The notes under the pieces: model-generated
The model's database searches: none
What the model was told of the DNA's origin: nothing
Seen by the model: the letters and a program-made list of their open reading frames with translations, nothing else
Position numbers and translations under genes: made by a program
Assembly (NCBI GenBank): GCA_003565625.1
Contig: PXBD01000044.1
Coordinates: forward strand, 1 to 64,000
Reading direction: 5' to 3'
Length of the DNA: 64,000 nt
Origin: Gammaproteobacteria bacterium
Lineage (GTDB): Bacteria > Pseudomonadota > Gammaproteobacteria > Xanthomonadales > Wenzhouxiangellaceae
Shown: in pieces, positions 1 through 64,000 of the stretch
Numbering within the stretch: position 1 is the first letter of the stretch
Layout of the letters: every line of letters starts with the position of its first letter

Positions 1-107
1 CGCCACTCGTCAGCAAGCTAGCAAGCTAGCTCCTGCTACCGTTCGACTTGCATGTGTTAGGCATGCCGCCAGCGTTCAATCTGAGCCAGGATCAAACTCT
101 TCAGTTT
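1..107 (-). rRNA. rrs: 16S ribosomal RNA, 5' end (partial)
   Basis: Read on the minus strand, positions 81-100 give AGAGTTTGATCCTGGCTCAG, the universal 5' primer region of bacterial 16S rRNA, followed by ATTGAACGCTGGCGGCATGC, the usual continuation in beta- and gammaproteobacteria. The mature 5' end is placed at 107 by analogy with the E. coli start (AAATTGAAGAG; here AAACTGAAGAG). The gene runs off the left edge of the window, so only about 107 bases are present. The sequence is too short to name the genus. Confidence 0.97.
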
Positions 108-279
108 AAAAGCAAAGCTTTTGAACTAGAGATGAACCTCGCCAAAGAATTGCTGAATTGCTTTTCTAGGCTTGGTCGCTCTCAAAATGGCTTCGAGCCA
201 ATCGAGGGCGCCCACACAAATTATCTGCTTTTATTTGTAATGAACTCTTTACAAAACTGGCTGCGTTTCGCTAACCAGG
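108..279 (-). other. 16S rRNA leader (5' transcribed spacer)
   Basis: This is the transcribed stretch between the proximal rRNA promoter and mature 16S. On the minus strand it carries TTTGTGTGGGCGC, the conserved leader block near boxC in gammaproteobacterial rrn operons. A perfect 7-bp inverted repeat (TTTGTAA/TTACAAA, 234-255, 8-base loop) lies upstream of it, and an AAAAGC/GCTTTT hairpin lies just before the mature end. These are likely antitermination and RNase III processing structures. A clean boxA could not be assigned. Confidence 0.7.
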
Positions 280-285
280 CCGACC

Positions 286-313
286 ATTATAGATCGAATT
301 GCGTGACAGTCAA
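286..313 (-). promoter_or_regulatory. proximal rRNA promoter
   Basis: On the minus strand: -35 TTGACT (308-313), 16-bp spacer, -10 TATAAT (286-291), a near-consensus sigma70 promoter. Predicted start is near 279, about 170 bases before mature 16S. Its strength and position match an rRNA P2-type promoter. Confidence 0.85.
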
Positions 314-371
314 TACCTTTTCGAAAAGATTTTTTCTGTCCGCCCCGCCTGTTTGACCAAGCGAGCCGCGC

Positions 372-399
372 ATTATAGACCCTGGAATCGAACCGTCAA
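372..399 (-). promoter_or_regulatory. distal rRNA promoter
   Basis: On the minus strand: -35 TTGACG (394-399), 16-bp spacer, -10 TATAAT (372-377), followed by a GC-rich discriminator (GCGCGGC) typical of stringently controlled rRNA P1 promoters. An A-tract (GAAAAAAGT) lies about 15-20 bases upstream of the -35 and could act as an UP element. It begins only about 65 bases after the argH stop, and no terminator is visible between them. Confidence 0.85.
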
Positions 400-464
400 C
401 CCTTGATGCGCACTTTTTTCGACAACTTCGCCGCTGGCGAGGTTCCGCGCAACCTGGCCAGCCC

Positions 465-1769
465 TCAGGACGGCCCAGTCAGGCCCGCCAGGCGTCGATG
501 GAGACGGTCGAGTTCAAGATTGGCGCAGCCCCCGGTCGACACCCGGGTCCGCAGGCTTTCCTCCGGCTCGCGCCGACTGAGTTGATCCAGCTCGGCCGCG
601 GCCTGCCGATAGGCTTCACGGAACGGTTGTCCCTCACCGACCAGTTCGTTGGCACGATCGGTGGCGTGCAGCTCCGGGGCGATCGCAGAGCGCATGCGCT
701 CTGCTCGCCAGTCCAGGCCGGAAAGCAAGCCAGGCAGGAGCTCCAGCCCGGCCAGCCCGCGCTCGAAAGCACGGATCAGCGGTGGCTTGGTGTCCTGCAG
801 GTCACGCTGGTAGCCAGAAGGCAGGCTCAACACACCTTCCAACTCCACCCTTGCGCCCATGACGCCTGCATGCAGCGAGCGCAACAGCTCGACCGTGTCC
901 GGATTGAGTTTGTTGGGCATGATGGAAGAGCCGGTGCAAAACGCCGCCGGAATGCGAACGAATCCGAATTCCTGGCTGGCGAACAGGCTCAGGTCCCAGG
1001 CCAGGCGGCGCAGATCGCCGGTAGCGGCCGCCAAGGCATCCAGCGCGCGCAACTCGACCTTGCCGCGCGCGTTCTGGGCATATTGCGGATTAACGACCAG
1101 GCGGGCGAAACCCAGTTCCTCGGCAACCCCGTCCCGGTCCAGCGGTAAATTGACGCCAAAGCCCGAGGCCGTTCCCAGCGGGCAGGCATCGAGCCAGTCC
1201 GAAATCTGCCCGGCCAGGGCGAGATTATCGATGAAAGCTTCGCCATGGCCGCCCCACCAAAGCCCGAGCGAAGACGGCATCGCCTGCTGCAGATGAGTAT
1301 GACCGGGCAGCGGCAAACCGCCTTCGCGTCCGGCCCGCTGCAGGCAGACTTCAGCCACCTGCGCACACACCCGCCCGAGCCCGGCCAGGCGGTCTTTTAG
1401 GTACAAGCGCAAGGCAACTGCTACCTGGTCGTTGCGGCTGCGTCCGGCGTGGATGCGGCCGCCGACTTCGCCAAGGTGCTCGGTCAACCAGGACTCGATG
1501 GCCGAATGCCCGTCTTCGTAGCGCTGGTCGAGCACAAAGTCGCCCCGACTGAACGCGTGGGCCAGTTCGTCCAGACTGCTGACCATGGCCTTGGCTTGCG
1601 CTTCACTGATCACGCCAATGCGCGCCAGACCCCGAGCATGCGCCTGACTGGCACGAATATCAAACGGCAGCAGATGGCGATCCAGCACGACATCGTCCCC
1701 GGCCAGAAAACGCATGACCCGCTCGTCGACGTCCGTGCTCGATCCTTTTTTCCAGATGTAATCAGACAT
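465..1769 (-). CDS. argH: argininosuccinate lyase
   Basis: Cleaves argininosuccinate to arginine and fumarate, the last step of arginine synthesis; cytoplasmic. The 434-residue product starts MSDYIWKK. It has the fumarase/lyase signature GSSIMPNKLNP near residue 280, THLQQAMP and the N-terminal SRNDQ block. It is slightly shorter than the usual 455-460 residues, as in xanthomonads. The frame stays open upstream to 1880, but that part is encoded by the repeat element at 1801-1956 and is rejected as coding because the conserved protein begins at 1769. It is the last gene of the arginine cluster, separated from argC by the repeat element, so it could be transcribed with the cluster or on its own. 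Confidence 0.96.
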   Translation of the reverse strand: MSDYIWKKGSSTDVDERVMRFLAGDDVVLDRHLLPFDIRASQAHARGLARIGVISEAQAKAMVSSLDELAHAFSRGDFVLDQRYEDGHSAIESWLTEHLGEVGGRIHAGRSRNDQVAVALRLYLKDRLAGLGRVCAQVAEVCLQRAGREGGLPLPGHTHLQQAMPSSLGLWWGGHGEAFIDNLALAGQISDWLDACPLGTASGFGVNLPLDRDGVAEELGFARLVVNPQYAQNARGKVELRALDALAAATGDLRRLAWDLSLFASQEFGFVRIPAAFCTGSSIMPNKLNPDTVELLRSLHAGVMGARVELEGVLSLPSGYQRDLQDTKPPLIRAFERGLAGLELLPGLLSGLDWRAERMRSAIAPELHATDRANELVGEGQPFREAYRQAAAELDQLSRREPEESLRTRVSTGGCANLELDRLHRRLAGLTGPS

Positions 1770-1800
1770 AAGCAGCTTCGGCTGATAAGGATTTTTCAAG

Positions 1801-1956
1801 AAACCGCAGATGAACGCGGATGAACGCAGATGAAACGAAAGAGCAACAGATTGCTCCACGCTGCCACGCCGCTGCGGCAACGCGCGGGGAATTCAGGCAC
1901 CACAACCGCGAATACACGGAAACCCATCCGCGTTCATTTGCGTTCATCTGCGGTTC
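1801..1956. repeat. inverted-end intergenic repeat element, copy A
   Basis: The left end (1801-1834) reads AACCGCAGATGAACGCGGAT plus a further GAACGCAGATGA; the right end (1925-1956) is its reverse complement with two differences. Each end itself contains the unit GATGAACGC twice. The 90 bases between the ends are unrelated to those in copy B at 17674. The element fills the argC-argH gap, and its right end encodes the last residues and stop codon of argC. The family is not one I can name. Confidence 0.85.
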
Positions 1957-2914
1957 CCAAACGAATTCCCGCCAGTTCGTCAAATCCCAGCGCCAGGTTG
2001 ATGTTCTGCAGGGCCTGGCTGACTGCACCCTTGAGCAGGTTGTCGAGCACGGCAACATAGGTGACCCGGTAGGGCTGGCGCGGGTCGACGGAAAACCCGC
2101 CGATCCGGATCTCCGGACTGCCGGAGATTTCCCGAATTTCCGGGATTTCCGGCACCACCTTGATCAGTGGCGCATCCCGATACGCCTGGTCGAACAACTC
2201 CAGCAGTTGATCGGGCGTGAGCTCTTGCGAGAGATTGACTGAGATTGTCAGGCTGATGCCGCGAAAGAACGGGGCGACGTGCGGATGGAACCGCACCGGG
2301 CGGCCCAGGTGAACCGAGATCTCGCGTTCGTGGACATGGTCGGTCAAGCTGTAGGGGATCAGGTTGTCGGCCAGGCGTTCAGGATCGTTGCGTGGCGAGG
2401 GCGTCCTGCCGGCCCCGCTGTACCCGGATACGCCGAACACGACCGGCGGCCGGGTCAGAAAGTCGCGCAGCGGCATCAAGGCAAACTGCGCGCCGGTGGC
2501 GTAGCAACCGGGATTGGCCACCCGCCTGGCCTGCTTGAGAGCCTCGCGATTCCACTCGCTCAGGCCATAGACCCAGTCGGCATCAAACCGGTAGTCGGCA
2601 CCCAGATCCACAATCAACGCTTCCGGGTGAGAGGCATTGATCGCCGCCACCCAGGGCGCACTGGCGCCGTTGGGCAGGGCCAGTATCCAGACCCCGGCAT
2701 TCAAATCAGCCACAGCATCCAGGTTCAGCGCAACCAGCTTGGCATTGGCATCCGGCCACCCGGGATCGATCTGGCGCAGCGTCATGCCGGCCTCGGATCG
2801 AGAGCTCGCCAGCGCCAGTTCCAGGCCGGGGTGAGCAGCAATCAGGGGCAGCAGCGCGGCCCCGGTGTAGCCGCGCCCGCCGATCAGGGCAATGCGTTCA
2901 GGGTTCAAGTCCAT
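1934..2914 (-). CDS. argC: N-acetyl-gamma-glutamyl-phosphate reductase
   Basis: NADPH-dependent reduction of N-acetylglutamyl phosphate to the semialdehyde, third step of arginine synthesis. The 326-residue product has the Rossmann start IALIGGRGYTGAALL, the catalytic cysteine in VANPGCYATGAQ and the C-terminal dimerisation part with HPHVAPFFRG. The start ATG at 2914 lies 17 bases inside argB, so translation is probably coupled. The last six or seven codons (residues TADERK) and the stop lie inside the right end of the repeat element at 1801-1956, meaning the insertion replaced the native C-terminus. A low-complexity PEIPEIREISGSPEIR stretch sits before the conserved GGFSVD block. Confidence 0.95.
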   Translation of the reverse strand: MDLNPERIALIGGRGYTGAALLPLIAAHPGLELALASSRSEAGMTLRQIDPGWPDANAKLVALNLDAVADLNAGVWILALPNGASAPWVAAINASHPEALIVDLGADYRFDADWVYGLSEWNREALKQARRVANPGCYATGAQFALMPLRDFLTRPPVVFGVSGYSGAGRTPSPRNDPERLADNLIPYSLTDHVHEREISVHLGRPVRFHPHVAPFFRGISLTISVNLSQELTPDQLLELFDQAYRDAPLIKVVPEIPEIREISGSPEIRIGGFSVDPRQPYRVTYVAVLDNLLKGAVSQALQNINLALGFDELAGIRLGTADERK

Positions 2915-4223
2915 CCTCCTCCCAGCCCGAGTCGCGGCTGCGCGCGTCTTCGACCAGGCGTTCCAGCAAACCGAAATTCTCGACCCCGATGGTGTGCACA
3001 ATCCATTCGCCCTGCCGGAAACTGGCATGTGCCTGCTGCAGGTACCAGCCGGCAATCGGGTTGGAGGCACGCGAGCGCCAGTACAAGCGCGGGCAGCGAG
3101 AGCGCAGGATCTGCCACAACGCCGCGGCCAAACCCTCGCCCTGCGCTTCCGGGGTGACCACGAACTTGTCCAGATAGGGGATGCCATCAACGCCGCGGGC
3201 CATCAACGCTGCCGCGCGCCCGGATTCAGCCAGCAGCACACCGGCCAGATCCCGGCCATTGCGCCAGTCGGGTCGCAGCTTGCGCCCGAAGCTGTCCTCC
3301 AGCATGGCCTCCAGGGCGGCCGCGCGCTCTTCGGGCACCCGCTCGAACCAGTCGATTTGCTCACCCCGGCGGATCAGCGTGCCGGCCCCGGTGTGGGTAA
3401 ACAACTCGCGGGTCAGCTTGGCCGCCGAGGTAATCGAAACAGAGGTCTCCCGCGGCAGCTGCTCGAGCATGTCCTTGATCTGGGCCAGCTTGAGCTGCAT
3501 ACCCGAGTGGACCCAGTCCTGGGCGATCAGGTGCTCGTAGTCGCCGCTGATCGAAATGGCCGAGATGATGCGCCCGTTCTGATCCAGCAAACCGCCGGTG
3601 CCGGTCAGGAAGATCACCTTGTAGGGCTTGACCGTCCAGACCAGCTCGCGTGTGGCGATGTCGGCGTTGATGTTCATCACCTGCCCCCCGGGCGATTCCC
3701 CCAGGCAGGCGACCACCGGCAGGGAGCCTGCGCGCACCGCGGAGAGCACCGGATCAAGCTCGACACTGTCGATCTGCCCGACCAGCCCCAGCTTGTCAGG
3801 GTCGGCCAGGCTGGCATTGAATACGCCGTGCAGGATGCCGCGGGCGCGCACCCCGCGCGCCTCCAGGGCATCGACCAGGGTGGCGTTGGCGCGGTAGATC
3901 ACCGGCCGGGCCACCGCCATCACCGCCTCCGTGGTCACCCGCAAACCGTCGTGCTTTTCCACCGGGACCCCGGCCTCGGCCATCGCCTCGTCGAGCTGCG
4001 GACCGGCGCCGTGCAAAACAATCGGGGTCAAGCCCAATCGATGCAGAAACGCCAGCGCGGCCGCGAGCTCGTCAAGGTTTTCCTGCAACACGGCGCCGCC
4101 GACCTTGACCACGGCAAAGCGCGATTCCTCGATGCGCGAGAACTGCTTGAGGTACTGCCGGGCCTCGCGGCTGGAGCCGAGCTGACCGAGCAACTCGATG
4201 ACGGTCCGGCGGACTTCAGCCAT
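2898..4223 (-). CDS. argB: bifunctional N-acetylglutamate kinase / N-acetylglutamate synthase
   Basis: A 441-residue fusion. The N-terminal amino-acid kinase domain (about 1-285) has VVKVGG at the phosphate loop (Lys40), VLHGAGPQ and the NINAD substrate motif. The C-terminal part (about 290-441) is a GNAT-type acetyltransferase of the vertebrate-like NAGS class (LDKFVVTPEAQGEGLAAALW). This kinase-synthase architecture is known from Xanthomonas and Maricaulis, where it makes and phosphorylates N-acetylglutamate. The start ATG at 4223 overlaps the end of argE by 8 bases. No separate argA or argJ is seen here, so this protein probably supplies both steps and is the likely site of arginine feedback. 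Confidence 0.94.
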   Translation of the reverse strand: MAEVRRTVIELLGQLGSSREARQYLKQFSRIEESRFAVVKVGGAVLQENLDELAAALAFLHRLGLTPIVLHGAGPQLDEAMAEAGVPVEKHDGLRVTTEAVMAVARPVIYRANATLVDALEARGVRARGILHGVFNASLADPDKLGLVGQIDSVELDPVLSAVRAGSLPVVACLGESPGGQVMNINADIATRELVWTVKPYKVIFLTGTGGLLDQNGRIISAISISGDYEHLIAQDWVHSGMQLKLAQIKDMLEQLPRETSVSITSAAKLTRELFTHTGAGTLIRRGEQIDWFERVPEERAAALEAMLEDSFGRKLRPDWRNGRDLAGVLLAESGRAAALMARGVDGIPYLDKFVVTPEAQGEGLAAALWQILRSRCPRLYWRSRASNPIAGWYLQQAHASFRQGEWIVHTIGVENFGLLERLVEDARSRDSGWEEDGLEP

Positions 4224-5298
4224 AGCTATCAACCATCCGCAGATAGCGCGCAGCGGCCAGCTCGAGCTGCTCGACGCTGACCCATTCATCCACGGCGTGG
4301 GCCTGGGCGATGTCACCGGGTCCCAGCACCAAAGCCGGCAGGCCGGCATCGGAAAACAACGAAGCCTCGGTCCAGAACCCCACCGGTTCGCCAAGCGGGA
4401 GATCGTGCCGGCGACAGAACTCGCGCGCGGCCTGCTCGTCCTGCCCGGCAGCCGGCAGCGGAGGGCCGGAAAAGGGGATATGCCAGTCGACCCACTCATC
4501 GGCCCCGGCCAGCCCCCGCAACGCCTCAAGCAGCGCATCGTTGGACTGGCCCGGACCGAGCCGGGCGGAGTAGTGCAGGCGAGCGTCGCCGGCAATCACG
4601 TTCGACTTCGTCCCGCCGTTGAAAAGACCGAGGTTGAAACAGGTCGGGCGGCCCGCCTCGGCTTCGGCAGCGCAGTGCTCGATGGCCGCACTGGTCCAGC
4701 GCGCCGCGCGGTGGTTGGCATTGTCGGCCAGGGCGCGCGGCTCTGAAGAATGCCCCATGACGCCGTGAAAATGTCCCTTGACCGACAAAAACCCGCGGTG
4801 GGCCAGAACGGCCCGGCCATTGGTCGGCTCACACACCACGACCTGGTCGAAATCGCGATGCTCCGGTGTTTCCAGAAATTTGCGAATGCAGCAGCTGCCG
4901 GCACCTTCTTCGTCACTGGAAAACAGAATGGCCATGGGCGCCCGGGTCTGCTCGGCGACGGCCAGCAGACCGGCGGCTGCGCCCTTGATATCGCACACCC
5001 CGCGGCCGTAGACCTTGCCATCGGCCACCGTCATCTCCAGCGGCGGCCTGGTCCAGCCCTCGCCGATCGGCACCGTGTCGAGGTGGCAGTTGAACAGGGT
5101 TCGCGCGCGACCCCGGCGGGCAAACAGGTTGACATGACCGTCGCCGTGGTCTTCCAAGGCCAGCTCGAAACCGGCCCGGTCCAGCACTTCGGCCGCATGG
5201 ACAAACATCGCGCTGTCGGGCGTGATTGCACGCGGCGGGTTCTGGCTGTCGCAGGCCACCAGCGGCGCCAGGTTTTCCAGTACGTGTTCCAGGTTCAC
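4216..5298 (-). CDS. argE: acetylcitrulline/acetylornithine deacetylase
   Basis: A 360-residue M20-family zinc deacetylase. Metal ligands are visible in NCHLDTVP (His, near residue 75), GRGVCDIKG (bridging Asp) and SSDEEGAG (catalytic Glu and ligand). Because the cluster encodes acetylornithine rather than ornithine carbamoyltransferase, the substrate is probably N-acetylcitrulline, as in Xanthomonas; this is inferred from context, and the sequence alone would also fit acetylornithine. The start is a GTG at 5298 that shares GTGA with the argG stop, and the frame open further upstream (to 5874) overlaps argG and is rejected. It overlaps argB by 8 bases. Confidence 0.93.
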   Translation of the reverse strand: MNLEHVLENLAPLVACDSQNPPRAITPDSAMFVHAAEVLDRAGFELALEDHGDGHVNLFARRGRARTLFNCHLDTVPIGEGWTRPPLEMTVADGKVYGRGVCDIKGAAAGLLAVAEQTRAPMAILFSSDEEGAGSCCIRKFLETPEHRDFDQVVVCEPTNGRAVLAHRGFLSVKGHFHGVMGHSSEPRALADNANHRAARWTSAAIEHCAAEAEAGRPTCFNLGLFNGGTKSNVIAGDARLHYSARLGPGQSNDALLEALRGLAGADEWVDWHIPFSGPPLPAAGQDEQAAREFCRRHDLPLGEPVGFWTEASLFSDAGLPALVLGPGDIAQAHAVDEWVSVEQLELAAARYLRMVDSYG

Positions 5299-6485
5299 TT
5301 GCGCACGCGCGCAGCCAGGGTCGAGCTCTGGCCAACCAGCTTGACAAAGCCCTCGGCCTCCTCCGGCGTCCAGCCGGCCGACTGGGCGTACACCGCGTCC
5401 GGGTCCTTGAGCAGGTAGCGCGAGCCCACCGCCACCGCTTCGACCACGCCGCCGTCGGTGGCCAGGCGGACCACGCCGGTGACGTATTGATTCGCGCTTT
5501 CCAGATAAGCCTCGAGATCGGCCTTGTGCGGTTCGAAGAAAAAGCCGGTGTAGACCAGCTCGGCCCAGCGCTGGGCGATGGTCTGCTGAAACTGGTTTTG
5601 CAGGCGGGTGTTGACCGCTTCTCTCAGAGCGCGTTGCGCGATCATCAGCCCGTCCACGCCCGGGCACTCGAACACGATGCGGCCTTTCAGCCCGATCGAG
5701 ACATCGCCGGTATAGATATGGCGACCGACGCCGTAGGCGCCCAGGCGCTGGTTCAGGCGCTTCAAGATTTCCGGGCCGGGCAGTGGTTCGTCGTCCAGAC
5801 TGACCGCGCGGCCGTTCCGGAAACCGATGGTCAGCGCCAGGGCTTGTTCGGGCCACTCGGATCTGGGCCGGCACAGCACCCGGGTGTCGTCGCCGGGCAC
5901 GCCGAATTCATCAATTTCCTGGCCCGACAGAGTCACGCCGAGCAGGTTTTCGTTGATCGAATAGCGGCTGTTGGATTCCGGCACCTCGATCCCGGCATCG
6001 GCCATCAGCTGCAGTTCATGGGCGCGCACATTGGCCGTTTCACGCTGGAGGTCGCGGATCGGGGCGTGGATGGCGTAGTCGCCCAGCGAACGCACGCTCT
6101 GGTCGAAGCGCAGCTGGTCGTTGCCCATGCCGGTACAGCCGTGGGCGAAATGACAGGTACCCAGCCGGTCGGCAAGCTCCAGACATTGCTGGACAATCAC
6201 GTAGCGGTCCGAGCACAGCATCGGGTACTGCTCGAGCATGCGCGCACCCGACCACAGCAGGGGGACCACGAACTGATCCCACAGCGGCCCGGACGCATCC
6301 AGCTCGTGATGCTCGACAGCGCCCAGGGCGCGGGCGCGCCCGGCGATCCAGGCTTTCTGGTCCGCGGCGATACCGCCGGTATCAACAAAGGCGGTGTGGA
6401 CCTCGAAACCCCGCTCTTTCAGGGCCAGCACGCAGTAGCTGGTGTCCAGGCCGCCGGAAAAGGCGAGTACGACTTTTTCAGTCAT
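5295..6485 (-). CDS. argG: argininosuccinate synthase
   Basis: ATP-dependent joining of citrulline and aspartate. The 396-residue product has the PP-loop ATP pyrophosphatase motif LAFSGGLDTS at residues 8-17, the citrulline-binding block CTGMGNDQLRFD and YSINENLLG. The length is close to the 400-residue short bacterial form rather than the 447-residue E. coli form. It lies five bases downstream of argF' and overlaps argE by 4 bases, so the two are almost certainly cotranscribed. In this pathway the citrulline it uses comes from deacetylation of acetylcitrulline by ArgE. Confidence 0.96.
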   Translation of the reverse strand: MTEKVVLAFSGGLDTSYCVLALKERGFEVHTAFVDTGGIAADQKAWIAGRARALGAVEHHELDASGPLWDQFVVPLLWSGARMLEQYPMLCSDRYVIVQQCLELADRLGTCHFAHGCTGMGNDQLRFDQSVRSLGDYAIHAPIRDLQRETANVRAHELQLMADAGIEVPESNSRYSINENLLGVTLSGQEIDEFGVPGDDTRVLCRPRSEWPEQALALTIGFRNGRAVSLDDEPLPGPEILKRLNQRLGAYGVGRHIYTGDVSIGLKGRIVFECPGVDGLMIAQRALREAVNTRLQNQFQQTIAQRWAELVYTGFFFEPHKADLEAYLESANQYVTGVVRLATDGGVVEAVAVGSRYLLKDPDAVYAQSAGWTPEEAEGFVKLVGQSSTLAARVRK

Positions 6486-6490
6486 CGTGT

Positions 6491-7492
6491 TCAGCTTTCA
6501 TCCATCAGTTTCAGCATCAGCGCTTTCTGCACGTGCAGCCGGTTCTCGGCCTCGTCCAGGGCGACACAGTAGTCGGCGTCCATCACCTCGTCGGTCGCCT
6601 TGATGTTGCGCCGCAGCGGCAGGCAGTGACTGAAGCGGGCGTTATTGGTCAGCGCCATTTTCGCACCATCGACCATGAAATGCCGGTACGGAGCCCGAAC
6701 TGCCGCTTCTTCCTCGGGGCGACCGTAGTACGGCAGCGCGCCCCAGCTTTTGGCGTAGACGAAATCCGCGCCGGAATACGCCTCTTCAATATTCGTGCTC
6801 ACCTTCAGCGAGCCACCGGATCGTTTCGCCTGGCGCTCGCCGGCCTCCATGAACTGCTCGTCGAGCCGATAGGCCTCTTCCGGGATCAGCATCGTGACAT
6901 CCATACCGAACTTGGTCGCGATCAGCAGGGCCGAGTTGGCCACGGCGGTGTTGAGGGGGCGCGGATGGAAGGTCCAGGTGAGGACGAACTTCCTGCCGTC
7001 CGGCTGACCCAGATGATCCTGAACCGCCCGCATCAGGGCCAGCTCCTGACAGGGATGGACGATCGTCTCCATGTTGATCACCGGCACCGAGGCGTGCGCG
7101 GCCAGGGCCTTGATGACCCGGTCCTGGCGGTCGACCGACCAGTCCTTGAACAGCGGGAAGGCGCGCAGGCCGATGGCGTCACAGTAGCGCGACAGCACCC
7201 CGGCGACCTCGGCAATGTGTTCCTCGGCATCGCCGTCCATCACCACGCCGGGCTCGAACTCGATGCCCCAGGCAGCCTTGCCCGGCTCCAGCACCACCGC
7301 GTGCGCGCCGAGGTGAAAAGCGCCGATTTCGAAGGACGAGCGCGTCCGCAAACTCGGGTTGAGAAACAGCAGGGCGAGAGTCTTGCCGGCCAGGCGCTGG
7401 TTGACCGGTTCGCGCCGCAGACGATCCGCGCTGTCGAGCAGGGACTGCAGTTCCTCTCTCGACCAGTCCAGCGTGGTCAGAAAATGTCGCAT
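6491..7492 (-). CDS. argF': N-acetylornithine carbamoyltransferase
   Basis: Transfers a carbamoyl group to N-acetylornithine, giving N-acetylcitrulline. The 333-residue product has the carbamoyl-phosphate loop SLRTR (residues 47-51), a tryptophan at 75 in the position known for acetylornithine enzymes, HPCQ (146-149) and HCLPLRRN near the C-terminus. The SMG loop of ordinary ornithine carbamoyltransferases is absent. Length and motifs match the Xanthomonas acetylornithine enzyme (about 339 residues). The start is ATG 7492 (MRHFLTTLDW); the frame remains open upstream through a terminator hairpin, so earlier starts are unlikely. First gene of the arginine cluster. Confidence 0.93.
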   Translation of the reverse strand: MRHFLTTLDWSREELQSLLDSADRLRREPVNQRLAGKTLALLFLNPSLRTRSSFEIGAFHLGAHAVVLEPGKAAWGIEFEPGVVMDGDAEEHIAEVAGVLSRYCDAIGLRAFPLFKDWSVDRQDRVIKALAAHASVPVINMETIVHPCQELALMRAVQDHLGQPDGRKFVLTWTFHPRPLNTAVANSALLIATKFGMDVTMLIPEEAYRLDEQFMEAGERQAKRSGGSLKVSTNIEEAYSGADFVYAKSWGALPYYGRPEEEAAVRAPYRHFMVDGAKMALTNNARFSHCLPLRRNIKATDEVMDADYCVALDEAENRLHVQKALMLKLMDES

Positions 7493-7517
7493 CGTTGGCA
7501 GTCCTCGCATCATCAGG

Positions 7518-7547
7518 CAAAACAAAAAACCCAGCGCGCCGGCTGGG
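7518..7547 (-). terminator. terminator-like hairpin in the argF' leader (possible attenuator)
   Basis: On the minus strand CCCAGC (7542-7547) pairs with GCTGGG (7530-7535) around a CGGCGC loop, followed directly by TTTTTTGTTTTG (7518-7529). It lies 26 bases upstream of argF' and has no minus-strand gene close behind it: tyrS ends at 7913 and a plus-strand gene lies between. That position suggests premature termination control of the arginine cluster. No arginine-rich leader peptide with a stop codon was found; the short frame reading MRGWMWQIQETDSS runs on into argF'. Confidence 0.6.
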
Positions 7548-7701
7548 CTGGAATCAGTCTCCTGAATCTGCCACATCCACCCGCGCATGGCAAGCGCAAA
7601 GGCCTGGCGGCTGTCGCGCAACAGCTCGAAGCTCTTGACCTTTGACAGGCGACGATGGATGCTAGCGACAGTCGAACATCATTTTGTCCAAAGGAAACCG
7701 C

Positions 7702-7881
7702 ATGGGTATCGAAGTTGCCGGCCTTCTGAGCCTGATCTGGTTGATCATCGTCATCTGGGCCATCATCAAGACCGCGCAGGCACGGGTCGGGGCCGTGCCC
7801 AAGGTCTTGTGGATTCTGGTCCTGCTGTTCTTTCCCCTGGTGGGCCTGATCTTCTGGTTCTTGCTGGGGCCCAAGGGCTGA
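7702..7881 (+). CDS. small two-helix membrane protein, PLDc_N type
   Basis: A 59-residue protein consisting of two hydrophobic helices (about 5-25 and 38-54) and ending FFPLVGLIFWFLLGPKG. The aromatic/proline pattern of the second helix (PKVLWIL..FFPLVGLIFW) matches the N-terminal domain of cardiolipin synthase-type phospholipase D proteins, which also occurs alone as small membrane proteins of unknown role. AAGGA at 7691-7695 is well spaced from ATG 7702, so the in-frame start at 7684 is rejected. A perfect -35 (TTGACA, 7642-7647) lies upstream, but the matching -10 is weak. It is convergent with tyrS, 31 bases away. Confidence 0.8.
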   Translation: MGIEVAGLLSLIWLIIVIWAIIKTAQARVGAVPKVLWILVLLFFPLVGLIFWFLLGPKG

Positions 7882-7912
7882 GCGCTCTGATCAACCTGCT
7901 GTCGACCAATCG

Positions 7913-9109
<1,197 letters not shown>

Positions 9110-9144
9110 TGCCGGAGCGGGGGCTTGGAATCTGGACGGGTGGA

Positions 9145-9174
9145 TTGACTTCCGGACCCGGAAATCGGTAATGT
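9145..9174 (+). promoter_or_regulatory. candidate promoter of the M23 peptidase gene
   Basis: TTGACT (9145-9150), 18-bp spacer, TAATGT (9169-9174), with predicted start near 9181, about 24 bases before ATG 9205. The -10 overlaps an inverted repeat CGGTAA-TG-TTACCG (9166-9179), and a second one, TCCGG-AC-CCGGA, lies in the spacer, so a repressor could bind here. The -10 is weak. Confidence 0.4.
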
Positions 9175-9204
9175 TACCGGGTTTTTCGATCACAAAGCTC
9201 AAGC

Positions 9205-10704
9205 ATGATGAGAAAAGCCATGGCGCGCCGTCGCGTTGGCACGACCCGACACCGCCTGGTTGCCCGCATTCACGGGTGGCTGGGGCGGGCAACTGTTCAG
9301 GCATCATCATGGCTGGGCACGGTGCGCAGCGCGCTGATCGACCACCCGCGCTGGTCCGTCGCGGCCATCGCCCTGATCGCGCTGGGCCTGGTCCTGAACC
9401 TGGTCGACTTCAGCCCTCAGGATCAGGGCGCGATGGTCAGTGAACGGGTTCTTGTGCTCCCTGAGCCGGGCGAGCGGATTGCCGAACAGGCGGTGCAGCC
9501 GGCAACCGCGGCACCGGCAGCGGTTGTCGACCATGCTGATTCGAAGACCATCGAATCCGCCCGCCCAGCGGGCCGGGACTGGCAGCTGGTGGAAGTCCGG
9601 TCCGGCCAGACCCTGGAGCGTATCTTTCGCAACCTGGGGCTGAGCGCGCGCGATCTGCATGAGGTGGTTTCGCTGGACCAATACACCCGCCGCCTGGCGC
9701 GCATCCGACCGGGAGACCAGTTCGGCTTCGACATCGACGATGATGGCCAGTTTGTTGCCCTGCGCGCCGACTACGACGAAGATCGCTGGCTGATTGTCCA
9801 GCGGGGCGAGGACGGACTGGAGAGCAGAATGCAGCCCCGCGCGATGGATTCGCGCATCGTCGAGGCCAGCGGAATCATTTCCTCGTCGTTGTTCAACGCG
9901 GCCTCGAAGGCCGGCCTGTCGGACAACATGACCATGCGCCTGGCCAACATCTTCGGCTGGGACATCGATTTCGCCCTCGACATTCGCTCGGGTGACCGCT
10001 TCGCGCTGATCTATGAAGAAATCTGGCGCGACGGGGAATTCCTGCGCGACGGCCCGATTCTGGCGGCCCGGTTCGTCAACCGCGGCGACAGCTTCGAGGC
10101 CATTCGCTTTGATGCCGGCAACGGCCCGGACTACTTCGCTCCCGACGGGCGGCCGATGCGCAAAGCCTTCCTGCGCGCGCCGCTGAACTTCACCCGGGTC
10201 ACATCGAATTTCAATCCGCGACGCTTCCACCCCATTACCCGGCAGGTGCGACCACACAACGGGACCGACTACGGTGCTCCCACCGGCACTCCGGTCTGGG
10301 CGGCCGGAGATGGCCGGGTCATTCGGTCGGCCTACAACAACGCCAACGGCAACTACGTGTTCATCCAGCACGGCAACCACATCGTCACCCGCTACCTGCA
10401 TCTGCATCGGCGCAGCGTCCGCGTTGGTGACCGGGTCCGCCAGGGACAAACCATCGGCACCGTGGGCATGACCGGCATGGCCACCGGACCGCATCTGCAT
10501 TACGAGTTTCTCGTCAACGGCGCGCATCGCAATCCGCGCACGGTCGACTTGCCCGACGCCGACCCGCTGCCGGCAGACCAGATGGAGGCATTCCGCCAGG
10601 CGCAACGTCCGCTCCTGGCCCAACTTGATGCCCTGCAAGGTCCCACCGTACTGCTCGCGCAGCGTGATGAACTCCGCTGCGAGGGTGCCGACACCGACTG
10701 CTGA
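9205..10704 (+). CDS. M23-family murein DD-endopeptidase (MepM-like)
   Basis: Zinc peptidase predicted to cut peptide crosslinks in peptidoglycan. The 499-residue product has one N-terminal transmembrane anchor (about residues 50-70), an OapA/LysM-like region (about 128-180, with [15 protein letters not shown]), and the C-terminal LytM/M23 domain. The zinc ligands are visible in [14 protein letters not shown] (HxxxD), and the HxH motif in GPHLHYEF. The catalytic residues are complete, so it is probably active in the periplasm. ATG codons at 9205, 9208 and 9220 are all possible starts. It is followed after two bases by anmK, which phosphorylates a product of murein turnover, so the two are probably coexpressed. 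Confidence 0.9.
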
Positions 10705-10706
10705 GC

Positions 10707-11858
10707 GTGCACGAACGCTACGTCGGACTGCTCTCCGGCACCAGCATGGACGGCATTGATGCGGTCGTCGCAGAATTCGAAACACCGACCGCGCACATTC
10801 TGGCCCAGCGCACGCTGGCCTTCCCGGAGCCAGTCACCGAGGCCCTGGACCAGGCCCGCAATGACCCCGACCGTTTTCCGGCCGCCCGGCTTGCCAGACT
10901 GGATGCCCTTCTGGGGGACGCCTTCGCGGCCGCGGCACTGGAAGTCATCGAGGCCGCCGGCATCGCTGCCGGTCAGATTCGGGCGATCGGCAGCCATGGA
11001 CAGACAATCCTGCATCGACCCGACGATGTTCCCCCGACAACCCTGCAGATTGGCGATCCGCACCGGATTGCCGCCCGCACCGGGCTGGTGACCGTCGCCG
11101 ATTTTCGCCGCTCCGACCTCGCCGCAGGCGGACAGGGAGCACCGCTGGCGCCTTTGTTCCATCGCGAGCAACTCTTCAGCGCGGAAGAAAATCGGGTGGT
11201 GCTCAACCTGGGCGGCATCGCCAATATCAGTATTCTTCCGGCCAGCGGCGGCGTGGGCGGGTTCGATACCGGCCCGGCCAACTGCTTGCTGGATGCCTGG
11301 TATCGCCGTCACCATTCCGGGCGTTTCGACCCGGCCGGCTCCTGGGCAGCAAGCGGCACCGTCGATTCGGCCTGGCTCAACGTTTTGCTGGCCGATGGCT
11401 ACTTTGCCCGGCCCGCGCCCAAAAGCACCGGGATCGAGTACTTCAGTCCGGCCTGGCTGGATGCCCGCCTGCCTGCCGGGTCCGACAGGCGGCCAGCGGA
11501 TGTTCAGGCCACCCTGATGGAGCTCTCGGCCCAGAGCATCGCAGGCGCCATTGCCGGCCTGCCCGCAGCCCAGCGGCCACAACAGATCATTGTCTGCGGC
11601 GGCGGCGTGCACAACCAGACTCTGATGGGCAGACTCGCCAAACTGGTGCGTCCAGCCCGACTGGATTCCTCGGCCCGCTTCGGCCTTGATCCTGATCACA
11701 TCGAATCTCTTCTGTTCGCCTGGTTGGCGCGGGAGCGGCTGGCCGGACGACCCATATTGTCGGGGCCGGTAACCGGCGCCGCGCGGCCAATCCTGGCCGG
11801 GAGTGTCGTGCGCCCGGGTGACGGAACAGCGCGCACCGTCAAGAGTCTGATGGATTGA
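10707..11858 (+). CDS. anmK: anhydro-N-acetylmuramic acid kinase
   Basis: Converts 1,6-anhydro-MurNAc from murein turnover to MurNAc-6-phosphate using ATP. The 383-residue product has the family start GLLSGTSMDGIDA, the DFRRSDLAAGGQGAPL loop with the catalytic aspartate, and NLGGIANIS. Length fits the family (about 370). It starts with GTG at 10707, two bases after the stop of the M23 peptidase. Together with that peptidase and ampG nearby at 14182, it forms a local murein recycling group. Confidence 0.94.
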   Translation: MHERYVGLLSGTSMDGIDAVVAEFETPTAHILAQRTLAFPEPVTEALDQARNDPDRFPAARLARLDALLGDAFAAAALEVIEAAGIAAGQIRAIGSHGQTILHRPDDVPPTTLQIGDPHRIAARTGLVTVADFRRSDLAAGGQGAPLAPLFHREQLFSAEENRVVLNLGGIANISILPASGGVGGFDTGPANCLLDAWYRRHHSGRFDPAGSWAASGTVDSAWLNVLLADGYFARPAPKSTGIEYFSPAWLDARLPAGSDRRPADVQATLMELSAQSIAGAIAGLPAAQRPQQIIVCGGGVHNQTLMGRLAKLVRPARLDSSARFGLDPDHIESLLFAWLARERLAGRPILSGPVTGAARPILAGSVVRPGDGTARTVKSLMD

Positions 11859-11881
11859 ACTCACACACTCCTGCATCGACC

Positions 11882-12469
11882 ATGCACCGCTGCCACAAGA
11901 CACTCGGAATGATTGCTTTTGCCGTTGGTTTGAGCGCCTGCGGCGGACCGGATACCGAAACGGCTCCACCGCCGCCAGAACCTGCGAACGGCAACGACAA
12001 CTTCGCGCGCTCGGAGCCGGCGGAGGCGCCGCCGGACCCAGGCGAATTGACCCTGGATTCCATAGCCGAAACCGATCCGCTGGAAGAGGCGCGTGCGCAG
12101 CGCCAGCAGCTGCGCGAACAACGCGGCAGGAACCGCCACTGGTGGGACGACGATGCCCTGGCCGAACGACTGGGGTTGAATCCGGATCAACGCAGCGCCC
12201 TGCTCGAAGCCCGCGAAGCCCTCCACAGGGTCCGAACCGAAGGTCGTGAACGCATGCGCTCCCAGCGCGAGTTGCAGCGCCATGCCGACACCGCAGGCGA
12301 CCGCGAGCGCCTCGAAGAACTGCAGGCCCAGACCAATGCGCTGCGGCAACAGATGGATGCCGCCGAACAGGCCTGGCAGGAAGACTTGCGCGCCGTTCTC
12401 CGACACGAGCAGATCGAGCGCCTGGCCGAAGAACGCCCGGATCTGGTTCAGCCGCCGGCCGACCGCTAA
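11882..12469 (+). CDS. lipoprotein with charged helical region, function unknown
   Basis: A 195-residue product starting MHRCHKTLGMIAFAVG, with lipobox GLSAC giving a lipid-anchored cysteine near residue 21. A Pro/Glu-rich linker follows. From about residue 65 to the end the sequence is highly charged and helical (many Arg, Glu, Gln), probably a coiled coil; the block LGLNPDQRSALLEAREAL recalls Spy/CpxP-like helical periplasmic proteins, but no defining LTxxQ repeats are clear. A TTG at 11855 is in frame but would spoil the signal peptide. It starts 23 bases after anmK and may belong to that operon. Confidence 0.7.
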   Translation: MHRCHKTLGMIAFAVGLSACGGPDTETAPPPPEPANGNDNFARSEPAEAPPDPGELTLDSIAETDPLEEARAQRQQLREQRGRNRHWWDDDALAERLGLNPDQRSALLEAREALHRVRTEGRERMRSQRELQRHADTAGDRERLEELQAQTNALRQQMDAAEQAWQEDLRAVLRHEQIERLAEERPDLVQPPADR

Positions 12470-12579
12470 GCCCTGCGATATCCAGCCAACACGTGAACTG
12501 GCGCGCGACTTAGCCCACCGTCGCAGTCCACCAAAACCTCTATTGCCCCTGCAATCGGACTACAGGATTTGCGCCAAGG

Positions 12580-14073
12580 TCACCTGGCCGGGTCCTGCGC
12601 GGCGGCATCCGAGTCGGCTTCATCGGCCGGTTGGGCTGCGGCAGGCGCTGTCCGGGATGCCTCGTCTTCGTCCATGAACTGGTTGTTCAGACGCTGCACA
12701 TAGGTCTCAAATTGATCGCGTAGCGCATGCAAGCGCCGGAGCGCGCCGCGCCCAAGCCCGGTCGGTGAGGCCCGCAAAATCGAGCGCCAGAACACCGTGT
12801 TTTTCAGGAAAGCAGCCTGCCAGTTGCCGGAGGCGGTCTCTTGGGGAAGGCTGCGCGCGACCCGGCGCGCCAGCCATCTCCGGTTGAAAAAATGGATGCC
12901 CAGCAGTGCGGCCAGCAACGCGACCGCGGCCGACCCGGATGCGACCGGATGCGCCGGTATCGCCTCGAGCAGCGCGCTGAATCCACCAGCCATGGATCGG
13001 GCCGCATAGAGTGCCGCAGCCAGGAGCACGGCCATCATGACCACATCGATGCGCACCACCCAGCGCCGCCAGCGTCCCAGCGCTTCCTTCAGCGCGGGCA
13101 GGGCATCCATTTCAATCGACTCGGCAATCGCCTGCATTGCACCAACGATGCGGTAGGAACGTGAGGAAGTGATCTCGGCAATCCGGGCATGGATCTGGTC
13201 GCGGTCGCGCGTTGCCCTGGCTTCGTACCGGGCCCGAACCTCGTCGTTGGCAATCTCGACGGCCGCGCTTTCGTTGTAGAGACAATAAAAGCGACCCGTA
13301 GCGTTGCCCTGGCGCACCACCGCACGCTGCCAGGCAGCGACGACCTCCTCGAGGTTGTCCTCGCGCCAGGCGGTATCGATCTGGTTGAGCACAAACACCA
13401 GCTTGGTGAAATCGTTGCGCTCGGCCACCCGGTTGACCAGATGCTCGAGGGTGTCGCGCATGGCTCCGGGCTCCGGGTGCCGGGCGTCGAAAAAGACCAG
13501 CACCAGATCCGACAGATCGATGATGTGGTCGGTCAACTGCAGGATCGTCGCCCGTTGCTCATCGGCGTCAAACCCCGGCGAGTCGATCAGGATCCGGCCA
13601 CGCAGGCGCTCGGACTTGACCGTCTTCATGGCGAGAAAGTGATCGACCGTGCGGCCTGCGCCATCGCTCAAACGTTCGATCTCGTTGCTGACCCGGTAAA
13701 AGGGAAAGCGCGGATCCCCATCCAGGGCCAGACCCGGCAATTCCTTGACCTGCTCACTGGCGCCATAGCTGATCACGGTAAACCGATCGTCCACGGCCTG
13801 GCTGCCGCTGCGCTGCACAGTCGCGCCGATGTATTCGTTGACAAACGTTGATTTGCCCGCCGAGAAGGTCCCGAGCACCGCGATCATCGGCCACCACGAG
13901 ATGGTGAAAGCGTAGGATTCCTCCTCGGGATCCATCAGGCCGGCCGCGTAACCGAGGCGGTCAAGGTCACGGAACAAATCGACCACCCCGTCCAGCGCCG
14001 GGTTCTCCTCTGAAAGTCGATTGCTGAGCAGACTGAGCTGCTGATGTACGCGCGTACCGGGGCGGTTGAACAT
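12580..14073 (-). CDS. membrane-anchored dynamin-like GTPase
   Basis: A 497-residue dynamin-family protein. G1 is GTFSAGKST (residues 68-76), the form typical of bacterial dynamin-like proteins; a G2 threonine lies near 99, G3 is DSPG (164-167) and G4 is NQID (230-233), where Gln replaces the usual Lys. After a helical middle part two hydrophobic helices follow (about 342-361 and 377-396), then an acidic, alanine-rich tail. It is therefore probably anchored in the inner membrane and may remodel or tether membranes; that role is inferred from the family. ATG 14073 is chosen because AGAGG precedes it by six bases. It lies downstream of ampG on the same strand, about 110 bases away. Confidence 0.85.
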   Translation of the reverse strand: MFNRPGTRVHQQLSLLSNRLSEENPALDGVVDLFRDLDRLGYAAGLMDPEEESYAFTISWWPMIAVLGTFSAGKSTFVNEYIGATVQRSGSQAVDDRFTVISYGASEQVKELPGLALDGDPRFPFYRVSNEIERLSDGAGRTVDHFLAMKTVKSERLRGRILIDSPGFDADEQRATILQLTDHIIDLSDLVLVFFDARHPEPGAMRDTLEHLVNRVAERNDFTKLVFVLNQIDTAWREDNLEEVVAAWQRAVVRQGNATGRFYCLYNESAAVEIANDEVRARYEARATRDRDQIHARIAEITSSRSYRIVGAMQAIAESIEMDALPALKEALGRWRRWVVRIDVVMMAVLLAAALYAARSMAGGFSALLEAIPAHPVASGSAAVALLAALLGIHFFNRRWLARRVARSLPQETASGNWQAAFLKNTVFWRSILRASPTGLGRGALRRLHALRDQFETYVQRLNNQFMDEDEASRTAPAAAQPADEADSDAAAQDPAR

Positions 14074-14181
14074 ACGACCTCTGCCATTGGGACCCACTGC
14101 AGGATAAACGCCTGGTTTCGTAATTGCCAGCGGCTACCGGCCCGGGCTGCAGCCAGACCGGGCCTGAAACCTAAGCGGTCT

Positions 14182-15555
14182 TCAGCCCGGGTCGCCCCGA
14201 AGCATGGCGCGGTTGATCTCGACCTTGCGCTGCATGAGGTAGATCACCAGCAGCATCGCCGGAATCCCGAGGGCCGAGGCATAGAAGAAGAAAAACACGT
14301 AGCTGGTCTGATCGACGATCCAGCCCGAGGGCCCGCCGAGGAACTTGCCCGGCAGGGTCATTAATGAACTGAAAAGAGCATATTGCGTAGCGGTATAGCG
14401 GCGGCTGACCAGGCCCGACATCCAGGCGATGAACACCGTGGCCGAGAAGCCGACGAAAAAATTGTCGCCGGTAATCGTCATGGTCAGCGCCCACAGCACC
14501 GGCTGCAGGGTCGCCAGCCAGGCAAACAGGAGGTTGGTCGCAGCGATTCCGACCGCGCCGACCAACATCATCGGCATCAGGCCAAAGCGTGCCACCATCA
14601 GGCCGCCGACCAGGCCGCCGGTGATGGTCATCGCCACCCCGAACAGACCGCTGATGGCGCCGATCTGCGACAAGCTGTAACCCACGTCGAGGTACAGCGG
14701 ATTGGCCATCGCGGCCATCGACAGATCACTGGCCTTGTACAGCCCGACCAGGGCCAGGATCGGCAGCGCCAGCCAGCGGAAGCGGCGCAGGAAATCGACG
14801 AACGGGGCAACCACCGCGCCGGTGATCCAGGCGCCCATGTCGGCGGCAAAGCCTGTCAGCGGCGTACGCTCACGAAACGCAATCACCAGCGGGTCTTTTT
14901 CGATGTCCAGGCGTTCCGGCGAGGACGGCTCGGGCGAAATGGCCACGGCCAGCATGCCGATGATCATCAGGGCCGCCATGGCCAGGTAGGCGGCAGTCCA
15001 GCCAACCGCATCGGCCACGAACAGCGCACCGGCGCCGGTCGCCAGCAAGGCCAGGCGGTACCCGAGCACGTAGGTACCGGCCAGTGCAGCCTGGAATTCG
15101 ACCGCATCAGACTCGATTCGGAAGGCATCGATGGTGATGTCCTGGGTCGCCGAGGCAAACGCCACCACCACCGCCAAAAGCGCCAGCTGGGTGAGCTGGG
15201 TGAGCGGGTCGGTCACGGCCATCCCGGCCAGGCCCAGCACGATGGCCAGCTGCGCGGCCAGCATCCAGCCTCTTCGCTGGCCCAGCCAGACGGTCAGGAG
15301 TGGTAACCGAATGCGGTCGACCACCGGCGCCCACAGCACCTTGATCGAGTAGGTGATGCCGACCCAGGCAAAAAAGCCGATCGCGGTTCGCGACACACCC
15401 TCCGAGCGCAGCCAGGCGGTGAGGGTGGAAAACACCAGCATGAACGGCAGCCCGGCGGAAAAGCCGAGCAGCAGCATGCGCAGCACCGTCGGGCGGGTAT
15501 AGACCGCCCAGGCATCGCGCCAGCTGCGGCGCGGTGACGAAACCTCAGTCGGCAT
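14182..15555 (-). CDS. ampG: AmpG-like muropeptide permease (MFS)
   Basis: A 457-residue major facilitator protein with 12-14 hydrophobic helices. The N-terminus (LLLGFSAGLPFMLVFSTLTAWL), FAWVGITYSIKVLWAPVVDR and the ATQDITIDAFR block are characteristic of AmpG, which carries GlcNAc-anhydroMurNAc and its peptides from periplasm to cytoplasm for recycling. In relatives it also feeds beta-lactamase induction; no ampR or ampC is seen here. The start ATG at 15555 lies 11 bases inside xthA, so translation is probably coupled. anmK, acting on the imported sugar, is 2.3 kb away on the other strand. Confidence 0.88.
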   Translation of the reverse strand: MPTEVSSPRRSWRDAWAVYTRPTVLRMLLLGFSAGLPFMLVFSTLTAWLRSEGVSRTAIGFFAWVGITYSIKVLWAPVVDRIRLPLLTVWLGQRRGWMLAAQLAIVLGLAGMAVTDPLTQLTQLALLAVVVAFASATQDITIDAFRIESDAVEFQAALAGTYVLGYRLALLATGAGALFVADAVGWTAAYLAMAALMIIGMLAVAISPEPSSPERLDIEKDPLVIAFRERTPLTGFAADMGAWITGAVVAPFVDFLRRFRWLALPILALVGLYKASDLSMAAMANPLYLDVGYSLSQIGAISGLFGVAMTITGGLVGGLMVARFGLMPMMLVGAVGIAATNLLFAWLATLQPVLWALTMTITGDNFFVGFSATVFIAWMSGLVSRRYTATQYALFSSLMTLPGKFLGGPSGWIVDQTSYVFFFFYASALGIPAMLLVIYLMQRKVEINRAMLRGDPG

Positions 15556-16312
15556 AGTCGAGGATCAGCGGCGCATGATCCGAGAAACGCCCCTCGACAT
15601 AGATCTCGGCGCCCCGGACCCGGTCTTTGAGGCCCTGGCTGACGACGTGGTAGTCGATGCGCCACCCCACGTTGTTGTCCCAGGCCCGGCCCCGGTTGGA
15701 CCACCAGGTGTAGCGATCGGGGCGCGGGTCGACCTCGCGGAAGGCGTCGACCAGGCCGACGGGGCCGAACACCTCGTCCAGCCAGGCGCGCTCTTCGGGC
15801 AGGAAGCCGGAGTTCTTCTGGTTGGCCTTCCAGTTCTTGAGATCAATTTCCTTGTGGGCGATGTTCCAGTCGCCGCAGATCACGTAGTCGCGACCGTCGG
15901 CGGCCAGCTCGGCCAGCATCGGCTGGAAATGATCCATGCAGCGGTACTTGAACTGCTGGCGCTCATCCTTGGAGGTACCGGACGGCAGGTAGAGTGAAAT
16001 GACGCTCAAGTTGCCGAAGTCGGCCCGCAGCCAGCGGCCCTCGCGATCGAATTCTTCCCAGCCCAGGCCATAGCTGACCTGATCGGGCTGCAGGCGCGAA
16101 TAGAGCGCAACACCGGAATAGCCCTTCTTTTCAGCATCGTGGTAGAAGCAGTGGTAGCCGGCCGGGAAAAAGGCACGGTCAACCAGCTGCGGCAGCTGCG
16201 CCTTGGTTTCCTGGATGCAGACGAAGTCAACGTTCTGGGCCGGCAACCAGTCAAAGAAACCCTTGCGCGCGGCCGCGCGGATGCCGTTGGCGTTCAGCGA
16301 GAGGATGCGCAT
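15545..16312 (-). CDS. xthA: exodeoxyribonuclease III (AP endonuclease)
   Basis: A 255-residue exonuclease III-type endonuclease/exonuclease/phosphatase protein for base-excision repair. Visible motifs are LNANGIRAA at the N-terminus, CIQETKAQ with the metal-binding Glu, ICGDWNIAH (Asp/Asn pair), the WWSNRG loop and the catalytic C-terminal SDHAPL. ATG 16312 gives MRILSLNANG; a TTG two codons upstream is less likely. It overlaps ampG by 11 bases and lies about 87 bases downstream of the membrane-fusion protein gene, all on the minus strand. Confidence 0.93.
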   Translation of the reverse strand: MRILSLNANGIRAAARKGFFDWLPAQNVDFVCIQETKAQLPQLVDRAFFPAGYHCFYHDAEKKGYSGVALYSRLQPDQVSYGLGWEEFDREGRWLRADFGNLSVISLYLPSGTSKDERQQFKYRCMDHFQPMLAELAADGRDYVICGDWNIAHKEIDLKNWKANQKNSGFLPEERAWLDEVFGPVGLVDAFREVDPRPDRYTWWSNRGRAWDNNVGWRIDYHVVSQGLKDRVRGAEIYVEGRFSDHAPLILDYAD

Positions 16313-16399
16313 GTTCAAACACCGGGTCGGTCTTCAGAATCAGCGGCTATGGTAACCGCGCCGGCGACCTGCCTCGAGACGCAAACCCGATCCGGAATC

Positions 16400-17593
16400 T
16401 TAGTCCGCGCGCACCCGTATGCCGTCGGCAATCCGATCGCCCGGGTGGATGATCAGCCGCTCACCCGGTTCGAGCCCGCTCAGGATCTGGCTGACCAGGC
16501 CGCTGCTGCGGCCCCGCTCGACCTCGCGTCGTTGAGCGCGCCCATTGTCGACGACGTAAACGGCCCAGCCGTCGGCGTGACGGAACAGCGCGCTGGTCGG
16601 CACCTGCAGCACGTCCTCTTCTTCCCACAGCACGAACTCTGCTTCGACCCGAAAGCCCACGCCCAGCTGGGCCCAGGCCTGTTCGGGCTCGACGAAATCA
16701 ATGATGACCGGTACGCGCTGCTCGTCTACGCCCAGGGCCGAGACCCGCGTGAATCCGGCAGGCTCGACCCGCCGCACGATACCCTCGAGCGCCTCGTCAC
16801 CCCCCCAGCCGGTCATCAGCACACCCATGCCGGGCCGAACGCGAACCGCCATCATGGTCAGCAAATCCACCTGGACTTCCAGGTCGACCAGACTGCCAAC
16901 CTCGAGTACCGGCTCGCCGGCAGCAACCGCGCCTTCGCAGCAGCGTTGCCGGCGCAGGACCAAGCCGTCGATGGGTGAGCGCACTTCCAGTTCGGGCTGG
17001 TCCTCGGCCGGGCGCTGGCCGCTGGCGATATCGAGCACGGCGCGCGCGCTTTCGACCTCGAAACCGGCCACCTCAACGGCGAACTCGGCCGCCCGGCGCG
17101 CCGCGTTCTGGCGCTCGCGAGCGGCGCGCACGCGGTCCATTTTAGCGCTCGAGACCAGTCCGCGCTCGTGCAGCTCGACCTGGCGCTGGTACTCGCGCTC
17201 AGCCAGGCGGGCGTCGGCGTCGGCGGTTTCCAGGTTGGCGCGCGCGGTCTGCTGGCGCGCGCGGGCCGCCGACAATGCCTCGCGCGCCTGCTCCAGGCTG
17301 CGCACATCCAGCGCCGGAGCCGGCAACGGCTCCATGCGGAACAAGGTCTGGCCCAGCCCGACCTCGTCACCCGGCTCCGGCTGCACGCGCAGCAAAAAGC
17401 CGGCGATCGGAGCCGAGACCGTGTAGGTATTGCGCAGCCGGGTCTGGCCTTCCTCGTCGACCGATTCGACAAAGCGCCCGAGCGTGACCTCGCCCACCGT
17501 CACCGGATGCGGCGAAGGCCTGAGCGCCAGGACCAGGACGACGACCAGGGCCACCCCCACCAGGGGCAGAATCCAGCGTTTTTTGCGTTTCAT
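16400..17593 (-). CDS. periplasmic adaptor (HlyD/MacA-like) of an ABC exporter
   Basis: A 397-residue membrane-fusion protein: basic N-terminus (MKRKKRW), one membrane anchor (about 7-25), a lipoyl-type half domain, a long coiled-coil hairpin rich in Ala/Arg/Glu (about 95-195), the second lipoyl half (ELEVRSPIDGLVLRR) and beta-barrel domains. Such adaptors link an inner-membrane pump to an outer-membrane channel. The permease and ATPase genes lie directly upstream on the same strand, interrupted only by repeat element B, so the three probably form one exporter. GGTGAG precedes ATG 17593; the longer frame upstream is not conserved. The exported substrate is unknown. Confidence 0.86.
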   Translation of the reverse strand: MKRKKRWILPLVGVALVVVLVLALRPSPHPVTVGEVTLGRFVESVDEEGQTRLRNTYTVSAPIAGFLLRVQPEPGDEVGLGQTLFRMEPLPAPALDVRSLEQAREALSAARARQQTARANLETADADARLAEREYQRQVELHERGLVSSAKMDRVRAARERQNAARRAAEFAVEVAGFEVESARAVLDIASGQRPAEDQPELEVRSPIDGLVLRRQRCCEGAVAAGEPVLEVGSLVDLEVQVDLLTMMAVRVRPGMGVLMTGWGGDEALEGIVRRVEPAGFTRVSALGVDEQRVPVIIDFVEPEQAWAQLGVGFRVEAEFVLWEEEDVLQVPTSALFRHADGWAVYVVDNGRAQRREVERGRSSGLVSQILSGLEPGERLIIHPGDRIADGIRVRAD

Positions 17594-17673
17594 CTTGCTC
17601 ACCACCGTACAGCGATTTCCTGATTCATGCGGCCAGGCCAGTCGATGCGCCACGACCGATAGCCAATTTTTCT

Positions 17674-17823
17674 AACCGCAGATGAACGCGGATGAACGCA
17701 GATGATTTGATGTTGGAGCTCGGAAACGTCCAACGCGTAAAGGCTCGGCGGCTTAGCCAATCACAACTCTCGTATTGAAAGCTTTTTTCCTTATCCGCGT
17801 TCATCTGCGTTCATCTGCGGTTA
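17674..17823. repeat. inverted-end intergenic repeat element, copy B
   Basis: The left end (17674-17705) starts AACCGCAGATGAACGCGGAT and continues GAACGCAGATGA; the right end (17793-17823) is the near-perfect reverse complement. The 87 bases between are unrelated to the interior of copy A at 1801 apart from similar length. It occupies the gap between the ABC permease and its adaptor gene. Transcribed, the ends would pair into a stem of about 31 bp. Because it lies inside a likely operon it could affect the level of the downstream adaptor message. Confidence 0.85.
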
Positions 17824-17852
17824 CATAAATGCCTTTACCACCATCCAGCACT

Positions 17853-20216
17853 TCACTCGACCCCCTTCAAGGCGGCCACCATGTCCAACTCGCGCAGCCG
17901 CCGGGCAATCAAGATGACCGACAGCGCCGAGGCCACCAGCACGCCGGCAGCAGCGAAGGCGTAGGTCTGGTGGGTAATGTGGAAGGGGACGCGCAGCATG
18001 TCCATGCTGAAGGCCAGGCTGAGCAGCCAGGAAAACAGCGTCCCGAACAACCAGCCCAGCGGAATCGCGAGCAAGGTCAGCAGCAGGATCTCGCCGACCA
18101 ACACCCAGCTGACCTGGGCGCGGGGAAAGCCCAGCACGCGCAGGGTGGCCAGTTCACGCTCGCGCTCGGCAAAGGCGATGCGGGCGTTGTTGTAGACCAG
18201 GGCGAAAGTGATCGAGCCGGCCAGCAGCAGCAGGATCGCCATCAGGGTCAGCACGGTATCTTCCATGTAGCCCCTGAGGCCATCCTCGGCCTCGGCAATC
18301 AGCCCGATCGAGGCGATCCTTGGTGCTTCCCACAGCCGATCGTAGAGAGCGGTGCGGGCTTCCGGGTCGGTCATCAGCCACACCCCGCTCACGGCCGGGC
18401 CCTCGCGCATCAGTGTATTGAGCGGCTCGATGCGCATGTAGGCGCTCAGGCCCAGCGGCTCGTCGACCACGCCGGCCAGCACCAACTCGACCTGCCTGCG
18501 CGCGCCCTCAAGCGTCTCGACCACGACCGGATCGCCGGGACGCAAGCCCAGCTGCTCGGCGAGGAAACGGGTCATGAACAGACCCTCGTCCGGCATATAG
18601 ATGGGGTTGGCGTCTCGGTCGATCAGGCCGCGCAACTCGGCGCGCTCGGGCAGACCGAGGATGGCGTTGCGCTCGCTCAAATGGCCATTGACCAGGCGCA
18701 CCGGCACCTGGCGATAGCCTTCGGCGTGCAACACCCCTGACATGGCTTTCAGTTCGGCCAGCACGCTCTGCGAGGTTGGCTCGATGAAACTCAGGTGGGT
18801 GTCCATGCGGAGCACCTTGCGGTACTGCTGGTCGATCATGTGCTGGATCGCATTGAACTGGTAGCTGCCCAGCACCAGCAGCGAGGTCGACAGGGCGATG
18901 CCGCACACGGTCATGGCACTCTTGAAGCGGTGGCGGTCGAGGTTGCGCAGGATGATGCGGGTAGTCTGGGCCAGGCGTTGGCCAACGCGGGACCGCTCGA
19001 ACCAGCCGGGGCGAAAATCCTCCGGGGACGGCGGCCGCATGGCCTCGGCCGGCGGCAGGCGCACCGCGCGCGCCACGGCCCGAAAGGTACCGAAGCCGGC
19101 GCTCAGACCGGAAACAACGATCGCCAAAACGACGACCCGCGCCTGCAGTCGGGTCACGGTTTCGGGAAAACGGAAATACTCGGCATACAGCGCGGCCATG
19201 GCCTCCCCGGCCCACAGACCGAGCACGATGCCCAGGGTCACGCCGATGGCGACGATCAGGGCGGTCAGCAGCGCGTAGTGTCCGGCCAGCTCGCCGTCGC
19301 GGTAGCCGAAGGCCTTCAGCACGGCGATCTGCTGGCGCTGGGTCTGGATGATCCGGCCCATCAGCACGCTGAGCAAAAACCCGGAAACACCGAGAAAGAC
19401 CGTCGGGAGCACCACGGCCATGACCTTGAGCTGGGTAATCTCCTCGCTCAGCATGCGGTGCGACATGAGCTCATCGCGCCCGTGGGCGCCAATCCCGCCG
19501 TAGGGCGCGAGGATCTGATCGAGGCGCTCGATGACGCCGTCGACCCCCACCCCGGACTGCAGACTCACCGTCAGATTGTTGAAGGCCCCGCCCATGCCGA
19601 AGGCGTTGGCTAGCGCGCGCCGGTTCATCCACAGTACGGCGTAGCGCTCGTAGTCGGGCAAGAGATCATTCGGACCGACCTGGTAGACGAACTCCGGCGA
19701 CAGCGCGGTGCCGCTGATGCGCAGCCGCTCGAAGCGGCCGCGGATGATGACTTTGAGCTCGTCGCCGGGCTGAAGACCATGCGCCTCGGCGAAGGGCTCG
19801 CTGACCACGACCTGGTCGCCGCGGCCGGAGTCCGGCAGGCTACCGGCGCGCAAGGCCAGGCGGTTGAGACCGGGCTGGCGCCCGTCGGGGATGGACAGGA
19901 TCTGGCCACGGATCGGATCCGGATAACCGGGCACTTCCAGCCTCACCGGCGCGACCACCCGGGTCTCGATCTGATTGATGCCGGGAATGGCCTGGAGCCG
20001 CTCGGCCAGCACGTCCGGCGCGCGCGTCACCGAGGTCCAGACGTCGGCCAGCTGGTGACTGGAATAGAAGCGCTCCATGGACAGACGAATGGCATCCAGC
20101 GAGGTCACCGCGATCATCAGCGTCATGACGCCGGCGGCGATGACCACAGCGATCGCGGCCACCTGTCCCTTGAGCCCGGTCAGGTCGCGCAGCAGCTTGC
20201 GATGGAGCGCCTGCAT
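17853..20216 (-). CDS. FtsX-like ABC transporter permease
   Basis: A 787-residue permease with a duplicated FtsX-like layout: a membrane helix near residue 20-40, a large extracytoplasmic domain, three helices around 265-385 (including VFLGVSGFLLSVLMGRIIQTQ), then a second helix plus extracytoplasmic domain and three C-terminal helices. This is the type IV/VII ABC permease topology seen with MacB-like and LolCDE-like systems. ATG 20216 (MQALHRKLL) is chosen; an upstream in-frame start overlaps the ATPase gene. It lies ten bases after that ATPase gene. With the HlyD-like adaptor downstream it suggests export or lipid/lipoprotein handling at the envelope; the substrate cannot be told from the sequence. 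Confidence 0.88.
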   Translation of the reverse strand: MQALHRKLLRDLTGLKGQVAAIAVVIAAGVMTLMIAVTSLDAIRLSMERFYSSHQLADVWTSVTRAPDVLAERLQAIPGINQIETRVVAPVRLEVPGYPDPIRGQILSIPDGRQPGLNRLALRAGSLPDSGRGDQVVVSEPFAEAHGLQPGDELKVIIRGRFERLRISGTALSPEFVYQVGPNDLLPDYERYAVLWMNRRALANAFGMGGAFNNLTVSLQSGVGVDGVIERLDQILAPYGGIGAHGRDELMSHRMLSEEITQLKVMAVVLPTVFLGVSGFLLSVLMGRIIQTQRQQIAVLKAFGYRDGELAGHYALLTALIVAIGVTLGIVLGLWAGEAMAALYAEYFRFPETVTRLQARVVVLAIVVSGLSAGFGTFRAVARAVRLPPAEAMRPPSPEDFRPGWFERSRVGQRLAQTTRIILRNLDRHRFKSAMTVCGIALSTSLLVLGSYQFNAIQHMIDQQYRKVLRMDTHLSFIEPTSQSVLAELKAMSGVLHAEGYRQVPVRLVNGHLSERNAILGLPERAELRGLIDRDANPIYMPDEGLFMTRFLAEQLGLRPGDPVVVETLEGARRQVELVLAGVVDEPLGLSAYMRIEPLNTLMREGPAVSGVWLMTDPEARTALYDRLWEAPRIASIGLIAEAEDGLRGYMEDTVLTLMAILLLLAGSITFALVYNNARIAFAERERELATLRVLGFPRAQVSWVLVGEILLLTLLAIPLGWLFGTLFSWLLSLAFSMDMLRVPFHITHQTYAFAAAGVLVASALSVILIARRLRELDMVAALKGVE

Positions 20217-20226
20217 GTCCAAGGCG

Positions 20227-20934
20227 CTACCAGGCCAGCTCGGCCGGCGCGACTCTCCGGTCGTTGACATGAATGTCGGAGACCTTGCCGTCGCTCAAAC
20301 GAATCACCCGGTCGGCCATCTGGCCGATGACCTCGTTGTGGGTGATGATGGCGGTGGTGGTGTTGAGCTCGCGGTTGATGTGCTCGATGACCTCGAGCAC
20401 GCGGATGCCGGTTTTCGAGTCCAGCGCGCCGGTCGGCTCGTCGCACATCAACACCATCGGCCGTTTGGCGATGGCGCGGGCAATGGCCACGCGCTGCTGC
20501 TCACCGCCGGACAGCTGCGACGGGAAGTGATCGAGGCGGTCGTCCAGGCCGACCAACTCCAGCGCCTCTTCCGGGCGCATGGGATCAGTGGCAATGTCGG
20601 TGGCGATGGCCACGTTCTCGCGCGCGGTCAGCGAGGGAATCAGGTTATAGAACTGGAACACGAAGCCGACATGCTCGCGCCGGAAGCGGGTCAGCTCGGC
20701 CTCGCCGGCGCGGGACAGTTCCTGGTCGCGGTAGCGCAGCTTGCCATCGGTGGCCACGTCCAGGCCGCCCATGATGTTGAGCAGGGTCGACTTGCCCGAA
20801 CCGGAAGCGCCCAGCATGACCACCAGTTCGCCCTCGTAGAGCTCGAGGTCCACGCCGCGCAGGGCGTGGATGGCGACCTCGCCCATGTGGTAGACCTTGG
20901 TCAACGCCTCGGCCTGGAAAACGGACTGCTTCAT
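20227..20934 (-). CDS. ABC transporter ATPase (LolD/MacB type)
   Basis: A 235-residue ATP-binding subunit. Walker [10 protein letters not shown] (near residue 42), Q-loop in [13 protein letters not shown], signature [14 protein letters not shown], Walker [13 protein letters not shown] and the switch histidine in AIITHN are all intact. The [22 protein letters not shown] and PTGALDS wording is typical of the LolD/MacB/FtsE group that pairs with FtsX-like permeases. ATG 20934 gives [15 protein letters not shown]. First gene of the minus-strand exporter set; divergent from pyrE. Confidence 0.93.
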
Positions 20935-21073
20935 TACGGCATTCCACTCCTCAGTCTTGCCTCGAGCCGCACCGACCCGGCCCGTTGCCTTCACTGTAGC
21001 CCGGGGGCAATGGTCTGGCAACGAGGGAACAAACCGATGGCAACTACCCCCGCACACTCGCTAGAATGCTTGC

Positions 21074-21724
21074 ATGATGCCGGACTGGACAACCCGCTTT
21101 CTGGAACTAGCCGTGCGCTACCAGGCGCTGCGCTTCGGGCAGTTCACTCTGAAGTCAGGGCGGCTGAGCCCGTATTTCTTCAATGCCGGCGCATTCTGCG
21201 ACGGCTGCAGCCTCGACCAGCTCGCGCGCTGCTATGCCGAAGCCATCGCCGCCTCGGGCCTGCGCTTCGACCTGGTCTTCGGGCCGGCCTACAAGGGCAT
21301 CGCCCTGGCTGCCCTGGTCGCAGCCGCGCTGCAACGAGACCACGGCATCAACGTCGGTTTCGCCTACAACCGCAAGGAAGCCAAGGACCATGGCGAAGGC
21401 GGCGTGCTGGTCGGGGCCCCGCTGCAGGGCCGGGCCCTGATCATTGATGACGTGATCTCGGCCGGCACCGCGATTGGTGAGTCGCTGGACTTGATCCGGT
21501 CTGCCGGCGCTGACCCGGTCGGCGTTGTCATCGCGCTTGACCGCCAGGAGCGTGGTGCCGATCAGCGCTCGGCCGCGCAGTCCCTGCGCGCAGGCGGGCT
21601 TGAGGTGGTCAGCATCGCTCGCCTCGACGACCTGGTCGCCTGGCTGGAACAGTGCGGACAGGATCCGGATGCACTTGGCAGGATGCGTGACTATCGAACC
21701 CGCTACGGAGTCGAACCGGCATGA
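21074..21724 (+). CDS. pyrE: orotate phosphoribosyltransferase
   Basis: Joins orotate to PRPP to make orotidine monophosphate, the fifth step of pyrimidine synthesis. The 216-residue product has the PRPP-binding motif ALIIDDVISAGTA (near residues 121-133), the FGPAYKGI loop and the flexible loop RKEAKDHGEGG. There is no clear ribosome-binding site; instead a -10-like TAGAAT (21062-21067) sits so that transcription would begin at or next to ATG 21074, which suggests a leaderless message. It overlaps the next gene by 4 bases. The partner pyrF lies at 28654. Confidence 0.95.
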   Translation: MMPDWTTRFLELAVRYQALRFGQFTLKSGRLSPYFFNAGAFCDGCSLDQLARCYAEAIAASGLRFDLVFGPAYKGIALAALVAAALQRDHGINVGFAYNRKEAKDHGEGGVLVGAPLQGRALIIDDVISAGTAIGESLDLIRSAGADPVGVVIALDRQERGADQRSAAQSLRAGGLEVVSIARLDDLVAWLEQCGQDPDALGRMRDYRTRYGVEPA

Positions 21725-22332
21725 TCAAGCGCTCGGGCCTGCTGCTGGCGGGGCTGCTGGCGTGCTCCATGGTCTACGCCCAGACCGTCTATCGCTGGAC
21801 CGATGCCAACGGACTGATCCACTATGGTCACGCGGTCCCGCCGGAACACCGCGCGCGCGGCTATGACCGGCTGGGCCCGGACGGCACCGTGGTCGAGCGC
21901 ATCGAACCTGAGATCGCGCCAGAGGAGCGGGCCCGGCGGATCGCCCAGCGTGCGTTACAGGCCGAACTGGAGGCCGAGCAGCAGGATCAGGCCGCGCGTG
22001 ACCGCCTGCTGCTGGCCGCCTACCGCAACGAACAGGATCTGCAGAACAGCCTCAACTGGCGCCTCGAGAACTTCGACAACCAGCGTGCCGCGCTGGAAAC
22101 CTCGCTGGAGCACGCGCGCGGACGCTTTGAATCGCTGGTGTCTCAAGCAGCGTCGATGAAACGCCGCGATCAGCCGGTTTCGGACTCCCTCGAGGAATCG
22201 ATCAACGCGAGCCGGGCCGAGATTCGCCGGCTGCAAAAGGCCATCGATGACCTCGAGGAACGTCGCAATGAAACCAGCGCCAGCTTCCATGACGACCTGG
22301 AGCGTTTGCGGGCGCTCATCGGCCGGCAGTAA
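21721..22332 (+). CDS. DUF4124 secreted protein with coiled coil
   Basis: A 203-residue protein with a signal peptide (MIKRSGLLLAGLLACSMVYA, cut after Ala20) followed directly by the DUF4124 motif QTVYRWTDANGLIHYG. The rest is long charged helix (about 65-200), probably a coiled coil. DUF4124 proteins are common periplasmic proteins of unknown role in gammaproteobacteria. Its ATG overlaps the pyrE stop (ATGA), and the next gene begins on the base after its own stop, so pyrE and these two genes are translated as a unit. Confidence 0.85.
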   Translation: MIKRSGLLLAGLLACSMVYAQTVYRWTDANGLIHYGHAVPPEHRARGYDRLGPDGTVVERIEPEIAPEERARRIAQRALQAELEAEQQDQAARDRLLLAAYRNEQDLQNSLNWRLENFDNQRAALETSLEHARGRFESLVSQAASMKRRDQPVSDSLEESINASRAEIRRLQKAIDDLEERRNETSASFHDDLERLRALIGRQ

Positions 22333-23079
22333 ATGTATACCCGCTGTCCATCCTGCGAGGCCTGTTATGAACTGCAGACCTGGGAAATGGCCGAGGCCGC
22401 CGGGGTGGTTCGATGCAGCAACTGTGGCAAGACCTTCAACTCGCTCGCCAGCCTGTTTGCCGAGCGGCCGGATGAAACCACCACGCCACTGCGCGGCCGC
22501 GGCATGCCGCCACTGCTGGGTCACAGGGTGTACGAGCAGCACGAGATTCCCGGACTGGATGCTGCCGATGACAGCGGCAGCGATGATCTCGATGTCCAGG
22601 TGCAAAACGACGCTGTCCCGGCAGCAATCGACCTGGACAATGATCCTGGGCAGGGTTCCAGCCGGCCGTGGTCGGTGGCAGCCGGACTGCTGCTGGCCGC
22701 GCTGCTCGCCCAGTTCATCTGGCTGTATGAGGCACCGGCGCGCTGGCTGCAAAGTGCTGATCCGGGAATCGCGAGTGCAGCTGCCGTAACCCTGGTTGCG
22801 CGCGACCTGCACGCGCATCCTTCGCTGGCCGATGCGGTAGTGATCAGCGCCACGCTGCGCAATGAGAGCGCGGCTGCCATCGAATGGCCGGTGCTTGAAC
22901 TGCGTCTGTTCGACAGCAGCAATCAAATGATCGGGGTGCGCCGTTTTCAACCAGGGGACTATCTGGCCGCCACCCAGCAGCTTGGCAATCGGCTCGCGCC
23001 GGGCCGCGATCTGCCGATTATTCTGGAAGTCCTGATCACCGGCTCGCAGCCGGCCGGTTTCGAATTTCGGTTTTTCTAG
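22333..23079 (+). CDS. zinc-ribbon DUF3426 membrane protein
   Basis: A 248-residue protein with an N-terminal zinc ribbon of the MJ0042 type: MYTRCPSCEACYEL followed by VRCSNCGKTF, giving CxxC-CxxC. An acidic linker, one transmembrane helix (about 115-135) and a C-terminal DUF3426 domain follow (ISATLRNESAAAIEWPVLEL). In many gammaproteobacteria this family is encoded just before dusB-fis or fis-purH, as here, but its function is not known. It starts immediately after the preceding stop codon. Confidence 0.88.
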   Translation: MYTRCPSCEACYELQTWEMAEAAGVVRCSNCGKTFNSLASLFAERPDETTTPLRGRGMPPLLGHRVYEQHEIPGLDAADDSGSDDLDVQVQNDAVPAAIDLDNDPGQGSSRPWSVAAGLLLAALLAQFIWLYEAPARWLQSADPGIASAAAVTLVARDLHAHPSLADAVVISATLRNESAAAIEWPVLELRLFDSSNQMIGVRRFQPGDYLAATQQLGNRLAPGRDLPIILEVLITGSQPAGFEFRFF

Positions 23080-23191
23080 CTCGCCGGGTTCGCAGTTTGC
23101 GTTTGCGCCCGCTGACCCGGCCGGGCATTGTGCTATCGTTAGCGGTCTTTGACTGCGCCGGCGAAGCGCGGAACGACAGGACGAGGGAAGC

Positions 23192-23452
23192 ATGGGAAAA
23201 CTCAACGGCAGCGGTCCCTGCCTGCACGAGGTGGTGCGCTCTGTGGTCGATCAGTATCTGGACGATATGGGCCAGACACCGCCCGACAATCTCTACGATG
23301 TACTGATTGCGGAGGTTGAGCGGCCATTGATCGAGGCGGTGCTGGTGCGCACCGGCGGCAACCAGTCACGCAGCGCTGAAATCCTGGGCATCACCCGGGC
23401 GACCTTGCGCAACCGGCTCAAGCGCTATCAGATCCAGCCGCAGCCGCGATGA
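23192..23452 (+). CDS. fis: Fis-family nucleoid and transcription factor
   Basis: An 86-residue DNA-bending protein. The C-terminal helix-turn-helix (NQSRSAEILGITRATLRNRLKRY, in two helices) is nearly the Fis consensus, and the central part matches Fis dimer helices. It is shorter than E. coli Fis (98 residues) at the N-terminus, as in Pseudomonas. GAGGGAAG precedes ATG 23192. TGTGCTATCGT upstream (around 23130) may be an extended -10. Its stop overlaps the purH start (ATGA), the arrangement known in Pseudomonas; dusB, which often precedes fis, is absent. Confidence 0.92.
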   Translation: MGKLNGSGPCLHEVVRSVVDQYLDDMGQTPPDNLYDVLIAEVERPLIEAVLVRTGGNQSRSAEILGITRATLRNRLKRYQIQPQPR

Positions 23453-24996
23453 GCCCGCACCGGCCAACGGCCCTGCTGAGCGTGTCCGACAAGACCGGGA
23501 TCGTGGATCTGGCCCGCGCCCTGGTATCCGCCGGCTGGCGCATTCTCTCAACCGGCGGAACCGCGCGTGAGCTGCAGAAAAACGCGCTCGAAGTGACCGA
23601 GGTTTCCAGCCATACCGGCTTTCCGGAGGTCATGGCCGGCCGCGTCAAAACGCTGCACCCGGTCATCCACGGCGGTCTGCTGGGCCGGCGCGGCATCGAT
23701 GACTCGATCATGGTCCAACATGGCATGGACGCCATCGATCTGCTTGCCGTCAACCTCTACCCATTCGCCGCCACCACCGCCCAGGTCGGCTGTACCGATG
23801 CCGAGGCCATCGAGCAGATTGATGTCGGAGGCCCGGCCATGCTGCGAGCCGCAGCCAAGAACCATGCGGATGTCTGTGTGCTGTGCGACCCGGCCGACTA
23901 CCCGACGCTCATCGAACGGTTGCCGGACCTGCCTCCTGTCGAACAGCGCCGCCAGCTGGCGGTCAAGGCTTTCGCCCACACCAGTGCCTACGACGGCCAG
24001 ATCAGCCAATGGCTGGCCGCCGGGAGCCGACCCGATGCCCTGCCACCCAGGCTCCACCTGCCGCTGGCGCAGGTCCAGACGCTGCGCTACGGAGAAAATC
24101 CGCATCAACTCGCCGGCCTGTACCGGGATACGACCCGGGACGCAGAGGGCGGGCTGGCCGGCGCGCGGCCTTTGCAGGGCAAGGCCCTGTCTTTCAACAA
24201 TCTGCTCGACGCTGACGCCGCGTGGCGGGCGGTGGGCCTGCTGAACCCGGAGCGCCCGGCCTGCGTGATCGTCAAGCACACCAACCCGTGCGGGGCGGCC
24301 CTGGGTGAATCCCCTGCCCATGCCTATGAGCAGGCCCTGGCCTGCGATCCCGTCTCGGCGTTTGGCGGCATCATCGCCTTCAACCGCGAAATCGACCAGG
24401 CTCTCGCGAAAGCGCTGTGCGAGCGCTTTGTCGAAGTCATTCTGGCGCCCTCGTTCAGCCCGGCCGCACTCGAGCTATTGAGCCGGAAAACCAACCTGCG
24501 CCTGCTCGCGCCGACGCGCTCGACAAGCGACGCACTCGACGTGCGCCCGATCGACGGCGGCTGGCTGGTACAGCAGCCTGACGCCCCGGCCGCCGATGAG
24601 TCTGCCTGGACAGTGGCCAGCCGGCGCCAGCCAGCGCCGGGCGAACTGGCCGACCTGCAATTTGCCTGGGCGGTAGTCCAGTCGGTGCGTTCCAACGCCA
24701 TCGTGTACGCGCGCGCCGAGGCCACCATCGGCATCGGCGCCGGACAAATGAGCCGGGTTGATTCGGCGCGCATCGGCGCCTGGAAGGCCGCCGAGGCCAA
24801 ACTGGAGCTGGCCGGTGGCGTCATGGCATCCGATGCCTTCTTCCCCTTTGCCGACAGCATTGAGACCGCAGCCGAGCGCGGCATCCGCGCGGTGATCCAG
24901 CCCGGGGGCTCGATGCGCGACGAGGAAGTCATCGCGGCCTGCAACCAGCACGACATGGCCATGATCCTGACCGGCCGACGCCACTTCCGTCATTAG
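23449..24996 (+). CDS. purH: bifunctional AICAR transformylase / IMP cyclohydrolase
   Basis: Performs the last two steps of IMP synthesis. The 515-residue product has the N-terminal MGS-like cyclohydrolase domain (ALLSVSDKTGIVDLA, then RVKTLHPVIHGG) and the C-terminal AICAR formyltransferase domain with the catalytic KHTNPCG (about 273-279), GGIIAFNREID and a C-terminus ending LTGRRHFRH. Length is close to the usual 520-530 residues. It overlaps fis by 4 bases, and purD follows after 60 bases. Confidence 0.96.
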   Translation: MSPHRPTALLSVSDKTGIVDLARALVSAGWRILSTGGTARELQKNALEVTEVSSHTGFPEVMAGRVKTLHPVIHGGLLGRRGIDDSIMVQHGMDAIDLLAVNLYPFAATTAQVGCTDAEAIEQIDVGGPAMLRAAAKNHADVCVLCDPADYPTLIERLPDLPPVEQRRQLAVKAFAHTSAYDGQISQWLAAGSRPDALPPRLHLPLAQVQTLRYGENPHQLAGLYRDTTRDAEGGLAGARPLQGKALSFNNLLDADAAWRAVGLLNPERPACVIVKHTNPCGAALGESPAHAYEQALACDPVSAFGGIIAFNREIDQALAKALCERFVEVILAPSFSPAALELLSRKTNLRLLAPTRSTSDALDVRPIDGGWLVQQPDAPAADESAWTVASRRQPAPGELADLQFAWAVVQSVRSNAIVYARAEATIGIGAGQMSRVDSARIGAWKAAEAKLELAGGVMASDAFFPFADSIETAAERGIRAVIQPGGSMRDEEVIAACNQHDMAMILTGRRHFRH

Positions 24997-25056
24997 ATCG
25001 GGCAGCGGCACCGGCGGTACAATCCAGCCTGAGCCCATCGACCTGCGGTTTTTCCC

Positions 25057-26352
25057 ATGAAAGTTCTCATCATTGGCAGCGGCGGTCGAGAGCATGCCCT
25101 GGCCTGGAAGGCGGCATGCTCGGACAAGGTATCCGAAGTACTGGTAGCGCCCGGCAATGCCGGAACCGCGCTGGAACCCGGAGTGCGCAACGCCACGGTG
25201 GACGTCGACGACCTCGACAGCCTGATTTCCCTGGCCCGCGCTGAACAAATCGAGCTGACCATCGTCGGACCGGAGGCACCGCTGGCTGCCGGCCTGGTTG
25301 ATCGCTTTTCCCGGGCCGGGCTGAAATGCTTCGGCCCGTCGGCCCAGGCATCCCGGCTGGAGTCTTCCAAGGCCTTCGCCAAGGATTTCATGGGCCGCCA
25401 TGGCATCCCGACCGCCGGCCATGCGGTCGTCGACAGCGTAGAGGAAGGCCTGCGCCAGGCGCGCGCGATGGGCTATCCGGTCGTGCTGAAGGCGGACGGA
25501 CTTGCCGCCGGCAAGGGCGTGGTCATTGTCGACGACGAGGCAGCGGCCAAACAGACGCTGGCAGACATGCTGTCGGGTGCCGCATTCGGCGCTGCCGGCA
25601 GCCGGGTCGTGATCGAGGAATTCCTGGTCGGCGAAGAGGTCAGCTTCATCGTCCTGGCCGACGGCGGAAAAGCTTTGCCGCTGGCTTCCAGCCAGGACCA
25701 CAAGCGCCGCGACGAGGGTGACCTGGGGCCCAATACCGGCGGCATGGGGGCCTACTCTCCGGCCCCGGTGGTCACGGCCGAGCTGTACCGGCAACTTCTC
25801 GCTGAAGTCATCGAACCGGCGCTGGCCGGTATGCGCGCTGACGGTTGCCCGTTTACCGGCTTTTTGTACGCAGGGGTGATGCTCACGCCCGGCGGGCCCA
25901 GGGTGCTCGAATTCAACGTGCGCTTTGGCGACCCCGAAACCCAGCCCATTCTGATGCGGCTGCAATCCGACCTGGTCGAAACCTTGCTGGCGGTGCTCGA
26001 CGGACGCATCGACCAAATCACGCTGGAGTGGGATGAGCGCACGGCACTTGGCATCGTGATGGCCGCAGGCGGTTATCCGGAGGACTACGTCAAGGGCAAG
26101 CCGATCTCCGGGCTCGACATCGCCCCGCCCGAGACGGTGAAAGTCTTCCACGCCGGCACCCGCATGGACGGCGAGCAAGTCGTGACCAACGGTGGCCGAG
26201 TACTCTGTGTCACCGCCCTCGGCGACAGCGTCGCCCAGGCCCAGGCCCACGCCCTGGAATGGACCGCCCGCATCGGCTTTGAAGACGGGTTTTATCGCGC
26301 CGATATCGGCCATCGGGCGATCAGTCCCGCCCGCACTGATGGGCATGATTGA
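25057..26352 (+). CDS. purD: phosphoribosylamine-glycine ligase
   Basis: ATP-grasp ligase for the second step of purine synthesis. The 431-residue product has the N-terminal IGSGGREHALAWK, the ATP-grasp blocks GYPVVLKADGLAAGKGV and DHKRRDEGDLGPNTGGMGAY, and EFNVRFGDPETQ with metal ligands. A possible own promoter has -10 TACAAT at 25018-25023 with only a weak -35 (TTAGAT, 19-bp spacer). A short copy of the GATGAACGC repeat begins directly after its stop codon. Confidence 0.96.
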   Translation: MKVLIIGSGGREHALAWKAACSDKVSEVLVAPGNAGTALEPGVRNATVDVDDLDSLISLARAEQIELTIVGPEAPLAAGLVDRFSRAGLKCFGPSAQASRLESSKAFAKDFMGRHGIPTAGHAVVDSVEEGLRQARAMGYPVVLKADGLAAGKGVVIVDDEAAAKQTLADMLSGAAFGAAGSRVVIEEFLVGEEVSFIVLADGGKALPLASSQDHKRRDEGDLGPNTGGMGAYSPAPVVTAELYRQLLAEVIEPALAGMRADGCPFTGFLYAGVMLTPGGPRVLEFNVRFGDPETQPILMRLQSDLVETLLAVLDGRIDQITLEWDERTALGIVMAAGGYPEDYVKGKPISGLDIAPPETVKVFHAGTRMDGEQVVTNGGRVLCVTALGDSVAQAQAHALEWTARIGFEDGFYRADIGHRAISPARTDGHD

Positions 26353-26373
26353 CCCGCGTTCATCTGCGGTTCC
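26353..26373 (-). repeat. single short copy of the GATGAACGC repeat (copy C)
   Basis: CCCGCGTTCATCTGCGGTTCC here is the right half of the inverted ends found at 1801-1956 and 17674-17823. It follows the purD stop codon directly and lies 19 bases before uvrD. No partner end lies nearby in the expected orientation. Confidence 0.7.
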
Positions 26374-26392
26374 AAGAGTCTTTTTTTAACCC

Positions 26393-28552
26393 ATGGACGT
26401 CTCCCACTTACTCGACGAACTCAACGACGCCCAGCGCCAGGCGGTGACGGCAGAGGACGGGCATTTGCTGGTGCTGGCCGGCGCCGGTTCCGGCAAGACC
26501 CGGGTGCTGGTGCATCGCATTGCCTGGCTGATCCAGGTTCATCATGTTTCGCCCATGAGCCTGCTGGCGGTCACCTTCACCAACAAGGCGGCCGGCGAGA
26601 TGCGCGGGCGGGTCGGGCGCCTGCTCGACATTCGTCCGGACGGTCTCTGGATCGGGACTTTTCATGGTATCTGCCATCGCCTGCTGCGCATGCATGCAGC
26701 CGAAGTGGGGCTGTCCGACACCTTCCAGATCCTCGACTCGGAGGATCAGTTTCGGCTGGTCCGGCGCGTCATGCGTGAGCTGGAAATCGATGAGAGCGAG
26801 CATCCGCCACGCCAGGTTCAGGGCTTTATCAATCACCACAAGGACGAAGGCCGGCGACCGGGCCAGATCGAGCACTTCGACCGCAGCTTTCAGTCGCGCC
26901 AGGTGGAAATCTACCAGCGGTACCAGGATTACTGCGAACGCTCCGGCCTGGTTGACTTCGCCGAGTTGCTGCTGCGCACGGTCGAGTTGCTGCGCGATCA
27001 CCCCGAGCGTCGCGCCCACTATCAAGCGCGGTTCGGTCACATCCTGATCGACGAGTTTCAGGACACCAACACCCTGCAATACGCCCTGGTGCGGCTGCTG
27101 GCCGGAGACGGTAATCGTCTGTTCGTGGTTGGCGATGACGACCAGTCAATCTACGGCTGGCGCGGTGCCCGGGTCGAAAACGTCGCCCACTACAACCGCG
27201 ACTTCCAGCCCGAGATGATCCGCCTCGAGCAGAACTACCGCTCCACCCGCACCATCCTCGAAGCCGCCAACCAGGTCATCAACCATAACGACGACCGCAT
27301 GGGCAAGAGCCTTTGGACCGAAGGCGAGCAGGGCGAACCAATCCGCTTGTTTTCGGCCTACAACGCCGAGGAAGAGGCCGAGTTCGTGATCGCCCGGATT
27401 CAGGACTGGATCGTCCAGGGCGGTCGCCCGTCCGATGGGGCCGTACTGTACCGCTCCAACGCCCAGTCGCGCCTGTTCGAGCAAGCGCTGTTGCGCGAGG
27501 ACATTCCTTACCGCGTGTACGGGGGTCTGCGCTTCTTCGAGCGGGCCGAAATCAAGGACGCCATGGCCTACCTGCGGCTGATGCACAACCCGCACGACGA
27601 CACCGCCTTCGAACGCGTGGTCAATGTGCCGGCACGCGGCATCGGCGAGCAAACGGTCAACCGGATCCGCGAGCACGCCCGTGCCCATGGACAATCGCTC
27701 GGTCAGGCCGCCACCGAAATGGTGGCTCAGGGAGGGCTGGCCGCGCGCGCCGGCTCGGCCGTGGGCGGCTTCCTGCAGCTGATTGATCAACTCACCACAG
27801 CCCGGCCGGAAACCGATCTGGCCGGCGCGGTTCGGATCGTGGTCAAGCAAACCGGGCTGGTCGCCTGGTACCAGAAACGGGAACCCGCCGACCGGGCCGA
27901 GGCGCGCGAGGAGAACCTGGCCGAACTGGTGCGGGCCGCGGAGGGTTTCGACCAGCCATTCGAGGACGAGCAGGCAGGCTTGAGCGTCATGGCCTCGTTC
28001 CTGTCGCAGGCCGCGCTCGAGGCCGGTGAACACCAGGCCGAGCGCTGGGAGGACTGCGTGCAGTTGATGACCTTGCACTCGGCCAAAGGCCTGGAGTTTC
28101 CGCTGGTGTTTCTGGCCGGCATGGAAGAAGGCCTGTTCCCGCATCAAAAGTCGATCGAGGAGCCGGGCCGCCTGGCCGAAGAGCGCCGTCTATGCTACGT
28201 CGGCATGACCCGCGCCATGCAGCGCCTGTATGTCACTCATGCCGAGTCGCGCCAGACCTATGGTCAGACCAACTTCTCGCGTCCATCGCGTTTTCTCAAC
28301 GAGATTCCGGCGGAATTGATCGAGTCCATCCGCTCCAGCTTCCGCGTCGGGTCCGCTCATAGCGACCGCCCGGTCGCCGAGGACGCCGGCGGGTTTGGCC
28401 TGGGTGCGGCCGTGCGCCACAGCCGGTTCGGATTCGGAACCGTTGTCAGCCTGGAAGGGCAGGGCCCGAATGCTCGCATCCAGGTCAATTTCGAGCAGGC
28501 CGGCAGCAAATGGCTGGTCCTGGCGTACGCGAACCTTGAACTCGTCGCCTGA
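26393..28552 (+). CDS. uvrD: DNA helicase II
   Basis: Superfamily 1A 3'-5' helicase for nucleotide excision and mismatch repair. The 719-residue product has Walker A AGAGSGKTRV (near residue 30), DEFQDTN, VVGDDDQSIYGWRGA, NYRST, TLHSAKGLEF and CYVGMTRA, so all helicase motifs are intact. The C-terminal end (about 655-719, FGLGAAVRHSRFGFGTV) is the Tudor-like domain that in E. coli UvrD contacts RNA polymerase, which favours UvrD over Rep. It lies between two short repeat copies (26353 and 28575). Confidence 0.95.
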   Translation: MDVSHLLDELNDAQRQAVTAEDGHLLVLAGAGSGKTRVLVHRIAWLIQVHHVSPMSLLAVTFTNKAAGEMRGRVGRLLDIRPDGLWIGTFHGICHRLLRMHAAEVGLSDTFQILDSEDQFRLVRRVMRELEIDESEHPPRQVQGFINHHKDEGRRPGQIEHFDRSFQSRQVEIYQRYQDYCERSGLVDFAELLLRTVELLRDHPERRAHYQARFGHILIDEFQDTNTLQYALVRLLAGDGNRLFVVGDDDQSIYGWRGARVENVAHYNRDFQPEMIRLEQNYRSTRTILEAANQVINHNDDRMGKSLWTEGEQGEPIRLFSAYNAEEEAEFVIARIQDWIVQGGRPSDGAVLYRSNAQSRLFEQALLREDIPYRVYGGLRFFERAEIKDAMAYLRLMHNPHDDTAFERVVNVPARGIGEQTVNRIREHARAHGQSLGQAATEMVAQGGLAARAGSAVGGFLQLIDQLTTARPETDLAGAVRIVVKQTGLVAWYQKREPADRAEAREENLAELVRAAEGFDQPFEDEQAGLSVMASFLSQAALEAGEHQAERWEDCVQLMTLHSAKGLEFPLVFLAGMEEGLFPHQKSIEEPGRLAEERRLCYVGMTRAMQRLYVTHAESRQTYGQTNFSRPSRFLNEIPAELIESIRSSFRVGSAHSDRPVAEDAGGFGLGAAVRHSRFGFGTVVSLEGQGPNARIQVNFEQAGSKWLVLAYANLELVA

Positions 28553-28574
28553 GGCGGCGTGGCTGGAAGAGCCG

Positions 28575-28606
28575 GCAACCGCGAATGAACGCCGATGACT
28601 GCAGAT
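28575..28606 (+). repeat. degenerate single copy of the GATGAACGC repeat (copy D)
   Basis: AACCGCGAATGAACGCCGAT followed by GACTGCAGAT is a decayed copy of the repeat end seen at 1801 and 17674. It lies in the short gap between uvrD and pyrF. With copy C it flanks uvrD in outward-facing orientation. Confidence 0.55.
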
Positions 28607-28653
28607 CAACACCGGTTTTGCCTTTCGATGGTGAAATCACAAGGAATCCAATC

Positions 28654-29379
28654 ATGACCCATAGCCACTGGCACAAGAACATCCCCGAACGCGAACGCCT
28701 GATCTTCGCCCTCGATGTCCCCGACCCGGACCGGGCCATGCAGCTGATCGAACAACTGGACGACTCGGTCGTGTTCTACAAGTTGGGCCTGGAAATGTTC
28801 CTCAGTGGAGCCTACTTCGAACTGAGCGCGGAACTGAAACGACGGGGCAAGCGCGTTTTTGCCGATCTGAAACTGTTCGACATCCCGGCCACCGTCGGCC
28901 GAGCCGTGGCCCAACTGGCCCGCCTCGAGGTCGACTTCCTGACCGTGCACGGCAACGATGCCATGCTCAAAGCCGCCGTTGCCGAGCGCGGCAGCACCGG
29001 CATCCTGGCGGTCACTGCGCTGACCAGCCTGGACCGCGGCGACCTGGACGATCTGGGTTTTGCCTGTGACGTGGAGGCTCTGGTGCTTTCACGGGCCCAA
29101 CGCGCGCTGGCGATCGGCTGCGCCGGGGTTGTCTCGTCTGGACTGGAGGCCAAGGCGCTGCGAACCGGCGTTGATCACGGCCTGGTGGTGGTGTGCCCCG
29201 GGATTCGTCCGGTGGATAACCAGGGCGGAGATCAGAAGCGCACACTATCGGCCGCCGAAGCCTTCCGGGCCGGGGCCGATTACATCGTGGTCGGGCGCCC
29301 GATTCGAGATGCCGGCGATCCACACCAGGCCGCCGAAAACCTGCAACAAGAGATTTCACGGTTTTTCAGCATGTTATGA
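28654..29379 (+). CDS. pyrF: orotidine 5'-phosphate decarboxylase
   Basis: Last step of UMP synthesis. The 241-residue product has the TIM-barrel start LIFALDVPD, the catalytic DxKxxD in ADLKLFDIPATV (near residues 67-78) and the phosphate-binding GADYIVVGRPI at the end. AAGGA (28641-28645) fits ATG 28654; an in-frame ATG at 28585 lies inside the repeat remnant and is rejected. It ends at the start of an AT-rich stretch that leads into a candidate small RNA and a strong terminator. Confidence 0.95.
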   Translation: MTHSHWHKNIPERERLIFALDVPDPDRAMQLIEQLDDSVVFYKLGLEMFLSGAYFELSAELKRRGKRVFADLKLFDIPATVGRAVAQLARLEVDFLTVHGNDAMLKAAVAERGSTGILAVTALTSLDRGDLDDLGFACDVEALVLSRAQRALAIGCAGVVSSGLEAKALRTGVDHGLVVVCPGIRPVDNQGGDQKRTLSAAEAFRAGADYIVVGRPIRDAGDPHQAAENLQQEISRFFSML

Positions 29380-29395
29380 TTTTTATATAAATCAC

Positions 29396-29424
29396 TTGAT
29401 TACTTTACATCTTTAACTTACTAT
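29396..29424 (+). promoter_or_regulatory. candidate promoter for a small RNA
   Basis: TTGATT (29396-29401), 17-bp spacer, TACTAT (29419-29424), within an AT-rich island unlike the rest of the window. Predicted start is near 29431. There is no protein-coding gene between here and the terminator at 29523. Confidence 0.5.
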
Positions 29425-29430
29425 TATCCA

Positions 29431-29553
29431 TGAGGTTTACATCGCACTGTAACTCTCGCTCAACAATCAACCAGTGGCCGCGTTTACCGACCCGAGCCAC
29501 ATTACCGGTCTCGACCGGCTGCGGGCGCTTCGGAATGGAAGCGCCCTTTTTTT
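29431..29553 (+). ncRNA. candidate intergenic small RNA (pyrF-plsB)
   Basis: The predicted transcript of about 123 bases runs from the promoter at 29396-29424 to the T-tract at 29553. Its 3' half can fold as two adjacent hairpins: CCGGT-CTCG-ACCGG, then GGGCGCTT-CGGAATGG-AAGCGCCC followed by seven Ts. The 5' part is largely unstructured and holds no convincing open reading frame with a ribosome-binding site. It does not match tRNA, 4.5S, 6S or tmRNA in any way I recognise. It could also be only the 3' end of the pyrF message plus a terminator. Confidence 0.45.
29523..29553 (+). terminator. intrinsic terminator between pyrF and plsB
   Basis: A perfect 8-bp stem GGGCGCTT (29523-29530) / AAGCGCCC (29539-29546) with an 8-base loop, followed by TTTTTTT (29547-29553). 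It ends transcription from pyrF and the candidate small RNA ahead of the plsB promoter. One of the clearest intrinsic terminators in the window. Confidence 0.9.
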
Positions 29554-29566
29554 GCCCATTACCGGC

Positions 29567-29596
29567 TTGGTCGGAGAAAACGGGCGGTGGTACACT
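29567..29596 (+). promoter_or_regulatory. plsB promoter
   Basis: TTGGTC (29567-29572), 18-bp spacer, TACACT (29591-29596). Predicted start is near 29603, about 20 bases before ATG 29624. It lies just past the intrinsic terminator at 29523, which supports an independent plsB transcript. Confidence 0.6.
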
Positions 29597-29623
29597 CCGG
29601 GCTCTTTTCCGGTCGCAAACTCG

Positions 29624-32137
29624 ATGCCCGAGCAAAGCCGCCTTCGCCGTTTGGGCGTGAGCCTGTATTCAGCCTGGCTGGGGCTGTTGCGCTGGCTGCT
29701 CCATCTGTGGGTGCGCAGCACGATCGTGCCTGAAGACCTCTCGGAACTCGGACTCGACCCCGAACGCCCTACCTTCTACGTTCTTGATACCTACGCCCTG
29801 AGTTCACTGCTGATTGCCGACCAGATCTGCCGGGATCAGGGCTGGCATCGTCCCGCACGACCCTTCCGCGCAGGCAAGATCGAACTGACCCGAAGCTACG
29901 GTGCCCATCGGCGCTACCGGGGGTTGCTGATTCGCAGTCTGGAACGGCGCAGACACTCGGCCATGCTCAGGCACCTGCTGGATCTGGCCGAGATCAGCGA
30001 CGCCGAACCAAACGGGATCCAGATTGTGCCGGTTTCGGTGCTGATCGGACGTGCACCTGACAACGAGGACGGGTTTTTCAAGATCCTGTTTTCCGAGAAC
30101 TGGGACCTGGGTGGACGGCTGCGGCGGCTGTTCTCGACCCTGGTCAACGGGCGTGCCACGCTGGTGCAGTTCGGCCAGCCGGTGCTGCTCGATGACATCC
30201 TCGCGCAAAGCCCCGGCAATGGCCAGGCGCTGGCCAAACTGAGCCGAATCCTCCGGGTCCACTTCAAGCGAACACGAACCGCGGCCATCGGGCCGGACCG
30301 ATCACATCGCCGCACCCTGGTCGAGACCGTAATCAACAGCCCGGCCGTGGAGGAGGCAGTCGCTGCCAAGGCGCGCAAGGACGGGATCTCGCAGGTCAAG
30401 GCGCAGGCCATGGCGCGCGGGTACGCGCGCGAAATTGCCGCCGACTATTCCTACACGGTCGTGCGCATCTGCGACATGCTGCTGACCTGGTTCTGGAACC
30501 GGATCTATCGCGGCGTCGAGGTCAAACATTTCCGCCAGTTCCGGGAAAATTCGGCCGGCAACGAGGTCATCTACGTACCCTGCCACCGCAGCCACATCGA
30601 CTACTTGCTGCTCAGCTACCTGCTCTACCACCGCGGGTTTGTTCCGCCCCATATCGCGGCCGGCGTCAACCTCAACATGCCGCTGATCGGCGGTCTGCTG
30701 CGACGCGGGGGCGCGTTTTTCCTGCGCCGCTCGTTCCGCTCGCAGCCGCTCTACGCCGCCGTATTCAACCAGTATGTCGCGCTGATTCTCAGCCGCGGCG
30801 TAGCGCTGGAATACTTCATCGAAGGGACACGGTCACGCACCGGCAGGCTGCTGCCACCGCGCGCGGGCATGCTGTCGATTACGGTTCGCGCCTTTCTGCG
30901 TTCTCAGAATCGGCCGATCCTGTTCCAGCCGGTCTACATCGGCTATGAACGCCTGGCCGAAGGGAACGCCTATATCTCGGAGCTTTCCGGCCAGCAGAAA
31001 AAGCCGGAGTCCTTGTCTGACCTGCGCAATCTGGTCAACATCCTGCGCAAGAACTACGGCGAAGTCACGGTCAGTTTCGGCGAGCCGGTGAGACTGAACC
31101 AACTGCTGGAACAACATGACCCGGACTGGGCCCAGCGCCCCTACGACGTCGACAGCAAGCCGCCGTGGCTCTCCGGCCTGGTAGACGACCTGGCCGGACA
31201 GATCATGGTCAACATCAATCGCAGTTCCCACGTCAACCCGATCAATCTGCTGTCGATCGCGTTGCTCGCCAGCCGCAAGCAGGCGCTGGACGAAGGCGAT
31301 CTTGGCCGCCTGCTCGGCCTGCTGAAAGGATTGGTTGGCGGGCTGCAATACTCCGATCGAGTCACGGTGACCGCCATGCCGCCAGAGCAGATCATCGAAT
31401 ACGGCCTGCAAATGGGGCTGGTCGAGCGGCACGTGCACCGGCTTGGCAGCATCATTCGCACCGACGCGACTACCGCGGTACTCCTGACCTATTTCCGCAA
31501 TAATTCGGCGCACCTGCTCGCGATGAGCGCATGGATCGCTTGCTGTTTTCTCAACGTCCAGAGAGTTCACCGGTCGCGCCTAAAGGCGCTGACAGCCACC
31601 GTGTATCCGTTTCTGCGACGCGAACTGTTTCTGCCCTGGACGCTGGACGGCCTCGACGAGGTGGTTGACCATACCGCCGACCTGATGGTCGAACTGGGCC
31701 TGCTGCGACAGTCGCAGGACCGTTTGCAGCGCCCGCCCGGCGGCAGCAATGAAACCTACTACCTGCGCCTGCTGGCCAACACCATGGTCCAGACCTTCGA
31801 GCGCTATTTCATTACCGTATCCATTCTGGCCAAGAACGGCTCAGGCCACCTGACCCGGGCGCAGCTGGAGCAGCTGTGTATTCTCTCCGCGCAGCGTATT
31901 TCCTTGCTGCATCAGTTCGAGGCACCGGAATTTTCCGACCGGACGTTGTTCAAGCAGTTCATTGAATCGCTAACCGAATCCGGCGTGCTCGGCCGCGACG
32001 ATAATGGCCGGCTGATATTCGATCAGCGCCTGCAGGAGTTCGCCCGGGATGCGCGCCTGATTCTTGACAAGGAAGTCCGTCACGCCATCATCCAGGTCAC
32101 CCCGGAGGTCCTGGAGCTCGAGCAACCGTCGTCATGA
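29624..32137 (+). CDS. plsB: glycerol-3-phosphate 1-O-acyltransferase
   Basis: Inner-membrane enzyme that starts phospholipid synthesis by acylating glycerol-3-phosphate. The 837-residue product carries the four acyltransferase blocks: HRSHIDYLL (HX4D), GAFFLRRSF, FIEGTRSRTG and ILFQPVYIGYERL, around residues 320-440. The length matches the E. coli enzyme (about 807). ATG 29624 is chosen because the promoter and terminator lie just upstream; the frame stays open back to 29474 through the terminator, and that extension is rejected. A DUF465 gene converges on it 10 bases downstream. Confidence 0.95.
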   Translation: MPEQSRLRRLGVSLYSAWLGLLRWLLHLWVRSTIVPEDLSELGLDPERPTFYVLDTYALSSLLIADQICRDQGWHRPARPFRAGKIELTRSYGAHRRYRGLLIRSLERRRHSAMLRHLLDLAEISDAEPNGIQIVPVSVLIGRAPDNEDGFFKILFSENWDLGGRLRRLFSTLVNGRATLVQFGQPVLLDDILAQSPGNGQALAKLSRILRVHFKRTRTAAIGPDRSHRRTLVETVINSPAVEEAVAAKARKDGISQVKAQAMARGYAREIAADYSYTVVRICDMLLTWFWNRIYRGVEVKHFRQFRENSAGNEVIYVPCHRSHIDYLLLSYLLYHRGFVPPHIAAGVNLNMPLIGGLLRRGGAFFLRRSFRSQPLYAAVFNQYVALILSRGVALEYFIEGTRSRTGRLLPPRAGMLSITVRAFLRSQNRPILFQPVYIGYERLAEGNAYISELSGQQKKPESLSDLRNLVNILRKNYGEVTVSFGEPVRLNQLLEQHDPDWAQRPYDVDSKPPWLSGLVDDLAGQIMVNINRSSHVNPINLLSIALLASRKQALDEGDLGRLLGLLKGLVGGLQYSDRVTVTAMPPEQIIEYGLQMGLVERHVHRLGSIIRTDATTAVLLTYFRNNSAHLLAMSAWIACCFLNVQRVHRSRLKALTATVYPFLRRELFLPWTLDGLDEVVDHTADLMVELGLLRQSQDRLQRPPGGSNETYYLRLLANTMVQTFERYFITVSILAKNGSGHLTRAQLEQLCILSAQRISLLHQFEAPEFSDRTLFKQFIESLTESGVLGRDDNGRLIFDQRLQEFARDARLILDKEVRHAIIQVTPEVLELEQPSS

Positions 32138-32147
32138 CCCAAACCCC

Positions 32148-32351
32148 TTAGGCGTCGAGGTCAGGAATCAGCTTGCTCTCCCAGTAAGAAATCTGATCCC
32201 GCAGGCGCAGCTTGCGTTTCTTCATTCGGCGAAGTTGAAGCTGGTCGATCGACGGGGTTTCGGCCAGGTGGGCAATCGCGCGGTCGAGGTCACGATGCTC
32301 TTGGCGCAAACCCATCAGGTGGGACTGGATCGAGGTGTGTTGTTCGGTCAA
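32148..32351 (-). CDS. DUF465/YdcH-family small helical protein
   Basis: A 67-residue, highly charged helical protein with the family pattern LRQEHRDLDRAIAHL followed by LRRMKKRKLRLRDQI. Such proteins are widespread in proteobacteria but lack an assigned function. The proposed start is TTG at 32351; an in-frame stop lies two codons upstream, and the next ATG (32315) would remove twelve residues, so the N-terminus is uncertain. It lies downstream of the ATP synthase operon on the same strand, 170 bases after atpC, and converges with plsB. Confidence 0.8.
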   Translation of the reverse strand: MTEQHTSIQSHLMGLRQEHRDLDRAIAHLAETPSIDQLQLRRMKKRKLRLRDQISYWESKLIPDLDA

Positions 32352-32374
32352 AAGCTAACCCCGTTTCCCGTGTA

Positions 32375-32391
32375 GAGCCGCATCGGCTCTC
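32375..32391. repeat. perfect short hairpin between atpC and the DUF465 gene
   Basis: AGAGCCG-CAT-CGGCTCT, a 7-bp perfect palindrome with a three-base loop. No T-tract follows on the minus strand, so it is not a classical intrinsic terminator, but it could stabilise the 3' end of the ATP synthase message. Nearby, 32482-32520 holds about three imperfect copies of a 12-base CAATTGCCCCGA-like unit on the plus strand. Nothing else is seen in this 170-base gap. Confidence 0.5.
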
Positions 32392-32521
32392 GCCGCCCCG
32401 AACGGCACGAACCGGGCCGGCGCGGCCTCATCACCCGACCGGATTCGGGCAGGCTGCGGCATTGCGACGCCAGGCGGCTAGACCATTGCCCCGACAATTG
32501 CCCCAACAATCGTCCCGACAC

Positions 32522-32947
32522 TCAGCGCTTGAGCTGCTTGCGGAAGCGCTCCAGTGCGGCCAGCTGGGCCATGGCCTGGGCCAGCTGGGCCTGGGCCTGG
32601 GCCACTTCCATGCCGGCGGAGCGATCGGCGATGGCACGCTCGGCTTCTTCCTTGGCCTTCAGTGCCGCCGACTCGTCCAGATCTCCGGCGCGCTGGGCCG
32701 TGTCGGACAACACGGTGACGACCTGCGGCTGGATCTCGAGCAGCCCGCCAGAAATAAAGTAGAACTCTTCGCCGCCTTCCGGGAGCAGCACCCGGACCTG
32801 GCCGGGACGCAATCTTGTCAACAGCGGTGCGTGGCGCGGTGCAATACCCAGATCGCCCTCTTCACCGGGCACAACGACCATGGTCGCACTGCCCGAGAAA
32901 ATCTCCGCCTCGGCACTGACGATGTCGCAATGGATGGTGGATGCCAT
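32522..32947 (-). CDS. atpC: ATP synthase epsilon subunit
   Basis: Central-stalk subunit of F1, which couples rotation to catalysis and can inhibit ATP hydrolysis. The 141-residue product has the N-terminal beta-sandwich (VSAEAEIFSGSATMVVVPG, then GDLGIAPRHAPLLTRL) and the C-terminal helical hairpin rich in Ala/Gln. The length is usual (about 140). Last gene of the nine-gene operon, 30 bases after atpD. The glmU gene that often follows atpC elsewhere is not here. Confidence 0.96.
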   Translation of the reverse strand: MASTIHCDIVSAEAEIFSGSATMVVVPGEEGDLGIAPRHAPLLTRLRPGQVRVLLPEGGEEFYFISGGLLEIQPQVVTVLSDTAQRAGDLDESAALKAKEEAERAIADRSAGMEVAQAQAQLAQAMAQLAALERFRKQLKR

Positions 32948-32977
32948 GTCGTTATCCCGCGTTCAGGTGGAGCCGGA

Positions 32978-34438
<1,461 letters not shown>

Positions 34439-34447
34439 TCAAAGCGG

Positions 34448-35314
34448 TCATGAAACCGCAGAAGCACCACCCACGATTTCCGAAATCTCCTGGGTGATGG
34501 CAGCCTGGCGCGCCTTGTTGTACACCAGCCTGAGATCGTCGATAAGGTTGCTCGCATTATCCGATGCGCTCTTCATCGCCACCATGCGGGCGGCATGCTC
34601 GCTGGCCAGATTCTCCAGGGTAGCCTGGTACACCACCGACTCGATATAGCGAACCAGGAAATCATCCAGCAGTGACTCCGGGTCCGGCTCGTACAGGTAG
34701 TCCCAGTACTGATCAAAGCCTTCCTCTTCGGACGGCGGCAACGGCAGGAGTTGCTCTATCGTAACCTTCTGGGTCATGGTGTTGACAAAGCGGTTGTAGC
34801 ACAGGTGCAGGCGATCGAGCCGATGCTCGCGGAAATCATCGAGAACCACCTTGATGGCGCCAATGAGTTCTTCCAGGCGCGGCTTCTCGCCCAGATCCTG
34901 GGTGCTGGCCGAAACATCCACCTTCAGGCGGCGGAAAAACTGCGCGGCCTTGCGCCCGATGATGACCGTGGTGACCTCCACGCCCTGCTCCTGCCAGGCG
35001 CGAAACTCACCGAGAAGCTGGCGAAACATGTTGTTGTTCAACCCGCCGCACAGGCCCCGATCGGTAGCGACCACGATATAGCCTACGCGCTTGATCTCGT
35101 CGCGCCCCTCGCTAAACGGATGCGGGTTTTCCAGATTGGCGTGGGCAAGGTGCCCGATTACCTGGCGCATCATGCGTGCGTAGGGCCGCGAGGCCTGCAT
35201 CATGTCCTGGGCCTTGCGGATCTTGCTGGCCGAGACCATTTCCAGCGCCCGCGTCACCTTGCGGGTGTTCTGGACGCTCTTGATCTTGCCGACGATTTCC
35301 TTTGAGCCGCTCAT
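34448..35314 (-). CDS. atpG: ATP synthase gamma subunit
   Basis: Rotor shaft subunit of F1. The 288-residue product has the long N-terminal helix ([20 protein letters not shown], then [14 protein letters not shown]), the Rossmann-like central part ([18 protein letters not shown]) and the C-terminal helix with [12 protein letters not shown]. Length and both conserved ends match the family. It begins six bases after atpA, which points to cotranslation within the operon. Confidence 0.96.
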
Positions 35315-35320
35315 GATCGT

Positions 35321-36868
<1,548 letters not shown>

Positions 36869-36900
36869 GCTTGCAATCCTTGGAAAAATCGTTTCATATC

Positions 36901-37437
36901 TCAGGCGGCCACCTGGCGCGCCAGGCGCTCCAGCTGTCCCCGCACGCTGCCGTCAATCACCTGGTCCTGAGCCCGAATCACCGCGCCGCCGATCAGGGAG
37001 GCATCCACCTCCACTTCCAGATCGACTTCCCGGTCAAACCGCTTGCGCAAACGGTCGCTCAAGGCACCCCGTTCCTCTTCGCTCATCGGATGGGCCGAGG
37101 TAACCAGCACGTACACCCGAGCCTCGGCCTCACGGCGCAGTGCCTCGAACTGGGCATGAATATCCGGCAGCAGACTGAGCCGGCGATACGTGTTCAGTGT
37201 CTTCAGGAAATTGACGAACGGGTCATCAAAGCGATCGCCGCCGACGCTGGTAAACAAGTCGAGAACCTGCGCGCGCGTCAGGCGCGGGTTGTCGAGCAAT
37301 GCCAGCACCGCCTCGTCGAGCGCAACATGCGCGGCCACGGCCAGATTGCCGCTCCAGCGCTCCAGCGCAGCGCCTTCTTCGGCCGCCATGAAGGCAGCGC
37401 GCGCATAGGGTCTGGCCAGTGTGGTTCGATTCAGCAT
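36901..37437 (-). CDS. atpH: ATP synthase delta subunit
   Basis: Peripheral-stalk subunit that joins F1 to the b subunits. The 178-residue product starts [10 protein letters not shown] near its N-terminus and ends with the conserved [19 protein letters not shown] block. Length is usual (about 177). It begins 12 bases after atpF in the standard order. Confidence 0.95.
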
Positions 37438-37449
37438 GGCCGGCCCCGA

Positions 37450-37923
37450 CTACAACTGTGCTGCCAGCTTATCGAGCAACTCGCGGTGAGCCTTGGCATC
37501 GATTTCCTTCTCGATGACCCTTCCGGCACCGGCCACGGCCAGCTCGGCCAGGCGCTCGCGCAGTGCTTCGCGCGCCTGGTTGGTGGCGAGCCGGATCTCG
37601 GCTTCGGCCGCGGCCACCTGGCGGTCTCGCTCGGCGACGGCGGATTGGCGAGCTTCCTCGACAATCTGGTTGCTGCGGGTACTCGCCTGCTCAATGATTT
37701 CACCGGCCTTGCGGCGCGCTTCGCGGAGGACTTCGTCGGCTTCGGCCTGGGCGCGGTCCAGCGCCTGCTCGGCCTGTTCCGAGTGGGCCAGGCCTTCGGC
37801 GATCTTCTGCCGGCGTTCTTCCATGGCCTGTGTCAACGGCGGCCAGACAAACTTCATGACCGCCCAGATGAAGACCAGGAAGGTTCCGGCCTGGCCGACC
37901 AGTGTCCAGATACTCGGTAGCAT
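37450..37923 (-). CDS. atpF: ATP synthase b subunit
   Basis: Peripheral-stalk subunit of F0. The 157-residue product has one N-terminal membrane helix (about 5-25, TLVGQAGTFLVFIWAVMKFVW) followed by the PPLTQAMEERRQKIAEGL turn and a long charged, alanine-rich helix that dimerises as a right-handed coiled coil. Length matches E. coli (156). There is a single b gene, so the stalk is probably a homodimer. Confidence 0.95.
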   Translation of the reverse strand: MLPSIWTLVGQAGTFLVFIWAVMKFVWPPLTQAMEERRQKIAEGLAHSEQAEQALDRAQAEADEVLREARRKAGEIIEQASTRSNQIVEEARQSAVAERDRQVAAAEAEIRLATNQAREALRERLAELAVAGAGRVIEKEIDAKAHRELLDKLAAQL

Positions 37924-37969
37924 AGGAGCGCCTTGCGTTCGTTAGCGTTTGGAAGACCTAGAGCCGGCG

Positions 37970-38281
<312 letters not shown>

Positions 38282-38338
38282 CTAAAGATGCCTTGTATGT
38301 AGAGCGAAAAGCGAAGTTAAAGAATCGACGGTTCTGTT

Positions 38339-39606
<1,268 letters not shown>

Positions 39607-39717
39607 GCATGCAGCCGACCGCAGTCCGGCCTGTACTCGTCACGGTTGAAGACTCCCAGCCTTCCTTGACTCGCCGGCTTGGCAAACCACCAGACCCGGA
39701 ACCCGCGAAGCCCGTGA

Positions 39718-39747
39718 AGTATAGCAGTCCGGTCATTGCCGCGGCAA
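39718..39747 (-). promoter_or_regulatory. ATP synthase operon promoter
   Basis: On the minus strand: TTGCCG (39742-39747), 18-bp spacer, TATACT (39718-39723). Predicted start is near 39711, about 105 bases before atpI. It lies in the 173-base gap between parB and atpI, the only sizeable gap ahead of the nine-gene operon. Confidence 0.65.
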
Positions 39748-39779
39748 GGAATCGGGCCGACTTCGTGGCATCAAAGGCC

Positions 39780-40667
39780 TCAGGAACCACGCAGGCGATC
39801 AAGCAGACCATCGAGCTCCTCGAGACTGGTATAGCGGATGGTCAGCTGGCCTTTGCCGCTGGCCTGATGGGTCACCCGAACCGGAGCACAGAGGTGTTCG
39901 CCCAGCTCCCGCTCCAGGCGCTCCAGGTCGGGATTGCGCGGTGTTACCGGCCCCCTACCCTTGGGCCCGCCCTCGCGCATGCGTCGCACCAGGGCCTCGG
40001 TCTGGCGCACCGAGAGCTCCAGGTTGACCACCTGTTGGGCGACACGGACCTGATCACCCGGCTTCAAGGCAAGCAGGGCCCGGGCGTGCCCCATGTCGAT
40101 CCGGCGCTCATCGACCAAGGCGCGCACTTGCGGCGCCAGTTCCAGAAGACGCAGCAGGTTAGTGACCGCCGCACGCGAACGGCCGACGTTTTCGGCCGCC
40201 TGACCGTGGGTCAATTCAAACTCGTCGATCAGCCGCTTGAGCGCCGCGGCCTCTTCGAGCGGGTTGAGGTCCTCGCGCTGAATGTTTTCGATCAGCGCCA
40301 GCGCCAGGGTGGCTTCGTCGGGCACTTCGCGGACGATGGCACTGATGCTGTCCTTGCCGGCGATGCGGCTGGCGCGCCAGCGCCGCTCGCCGGCGATCAA
40401 CTCATAGCGGCCGGCCCGGGCCAGCGGGCGCACAACCACCGGCTGAACCAGTCCCTGGGCGCGAATCGACTCGGCCAATTCCTCCAGGCGTTCGGGGTCC
40501 ATGCCGGTCCGCGGCTGATAACGTCCCGGCTCAATGGCATCCAGCGGCAGCTGCTTCAGGGCCGAGCGGTCGTCATCTGCCGCGGGCGACTGGGCAGCAC
40601 CCCGGGTCTTGCCGAGGAGCGCGCCCAGATTGCGGCCCAAAGGCTTTTTCTTGCGCGCAGTGTTCAT
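39780..40667 (-). CDS. parB: chromosome-partitioning protein ParB
   Basis: CTP-dependent DNA clamp that loads at parS near the origin. The 295-residue product has the N-terminal nuclease-like CTPase fold (ELIAGERRWRAS, Gly-Glu-Arg-Arg motif), ALIENIQREDLNPLEEA, a helix-turn-helix (THGQAAENVGRSRAAVTNLLR) and a C-terminal dimerisation end. Its ATG overlaps the parA stop by 4 bases. No 16-base parS palindrome (TGTTTCACGTGAAACA or a close variant) was spotted in the window. Confidence 0.95.
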   Translation of the reverse strand: MNTARKKKPLGRNLGALLGKTRGAAQSPAADDDRSALKQLPLDAIEPGRYQPRTGMDPERLEELAESIRAQGLVQPVVVRPLARAGRYELIAGERRWRASRIAGKDSISAIVREVPDEATLALALIENIQREDLNPLEEAAALKRLIDEFELTHGQAAENVGRSRAAVTNLLRLLELAPQVRALVDERRIDMGHARALLALKPGDQVRVAQQVVNLELSVRQTEALVRRMREGGPKGRGPVTPRNPDLERLERELGEHLCAPVRVTHQASGKGQLTIRYTSLEELDGLLDRLRGS

Positions 40668-41449
40668 AGCGCGGCTCCCGACCGACGCAGGTATTCTCCG
40701 GCCAGGCCCAGGTAGGCGATGGCGCCGCGCGACTCGCGGTCGTACTGGATCACCGACTGGCCGTAGCTGGGCGCTTCGGCCACCCGCACATTGCGCGGCA
40801 CCACGGTAGTAAACAACTTGTCGCCGAAGTGCTCCTGAAGCTGGCGCGAGACGGCACCGGACAGATTGTTGCGCACATCGAACATGGTTCGCACCAGCCC
40901 TTCGATCTCCAGTGCCGGGTTGACCGAATCCTGCACTTGCTCGATGGTGTTGATCAGCGCGGTCAAACCCTCCAGCGCGTAGTACTCGCACTGCATGGGA
41001 ATCAGCACGCCGTGGGCCGCGGTCAGGGCGTTCAGGGTCAACACGTTCAGCGCCGGCGGGCAATCGATGATGACATGGTGGTATCGCCCGGCCAGCGGCT
41101 GTAGTGCCTGTTTGAGCACGACCGCGCGGTCATCGAGATCCAGCAGGGCCACTTCGGCGGCGGTCAGATCGCCGTTGGCCGGGATCAGGTCGAGCTTCAT
41201 CGCTTCAACACGGCGCACCACCTCTGCGGCCGGCTGCTCGTCGAGCAAGACCTCGCACACGGTCGGCTCATGCTGCTCGAGCTCGAGACCGCAGCCGGTC
41301 GTGGTGTTGCCCTGCGGGTCCATGTCGATCAACAGCACGCAGCGATCCAGCTCGGCCAGGCCGGCAGCCAGGTTGAGCGCGGTCGTGGTCTTGCCGACCC
41401 CGCCCTTCTGGTTCGCTACTGCCACAATCCGGCACTTGCTTGCTGTCAT
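40664..41449 (-). CDS. parA: chromosome-partitioning ATPase ParA
   Basis: Walker-type ATPase that drives origin segregation with ParB. The 261-residue product has the deviant Walker A KGGVGKTT near residue 16, MDPQGNTTTG and the IIDCPPALNVLT Walker B region. It starts at ATG 41449 (MTASKCRIVAVANQ), overlapping the rsmG stop by 4 bases; an in-frame ATG further upstream is inside rsmG and is rejected. The order rsmG-parA-parB-atp matches the origin-proximal cluster of many gammaproteobacteria. Confidence 0.96.
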   Translation of the reverse strand: MTASKCRIVAVANQKGGVGKTTTALNLAAGLAELDRCVLLIDMDPQGNTTTGCGLELEQHEPTVCEVLLDEQPAAEVVRRVEAMKLDLIPANGDLTAAEVALLDLDDRAVVLKQALQPLAGRYHHVIIDCPPALNVLTLNALTAAHGVLIPMQCEYYALEGLTALINTIEQVQDSVNPALEIEGLVRTMFDVRNNLSGAVSRQLQEHFGDKLFTTVVPRNVRVAEAPSYGQSVIQYDRESRGAIAYLGLAGEYLRRSGAAL

Positions 41450-42102
41450 CGTATTCCCACGGTCGCCAGGCAACGTCGCGCCGGCAGGCCCGCAACCTCC
41501 AGTTCATTGAGCCTGACATTGTACGGCGGCGGCACCGCCGATCGCTCGCTTTCCGACAGATCGCCCTTCATGGCCAACAGCGGCACCCCTTGTTCGAGCC
41601 AGTAACCGGCCCAGCCAACCAGCCGCTCCAGCGGCGCCAGCGCCCGGGCAATCACGGCATCGGGCATCCGGCGCGGCCGGTAGCTTTCCAGCCGCCCCTG
41701 TACCGGCTCGATATTGTCCAGCCCCAACTCCCTACGCGCCTGGCGCAGGAAACGGATTTTCTTGCCGTTGCTGTCGAGCAGAACGAAATGACAATGCGGA
41801 CAGGCAACCGCCAGCGGCACTCCGGGCAGGCCGGCGCCAGTGCCGGCATCGAGAAACCAGCGCCCGTCGAGGTACGGCAGCAGGGCGAGGCTGTCGAGCA
41901 GATGGCGTGCTACCATCTGCGCCGGATCAACAATCGCGGTCAGGTTGTAGGCGCGGTTCCAGCGGCGCAGCAATTCAAGGTAGGCCACCATCCGCTCCTG
42001 GCCTGCTGGCGGCACCTCCAGCCCCATGCGGCGCAAGCCCGCCTTGAGCACGGCCGCCTGGTCCTCCAGCGCCGGGGTGTCGGCGGCCGATTCAAACGTC
42101 AT
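41446..42102 (-). CDS. rsmG: 16S rRNA m7G527 methyltransferase
   Basis: SAM-dependent methyltransferase for G527 of 16S rRNA. The 218-residue product has the SAM-binding FLDAGTGAGLPGVPLAV, LLDSNGKKIRFL and the NRAYNLTAI block. Length is typical (about 207). Its start ATG (complement of 42100-42102) shares two bases with a possible ATG of the divergent gene at 42101, so the two genes are divergent with almost no space between them. First gene of the rsmG-parA-parB set. Confidence 0.95.
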   Translation of the reverse strand: MTFESAADTPALEDQAAVLKAGLRRMGLEVPPAGQERMVAYLELLRRWNRAYNLTAIVDPAQMVARHLLDSLALLPYLDGRWFLDAGTGAGLPGVPLAVACPHCHFVLLDSNGKKIRFLRQARRELGLDNIEPVQGRLESYRPRRMPDAVIARALAPLERLVGWAGYWLEQGVPLLAMKGDLSESERSAVPPPYNVRLNELEVAGLPARRCLATVGIR

Positions 42103-42121
42103 GGATCACGAGCTCCCGATC

Positions 42122-43129
42122 ATGCGAAAGATCTTCATTATAGGTTTGCTCCTGGTCCTGTCGGTCTGGCTCCTGTTGCTGCCGGGGGTGGTTGGAATCT
42201 ATCTGCGCGATGCGGTGCCCGACTGGCTGGCCGAATGGTCCAGCCCCGAGGAGGCAGGCTATCGCCCGGGCTGGTTTGGCTCGGAGCTGACCTGGCAACC
42301 CGAACCTGACCTTCGGCTGCGCTTGAGCGCACGCCACTTTCCGCCACTTCGCGTTGGCTGGCTGAGCCTGGCCGGCACCCTGGAGCTCCCGCTGAGTTCA
42401 CGACCGGCAGACCTGCGCGGCCATCTTGGACTGACCGGCGGCTGGCATCTGCATGCCGCAGCCGCTGATTTCCGACCCATTGCTGACGGCCCGGTACAGG
42501 CCCGCGGTCTGGCGTTGAACCTGTCGCAGGCTGCCGGTCAACCGGCCACGCTGTTATTCAGCGCCGATGAACTGAACCTGCAGCCCGGCTCGCCCGGCCT
42601 GAGTGACTTGCGGGTGCGCGCTCTGCGGCGCTCGACCGACACCGACCTGGTTCACGTCGCGCTGGAGGCCGAAATCAGTGACCAGCAGCTAGGCACCGCC
42701 GGTCTCCGGCTGCAGGCCGGACCGATTCCGCCCGAACAGCTTGGCCTGCTTTTTCAGGGCCTGGGCCAGCTGGCCGAAAGCACGCCCGGCTCCATCAGCG
42801 AGGGCATGGCGCTGATGACGCTGGCTGGGGCCTGGCAGGAAATGGCCGCTGCCGGGCTGGTGATCGACATTGAACGGCTGCAGCTGGGCTCGGACATGGC
42901 GTTCCGTGGACGCTGGGTTGGCACCCGGGCGAATCCGGAGGTGACGGGGTCCGGACGCCTGGACGAGTTGGCCGAATGGCAGGAACGCCTGCGGCCGGGA
43001 ACGCTAGCGGCCAACATGGACCCAGCCGAGGCGATCGCTGCCTGGCTGACGGAACTGGGACAACTGGAAACCGAGGGAGAACAGTTCCGCTTCAGCTATC
43101 CACCGACACCGGGTGATCCAGCCCGCTGA
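42122..43129 (+). CDS. membrane-anchored protein of unknown function
   Basis: A 335-residue protein with a short basic start (MRKIF), one strongly hydrophobic helix (about 4-24) and a large non-cytoplasmic remainder rich in beta-type sequence (repeated LRLRLS, LSLAGTLELPL, LRGHLGLTG patterns). The style resembles DUF945/AsmA-like envelope proteins but I do not recognise a defining motif. ATG 42122 is preferred for the clean signal anchor; an in-frame ATG at 42101 coincides with the divergent rsmG start. Its 3' end overlaps convergent oppF by 38 bases. Confidence 0.65.
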   Translation: MRKIFIIGLLLVLSVWLLLLPGVVGIYLRDAVPDWLAEWSSPEEAGYRPGWFGSELTWQPEPDLRLRLSARHFPPLRVGWLSLAGTLELPLSSRPADLRGHLGLTGGWHLHAAAADFRPIADGPVQARGLALNLSQAAGQPATLLFSADELNLQPGSPGLSDLRVRALRRSTDTDLVHVALEAEISDQQLGTAGLRLQAGPIPPEQLGLLFQGLGQLAESTPGSISEGMALMTLAGAWQEMAAAGLVIDIERLQLGSDMAFRGRWVGTRANPEVTGSGRLDELAEWQERLRPGTLAANMDPAEAIAAWLTELGQLETEGEQFRFSYPPTPGDPAR

Positions 43130-44117
43130 TTTCGGTATGCCGCAGACAGGCGACCTGCTGGTCTTCCTGGACGGTTTCCAGCACGGGCACCCGATTGGCG
43201 CAGGCTTCGACCGCAAACGGGCAGCGCGTCCGGAACACGCAACCGGTCGGCGGCTCGAGCGGCGACGGCGTGTCGCCCTGCAGCGACTGGCGCACCCGGG
43301 CGCGCTCCGCGACCGGATCCGGGATCGGTACGGACTCAATCAGCGCACGGGTGTAGGGGTGCCGCGGGTCGAGGTAGATGCGTTCGCGGTCAGCCACCTC
43401 CATGACCCGGCCGAGATACATCACCAGCACCCGGTCGGACACGTGCCGAACCACCGACAGGTCGTGGGCAATGAAAATCAGCGACAACTGCAGCTTCTTT
43501 TGCAGGTCCTTAAGCAGGTTGACAATCTGGGCCTGAATCGAAACATCCAGCGCGCTGACCGGTTCATCGCACACCACCAGGCGCGGGTTGACCACCAGGG
43601 CGCGGGCAATGCCGACGCGCTGGCACTGACCGCCCGAGAACTCGTGCGGGTAGCGGTTGACCTGGTCCGGCGACAGTCCGACCAGCTTCATCATCCCGGC
43701 CACGCGCTCACGCACCTGGAGGCGACTCATGGAGGGGTAGAACACCCGCAGCGGCTCGGCCACGATCTCGCCCACCGTCATGCGCGGATCAAGCGAGCCG
43801 GACGGGTCCTGGAAAATGAGCTGGATCTCGCGCCGTTTCAGACGCATCGCCTCATCGGACAAGGTCGTCAAATCCTCGCCCAGCCACACCACCGAACCGG
43901 CCTGCGGCCGAACCAGGCCAAGAATCGCTCTTGCCAGCGTCGACTTGCCACAGCCCGACTCGCCGACGATCCCCAGGGTCTCGGCCGGATATACGTCCAG
44001 GCTGACGTTATCTACCGCGCGCACCGTCCGATAGTCATGGCGCAGGAAGCGCCCGGTATCGACGCGAAAATGGACTGCCAGGTCGCGCACCTTGAGCACC
44101 GGCGCACGCTGGCTCAT
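43092..44117 (-). CDS. oppF: oligopeptide ABC importer ATPase F
   Basis: A 341-residue ATP-binding subunit for peptide uptake. Walker A is GESGCGKST, the signature is [15 protein letters not shown], Walker B is [12 protein letters not shown], and the C-terminal oligopeptide-transporter extension has the cysteine cluster found in OppF/DppF ([15 protein letters not shown]), which can bind an iron-sulphur cluster. It overlaps oppD by 4 bases. Last gene of the oppABCDF operon; its end overlaps the unknown gene at 42122. Confidence 0.95.
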
Positions 44118-45094
44118 GACGCTTCTTCCTTTGACGGCAGCGCGTCAAGATGGCAGCGCTTGAGTCGACCCTCGCCGACCGCGTCGAGCGCTGGACGTTC
44201 CTGGCAGCGCTCCCAGGCATACAGGCAGCGCGCCGAGAACGGGCAGCCTGACGGCAGGTCAAGCAAGCTCGGCGGATTACCCGGAATGGCGTTGAGGATG
44301 CCGGAGCGGGGTTGATCCAGGCGCGGCACCGAGTGCAGCAAACCCTCTGTGTAGGGATGCCGGGGATCGGCGAACAATTCATCGACCGGCGCAAACTCCA
44401 TCTCCTGGCCGGCGTACAGGACCAGCACCCGGTCGGCCAGGCCGGCAACAACGCCAAGGTCATGGGTGATCAGCAAAATGGCGGTCGATGAGGTCTCCGA
44501 GAGCTCATCCATCAAGCTGTTGATCTGCGACTGGACGGTCACATCGAGGGCGGTCGTGGGCTCGTCGGCAATCAACAGGTCCGGCTGACACAAAAGCCCC
44601 ATGGCGATCATGATGCGCTGGCACATCCCGCCGGACAGTTGGTGCGGATACTGGCGCATGCGCTGTTCGGCGTCGTCGAGACGAACCAGCCGCAGCATCT
44701 CGGTCGCCCGAACCCGCGCCTCGCGCCGGCGCAGGTTCCGATGGTGGGTGAGCACTTCGACCAGCTGATCGCCGATGGTCATGTACGGGTTGAGCGAGGA
44801 AACCGGATCCTGAAAGATCATCGAGATCTTCGAGCCGCGAACCCGACTCAGCTCCCCCGGCGACATGCCCAGCAACTCCTGTCCGCGAAACTTCACCGAG
44901 CCCCGGGCCCGGCCGTTCTCGGCCAGCAGCCCCATGATCGCCAGCGCGGTCTGGGTCTTGCCCGACCCGGACTCGCCCACCATGCCCAGGGTTTCCCCCG
45001 GCTCGAGGTCAAAGCTGATGCCGTTGACCGCATGCACCACGCCTTCGGGCGTGGCAAAACTCACGGTCAGGTCTCGGACTTCCAGCAGCGCCAT
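44114..45094 (-). CDS. oppD: oligopeptide ABC importer ATPase D
   Basis: A 326-residue partner of OppF. Walker A is GESGSGKTQ, the signature [15 protein letters not shown], Walker [13 protein letters not shown], and the switch region [12 protein letters not shown]. The C-terminal extension again carries cysteines ([15 protein letters not shown]). It lies 30 bases downstream of oppC and overlaps oppF by 4 bases. Confidence 0.95.
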
Positions 45095-45124
45095 CTCAGC
45101 AACCTCTGCAATCGGGACAAGGGG

Positions 45125-46030
45125 TCATACCCGGTCCTTCGGGTCGAGCGCATCGCGCAGCCCGTCACCCAGAAAATTGAACGCAAACAGCGTCACGGCC
45201 AGAAAAGCGGCCGGAAACAGCAGCGACCAGGGCGCGGTTTCGAGCTCCTGGGCACCCTCGTTGACCAGCGCACCCCATGAGGTCAGCGGCTCCTGCACAC
45301 CAAGACCGAGAAAACTCAGAAAACTCTCGACCAGAATGACCTGCGGAATGGTCAGGGTGACATAGACAATCACCACACCAAGCAGGTTGGGCACGATATG
45401 GCGCCGGATGATCTGCCACTCGGTCGCGCCACAGGCGCGCGCGGCCTCGACGAAATCCTTGTTCTTCAGGCTCAGGGTCTGGCCACGGACGATCCGCGCC
45501 ATATCCAGCCAGTTGACCGCACCGATGGCGACGAAGATCAGGAATATGTTGCGCCCGAAAACCACCATCAGCACAATCACGAAGAACATGAAAGGCATGG
45601 CGTAAATGCCATCGACAAAACGCATCATGATGTTGTCGATGCGGCCGCCAAAAAAGCCGGCCACGGCCCCGTAGGAAACCCCGATCACCAGCGATACCAT
45701 GGTGGCGACCAGGCCCACCAGCAGGGAAATCTGGCCGCCGATCATGGTTCGCACGAACAAGTCACGGCCCAGCGCATCGGTTCCGAACAGGTGGCCGGTT
45801 TCCAGCGACGGCGGCGTGGAATAGTGATCCCAGTCCGGGATTTCGTGATCCCATTCGCTCAGCCATGGGCCCACGAGGACCATGATCACCATCACACCCA
45901 GCGTCCCCAGGGCAACCACGGCGGCCTTGTTCTTCAGCAACCGATGCCAGGCGTCCACGTACAGCGAGCGACGACGCATGCTGCGCGTGTCGAGCGCACG
46001 ATCAAAGGCATCCCGTGTCGTTTCCCTCAT
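45125..46030 (-). CDS. oppC: oligopeptide ABC importer permease C
   Basis: A 301-residue inner-membrane permease with six predicted helices. It has the EAA-loop type motif EAARACGATEWQIIRRHIVPN that contacts the ATPases, and the OppC-type start with a cytoplasmic tail followed by the first helix (KAAVVALGTLGVMVIMVLVG) and FGTDALGRDLFVRTM. It lies three bases after oppB. Confidence 0.95.
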   Translation of the reverse strand: MRETTRDAFDRALDTRSMRRRSLYVDAWHRLLKNKAAVVALGTLGVMVIMVLVGPWLSEWDHEIPDWDHYSTPPSLETGHLFGTDALGRDLFVRTMIGGQISLLVGLVATMVSLVIGVSYGAVAGFFGGRIDNIMMRFVDGIYAMPFMFFVIVLMVVFGRNIFLIFVAIGAVNWLDMARIVRGQTLSLKNKDFVEAARACGATEWQIIRRHIVPNLLGVVIVYVTLTIPQVILVESFLSFLGLGVQEPLTSWGALVNEGAQELETAPWSLLFPAAFLAVTLFAFNFLGDGLRDALDPKDRV

Positions 46031-46033
46031 CGC

Positions 46034-46966
46034 TCAGGCGCCCTGCTCATCGTAGCGAATGCGCGGATCCAGCCAGGCGTAAATCAGGTCGACCAGGAAA
46101 TTGAACAGGATGATCAGCATGCCGTAGAGAATGACCACGCCCATGACCAGGGTGTAGTCGCGATTAAGCGCACCCTGGACAAAGTAGGATCCGATCCCGG
46201 GAATGGTAAAAATCCGCTCGACCACCACCGAACCGGTCAGGATGGCCGCAGCCGCAGGGCCCAGGTAGGAAATCACCGGCAACAGCGCCGGCTTGAGGGC
46301 GTGGTTGAACAGGATTTCCTTTTCCGGCATTCCCTTGGCGCGGGCGGTGCGAATGAAACTCGAGCGCAAGACCTCGATCATCGAGCCGCGGGTAATGCGC
46401 GCCACGTAAGCGATCATCGGCAGGGCCAGGGTGACGACGGGCAGCACCATGCGTGCCGGCGAGAACTCCCAACCACCCGCCGGCAGCCAGCCCAGGGTAA
46501 TGGCAAACAGCAGAATCAACAGCGGCGCCATGACGAAATTGGGAATGGAAAGACCAATCATGGCGACGCCCATGATGGAGTAATCCGCCGGCCGGTTCTG
46601 ACGCAGGGCGGCCCAGGCTCCGATGGGAATTCCTATCGTCAGCGCCACCAGCAAGGCCAACCCGCCCAGGGTGAACGATACCGGTGCTCCCTGCGCGATG
46701 AGATCGTTCACCGTCCAGTCCAGGTAATGGTAGGACGGCCCCAGATCCAGGCGCGCGATCTGCCAGAGGTAGCGCAGGTACTGGACCGGCAACGGTTCAT
46801 CAAGATGGTACTTGGCGGCCAGGTTGGCCTCGATGTCCGGCGGCAAGGCCCGCTCGGAATCAAATGGCCCACCCGGCGCGATTCGAATCAGGAAAAACGC
46901 GAACGTGATCAGCAGGAACAGCGTTGGTATCGCCGAGGCCAGTCGCTTGATGGAGTAGCCGATCAT
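46034..46966 (-). CDS. oppB: oligopeptide ABC importer permease B
   Basis: A 310-residue permease with six helices, starting MIGYSIKRLASAIPTLFLL in the typical OppB/DppB manner. The ATPase-contacting loop is TARAKGMPEKEILFNHALKPA, and the C-terminus ends VDLIYAWLDPRIRY, both hallmarks of the family. Its start overlaps the end of oppA by 4 bases. Confidence 0.95.
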   Translation of the reverse strand: MIGYSIKRLASAIPTLFLLITFAFFLIRIAPGGPFDSERALPPDIEANLAAKYHLDEPLPVQYLRYLWQIARLDLGPSYHYLDWTVNDLIAQGAPVSFTLGGLALLVALTIGIPIGAWAALRQNRPADYSIMGVAMIGLSIPNFVMAPLLILLFAITLGWLPAGGWEFSPARMVLPVVTLALPMIAYVARITRGSMIEVLRSSFIRTARAKGMPEKEILFNHALKPALLPVISYLGPAAAAILTGSVVVERIFTIPGIGSYFVQGALNRDYTLVMGVVILYGMLIILFNFLVDLIYAWLDPRIRYDEQGA

Positions 46967-48690
46967 CCGGATTCCGCCGCCTCGGGAGGGACCACGGGCG
47001 CGCCGTCCTGCTGTTCGCCCTGTTCGCGCAGGAGAAACATGTGCCGGGTCAGGTGCTGGTCCATGATGTTTTCTTGCCAGCCGACCAGGCGCGGATCGAC
47101 CAGGCGCTTGGATACATAAATAAACACCGGCAGCACAACCTGATCGTCGAGCAGGATGCGTTCGGCCTCGGCCATGAGATTGCGCCGGCGCGAGGGAATC
47201 CGCTCGGCTGCAATCTGCTCGAGCAGACGGTCGAAGCTGGGGTTGTCGTAGCCGGCGTCATTGCGACCGTGGCCGCTATGAAACAATTCCAGAAAGGTGA
47301 ATGCATCCCGGTAATCGCCAATCCAGCCGGACCGGAACACCTGGGTCACGCGGCGCTGGGCGCGGTTTTGCAGAAACACCCGAAACTCTTCATTGACCAT
47401 CCGGGTGCGCACACCGAGTACATCTTTCCACATCGCGGCCATGGCCACGGCAATACGACGGTGGTTTTCCGAGGTGTTGTAGCGCAACTCCACGGTCAGC
47501 GGATTGTCCTCGGAATAGCCGGCCTGGTGGTACAGCCGCAGCGCCTCGGCCTCTCGCTCCTGCTGGGTCCAGGTCTGGTATTCGCGCTCCGGCGGATCGT
47601 AGTCGGGCAGCCCGGGCGGCACCAGGTTGAAGGTCGGGATCTCACCGAACTGACTGACCCGTTCGGTCAGGATGTCGCGATTGACCGCCAGATTCAGCGC
47701 CCGGCGCAGGGCCAGGTTGTCGCGAAACGGCTCGCGAGTCAGATTGAAGGAAAAAAAGTAGGTGCCGAACCAGGGCGAGATCATCAAGGCCTGTTCCATG
47801 TTGCGCTGCAGCCAGCGGAACTGGCCATTCGGCACCTGGTAGGTCCAGTGCAGGTCGCCGGCCCGGAATCGATTGAACTCGGAATTGACGTCTTCGAACG
47901 GGTAAAACACCACGCGCTCGACGATGACCTCATCGGCAGCCCGAAAGTGCGGGTTGCGCTCCAGTTCCACCCGGGCGCGGATCTGCCAATCGCGCAGCCG
48001 GTAGGCCCCATTGGAGACCAGGTTGCCGGGTCGCACGTGGGCGCTGCCGTGGGCCTCGTAGCTGGGTCGGTGGACGGGGAAAGTCGTCGGGTGAGTGAGC
48101 AGACCCAGGAAATAGGGCGTGGGGTCGTCCAGACGCACCTGGAAGGTGGTTGGACTGAGCGCGCTCACCCCCAGCTCTTCGGGCGGCAGCCGGCCGGCAA
48201 ACACCGCCTCGGCGTTGACCACCGGGGCCAGCATGCGCCCGTAGGCCGCTGCGGTGGCCGGGTTTACGACCCGCCGCCAGGACCAGACGAAGTCCTCGGC
48301 CGTGACCGGATCACCGTTGCTCCAGCGGCCTGCAGGATCCAGGTAAAAGGTATAAGTCAAACCGTCGCGGCTGATATCCCAGTGGGCCGCGGCCCCGGCA
48401 ACAACGCGTCCATCCGGCGTGGTGGTCGCCAGTCCCTCGAACAGATCGCGCAGGATATTGGAGCTGGGCACGCCCTCGGCCAGGTGCGGGTCCAGCGTCT
48501 GCGGCTCCTCACCATTACCGCGCATGACCACCTGCTCGGCGGCCAGCACATGCTCCATCGGGCGGCCCTGGTCGTCAAACTCCACGGCCACCGGCTGCGG
48601 CAGGCGCGGTGCACGCGGCGACTCCTCGCCGGCCTGTTCGGCCTGACAGGCAACCAGCAACAACGCGCCCAGCACGCAAAACAGCCTCAT
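46963..48690 (-). CDS. oppA: oligopeptide-binding lipoprotein
   Basis: A 575-residue extracytoplasmic solute-binding protein (family 5). The signal is a lipobox (LLLVAC near residue 15), so it is lipid-anchored, unlike E. coli OppA, which is soluble in the periplasm. Family motifs include TLDPHLAEGVPSSNILRDLFEGL near the N-terminus (in two pieces), SRDGLTYTFYLD and a C-terminal fold with LMAEAERILLDDQVVLPVFI. ATG 48690 is chosen to give the signal peptide. First gene of the opp operon; divergent from gshA across 126 bases that hold no clear promoter I could assign. Confidence 0.93.
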   Translation of the reverse strand: MRLFCVLGALLLVACQAEQAGEESPRAPRLPQPVAVEFDDQGRPMEHVLAAEQVVMRGNGEEPQTLDPHLAEGVPSSNILRDLFEGLATTTPDGRVVAGAAAHWDISRDGLTYTFYLDPAGRWSNGDPVTAEDFVWSWRRVVNPATAAAYGRMLAPVVNAEAVFAGRLPPEELGVSALSPTTFQVRLDDPTPYFLGLLTHPTTFPVHRPSYEAHGSAHVRPGNLVSNGAYRLRDWQIRARVELERNPHFRAADEVIVERVVFYPFEDVNSEFNRFRAGDLHWTYQVPNGQFRWLQRNMEQALMISPWFGTYFFSFNLTREPFRDNLALRRALNLAVNRDILTERVSQFGEIPTFNLVPPGLPDYDPPEREYQTWTQQEREAEALRLYHQAGYSEDNPLTVELRYNTSENHRRIAVAMAAMWKDVLGVRTRMVNEEFRVFLQNRAQRRVTQVFRSGWIGDYRDAFTFLELFHSGHGRNDAGYDNPSFDRLLEQIAAERIPSRRRNLMAEAERILLDDQVVLPVFIYVSKRLVDPRLVGWQENIMDQHLTRHMFLLREQGEQQDGAPVVPPEAAESG

Positions 48691-48816
48691 TCCAGCCACA
48701 ACCGGTGCGCCAGAGGGACATCCCTGACGTTGTCTGTGAACTCGCGCACTTCGGGCCATGCAAACGCACTCGGAAATGAGGATAATTGCGGCTCCATTCT
48801 ATCTCGGTGGTGAACC

Positions 48817-50172
48817 GTGAACCCGGATAACGTACTGACTCGACCACAGGAACTGGTCGCCTGGCTGGCCAGCGGTTCGCGCCCCAAATCCGAATGGCGT
48901 ATCGGCACCGAACACGAGAAGTTCGGTTTCTGCACCGCCACGCTGGAGCCCCTGCGCTACGCCGGCGAGAACGGAATCCGGGCCATGCTCGAGGGCCTGG
49001 CCCGGGAGTTTGATTGGGAAACCGTCCCCGAGGACGGCCTCCCGATCGCCCTGAAAAAACCCGACGGCTGTTCGATCACGCTCGAACCCGGCGGCCAGCT
49101 GGAACTGTCCGGCGCCCTGCTCGACAACCTGCACCAGACCTGCAGCGAGGTGAACACGCACCTGGCCGAGGTGCGCGCCGTAGCCGAGCCTTTGGGCATC
49201 GGCTTCATCGGCCTGGGCTTCCACCCCAGCGCCCGCCGCGAGGACATCGAGTGGATGCCCAAGGCGCGCTACGTGATCATGCGCAACTACATGCCCAAGG
49301 TCGGCACCATGGGCCAAGACATGATGAAGCGCACCTGCACCGTGCAGGTCAACCTGGATTTTTCCAGCGAGGCCGACATGGTGGCCAAGTTCCGCGCCTC
49401 GCTGGCCCTGCAGCCAATCGCCACCGCGCTGTTCGCCAACTCCCCGTTTGTCGAAGGCAAGCCCAGCGGCTTTTTGAGCTACCGCAGCCAGGTTTGGACC
49501 GATACCGACCGCGACCGCACCGGCATGCTGCCCTGGGTGTTCGAAGACAGCATGGGCTTCGAGCGCTACGTCGACTGGATGCTGGATGTACCGATGTATT
49601 TCGTCCGTCGCGACGGCCGCTACATCGACGTGGCCGGTCGTTCCTTCCGCGACTTCCTGGCCGGCAAGCTGCCCGGTCTGGAGGGCGAATACCCGACCCT
49701 GGCCGACTGGGAAGACCACCTGACCACGGCCTTCCCCGAGGTCCGTCTGAAGCGCTTCCTGGAAATGCGCGGCGCCGACGGCGGCCCCTGGCGACGGCTT
49801 TGTGCCCTGCCCGCGTTCTGGGTCGGCCTGCTCTACGACGAAGCCAACCTGGCCGCCTGTCTGGACATGAGCTGCGAATGGAGCCTGGAGCAGCGCCAGC
49901 GCCTGCGCGAGGACGTGGCCCGCATCGGCCTGAAGGCAAAGGTCGGCAACCGCAGCGTGGGCGAACTTGCCCGCGAATTGCTCAACCTGGCCCAGGCCGG
50001 CCTGGCGCGACGCCAGCGCTTCAACGGTGCCGGTGATCACGAAGGCGGATTTCTCAATGCCCTTGAAGAAGTGGTCGACCGTGGCACGACTCCGGCTGAA
50101 GTCAAGCTGGCGGCCTACGAAACGCGCTGGCAGGGGGATATTCGGCAAATCTTTCGGGAATTTGCCTACTGA
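48817..50172 (+). CDS. gshA: glutamate-cysteine ligase, plant type
   Basis: First step of glutathione synthesis. The 451-residue product belongs to the GCS2 (plant/alphaproteobacterial) family rather than the E. coli family: [38 protein letters not shown] and [16 protein letters not shown] are its signature blocks. The same type occurs in Xanthomonas, consistent with the other taxon clues here. The start is GTG 48817 preceded by GGTGG. No gshB is in the window. Confidence 0.93.
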
Positions 50173-50187
50173 TCCCGAAGCGGCCCA

Positions 50188-50724
50188 TCAAGCCGTCTCC
50201 CACTGGCCAGGCTGCAGCTGGCCGAGTTCGTAGGCTCCGATGCGGGTGCGGATCAGGCGCAGGGTGGGCAGGCCGACGGCGGCGGTCATCCGCCGGACCT
50301 GGCGGTTACGACCTTCGGTGAGGGTGATTTCCAGCCACGAGGTGCGCTTGCCCGGGCGCGGCTGCACCGCCGGTGCGCGCTTCCACAACCAGCCCGGCGC
50401 GCGCGCGAGCAAACGCAGCTCGGCCGGACGAGTAGGTCCATCCTTGAGCACAACACCGCGCCGCAAACGCTCCATTGCGGCGGTATTCGGCACACCCTCG
50501 ACCTGCACCAGATAGGTTTTGCCGGTTTCGGACGCCGCGTTGGCCAGAGCGTTTTTCAGACGGCCATCGTCGGTCAGGATCAGCAGACCCTCGCTGTCGA
50601 AATCCAGCCTCCCGGCGGCATACACGCCCGGCATGTCGATGTAGTCGGCCAGGGTGGCACGAGCCTGGCGATCGGTAAACTGCGCCAGCACCCGGAACGG
50701 CTTGTTGAAGCGCAGCGTCGGCAC
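50188..50724 (-). CDS. rluE: 23S rRNA pseudouridine synthase, RluE-like
   Basis: A 178-residue RsuA/RluB/RluE-family enzyme without an S4 domain. The catalytic aspartate is in AAGRLDFDSEGLLILT (near residues 38-53), and EGRNRQVRRMTAAVG is the family C-terminal motif. Absence of S4 and small size suggest RluE, which modifies U2457 in E. coli 23S rRNA; specificity is inferred. It starts with GTG at 50724, seven bases after the stop of the AlgC-like gene, and converges with gshA. Confidence 0.88.
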   Translation of the reverse strand: MPTLRFNKPFRVLAQFTDRQARATLADYIDMPGVYAAGRLDFDSEGLLILTDDGRLKNALANAASETGKTYLVQVEGVPNTAAMERLRRGVVLKDGPTRPAELRLLARAPGWLWKRAPAVQPRPGKRTSWLEITLTEGRNRQVRRMTAAVGLPTLRLIRTRIGAYELGQLQPGQWETA

Positions 50725-50730
50725 CCCGAT

Positions 50731-53448
50731 TCAGGCCGGCAGGGCCAGGGCCGGATCGATGTCGGCAAGCAGCCCGGACACCCGCACGCGCAGGCGCTCA
50801 GCGGCGTGCTCATCTCGCCCTTCGATACGCACCAGCAGATGCCCGCGCGCCTCATCGACGACGATGCCGGCCCAGGCATCGGCCGACTCCAGCACCAGCC
50901 CGTAGTCATCCCGTACCAGGCCATCACCTGCCTGCTCGCAGAAACGCTCCAGCACTTGCCAGACCTGCAATCCGGCCGGGTCGAGCCGAACCAGCGGCAG
51001 GCTGACGCGCTCGGGCAGCTCGGCAAGGATCTGCTCGACCGAACGGGTATCGGCGGCCAGGATTTCCAGCAGGCGGCAGGTGGCGTGCAGACAGTCGGGC
51101 ACCAGGCTGTCGTCGCGACCAAGGAGCAATTGTCCTGAGAAACTGCCGGCCAGCGCGGCGCCCTGCTCCCGGGCCGCGGCCTCGATCGCGACCGGGCCCG
51201 GACCGGCCCGCACAACCGAACCACCCAGCGGCTCGGCCCAATGCTGGAGACGGCTTGAGGTCAGCGCATCACAGACCACGACCGCCCCGGGTTGAGTCGC
51301 CCACAATGAACGCGCCAGCAGCATCAGCAAGCTGTCCGGCCAGAGAATGTCGCCATTGCCCGCCACCAGGTTCACCCGCTGACCATCGCCGTCGAAAGCC
51401 AGACCAAGATCGGCGCCGAAGCTGCGCACGCACAGGCGCAGATCGTCCAGGTAGGCGGCGTTACCCGGGTCGGGCGGATGATTGGGAAAGGACCCGTCGA
51501 CATCGGCATACAGGGGGATCAAGTCGGCGCCAATGGCCTGGAACAAACGCGGCAACATCAGCCCGCAAACCCCGTTGGCGCAATCAACGACCACTTTGAG
51601 CGGGCGCTCCAGCTGGATCTCCGCGGCCAGACGCTCGATATAGCGCGTGCTGACCGCCAACTCCTCGAGCCCGCCCGTCTGCTCGCCAGTGCGGCTTGCC
51701 GCGTCATCGGCCAGACGCCGGGCAAGACGCGGTCCCTCCAGGGTTGCCCCATCCAGCACAATCTGCAGCCCGTTCCATTCGGCTGCCCGTTCGGAGCCAC
51801 TGACGATGACCCCGGACCGGTCAGCCACCTCCATGGCGGCAAAACGCAGCACCGGAGCCGGCACGGCACCCAACTGCAACGCATCGATACCGGATGCGCG
51901 CAGTCCCTGCACCAGCCCTTCAAGCAGGATCGGGCTGTGCAGACGACCGTCGCGGGCAACCACCAGACGCCGGCAGCCCGCCTCTGCGGCCAGACCACCG
52001 ACAGCAGCACCCAGCCGTTCGACAAAATCTGCATCAAAGCCGTCATCGGTTCGTCCGAACAGGCCTTCGGCGGTGACCAGGACAGACTCCGGCAGATCAG
52101 GCAGCGCTTGTTCCTCCTCCTCCAGCGCCAGCATCAGATCATCCTCATCCGGCCGCAGCGGAGCCGGTGAAGGAGGGCTGGCTGGCTCCACCGATTCCAC
52201 CTCATCGGCAGTGTCCTCGGCAGCTTGATCGACCATCTCCAGGGAAGCGGGCTCCTCGCTGACCGGGTTCGTGGCATCGTCCGTCGCCGGCGGCTGTTCG
52301 GTTTTGGGTGGAGTCGGCTCAGACTCCGTGGATAGATCCAGGATCAAGCTGTCAGGATCATCTTCTTCTACAGTGGGTAGTCCGGCCGGATCACCGCGCC
52401 CCTGGTCGGCGAAAAAATCGTCGTCCAGGGCCAGATGCAGACCCTCCGAGCCCGGGCCATCCGGTGCGGCTGCATCCGGAGGTGCATCCTCGGTCTTGGC
52501 TTCGGTCTTGGCTGCAGACTCGGCAGGTTTCGGTTCGGGCTCCGGTGGTGAGGCGGCTGGCGGCGGGGTGGCTGGCGGCGTCCATTCCGCCACCTGAGGC
52601 GATTGTGCTGGTTTCGGCGCGGCCGTAGCCGGGCGTGCTGAAGAAGCTCGTCGGCTCCCGACCGATGGCGCTGGCTGGCGCCGCAGCAGCAAGAAGCCGG
52701 CCAGCAGCAGCACAAGCCCCATCCCGGCCAATGCAGCGGACTGTCCTGGTTCAAGGGCGATGGGCGTGCTGGCCGACCGCCGCCAGGCCACTTCCAGGCG
52801 ACTGCCGCTGACCGGCACCCGCCGCAGCTGCCCTGCATCGCTTTGACCATGGGTCCAGAAACCCTCCCAGCGCTGACCGCGCTGCTGACCGACAGACAAG
52901 AATCCGGACCACTCCGGCGGCGTCCAGTGGCGGGCAAGCGCAGGCGCCGGGAGGCCCAGCAGCAGCAGACCGGTCAATTCATCATCGGCCTCGATCCGCC
53001 GCGCCATCAACAACTCCGGCTGCCCGCCGGCTCCCTGCAGGCGCAGGTCCGGAGTCGTCCTCCCACTGCGGCGCGCCTCGATCAATAAATCCAGCATTAC
53101 ATAGTCAAGCGTCTCGTCCGGCTCCAGCGCTTCCAGCGCGGGCGGCACCGCAACAACAACGGGGATCGAGTCCACGCCCAGCGGGCCCAGCGTCCGGACC
53201 AGCAACGGGCCCGCATCACCGCCCGACTCCACGGTGTCGGCCAGCGCCCGCTGCACCGGGTCGGAGGCCAGTTCCTGGTCAACGTCCGTCAGCCAGCGCG
53301 CCGCCATCCGGGCAAACGTTCTGGCATCGGCCTCGGCCTGCTCCTGCTTGTGGACATCCTGCAAACCCGCGTATCCGGCCAGGCCGGCGCAAACAAGGCC
53401 AGCCAGCCCCAGCGCCATGACCACCAGACCGGCAGCGCGGGCGAACAT
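50731..53448 (-). CDS. AlgC-like membrane-anchored phosphohexomutase homologue, probably inactive
   Basis: A 905-residue protein. Two membrane helices (about 8-28 and 238-256) enclose an extracytoplasmic domain of about 205 residues; an acidic, proline-rich linker (260-450) follows, then a phosphomannomutase/phosphoglucomutase-type part (452-905). Pseudomonas algC genes also encode an N-terminally extended form next to dut, and dut is adjacent here. The mutase part keeps fold signatures (VARDGRLHSP, VVVDCANGVCG, DVDGSFPNHPPDPG) but not the active site: the phosphoserine loop reads SGSERAAEWNG instead of TGSHNPPDYNG, the metal loop DGDGQR instead of DGDGDR, the sugar loop GSFSGQ instead of GEMSGH, and the phosphate loop has lost SNT. 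It may be a pseudoenzyme; see findings. Confidence 0.85.
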   Translation of the reverse strand: MFARAAGLVVMALGLAGLVCAGLAGYAGLQDVHKQEQAEADARTFARMAARWLTDVDQELASDPVQRALADTVESGGDAGPLLVRTLGPLGVDSIPVVVAVPPALEALEPDETLDYVMLDLLIEARRSGRTTPDLRLQGAGGQPELLMARRIEADDELTGLLLLGLPAPALARHWTPPEWSGFLSVGQQRGQRWEGFWTHGQSDAGQLRRVPVSGSRLEVAWRRSASTPIALEPGQSAALAGMGLVLLLAGFLLLRRQPAPSVGSRRASSARPATAAPKPAQSPQVAEWTPPATPPPAASPPEPEPKPAESAAKTEAKTEDAPPDAAAPDGPGSEGLHLALDDDFFADQGRGDPAGLPTVEEDDPDSLILDLSTESEPTPPKTEQPPATDDATNPVSEEPASLEMVDQAAEDTADEVESVEPASPPSPAPLRPDEDDLMLALEEEEQALPDLPESVLVTAEGLFGRTDDGFDADFVERLGAAVGGLAAEAGCRRLVVARDGRLHSPILLEGLVQGLRASGIDALQLGAVPAPVLRFAAMEVADRSGVIVSGSERAAEWNGLQIVLDGATLEGPRLARRLADDAASRTGEQTGGLEELAVSTRYIERLAAEIQLERPLKVVVDCANGVCGLMLPRLFQAIGADLIPLYADVDGSFPNHPPDPGNAAYLDDLRLCVRSFGADLGLAFDGDGQRVNLVAGNGDILWPDSLLMLLARSLWATQPGAVVVCDALTSSRLQHWAEPLGGSVVRAGPGPVAIEAAAREQGAALAGSFSGQLLLGRDDSLVPDCLHATCRLLEILAADTRSVEQILAELPERVSLPLVRLDPAGLQVWQVLERFCEQAGDGLVRDDYGLVLESADAWAGIVVDEARGHLLVRIEGRDEHAAERLRVRVSGLLADIDPALALPA

Positions 53449-53903
53449 CAGCTGGACCCGGTGTGGCCGATGCCGCCATCGGCTCGATCGCTCGGGACAA
53501 AGTCCTCGACGATCTGAAGCGCCATCTGAACAACCGGCACGACCACAAGTTGGGCAATGCGCTGTCCCGGCTCGATGCGGATATCATCGCGGCCCCGGTT
53601 CCAGCAGGAGATCTTGACCTCACCCTGGTAATCGCTGTCGATCAAGCCGACCAGGTTGCCCAGCACCAGCCCCTGTTTGTGGCCCAGGCCGGAACGCGGC
53701 AACAACACTGCAGCCAGCTGCGGATCGTCCAGATGGATCGCCATACCCGAGGGAACCAGAGCCGTCTCGCCGGGCGCGAGGATCAGCTCGTCTTCCAGGC
53801 AGGCACGCAAATCCATGCCGGCCGAACCGGCGGTTGCGTACGTCGGCAGGGGCCAGGTCGAACCCAGCCGCGGATCAATGATGCGTACCTGCAACTGCCT
53901 CAC
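53448..53903 (-). CDS. dut: dUTP diphosphatase
   Basis: Trimeric dUTPase that keeps uracil out of DNA and provides dUMP. The 151-residue product has the five family motifs in order: [41 protein letters not shown] and the C-terminal [13 protein letters not shown]. All look intact. It starts with GTG 53903 preceded by GGCGG, and its stop shares one base with the start of the AlgC-like gene. coaBC, which often precedes dut, is missing; radC diverges from it. Confidence 0.96.
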
Positions 53904-54044
53904 CCGCCTTCTCCTCGACCAGGGGTCTTTTCCGACCGCATTGCGCGCCGAATTCCTACACCATGACGCTCAGAATACCGAATGCATCGGCCCCTTCCAA
54001 GCGCCGACAATTTCGCACACGACACCAAACCGAGCCCAAAGTGT

Positions 54045-54719
54045 ATGCGAATTGCCGACTGGCCACTGACCGAGCGTCCGCGCGAGCGCCTGCTGGAGCA
54101 CGGGCCCCAAACATTAAGCGATGCCGAGCTGCTCGCCATATTGCTGCGCACCGGCGCCCGCGGCCGTTCGGCTTTGGACCTGGCCCGGCTGCTGCTGTCC
54201 CGCCACGGCGGCCTGCGCGGACTGCTCGATACCGAACGTGATGATCTGTGCCAGTCGCCCGGCATGGGGCCGGCGAAGTACGCCCAGCTGCACGCGACCA
54301 TGGAACTGGCCCGCCGCCATCTGCGCGAAACCCTGACCCGCGGCCAGCCCCTGACCAGCCCGCAGGCCACGCGCGAATACCTGCGCGCCGCCCTGCGCGA
54401 CCGTCCGCACGAAGTCTTCTGCGCGCTGATGCTCGACACCCGCCATCGCGTCATCAGCTTCGAGGAACTGTTCACCGGCACCATCGACTCGGCCCATGTT
54501 CACCCGCGGGTGGTGGTCGAGAAAGCCCTGACCAGGCGCGCCGCGGCGCTGATCGTGGCCCACAACCACCCCTCGGGCGTGGCCGAACCCAGCCAGGCCG
54601 ATCTGGCCATCACCCGGCGCCTGCGCGATGCGCTCGGGCTGGTCGATATCCGTCTGCTCGATCATTTCATCGTCGGTGATACGGAGGTCACCTCGCTGGC
54701 TGAACGCGGCCTGGTCTGA
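54045..54719 (+). CDS. radC: RadC-family JAB1/MPN protein
   Basis: A 224-residue protein with an N-terminal helix-hairpin-helix-like part ([14 protein letters not shown], then [15 protein letters not shown]) and the RadC JAMM domain with HNHPSG (His-His) and a following aspartate, a zinc-site pattern. Despite the name, a direct role in recombinational repair has not held up in E. coli. ATG 54045 ([17 protein letters not shown]) matches the conserved start; an in-frame ATG at 53982 is less likely. Divergent from dut, as in many gammaproteobacteria except that coaBC is absent. Confidence 0.93.
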
Positions 54720-54743
54720 TCCGCGCCGACAACCGGGTTTCGC

Positions 54744-54772
54744 TTGCTTCGCCCGGCCCCCGGCGGCACAAT
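54744..54772 (+). promoter_or_regulatory. tkt promoter
   Basis: TTGCTT (54744-54749), 17-bp spacer, CACAAT (54767-54772). Predicted start is near 54779, about 30 bases before ATG 54809. The -10 resembles those in front of purD (TACAAT) and gap (TACAAT). Confidence 0.6.
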
Positions 54773-54808
54773 GGCGGGCTTTCCCAAAGCCCTTCAGCCC
54801 ACTCCATC

Positions 54809-56806
54809 ATGACCGACCGTCGCCAGCTCGCCAACGCCATTCGTTTTCTTTCCATGGACGCCGTCCAGCGCGCCAACTCCGGCCATCCCGGCATGCCCAT
54901 GGGCATGGCCGATATCGCCGAGGTGCTGTTCAACGACCACCTCAAGCACAACCCGGCCAACCCGCAGTGGTGGGATCGCGACCGCTTCGTGGTCTCCAAC
55001 GGCCACGGCTCCATGCTGCTGTACTCAGTGCTGCACTTGAGCGGCTATGGCGTCAGCCTGGACGATCTGAAAAACTTCCGCCAGCTGCACTCACCCACCC
55101 CCGGTCATCCGGAATATGGTGAGGCGCCGGGCGTGGAAACCACCACCGGCCCGCTCGGCCAGGGCCTGGCCAACGCGGTCGGCCTGGCGCTGGCCGAGAA
55201 ACTGCTGGCCGCGCGCTTCAACACCGACGAACTCACCCTGGTCGATCACGCCACGTGGGTGTTCGCCGGCGATGGCTGCCTGATGGAAGGCATCTCGCAC
55301 GAGGCCTGCTCGCTGGCCGGCACCCTGGGCTTAAGCAAGTTGATCGTGTTCTACGACGACAACGGCATTTCCATAGACGGCGAGGTCGAAGGCTGGTTTA
55401 CCGACGACACCCCGGCCCGTTTTCGGGCCTACGGCTGGCAGGTCATCGAGGCGGTTGACGGCCACAACCCGGTCGCAATCGATGAGGCCATCAAGGCCGC
55501 CCGCGGCAACACCGACCAACCCACCCTGATCTGCTGCAAGACCACGATCGGCTTCGGCGCACCAACCAAGGCCGGCACCGCTGCCACCCACGGCGCGCCG
55601 CTGGGTGATGAGGAAATCGCGGCCACGCGCGAAGCACTGGACTGGAATCATCCACCGTTCGAAGTGCCCGACGAGATCCGAAATGGCTGGGATGCCCGCG
55701 AGGCCGGAGCGCAGCGCGAACAGGAGTGGCGGACAACCTGGAGTGCCTACCGCGACAGTCGGCCGGAGCAGTCGGCCGAGTTCGAACGCCGGATGCAGGG
55801 AGAGCTGCCCGAGGACTTCGAAGACCGCTTTGTCGAAGTGCTCATGGCAATGCAGGCCGACAACAGCAAGGTGGCCACGCGCAAGGCCTCGACCATGGCC
55901 TTGGAGATCATGGCCAAGGCATTGCCGGAAATGCTCGGCGGCTCGGCCGACCTGACCGGCTCGAACAACACCAACTGGTCGGGCAGCGTCGACGTCAACG
56001 AGAATCCGGCTCAGGGTAACTACATCTACTATGGCGTGCGCGAGTTCGGCATGACCGCGATTGCCAACGGCCTGGCCCTGCACGGCGGATTCATTCCCTA
56101 CACCGGCACCTTCCTGGTCTTTTCCGACTACGCCCGCAACGCCGTGCGCATGTCGGCGCTGATCCCGACCGGCGCGATCCACGTCTACACCCACGACTCC
56201 ATTGGCCTGGGCGAAGACGGCCCGACCCACCAGCCGGTCGAGCATCTGGCCTCGCTGCGCCTGATCCCGAACCTGGAAGTCTGGCGACCCTGCGACAAGG
56301 TCGAGACCCTGGCCGCCTGGGGCGCGGCCGTTGCCCGGCGCAATGGCCCAACCGCGCTGGTTCTGACCCGTCAGGGGTTGCCGCACCAGGCGCGCAGCGA
56401 AGACCAAGTCGCCGATATCGTGCGCGGCGGCTACGTGCTGCGTGATCCGAAACAAGGCAGTCCACAGGCGGTGATCATGGCTTCCGGCTCCGAGGTCGGC
56501 CTGGCCATTGCCGCAGCCGATGCGCTGGAGGCCGAAGGCATCAACGTACGCGTGGTTTCCATGCCCAACCCGGATTTCTTCGAGGCCCAGGATCCCAGGT
56601 ACCGCGACACCGTGCTGCCGCCAGACCTCACCGCCCGGGTGGCGGTCGAAGCCGGCGTGACCCGCTACTGGCGCCCCCTGGTCGGCGATCGCGGCCGCAT
56701 CATCGGCATCGACCGCTTCGGCGCCTCGGCCCCGGCCGAACAACTGTTCGTCGAGTTTGGCTTTACGGCCGAAAACGTCGCCGAGGCGGTGCGAGAGACG
56801 CTGTAA
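54809..56806 (+). CDS. tkt: transketolase
   Basis: Thiamine-diphosphate enzyme of the pentose phosphate pathway. The 665-residue product has the start [21 protein letters not shown] with the HPGMPMG block, the cofactor-binding [13 protein letters not shown], and the C-terminal domain with [12 protein letters not shown]. Length is usual (about 665). In many Pseudomonas relatives tkt is directly followed by gap-pgk-fba; here gap begins 7.1 kb further on, behind a block of unrelated genes. Confidence 0.96.
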
Positions 56807-56841
56807 GTCTTCTGCCGGCATGGCCGTCCGGCCGATTCAAT

Positions 56842-56876
56842 TCCGTATTCAGGTTGACCCACTCACTGAATACGGA
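56842..56876 (+). promoter_or_regulatory. perfect hairpin overlapping a ribosome-binding site
   Basis: TCCGTATTCAG (56842-56852) and CTGAATACGGA (56866-56876) are perfect 11-bp inverted arms with a 13-base loop. The right arm includes CGGA of the GGAG ribosome-binding site for the lipoprotein gene starting at GTG 56886. In the RNA the site would be partly sequestered; in DNA the same palindrome could be a repressor operator. Confidence 0.6.
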
Positions 56877-56885
56877 GAATCCATC

Positions 56886-57611
56886 GTGCATAAAATGAAA
56901 CTTATGATCCTGCTGACCGCCCTGGCACTGGCCGCCTGCGGCAACGGTTCGGCCGGGTCTGGTAGCTCGGGCGGTTCGATCACCGCCGCGGACATCGGTG
57001 CGGGACTGGAAGCCGGCGGCTACGAGATCACTTTCAGCGGCAGCCTTGCCGACGGCGGGGCGTGGGAGAGTGATCGGCCACCGGTCAGCGTCTTCCCCAA
57101 CGCCTACCGGGAGCAGCGTGCCCGATCGGATTTTCCCGGTCGCCAGGGCGTCGCCCGGGGTGAAGGCCAGGGACCCTACATGCTCAGGATCCAGCGCCTG
57201 ATCAGCCGCGATGGCGGCGAAGCGCAGTATGGCCGCGTCGATCTTCAGCTGCCGCCCGACGCCCGGGCTGGCGAAAGCTATGTCATCCAGGGCCGCTTCT
57301 ATGCCGAAGATGGCCAGGCCTATGCGGAACTCGTCTCCCCTGGTCATTGGGTCGGTGGTGCAGGAGGCAACATGGAGGAACATACCGGCTGGCGCGAGAG
57401 GGGCAACCTCGGCAATCCGCCCATCACCGGCACGCTGGACATTGGCGAGATTGGCCAGGTGTTGACGGCAAGCTTCGAGCTGACCGTGGCCGATGACCCC
57501 GAACACCTACGCCATGCCGTGGTCAGTGGCCGGGTATTCAAGGTGCCGATCGAAAGCCTGGAATCGCTGGAGTCACGCACCCTGCGCGTGCCGCCGCCTG
57601 ATCAGCGCTAA
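56886..57611 (+). CDS. lipoprotein of unknown function
   Basis: A 241-residue product with a lipid-anchor signal (LALAAC, Cys near residue 19) and a glycine/serine-rich spacer. The mature part is beta-rich, with LTASFELTVADD near residue 195, followed by a charged C-terminal tail. I do not recognise the family. GTG 56886 is chosen because GGAG is eight bases upstream; ATG 56895 is an alternative. A perfect hairpin covers the ribosome-binding region. Its end faces the secreted-protein gene at 57676. Confidence 0.7.
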   Translation: MHKMKLMILLTALALAACGNGSAGSGSSGGSITAADIGAGLEAGGYEITFSGSLADGGAWESDRPPVSVFPNAYREQRARSDFPGRQGVARGEGQGPYMLRIQRLISRDGGEAQYGRVDLQLPPDARAGESYVIQGRFYAEDGQAYAELVSPGHWVGGAGGNMEEHTGWRERGNLGNPPITGTLDIGEIGQVLTASFELTVADDPEHLRHAVVSGRVFKVPIESLESLESRTLRVPPPDQR

Positions 57612-57636
57612 CGCGTCGGCGGATCGAGGGAAGTTA

Positions 57637-57668
57637 GGGAGCGGAGAGTCCCTGACCTTGCCGCTCCC
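57637..57668. terminator. candidate bidirectional transcript-end hairpin
   Basis: GGGAGCGG (57637-57644) pairs perfectly with CCGCTCCC (57661-57668) around a 16-base loop, midway between two convergent genes (57611 and 57676). Only a short T-run follows on the plus strand, so termination would be weak. Confidence 0.35.
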
Positions 57669-57675
57669 GTCAGTT

Positions 57676-58281
57676 TCATGGACAAACCACCGCCAGCTCG
57701 AACGCGCCGGTCAGGGCGTCGGGATGCTCATTCAGGGCGTGGAGCTGGCCGACGGCGGTGGCGGCAAGCTGATCGCCCTGCACAAAGCGCACCAGAGGCA
57801 AATCGTACGGACCCGCATTGCTGCTGCCGACCTCGCCCACGCGATACGACTCCTCACCCGGGCGCACCCGCCGCACCAGCAAGCGGGAGCGGGCATCCGG
57901 CATCAGAGTAACCTCGACCTGATCGTTCTCGTGGCCCATGAAGCGATTCCAGCTGGCCTCGAGCCGGCTCAGCATGCGGCTCATTTCCAATCGTAGATAT
58001 CGGCCGTCCCCCACCGGGATGGTCTGGGCGAACTGGAAGGTCTTGACGTCATTGGTCGGATGATACTCAGCATCGGCCTGACAGACCGGCGGCAAACCGT
58101 GCTGACCCGTCACCGCACCTTCGAAGCGCTGCCCGTCGATCACCAGGCGGAAATGGCCGGGCGGTGGCAGTTCGATGTTGTCCAGGGACTCGGACGCAAA
58201 CGGGGTCGACTCAGCGGCCGTCAGCGAGGCGCTCTGGGCGGTGATCAGCGCCAGCAACAGGGCCGGCATCAGCGTTTTCAT
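57676..58281 (-). CDS. secreted protein of unknown function
   Basis: A 201-residue protein with a clear signal peptide (MKTLMPALLLALITAQSASL, cut around residue 23). The mature part is beta-rich with two cysteines, one in PPVCQAD and one in the C-terminal AFELAVVCP. Those could form a disulfide in the periplasm. AAGGAG lies close before ATG 58281. The C-terminal pattern recalls the proteins at 56886 and 63239. I do not recognise a family. Confidence 0.7.
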   Translation of the reverse strand: MKTLMPALLLALITAQSASLTAAESTPFASESLDNIELPPPGHFRLVIDGQRFEGAVTGQHGLPPVCQADAEYHPTNDVKTFQFAQTIPVGDGRYLRLEMSRMLSRLEASWNRFMGHENDQVEVTLMPDARSRLLVRRVRPGEESYRVGEVGSSNAGPYDLPLVRFVQGDQLAATAVGQLHALNEHPDALTGAFELAVVCP

Positions 58282-58369
58282 CGTGGTGGTCTCCTTATTG
58301 ATGGGTTTACCTTGCCCGGTGGCATTGAGCAGAGGCGGCGGTCAACGCTCGCTGTCCTTTTTTCGCAAA

Positions 58370-58563
58370 AGGCGGAAAAAAGCGGCCAGGTGCGCGAGCT
58401 GGACGACCGGCAGCCCGGCGGCGCCGCAAAAGGACGCAACCCGGGCTTCGGCCTGTGGCGCGATGAGCGACTTGGTCGAGGAACAAATCGATGCGCTGCG
58501 CAAAGGTCGTGCCTTCGACTGATGCTGGTCGATACCGATGAGCTGATCGTCTTCAGGCCCTGA
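58370..58563 (+). pseudogene. probable remnant of a type II toxin-antitoxin pair
   Basis: The short frame at 58463-58522 encodes MSDLVEEQIDALRKGRAFD, which resembles the C-terminal tail of Phd-like antitoxins; PGFGLWRDE, the usual segment just before such a tail, is present directly upstream but in another frame. The stop overlaps an ATG that starts MLVDTDELIVFRP (58522-58563), closely like the first residues of PIN-domain toxins, but a stop follows after 13 residues. So both genes look decayed. Recognition rests on short motifs only. Confidence 0.4.
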
Positions 58564-58629
58564 AGCCTCGGCAAAGCGGAAAACGAGATCACTCGACCTG
58601 CAAGCTGAGCTTCAACCGGCCTTCCGGCA

Positions 58630-61254
58630 TCAAGGCGCCAGCCGGGCTTCCAGCCAGGCCAGGCGCGGGTGATTGGGGCCGTAGGTGTCGGCCAGAGCAT
58701 CCAGGTTGGCGGCCAGGATGGGGCGCGCGGCAGCGTCTCCCAGCTGGTATCCGGCGGCCGCCATCAAGGCTTCGGCCTTGGCGATTTCCCAATGCTCGTC
58801 GGGCAGGCGCTCACGCCGGATGTCCAGGCAACGCTCGGCGGCGGCCAGCGCTCGCTGGGGCTGATCCAGGTCCAGCAGCACCACCGCCTTTTCGCACCAG
58901 GCGCCGGCCTTGTGGGTCGCGGCCGGAGCGCCCATGGCAGCCATCTGCTCAATCAGTGCAGAAAGGCGCTCGACGGCCACTGCCGGATCGCGCCGGGCCA
59001 GCGCCTGAGCGCCCTGGGCGCGGACGATGACGGTAAACAGGTGATCCGGGCCGACGCTGTCGAGCAGGATGGCTTCGGCCCGGGAAAAGTGTTCCGCAGC
59101 CAGCTCGAGATCGCCCCCGGTGAGCGCCAGCAGGCCCAGCGAGCGCAGGGTGATGGCGTAGTGCGGGCTGGTTTCGCCGTTGAATCGGCCCATCATGTCG
59201 CGGGCCTGCTCGAGCTGATTCCAGGCCTTATCCAGGCGATGCCGAATGATCAGCACCTGGCCGTAGTTGTTCATGGCCGCGGCCAGCGCGGCCGACTCGC
59301 CGAAGCGCTGGCGACGCAAACCAATCGCCTCGGCATAGGCCGATTCGGCCAGCAGCAGATCGCCCTGCTGGTGATAGATCGCCGCCAAGTTGCTGAGCAC
59401 GGTCAGCGCGTCGGCGGACCGACCCATGCGAATGGCCCGCCAGTTGGTCAGCGAGTCTTCAAAAACCAGCATTGCCACGTCTAGTCGCCCGACGCTTTGC
59501 AGGCTGACGCCCAGGTTGTTCAGCGCCATCGCCAGGGTCCGACTCGAGCCATCGTCAATGGCCTGGGCCAGGCCGACAGCGCGTTCCAGTGCCTCGATCG
59601 AGGCCACCCAATCGCCCAGCGCGCGCAGCGCGCTGCCACGCGTCTGGTATAGCGTGGCCAGTCGGCGGCGGTGATCGCCGGGCTGGCTTTCGATGATGGC
59701 CAACGCCTGGTCGATCCGCTCCAGAGCAAGCTCATGATTGCCCAGATAGGCTTCGGCGAGGCCGAGGTTGCCGTAGGCATCAAAGCGCAGCATCGGCGGC
59801 GTCGTTGCCTCGTCGGACTCGATGAATCGGCGCAGGACCATGGCCGCACTCTGATAATCCTGGAGCGCGACGTACAGCGAACCCAGCAGGGCTTCGAGGT
59901 AGGATCGACCAAGCTGGTCTTCGGCCAGCAGTTCGTCCAGCCGATCGACCGAGCCATCGAGCAGCTCGCGCGCACCCAGCTCGCCGTTATCGGCGTCCTC
60001 GGCAACCACCCGAAACAGGCTGGTCAACTGGTCGCGCATCGCCTCCCAGCGCAGGTTCTCGAACTGGGCCAGGTCGCGCTCTGCGCGCACCACCTGGGCC
60101 TGCCAGCCCAGCACCGAGGCTCCGACCACCGCACCAACCGTCAGCGCTACGGCCAGCGAGGCACCCACCGGATTGCGCCGCGACCACAAGCGCAGGCGGC
60201 GCAGCGGGCCGGCCCGGCGGGCCAGTACCGGATGATGCTCGCGGATTCGCTTGACCTCGTCGGCCAGCGCAGCCACCGAGGGATAACGATCGGCCGGCTC
60301 CGTGGCACAAGCCTTGCCGATCACGGCCACCAGGTCGGCAGCACGCGGGTGTTGCAAACCGGATGTGTCCGGGGCACTGCCGTCGCCAGCCGGGCGTTGT
60401 CCGCTCAGCAGCCAGTTAAGCAGGGCACCCAGCGCCCAGACATCGGACTGGGCCGTGGCCGGCTGCCCGGCAAACAACTCCGGTGCGGCAAAGGCCGGGG
60501 TCAGCGCGCGCGCACTCAGGCCGGGGTCGCCGGATTCATCTGCCAGCAGCCGCGCCACCCCAAAATCGAGCAGCCGGGCCCGGCCATTGGGCGTGATCCG
60601 AACATTGCCCGGCTTGATGTCGCCGTGCACCACCATGCGCTGATGGGCATGGGTCAGCGCATCGGCAATCTGGCCGAAGGTCTTTAGCGGCTCAAGGCCA
60701 CCGCGCAGGTGCTCGGAAAGGTCCTCGCCGGGCACCCACTCCATCACCAGAAAGGCCTGACCGTCCGCGGTCAGACCACCGTCGATCAGGCGCGAAATAC
60801 CGGGATGATTGAGCCGGGCCAACAGCTGTCGTTCCTGAACCAGGCGCTCGACCACGCCGGGATGGCGCGAGCCGATCAGCTTGATCGCAGCTTCCATCTC
60901 GAAGGCCCCGTCGGCGCGCTCGGCCTTGTAGACCACGCCCATGCCACCGCGCCCGGCCGGCCCGACCACTCGCCACGAACCGAGCCGGGCCCCGGGCTCG
61001 AGCTGCGGCAGTTCATCTTCGCCGGCAACCACGCGCTCGGCGGTGCGCGCTACCGCGTTCTGCAAGTGGCTGGTTGGCGTCTGGCTGGCCTCGACCAGCC
61101 GTTCCAGCCAGAAGTGCAGGCGCGGGCAGCGATGCCCAAGCACCTCGAGCCGCCGGGTGCGCTCGACAGGGTCAAGATCCAGCGCCTTGTCGAGCAGGCG
61201 GTCGAGCAATTGCCGGCGGGCGGGGGTCAGGCGGCCCTGGTGGTCAGATCGCAT
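58630..61254 (-). CDS. membrane Ser/Thr protein kinase with helical-repeat (TPR-type) sensor region
   Basis: An 874-residue protein. A cytoplasmic Hanks-type kinase domain spans about residues 95-340: glycine loop GRGGMGVVYKAE, Lys125 in AAIKLIG, catalytic VVHGDIKPGNV (210-212 HGD instead of HRD), DFG at 230-232 and the APE-like AAPEL. A membrane helix follows (about 362-384), then some 490 residues of TPR-like helices (LNNLGVSLQSVGRLDVAM, GLLALTGGDLELAAEHFSRA and others). It overlaps the ECF sigma gene by 11 bases. Such sigma-kinase pairs are known in planctomycetes, xanthomonads and others, where the kinase is thought to control the sigma factor. Confidence 0.9.
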   Translation of the reverse strand: MRSDHQGRLTPARRQLLDRLLDKALDLDPVERTRRLEVLGHRCPRLHFWLERLVEASQTPTSHLQNAVARTAERVVAGEDELPQLEPGARLGSWRVVGPAGRGGMGVVYKAERADGAFEMEAAIKLIGSRHPGVVERLVQERQLLARLNHPGISRLIDGGLTADGQAFLVMEWVPGEDLSEHLRGGLEPLKTFGQIADALTHAHQRMVVHGDIKPGNVRITPNGRARLLDFGVARLLADESGDPGLSARALTPAFAAPELFAGQPATAQSDVWALGALLNWLLSGQRPAGDGSAPDTSGLQHPRAADLVAVIGKACATEPADRYPSVAALADEVKRIREHHPVLARRAGPLRRLRLWSRRNPVGASLAVALTVGAVVGASVLGWQAQVVRAERDLAQFENLRWEAMRDQLTSLFRVVAEDADNGELGARELLDGSVDRLDELLAEDQLGRSYLEALLGSLYVALQDYQSAAMVLRRFIESDEATTPPMLRFDAYGNLGLAEAYLGNHELALERIDQALAIIESQPGDHRRRLATLYQTRGSALRALGDWVASIEALERAVGLAQAIDDGSSRTLAMALNNLGVSLQSVGRLDVAMLVFEDSLTNWRAIRMGRSADALTVLSNLAAIYHQQGDLLLAESAYAEAIGLRRQRFGESAALAAAMNNYGQVLIIRHRLDKAWNQLEQARDMMGRFNGETSPHYAITLRSLGLLALTGGDLELAAEHFSRAEAILLDSVGPDHLFTVIVRAQGAQALARRDPAVAVERLSALIEQMAAMGAPAATHKAGAWCEKAVVLLDLDQPQRALAAAERCLDIRRERLPDEHWEIAKAEALMAAAGYQLGDAAARPILAANLDALADTYGPNHPRLAWLEARLAP

Positions 61255-61819
61255 CGGCCAGCTCCAGCATCATCCAGGCCCGGCCCTTCTGCAGCTCGCG
61301 CCGCACAGTGCGCTCCGACAAATCCAGCATTTCGCCGATTTCAGCCGCCGTGCAGCCCAGGTAAATACTCGCCGTCATGACCTCGGCCTGGCGCGGGTAG
61401 TCGGCTTCAAGCCGGGTCAGCGCCGCCTCCACGTCCAGGGTAAAGTCCGAGTCGTCTTCGGTCGATCCGAGCTGGTCCGACCATTCGACATCAATCTGCG
61501 CCCCACCCCGCTTGGCGGCCATCTGCCGCCGGGCATAGTCGACGATGAGCTGGCGCATGACCTTGGCCATCAGGCGCTTGAAATGCAGCCGGTTTTCGAT
61601 CCGGTCCTGCAGTCTGACCTGCAGCTTCAGAAAGGCCTCGTTGACCAGGGCGGTGGTCTGCAGCGTCGGCCCGGCCAGCCTGCCGGCTGCCGCGCGCTGG
61701 TTGTGGCCAATGCGTCGGAGATCCTCATACATCAGCGGGACCAGGCGACGAAACTGGTCCGGGGAGCGCCGGATCTCATCGAGCAGGCGGGTGATTTCGT
61801 CTGGATCGGCAGGGGTCAT
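61244..61819 (-). CDS. ECF sigma factor of the kinase-linked (ECF43-like) group
   Basis: A 191-residue sigma factor. Region 2 is within LVPLMYEDLRRIGHNQR and LVNEAFLKL, and region 4 is near residues 130-185 (IYLGCTAAEIGEMLDLSERTVRREL, the -35-recognition helix-turn-helix). The MYEDLRRIGHNQR and LQTTALVNEAFLKL wording fits the family usually encoded next to Ser/Thr kinases. No anti-sigma factor gene is nearby, so control by the downstream kinase is likely but unproved. Its start at 61819 leaves an 83-base gap to the methyltransferase. Confidence 0.9.
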   Translation of the reverse strand: MTPADPDEITRLLDEIRRSPDQFRRLVPLMYEDLRRIGHNQRAAAGRLAGPTLQTTALVNEAFLKLQVRLQDRIENRLHFKRLMAKVMRQLIVDYARRQMAAKRGGAQIDVEWSDQLGSTEDDSDFTLDVEAALTRLEADYPRQAEVMTASIYLGCTAAEIGEMLDLSERTVRRELQKGRAWMMLELADAI

Positions 61820-61902
61820 AAGCCCATCGACGGCGCAAGCCGGGCAACAGTTACAGCCAGCGCCAAGGATACGACAAGGCAGCAGCCGGCGGAAGTGGCC
61901 TG

Positions 61903-62730
61903 TTATCGCTCGATTGGCAACCGCTGCGGGCGCCAGTCACTGAAGATCTGGCGGTCAGCCGCCGTCTGCAGCCCATGGCCCTTGATCCGATCACCCACCA
62001 AAAGGCCCTGGAACACAAACCTGGTGCCGGATTCCGGATCCTCGGCAGCGATGGTGATTCCATCGGCTCGAATTCGAGCAGAGGCAACCTGCAGCTCAAG
62101 CTGGCCGACGTCGAAGCGCAATATTTCTGCTTCCTGGAAGCGCTGTCGCACCTCCATGGTTCCATTCCACTCCTCATCCTGCCAGCGCCAGGTGCCGCCG
62201 AAGTTGGCCGGAACAATCCATTGGTGGATGGTTCGCAAATCGATTTCGCGCGTGGCGTCCGGCAGCCACTCACCCATGCCATAACGGTGCGATACCACGC
62301 GGCTGCCAGGCGCCAGTTGCTCCAGCAACAACGGCTTGAGACGGATATTGGTCGACTCGAGCACGTACAGCGTAACCACGCTGGCCATACGCAAGTCGGT
62401 CTGAAAAAAATCCTGCTCCAGGAAGCGGACCCTTTCGCGCACGCCAGCCTCGCGTGCCTTTTCACGGGACAGCGCAACCAGGTCGGGTTCGATTTCCACA
62501 CCATGCGCGAGCGCGCCCCGGCGCGCTGCGGCAATCACGATCCGTCCGTCCCCTGACCCCAGATCGATGACGTAGTCCGTAGATCCTACTTCAGCCAGAT
62601 CGAGCATACCCTCGACCACTGACTGCGGCGTCGTGGTGAACCCGACCGTCGGGTCTACACCTGGCGAATCGGAAATACCCATCAGCGCAAGCAGCGCGAA
62701 CGGACCGACAGATTTGAAATCGACCAACAC
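61903..62730 (-). CDS. class I SAM-dependent methyltransferase, possibly exported
   Basis: A 275-residue methyltransferase with the SAM loop VIDLGSGDGRIVIAAARRG (near residues 54-72) and VEIEPDLVALSREKAREAG. TTPQSVVEGMLDLAEVG just before it is typical of a family whose members often have signal peptides. Here the start is uncertain: GTG 62730 gives a short hydrophobic segment (FALLALMG), while ATG 62682 removes it. If exported the enzyme would lack SAM, so a cytoplasmic location is as likely. Target unknown. Confidence 0.75.
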   Translation of the reverse strand: MLVDFKSVGPFALLALMGISDSPGVDPTVGFTTTPQSVVEGMLDLAEVGSTDYVIDLGSGDGRIVIAAARRGALAHGVEIEPDLVALSREKAREAGVRERVRFLEQDFFQTDLRMASVVTLYVLESTNIRLKPLLLEQLAPGSRVVSHRYGMGEWLPDATREIDLRTIHQWIVPANFGGTWRWQDEEWNGTMEVRQRFQEAEILRFDVGQLELQVASARIRADGITIAAEDPESGTRFVFQGLLVGDRIKGHGLQTAADRQIFSDWRPQRLPIER

Positions 62731-62762
62731 AATCAGCCAACAAGTTGCTTTCTGACTGCTCG

Positions 62763-63150
62763 CTAACGTCCAGCCCCGACAAAGATCCCGACACCCGGAC
62801 TGACCTTGGTCGAATAGCGCGCCGCATCCGGGGCAACCACCACGACCAGGGCAAGCTCGCCGCGCGCCGCGCGCATGGCTTGCCGAGCGCTATCAATAGC
62901 CAGCCGTTCGGCGCTGTCCGGGGAATCAACATAATCACGTTGCCGGACCGCTCCATCCAGGCGCCTAAATCAGCCGGGGCGATACCGGCACGGCCAGCCG
63001 CGCGCTGCAGTTCGGCAAAGGCACGTCGTCAAAGCGCAATTCGACATACAGCGCCTCGGCACCGCCAAAATGAGCCTGACGGGCAAGCAAATCAGCACTG
63101 AACAGCGCGGCAATAAAAACCGAAACCAATAACATCGTCGGTATTTTCAT
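62763..63150 (-). pseudogene. frameshifted gene for a small secreted protein
   Basis: ATG 63150, with AGGA upstream, opens a signal-peptide protein (MKIPTMLLVSVFIAALFSAD) that stops at 62965 after 61 residues. In another frame, from about 62962, the sequence goes on as LDGAVRQRDYVDSPDSAERL and later GELALVVVVAPDAARYSTK, ending at a stop at 62763; this has clean coding character but no start codon. The simplest reading is one protein of about 125 residues broken by a single-base shift or sequencing error. Function unknown. Confidence 0.5.
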
Positions 63151-63238
63151 CCTGTTTTTCCTCTTGTGCAGCGGTCAGCGCGATCGCGCGTGTTCCTTCC
63201 ACAAGACGAAATCTCGATCCGGAATCTGCCACCCTGGA

Positions 63239-63757
63239 CTAAGGACAGTAAAACTCGAAGCTTACTTCCACATGCTCCGGAGCGTTGCGCCGGGCGGCCG
63301 GGCCGGCTCGCTGCAGCCGGGTGGTGCCGAACGCCAGACCGGGCTCGGCACTGATCTCGGTATCGGCGGGAGCCGGCGGCTCGGAGCGGAACCTGGCACC
63401 GCCGTCACCGTCCAGCTGCAGTTCCACAAGTTGCGGGTGGCCGAAGGCAACCGAACCGATCTCTCCCGCCCGCTCGGCCGTGTAGACCAGACGCAGAGAG
63501 ACATTGTCGCCGCGTCCCACCAGCACGTAATCGTTCTCCAGCAGGTAGCAGTCGGAGGTTTTCAGGATTCCAGCGCTGGCGTTCCAGGTCACGTGGCCCC
63601 GCCAGGTGGTATCGACCATGGCGCTCGAGCGCAGCTGGGCGGCGGCATCGGCCAGGGAACGGTGCTTGGTTTTGGGCTCGGTCTGATCCTCACAGGCGGT
63701 CAGCAACAAGACCACAACCAGTGCGACCAGACCGCGCCAGGGTCGGTTACCAGACAT
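63239..63757 (-). CDS. lipoprotein of unknown function
   Basis: A 172-residue product with a lipid-anchor signal (VVVLLLTAC, Cys near residue 22) and a beta-rich mature part ending VSFEFYCP. The final Cys-Pro and preceding FE pattern resembles the secreted protein at 57676. There is one further cysteine in SDCYLLENDY, so a disulfide is possible. ATG 63757 (MSGNRPWRG) gives the signal peptide; the upstream in-frame start does not. Family not recognised. Confidence 0.7.
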   Translation of the reverse strand: MSGNRPWRGLVALVVVLLLTACEDQTEPKTKHRSLADAAAQLRSSAMVDTTWRGHVTWNASAGILKTSDCYLLENDYVLVGRGDNVSLRLVYTAERAGEIGSVAFGHPQLVELQLDGDGGARFRSEPPAPADTEISAEPGLAFGTTRLQRAGPAARRNAPEHVEVSFEFYCP

Positions 63758-63875
63758 GACCTGCCTGCTGTTGGCTGCGGTATGTTCCGCCCAATGTAGC
63801 GCGCCGCGCCGCGAAACGCCAGTCCCCGGGTGGCGCAATCAGCTTCAGTGGGTGGTCGCGCTGCTCCGATCGCAG

Positions 63876-63881
63876 TACAAT
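63876..63881 (+). promoter_or_regulatory. possible gap promoter -10 element
   Basis: TACAAT at 63876-63881, about 40 bases before ATG 63922. The expected -35 position (about 63853-63858, TGGTCG) is poor. The same -10 lies before purD. Confidence 0.3.
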
Positions 63882-63921
63882 CGCGGTGTTCATTCAAGCC
63901 ATTCACCCCTGGGAGAGTTCC

Positions 63922-64000
63922 ATGTCCATCAAGGTCGCCATCAACGGCTACGGCCGCATCGGTCGCAACGTGCTCCGCGCACTCTACGAGTACAACCGCA
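63922..64000 (+). CDS. gap: glyceraldehyde-3-phosphate dehydrogenase, N-terminus (partial)
   Basis: The window ends after 26 residues: MSIKVAINGYGRIGRNVLRA and LYEYNR. This is the NAD-binding start of GapA or of the related erythrose-4-phosphate dehydrogenase (Epd); the two cannot be told apart from this length. GGGAGA lies about six bases before ATG 63922. Its usual neighbour tkt is 7.1 kb upstream. Confidence 0.9.
   Translation, partial: MSIKVAINGYGRIGRNVLRALYEYNR

Follow-up and report, generated by a model that had tools for sequence, protein, structure and literature searches.

A dut-linked AlgC orthologue of Wenzhouxiangella with a lost phosphohexomutase active site and a predicted Cache-type outer domain, perhaps reused for signalling

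The window analysed here (the whole stretch of DNA, 64,000 nucleotides) holds a homologue of the phosphohexomutase AlgC with altered catalytic loops, and thereby raises the question of what such a protein may be kept for. An initial annotation had proposed a pseudoenzyme, reused as a membrane-linked sugar-phosphate sensor or scaffold. Its 905-residue frame exists, on the minus strand, and its outer part of about 205 residues between two hydrophobic helices, followed by an acidic linker, was recovered as well (helices from the structure model, hydrophobicity judged by eye). The features of the locus are the following:

50731..53448, minus strand: predicted Cache-type membrane protein with a pseudo-phosphohexomutase domain, 905 aa, orthologue of the dut-linked long AlgC
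53368..53436, minus strand: first membrane helix, residues ~5-27 (boundary by eye; one helix, 2-61, in the model)
52750..53367, minus strand: outer domain, residues ~28-233, modelled as a Cache-type sensor domain
52681..52749, minus strand: second membrane helix, residues ~234-256 (structure model)
52087..52680, minus strand: Pro/Glu/Asp-rich cytoplasmic linker, residues ~257-454, lacking the LP[DE]W motif of sister lineages
50734..52086, minus strand: pseudo-phosphohexomutase domains I-IV, residues ~455-905 (Pfam, AlgC alignment, model)
52054..52071, minus strand: AEGLFG in place of the YDIRG block, residues 460-465, Arg20 lost (alignments)
51784..51801, minus strand: phosphoserine loop SGSERA, residues 550-555, Ser kept, HNP lost (alignments)
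51379..51393, minus strand: metal loop DGDGQ, residues 686-690, third Asp lost (alignments)
51130..51147, minus strand: sugar loop GSFSGQ (768-773) for GEMSGH (alignments)
50848..50862, minus strand: phosphate loop VVDEA (863-867) for RASNT (alignments)
53448..53903, minus strand: dut (dUTPase), upstream neighbour, its stop overlapping the start of the gene (TGATG)
50188..50724, minus strand: RNA pseudouridine synthase, downstream neighbour on the same strand

As in the long, dut-linked form of AlgC/PMM-PGM, dut lies directly upstream, and a membrane and outer front part precedes a mutase part of four-domain fold (by model); the dut neighbourhood is common to eroded and intact copies. Synteny and the tree identify the protein as an AlgC orthologue, and horizontal replacement at the dut locus was rejected on synteny and the one-branch tree. 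The last 450 residues are predicted to adopt the AlgC-like fold with all four domains (pLDDT 90.4; TM-score 0.91 to 1pcj), and Pfam phosphohexomutase domains I, II and III are found above cut-off. Against NCBIfam PgmG the protein reaches 260 of 600 bits, and an intact orthologue from the sister genus g6 (L199) also falls below, at 487 of 600, so that falling short of these equivalog thresholds does not indicate erosion. Scanned for promoters and terminators, the surroundings of the gene showed no promoter-like site and six terminator-like sites, against 2.5 expected.

The intact long form differs from the window protein in its active site, the residues of which are present, and 76 of the 80 top-ranking named relatives have all five scored motifs. 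In the multiple alignment, the window copy matches the intact enzymes at only 5 of the 19 core positions scored in the active site. Chance is excluded as a cause of these 14 losses, since at 18 of the 19 positions no fewer than 104 of the 105 intact relatives share the same residue; at the remaining one, AlgC K305, 95 of the 105 have Lys or Arg. Pairwise alignment of the mutase part with Pseudomonas aeruginosa AlgC (1k35; E 4.8e-78) places the replacements. The phosphoserine loop of active AlgC-type enzymes, S108-H-N-P, reads S552-E-R-A; the metal loop (D-G-D-x-D) has changed from D242-G-D-G-D246 to D686-G-D-G-Q690, the sugar loop from G-E325-M-S-G-H329 to GSFSGQ at 768-773, and the phosphate loop (R-x-S-N-T) from R421-A-S-N-T to V-V-D-E-A. 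In AlgC numbering, the altered residues are Arg20, Lys118, Lys285, His308, Glu325 and His329, along with all of the phosphate loop. The initial annotation had correctly positioned the Ser at about 552 without its His-Asn-Pro, Gln690 in the metal loop and the changed sugar loop, and the YDIRG start block and KxTRR-type motif that it reported as gone are indeed replaced, by AEGLFG (460-465) and by ALTSSRL for VKCTRRL, with L729 at the place of K285. The phosphate loop is lost as it stated, but lies at 863-867, before Arg874 and not after it; Arg874 corresponds to AlgC R432, and the phosphate-binding Arg421, now Val, is consequently lost too. A register artefact was rejected as the cause, as pairwise and multiple alignments agree, and the comparison with Pseudomonas AlgC that had been proposed as a check revealed no intact loops in another register. 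Judged from its sequence, the protein thus presents a strong case for a pseudoenzyme.

The same kind of loss, which the earlier proposal had asked to be sought in relatives, extends to all 23 scored Wenzhouxiangella copies, each of which keeps at most 12 of the 19 core residues. In five other genera of the family, 12 of 12 genomes are intact. The eroded copies form one side of a single branch (support 100/99) in a tree from which the catalytic windows had been left out, and the eroded form also occurs in two single-contig genomes. Identity in the catalytic windows is 95% within the intact sister genus g6 versus 47% within 16 eroded copies, and the window copy shares 54% mutase identity with its nearest counterpart. 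The eroded gene is absent from its place in two genomes (G006 and G020), and is therefore dispensable there. An 'LCVRNF' block (673-677), the Cys, Arg and Phe of which do not vary among the 23 eroded copies, was considered as a gain linked to erosion and rejected, because its presence in intact family members (G031, G034) makes it older than the loss.

The eroded copies are not decaying. Among the 14 closest eroded pairs (13 of the main copy and one of a paralogue, none from the subclade of the window copy itself), mutase dN/dS ranges from 0.03 to 0.18, and it lies below that of the outer domain in 10 of the 10 pairs that have both, once barely. Such strong purifying selection on sister copies, strongest in the dead mutase part, indicates a kept pseudoenzyme and not a decaying gene. 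In the subclade of the window copy, retention is read from the open frame of 905 codons and the 54% mutase identity to its nearest counterpart. That the active site is lost in all scored Wenzhouxiangella copies and the protein nevertheless kept suggests reuse for another job, perhaps signalling.

A metabolic replacement is at hand in the same genomes. A second, intact phosphomannomutase, which the earlier proposal had recommended looking for, was found in the window genome as a separate PMM/PGM gene (L002) with all motifs intact; it scores 575 bits against the NCBIfam CpsG cut-off of 801. It is a homologue of XanA, the stand-alone CpsG-type enzyme of Xanthomonas citri (5bmn). This type belongs to the same superfamily as the window protein, from which it differs in having no front part and in its location away from dut. 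Stand-alone enzymes were detected at E<=1e-80 in 25 of 30 genomes of the genus, with fragments in three more, and are absent from 11 of the 12 genomes of the five other genera.

The membrane linkage and outer domain of the initial proposal are supported by a confident model (pLDDT 88.2), in which a Cache fold is predicted between the two membrane helices. All 47 PDB matches retrieved with Foldseek at E<=0.001 look to be Cache/PAS-type sensor domains, or models that include such a domain, with query-normalised TM-scores of at most 0.52. Pfam detects no Cache profile, and no family at all, in the outer domain of the window protein; dCache_1 appears weakly (best E 0.011) in 3 of 43 rows of the outer-domain scan, which amounts to no firm family. 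The matched receptors include KinD, DctB, PctA and Mlp37, whose outputs are kinases or chemotaxis modules. The window protein differs from them in carrying a dead metabolic enzyme as its inner part, and in the missing Pfam Cache match.

Paralogues in sister species link the same architecture to kinases. In four genomes, a Ser/Thr kinase gene comes next after a Cache plus pseudomutase gene. Behind the window gene, that place is taken by the pseudouridine synthase and not by a kinase gene, and the window genome holds no close orthologue of the linked kinase, the best match reaching 42% over residues 20-231. The kinase also occurs independently of the pseudomutase, as 13 of 19 close-kinase loci have no Cache/pseudomutase partner alongside, four of them in g6 with its intact AlgC. 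Searched as DNA, the linker motif of the sister lineages gave seven matches in 13 genomes (reversed control: one), six of which fall within this family of proteins. The remaining match is in a 368-aa protein of another genome (G018), which has no relation to the family and resembles a JmjC-type oxygenase. The kinase-linked paralogue and the linker motif thus point to signalling in sister lineages; the window genome has neither.

Our preferred reading, to which we assign a probability of roughly 0.6, is that a vertically inherited, dut-linked long AlgC turned into a pseudoenzyme and transmembrane sensor in Wenzhouxiangella. The mutase activity at the dut locus would have gone, with flux passing through the stand-alone PMM/PGM. 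The Cache-type domain, likelier than the mutase part to be the sensing portion, would read an extracytoplasmic ligand or cue, and the signal would cross the second membrane helix and then the flexible acidic linker. The pseudomutase, domain II above all, may serve as a docking or output surface for a putative cytoplasmic partner; a scaffold or output module is plausible. Some sister species have paralogues in which this front part comes together with a Ser/Thr kinase gene. The signalling role is our inference. Of the original interpretation, the pseudoenzyme (active-site losses, 23 of 23 copies, the intact L002 and sister-copy selection) and the membrane linkage stand. The sugar-phosphate sensor is unsupported, because neither the sugar loop nor the phosphate loop survives, and Arg20, Lys118, Lys285 and His308 are lost as well.

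It appears unlikely that only the membrane Cache part matters now and that the mutase domain is a passive remnant being lost. In favour of such a remnant, conservation among the mutase domains of the eroded copies is lowest in domain IV, and in two genomes (G016 and G024) the kinase-linked paralogue consists of Cache and linker with no mutase part. Against this, the mutase part is the most constrained region of the main copy, with dN/dS below that of the outer domain in 9 of 9 main-copy pairs that have both, and domain II outside the catalytic windows is still 65% identical in 16 eroded copies versus 34% for the Cache domain. We also give little credence to a pseudomutase that binds the stand-alone PMM/PGM, or products of that enzyme, and so tunes it. 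In its favour, the genus with eroded copies has the stand-alone enzyme throughout, and another mutase, GlmM, has been solved in complexes with the cyclase domain CdaA (PDB titles); yet G006 and G020 retain the stand-alone enzyme after loss of the eroded gene, and a further genome, G035, has it alongside an intact AlgC.

More doubtful still is a non-catalytic sensor that binds sugar phosphates, on the pattern of fish PGM5. The fold is kept in the model, and herring PGM5 is reported to bind substrate with no measurable activity (PMC7761743); that paper also describes a conserved substrate-binding site in PGM5, whereas the window protein, with 14 of 19 core residues lost, has changed its binding residues and phosphate loop. 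A phosphohexomutase or phosphatase still active with a different set of catalytic residues is very improbable for the window copy. It retains Ser552 and two of the three metal Asp, Ser, His and a complete metal loop persist in several sister copies, and the window copy shares three replacements (Gly749, Asp865, Glu866) with its nearest relative, G017; however, the two differ at the other 11 lost positions, and the genome encodes an intact PMM/PGM elsewhere. Less eroded copies, in which Ser108 and the metal loop persist, might by their sequence retain some activity. A pseudogene or assembly artefact, conceivable in a draft genome of 95 contigs and 89.5% completeness, is contradicted by the data and was rejected, given an open frame of 905 codons with no internal stop versus a mean of about 5 stops in neutral simulation at 0.1 substitutions per site, purifying selection in sister copies, and eroded copies in 23 genomes.

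The preferred reading of a pseudoenzyme-based sensor has partial parallels. In the GlmM-CdaA structures (PDB titles), a signalling cyclase has a phosphohexomutase as its binding partner. The two are linked by regulation, and GlmM is an active enzyme, unlike the pseudoenzyme proposed here. Vertebrate PGM5 (aciculin) is described as an inactive phosphohexomutase and structural muscle protein (PMC7761743; PMC5570346), and thus as the fold without the activity, as proposed for the window protein. PGM5 is reported still to bind substrate, with an active site close to normal (PMC7761743), whereas the binding loops of the window protein are gone, and the membrane sensor-like front part belongs to the window protein. 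In the papers searched, no bacterial dead phosphohexomutase came up under pseudoenzymes or under Wenzhouxiangella phosphomannomutase, nor, among the matches listed, under inactive paralogues. Likewise, no title among the matches listed reports the window protein, and the word phosphomannomutase is absent from the main text of the AB-CW3 paper.

In Wenzhouxiangella, a classic active site has been lost to graded extents from a protein that stays under selection. Sister genera with intact copies act as controls, and together with the intact replacement enzyme in the same genomes this amounts to a natural experiment on a metabolic enzyme becoming something else. The two single-contig genomes with the eroded form match W. 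marina and AB-CW3 in length; both strains are in culture, and a proteome of AB-CW3 is public (PXD021036), so that tests need no new isolates. More tentatively, the protein could represent a new class of bacterial transmembrane receptor, in which an outer Cache sensor and an acidic linker lead to a dead phosphohexomutase as output or docking module, coupled to a Ser/Thr kinase in some paralogues and with the mutase discarded in two. If this carries over to Pseudomonas and Xanthomonadales, their intact long AlgC may be a membrane sensor-enzyme, the outer domain of which would regulate sugar-nucleotide supply; the Cache-type reading of the long AlgC front part is therefore a testable idea for intact enzymes too.

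The 905-residue long AlgC homologue is encoded in the following neighbourhood:

50731-53448, minus strand: putative pseudo-phosphohexomutase ORF, 905 aa
Upstream neighbour: dut (dUTPase); its TGA stop codon overlaps the ATG start codon of the long AlgC homologue
Downstream neighbour, same strand: RNA pseudouridine synthase
Beyond the pseudouridine synthase, opposite strand: glutamate-cysteine ligase
45125-48759, minus strand: peptide-transporter-like genes, named by eye (two ORFs are permease-like, one is binding-protein-like)

The family assignment of the protein is clear, as phosphohexomutase domains I, II and III all exceed their Pfam cut-offs and the closest solved structures by sequence are those of Pseudomonas aeruginosa PMM/PGM (AlgC; E 4.8e-78). 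The top NCBIfam equivalog, PgmG, scores 260 bits, below its cut-off of 600, which says little by itself because an intact orthologue of the sister genus g6 also falls short (487 bits). The model of the mutase part (pLDDT 90.4, built from 57 sequences) best matches 1pcj, with a TM-score of 0.91 at 34% identity.

Within this fold, only five of 19 core active-site positions are retained, namely Ser108, Asp242, Asp244, Arg247 and Ser327, in the numbering obtained by alignment to P. aeruginosa AlgC. In published work, phosphoryl transfer is assigned to Ser108, Mg binding to positions 242-246 and a ligand contact to Lys285, and the active-site residues are described as extremely well conserved across the family (PMC3369874). 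In the window protein, Arg20 is replaced by Phe; Ser108 is followed by His109 to Glu, Asn110 to Arg and Lys118 to Gln; the metal loop keeps Asp242, Asp244 and Arg247, with Asp246 changed to Gln; Lys285, Lys305 and His308 have become Leu, Gly and Pro; and the sugar loop retains Ser327 between Glu325 to Ser and His329 to Gln. The phosphate loop reads Val/Asp/Glu/Ala for Arg421/Ser423/Asn424/Thr425. The initial annotation had rightly noticed an altered phosphate loop and misplaced it after Arg874: this residue corresponds to AlgC R432, the loop precedes it, and the loop's own Arg is also gone. Among 105 intact relatives, 14 of the scored positions are invariant throughout, the four phosphate-loop positions are invariant in 104, and the Lys305 position is Lys or Arg in 95. 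We regard the window protein as a pseudoenzyme, with a probability of about 0.9. The accompanying proposal that the former active site now senses sugar phosphates is considered unlikely.

The losses are shared by relatives, a point on which the initial annotation had called for a check. Among 30 Wenzhouxiangella genomes, 23 have a dut-locus (main) copy whose mutase part was scorable, including incomplete copies in G004, G008 and G028 scored at 15 positions, and it is eroded in all 23, with at most 12 of 19 positions retained. In 15 of these genomes besides the window, dut adjoins the main copy; the remaining main copies were assigned by sequence and tree, and several end at contig ends. G005, represented by a front part alone at a contig end, was left unscored, and no long copy was detected in G003, G006, G011, G012, G020 and G023. 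In G006 and G020, dut and the glutamate-cysteine ligase gene are immediate neighbours, with gaps of at most about 30 and about 10 bases (L217:2092-3948, L218:3620-5444), and the stretch read contains neither the long AlgC gene nor the pseudouridine synthase, so the gene has been removed there. Both are reduced genomes. The contigs of G012 and G023 stop at or close to dut, and dut was not found in G003 and G011.

Outside the genus, 12 of 13 other family genomes (genera g3 to g7) are intact, the exception being G030 of genus g2, with two eroded copies (L046, L047). All five scored motifs are kept in 76 of the best 80 named relatives, the four exceptions being three Wenzhouxiangella loci and L152; eroded forms may occur elsewhere, beyond these 80. 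L152, from Stutzerimonas, has intact early motifs and a C-terminus that looks frameshifted. A contig titled Klebsiella pneumoniae MAG (L155) carries a long AlgC resembling other gammaproteobacterial ones and is perhaps misnamed or misbinned.

In a tree of the mutase part from which the catalytic windows had been removed, all 28 eroded rows (23 main and five further copies) fall to one side of a single branch (support 100/99). The exact placement of the five further copies is unsure, since three of them sit on end branches flagged for their length and a branch of length 1.21 unites the remaining two; a common origin of the losses in G030 and Wenzhouxiangella is likewise unsure because of long branches. 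The window copy pairs with that of G017 (100/99) and is next joined by G001, G004 and G014 (100/99), and changes to the metal loop itself characterise this subclade. As dut adjoins the gene in 15 of 15 genus stretches that extend far enough upstream and in eight of eight intact family stretches, eroded and intact copies are orthologues rather than a replacement from outside.

An intact second PMM/PGM, which the initial annotation had suggested looking for and which is the putative replacement enzyme, is present in the window genome as a stand-alone protein of 453 aa with every motif (L002), closest to Xanthomonas phosphoglucomutase structures; an intact GlmM (L001) is also encoded. At E <= 1e-80, stand-alone PMM/PGM occurs in 25 of the 30 genus genomes, G003, G007 and G008 carry fragments, and none was found in G016 and G021 (85% and 65% complete). 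G030 has one, and of the 12 intact family genomes G035 alone does (11 without, same threshold). Since erosion has a single origin in the tree, this amounts to one association rather than many independent ones. Nor does the stand-alone enzyme by itself trigger erosion, because G037, G048 and G057, from another family of the order, combine it with intact AlgC.

For the window subclade, retention of the gene is indicated by a window ORF open over all 905 codons and by 54% identity to the G017 copy over the tree columns; in a neutral simulation the mean number of stops is five at 0.1 substitutions per site, rising to 24 at 1.0. Nei-Gojobori dN/dS of the mutase part is 0.03-0.18 in the 14 closest pairs (13 main copy, one paralogue), which share genomes, are thus non-independent, and all come from outside the window subclade, itself too divergent. 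In all ten pairs having both parts, the outer domain exceeds the mutase part (0.19-0.37), barely so in the paralogue pair (0.188 versus 0.182). Conservation has shifted away from the catalytic windows, which are 95% identical within g6 (six sequences) versus 47% within 16 eroded copies; the corresponding values are 86% and 65% for domain II outside these windows and 71% and 35% for domain IV, the eroded set being more diverse overall (Cache part 34% versus 44% in g6).

In the model of the front 262 residues (pLDDT 88.2, from 43 sequences), a membrane helix continues as a long helix, followed by a mixed alpha/beta domain and then by a second membrane helix. Each of the 47 Foldseek matches at E <= 0.001 looks like a Cache or tandem-PAS sensor domain (KinD, Mlp37, DctB, PctA/B/C, Tlp3, CqsR, PcrK) or a model containing one. 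The outer domain is thus very probably Cache-type, a reading that rests on the model, since TM-scores normalised by query length reach moderate values of 0.33-0.52 and no Pfam Cache profile matched this domain. The front part of intact long AlgC is likely Cache-type too, as the front alignment consists mostly of such proteins.

Some genomes carry a further copy outside the dut locus that is more degenerate. Four of them have a Cache, linker and degenerate mutase gene that precedes, on the same strand and by about 65-115 bases, a gene for a Ser/Thr protein kinase of about 300 aa; in two others, the kinase partner is Cache and linker alone (358 and 374 codons), the mutase part being absent:

L049:882-4160 (G002), L048:670-4053 (G009), L050:1423-4954 (G027), L047:1387-4929 (G030): degenerate Cache and pseudomutase gene, then kinase
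L223 294-1367, reverse strand (G016), L224:298-1419 (G024): Cache and linker-only kinase partner

The six kinase-linked front parts form one clade (99/94). A close kinase (at least 55% identity) is encoded by 14 genomes of the genus, by G030 and by four of six g6 genomes, where AlgC is intact. Since no such partner gene was found at 13 of these 19 loci within the up to 1.5 kb read per side, kinase and partner are not always paired, and the kinase does not rely on the partner. A linker motif, LP[DE]W (DLPDWLLD-like), is present in all 18 main-copy front parts outside the window subclade whose linker was read (e.g. L008, L014, L065) and in five of six kinase-linked copies. It is found in none of five window-subclade members, none of seven long intact family members and none of the best 80 named relatives, 58 of them at least 683 aa long. 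The window gene thus has no such motif, and its genome no close kinase. For the protein as a whole, a signalling or docking role appears slightly favoured, and the gene pairing with a kinase and the linker motif in sister species hint that such proteins may take part in signalling.
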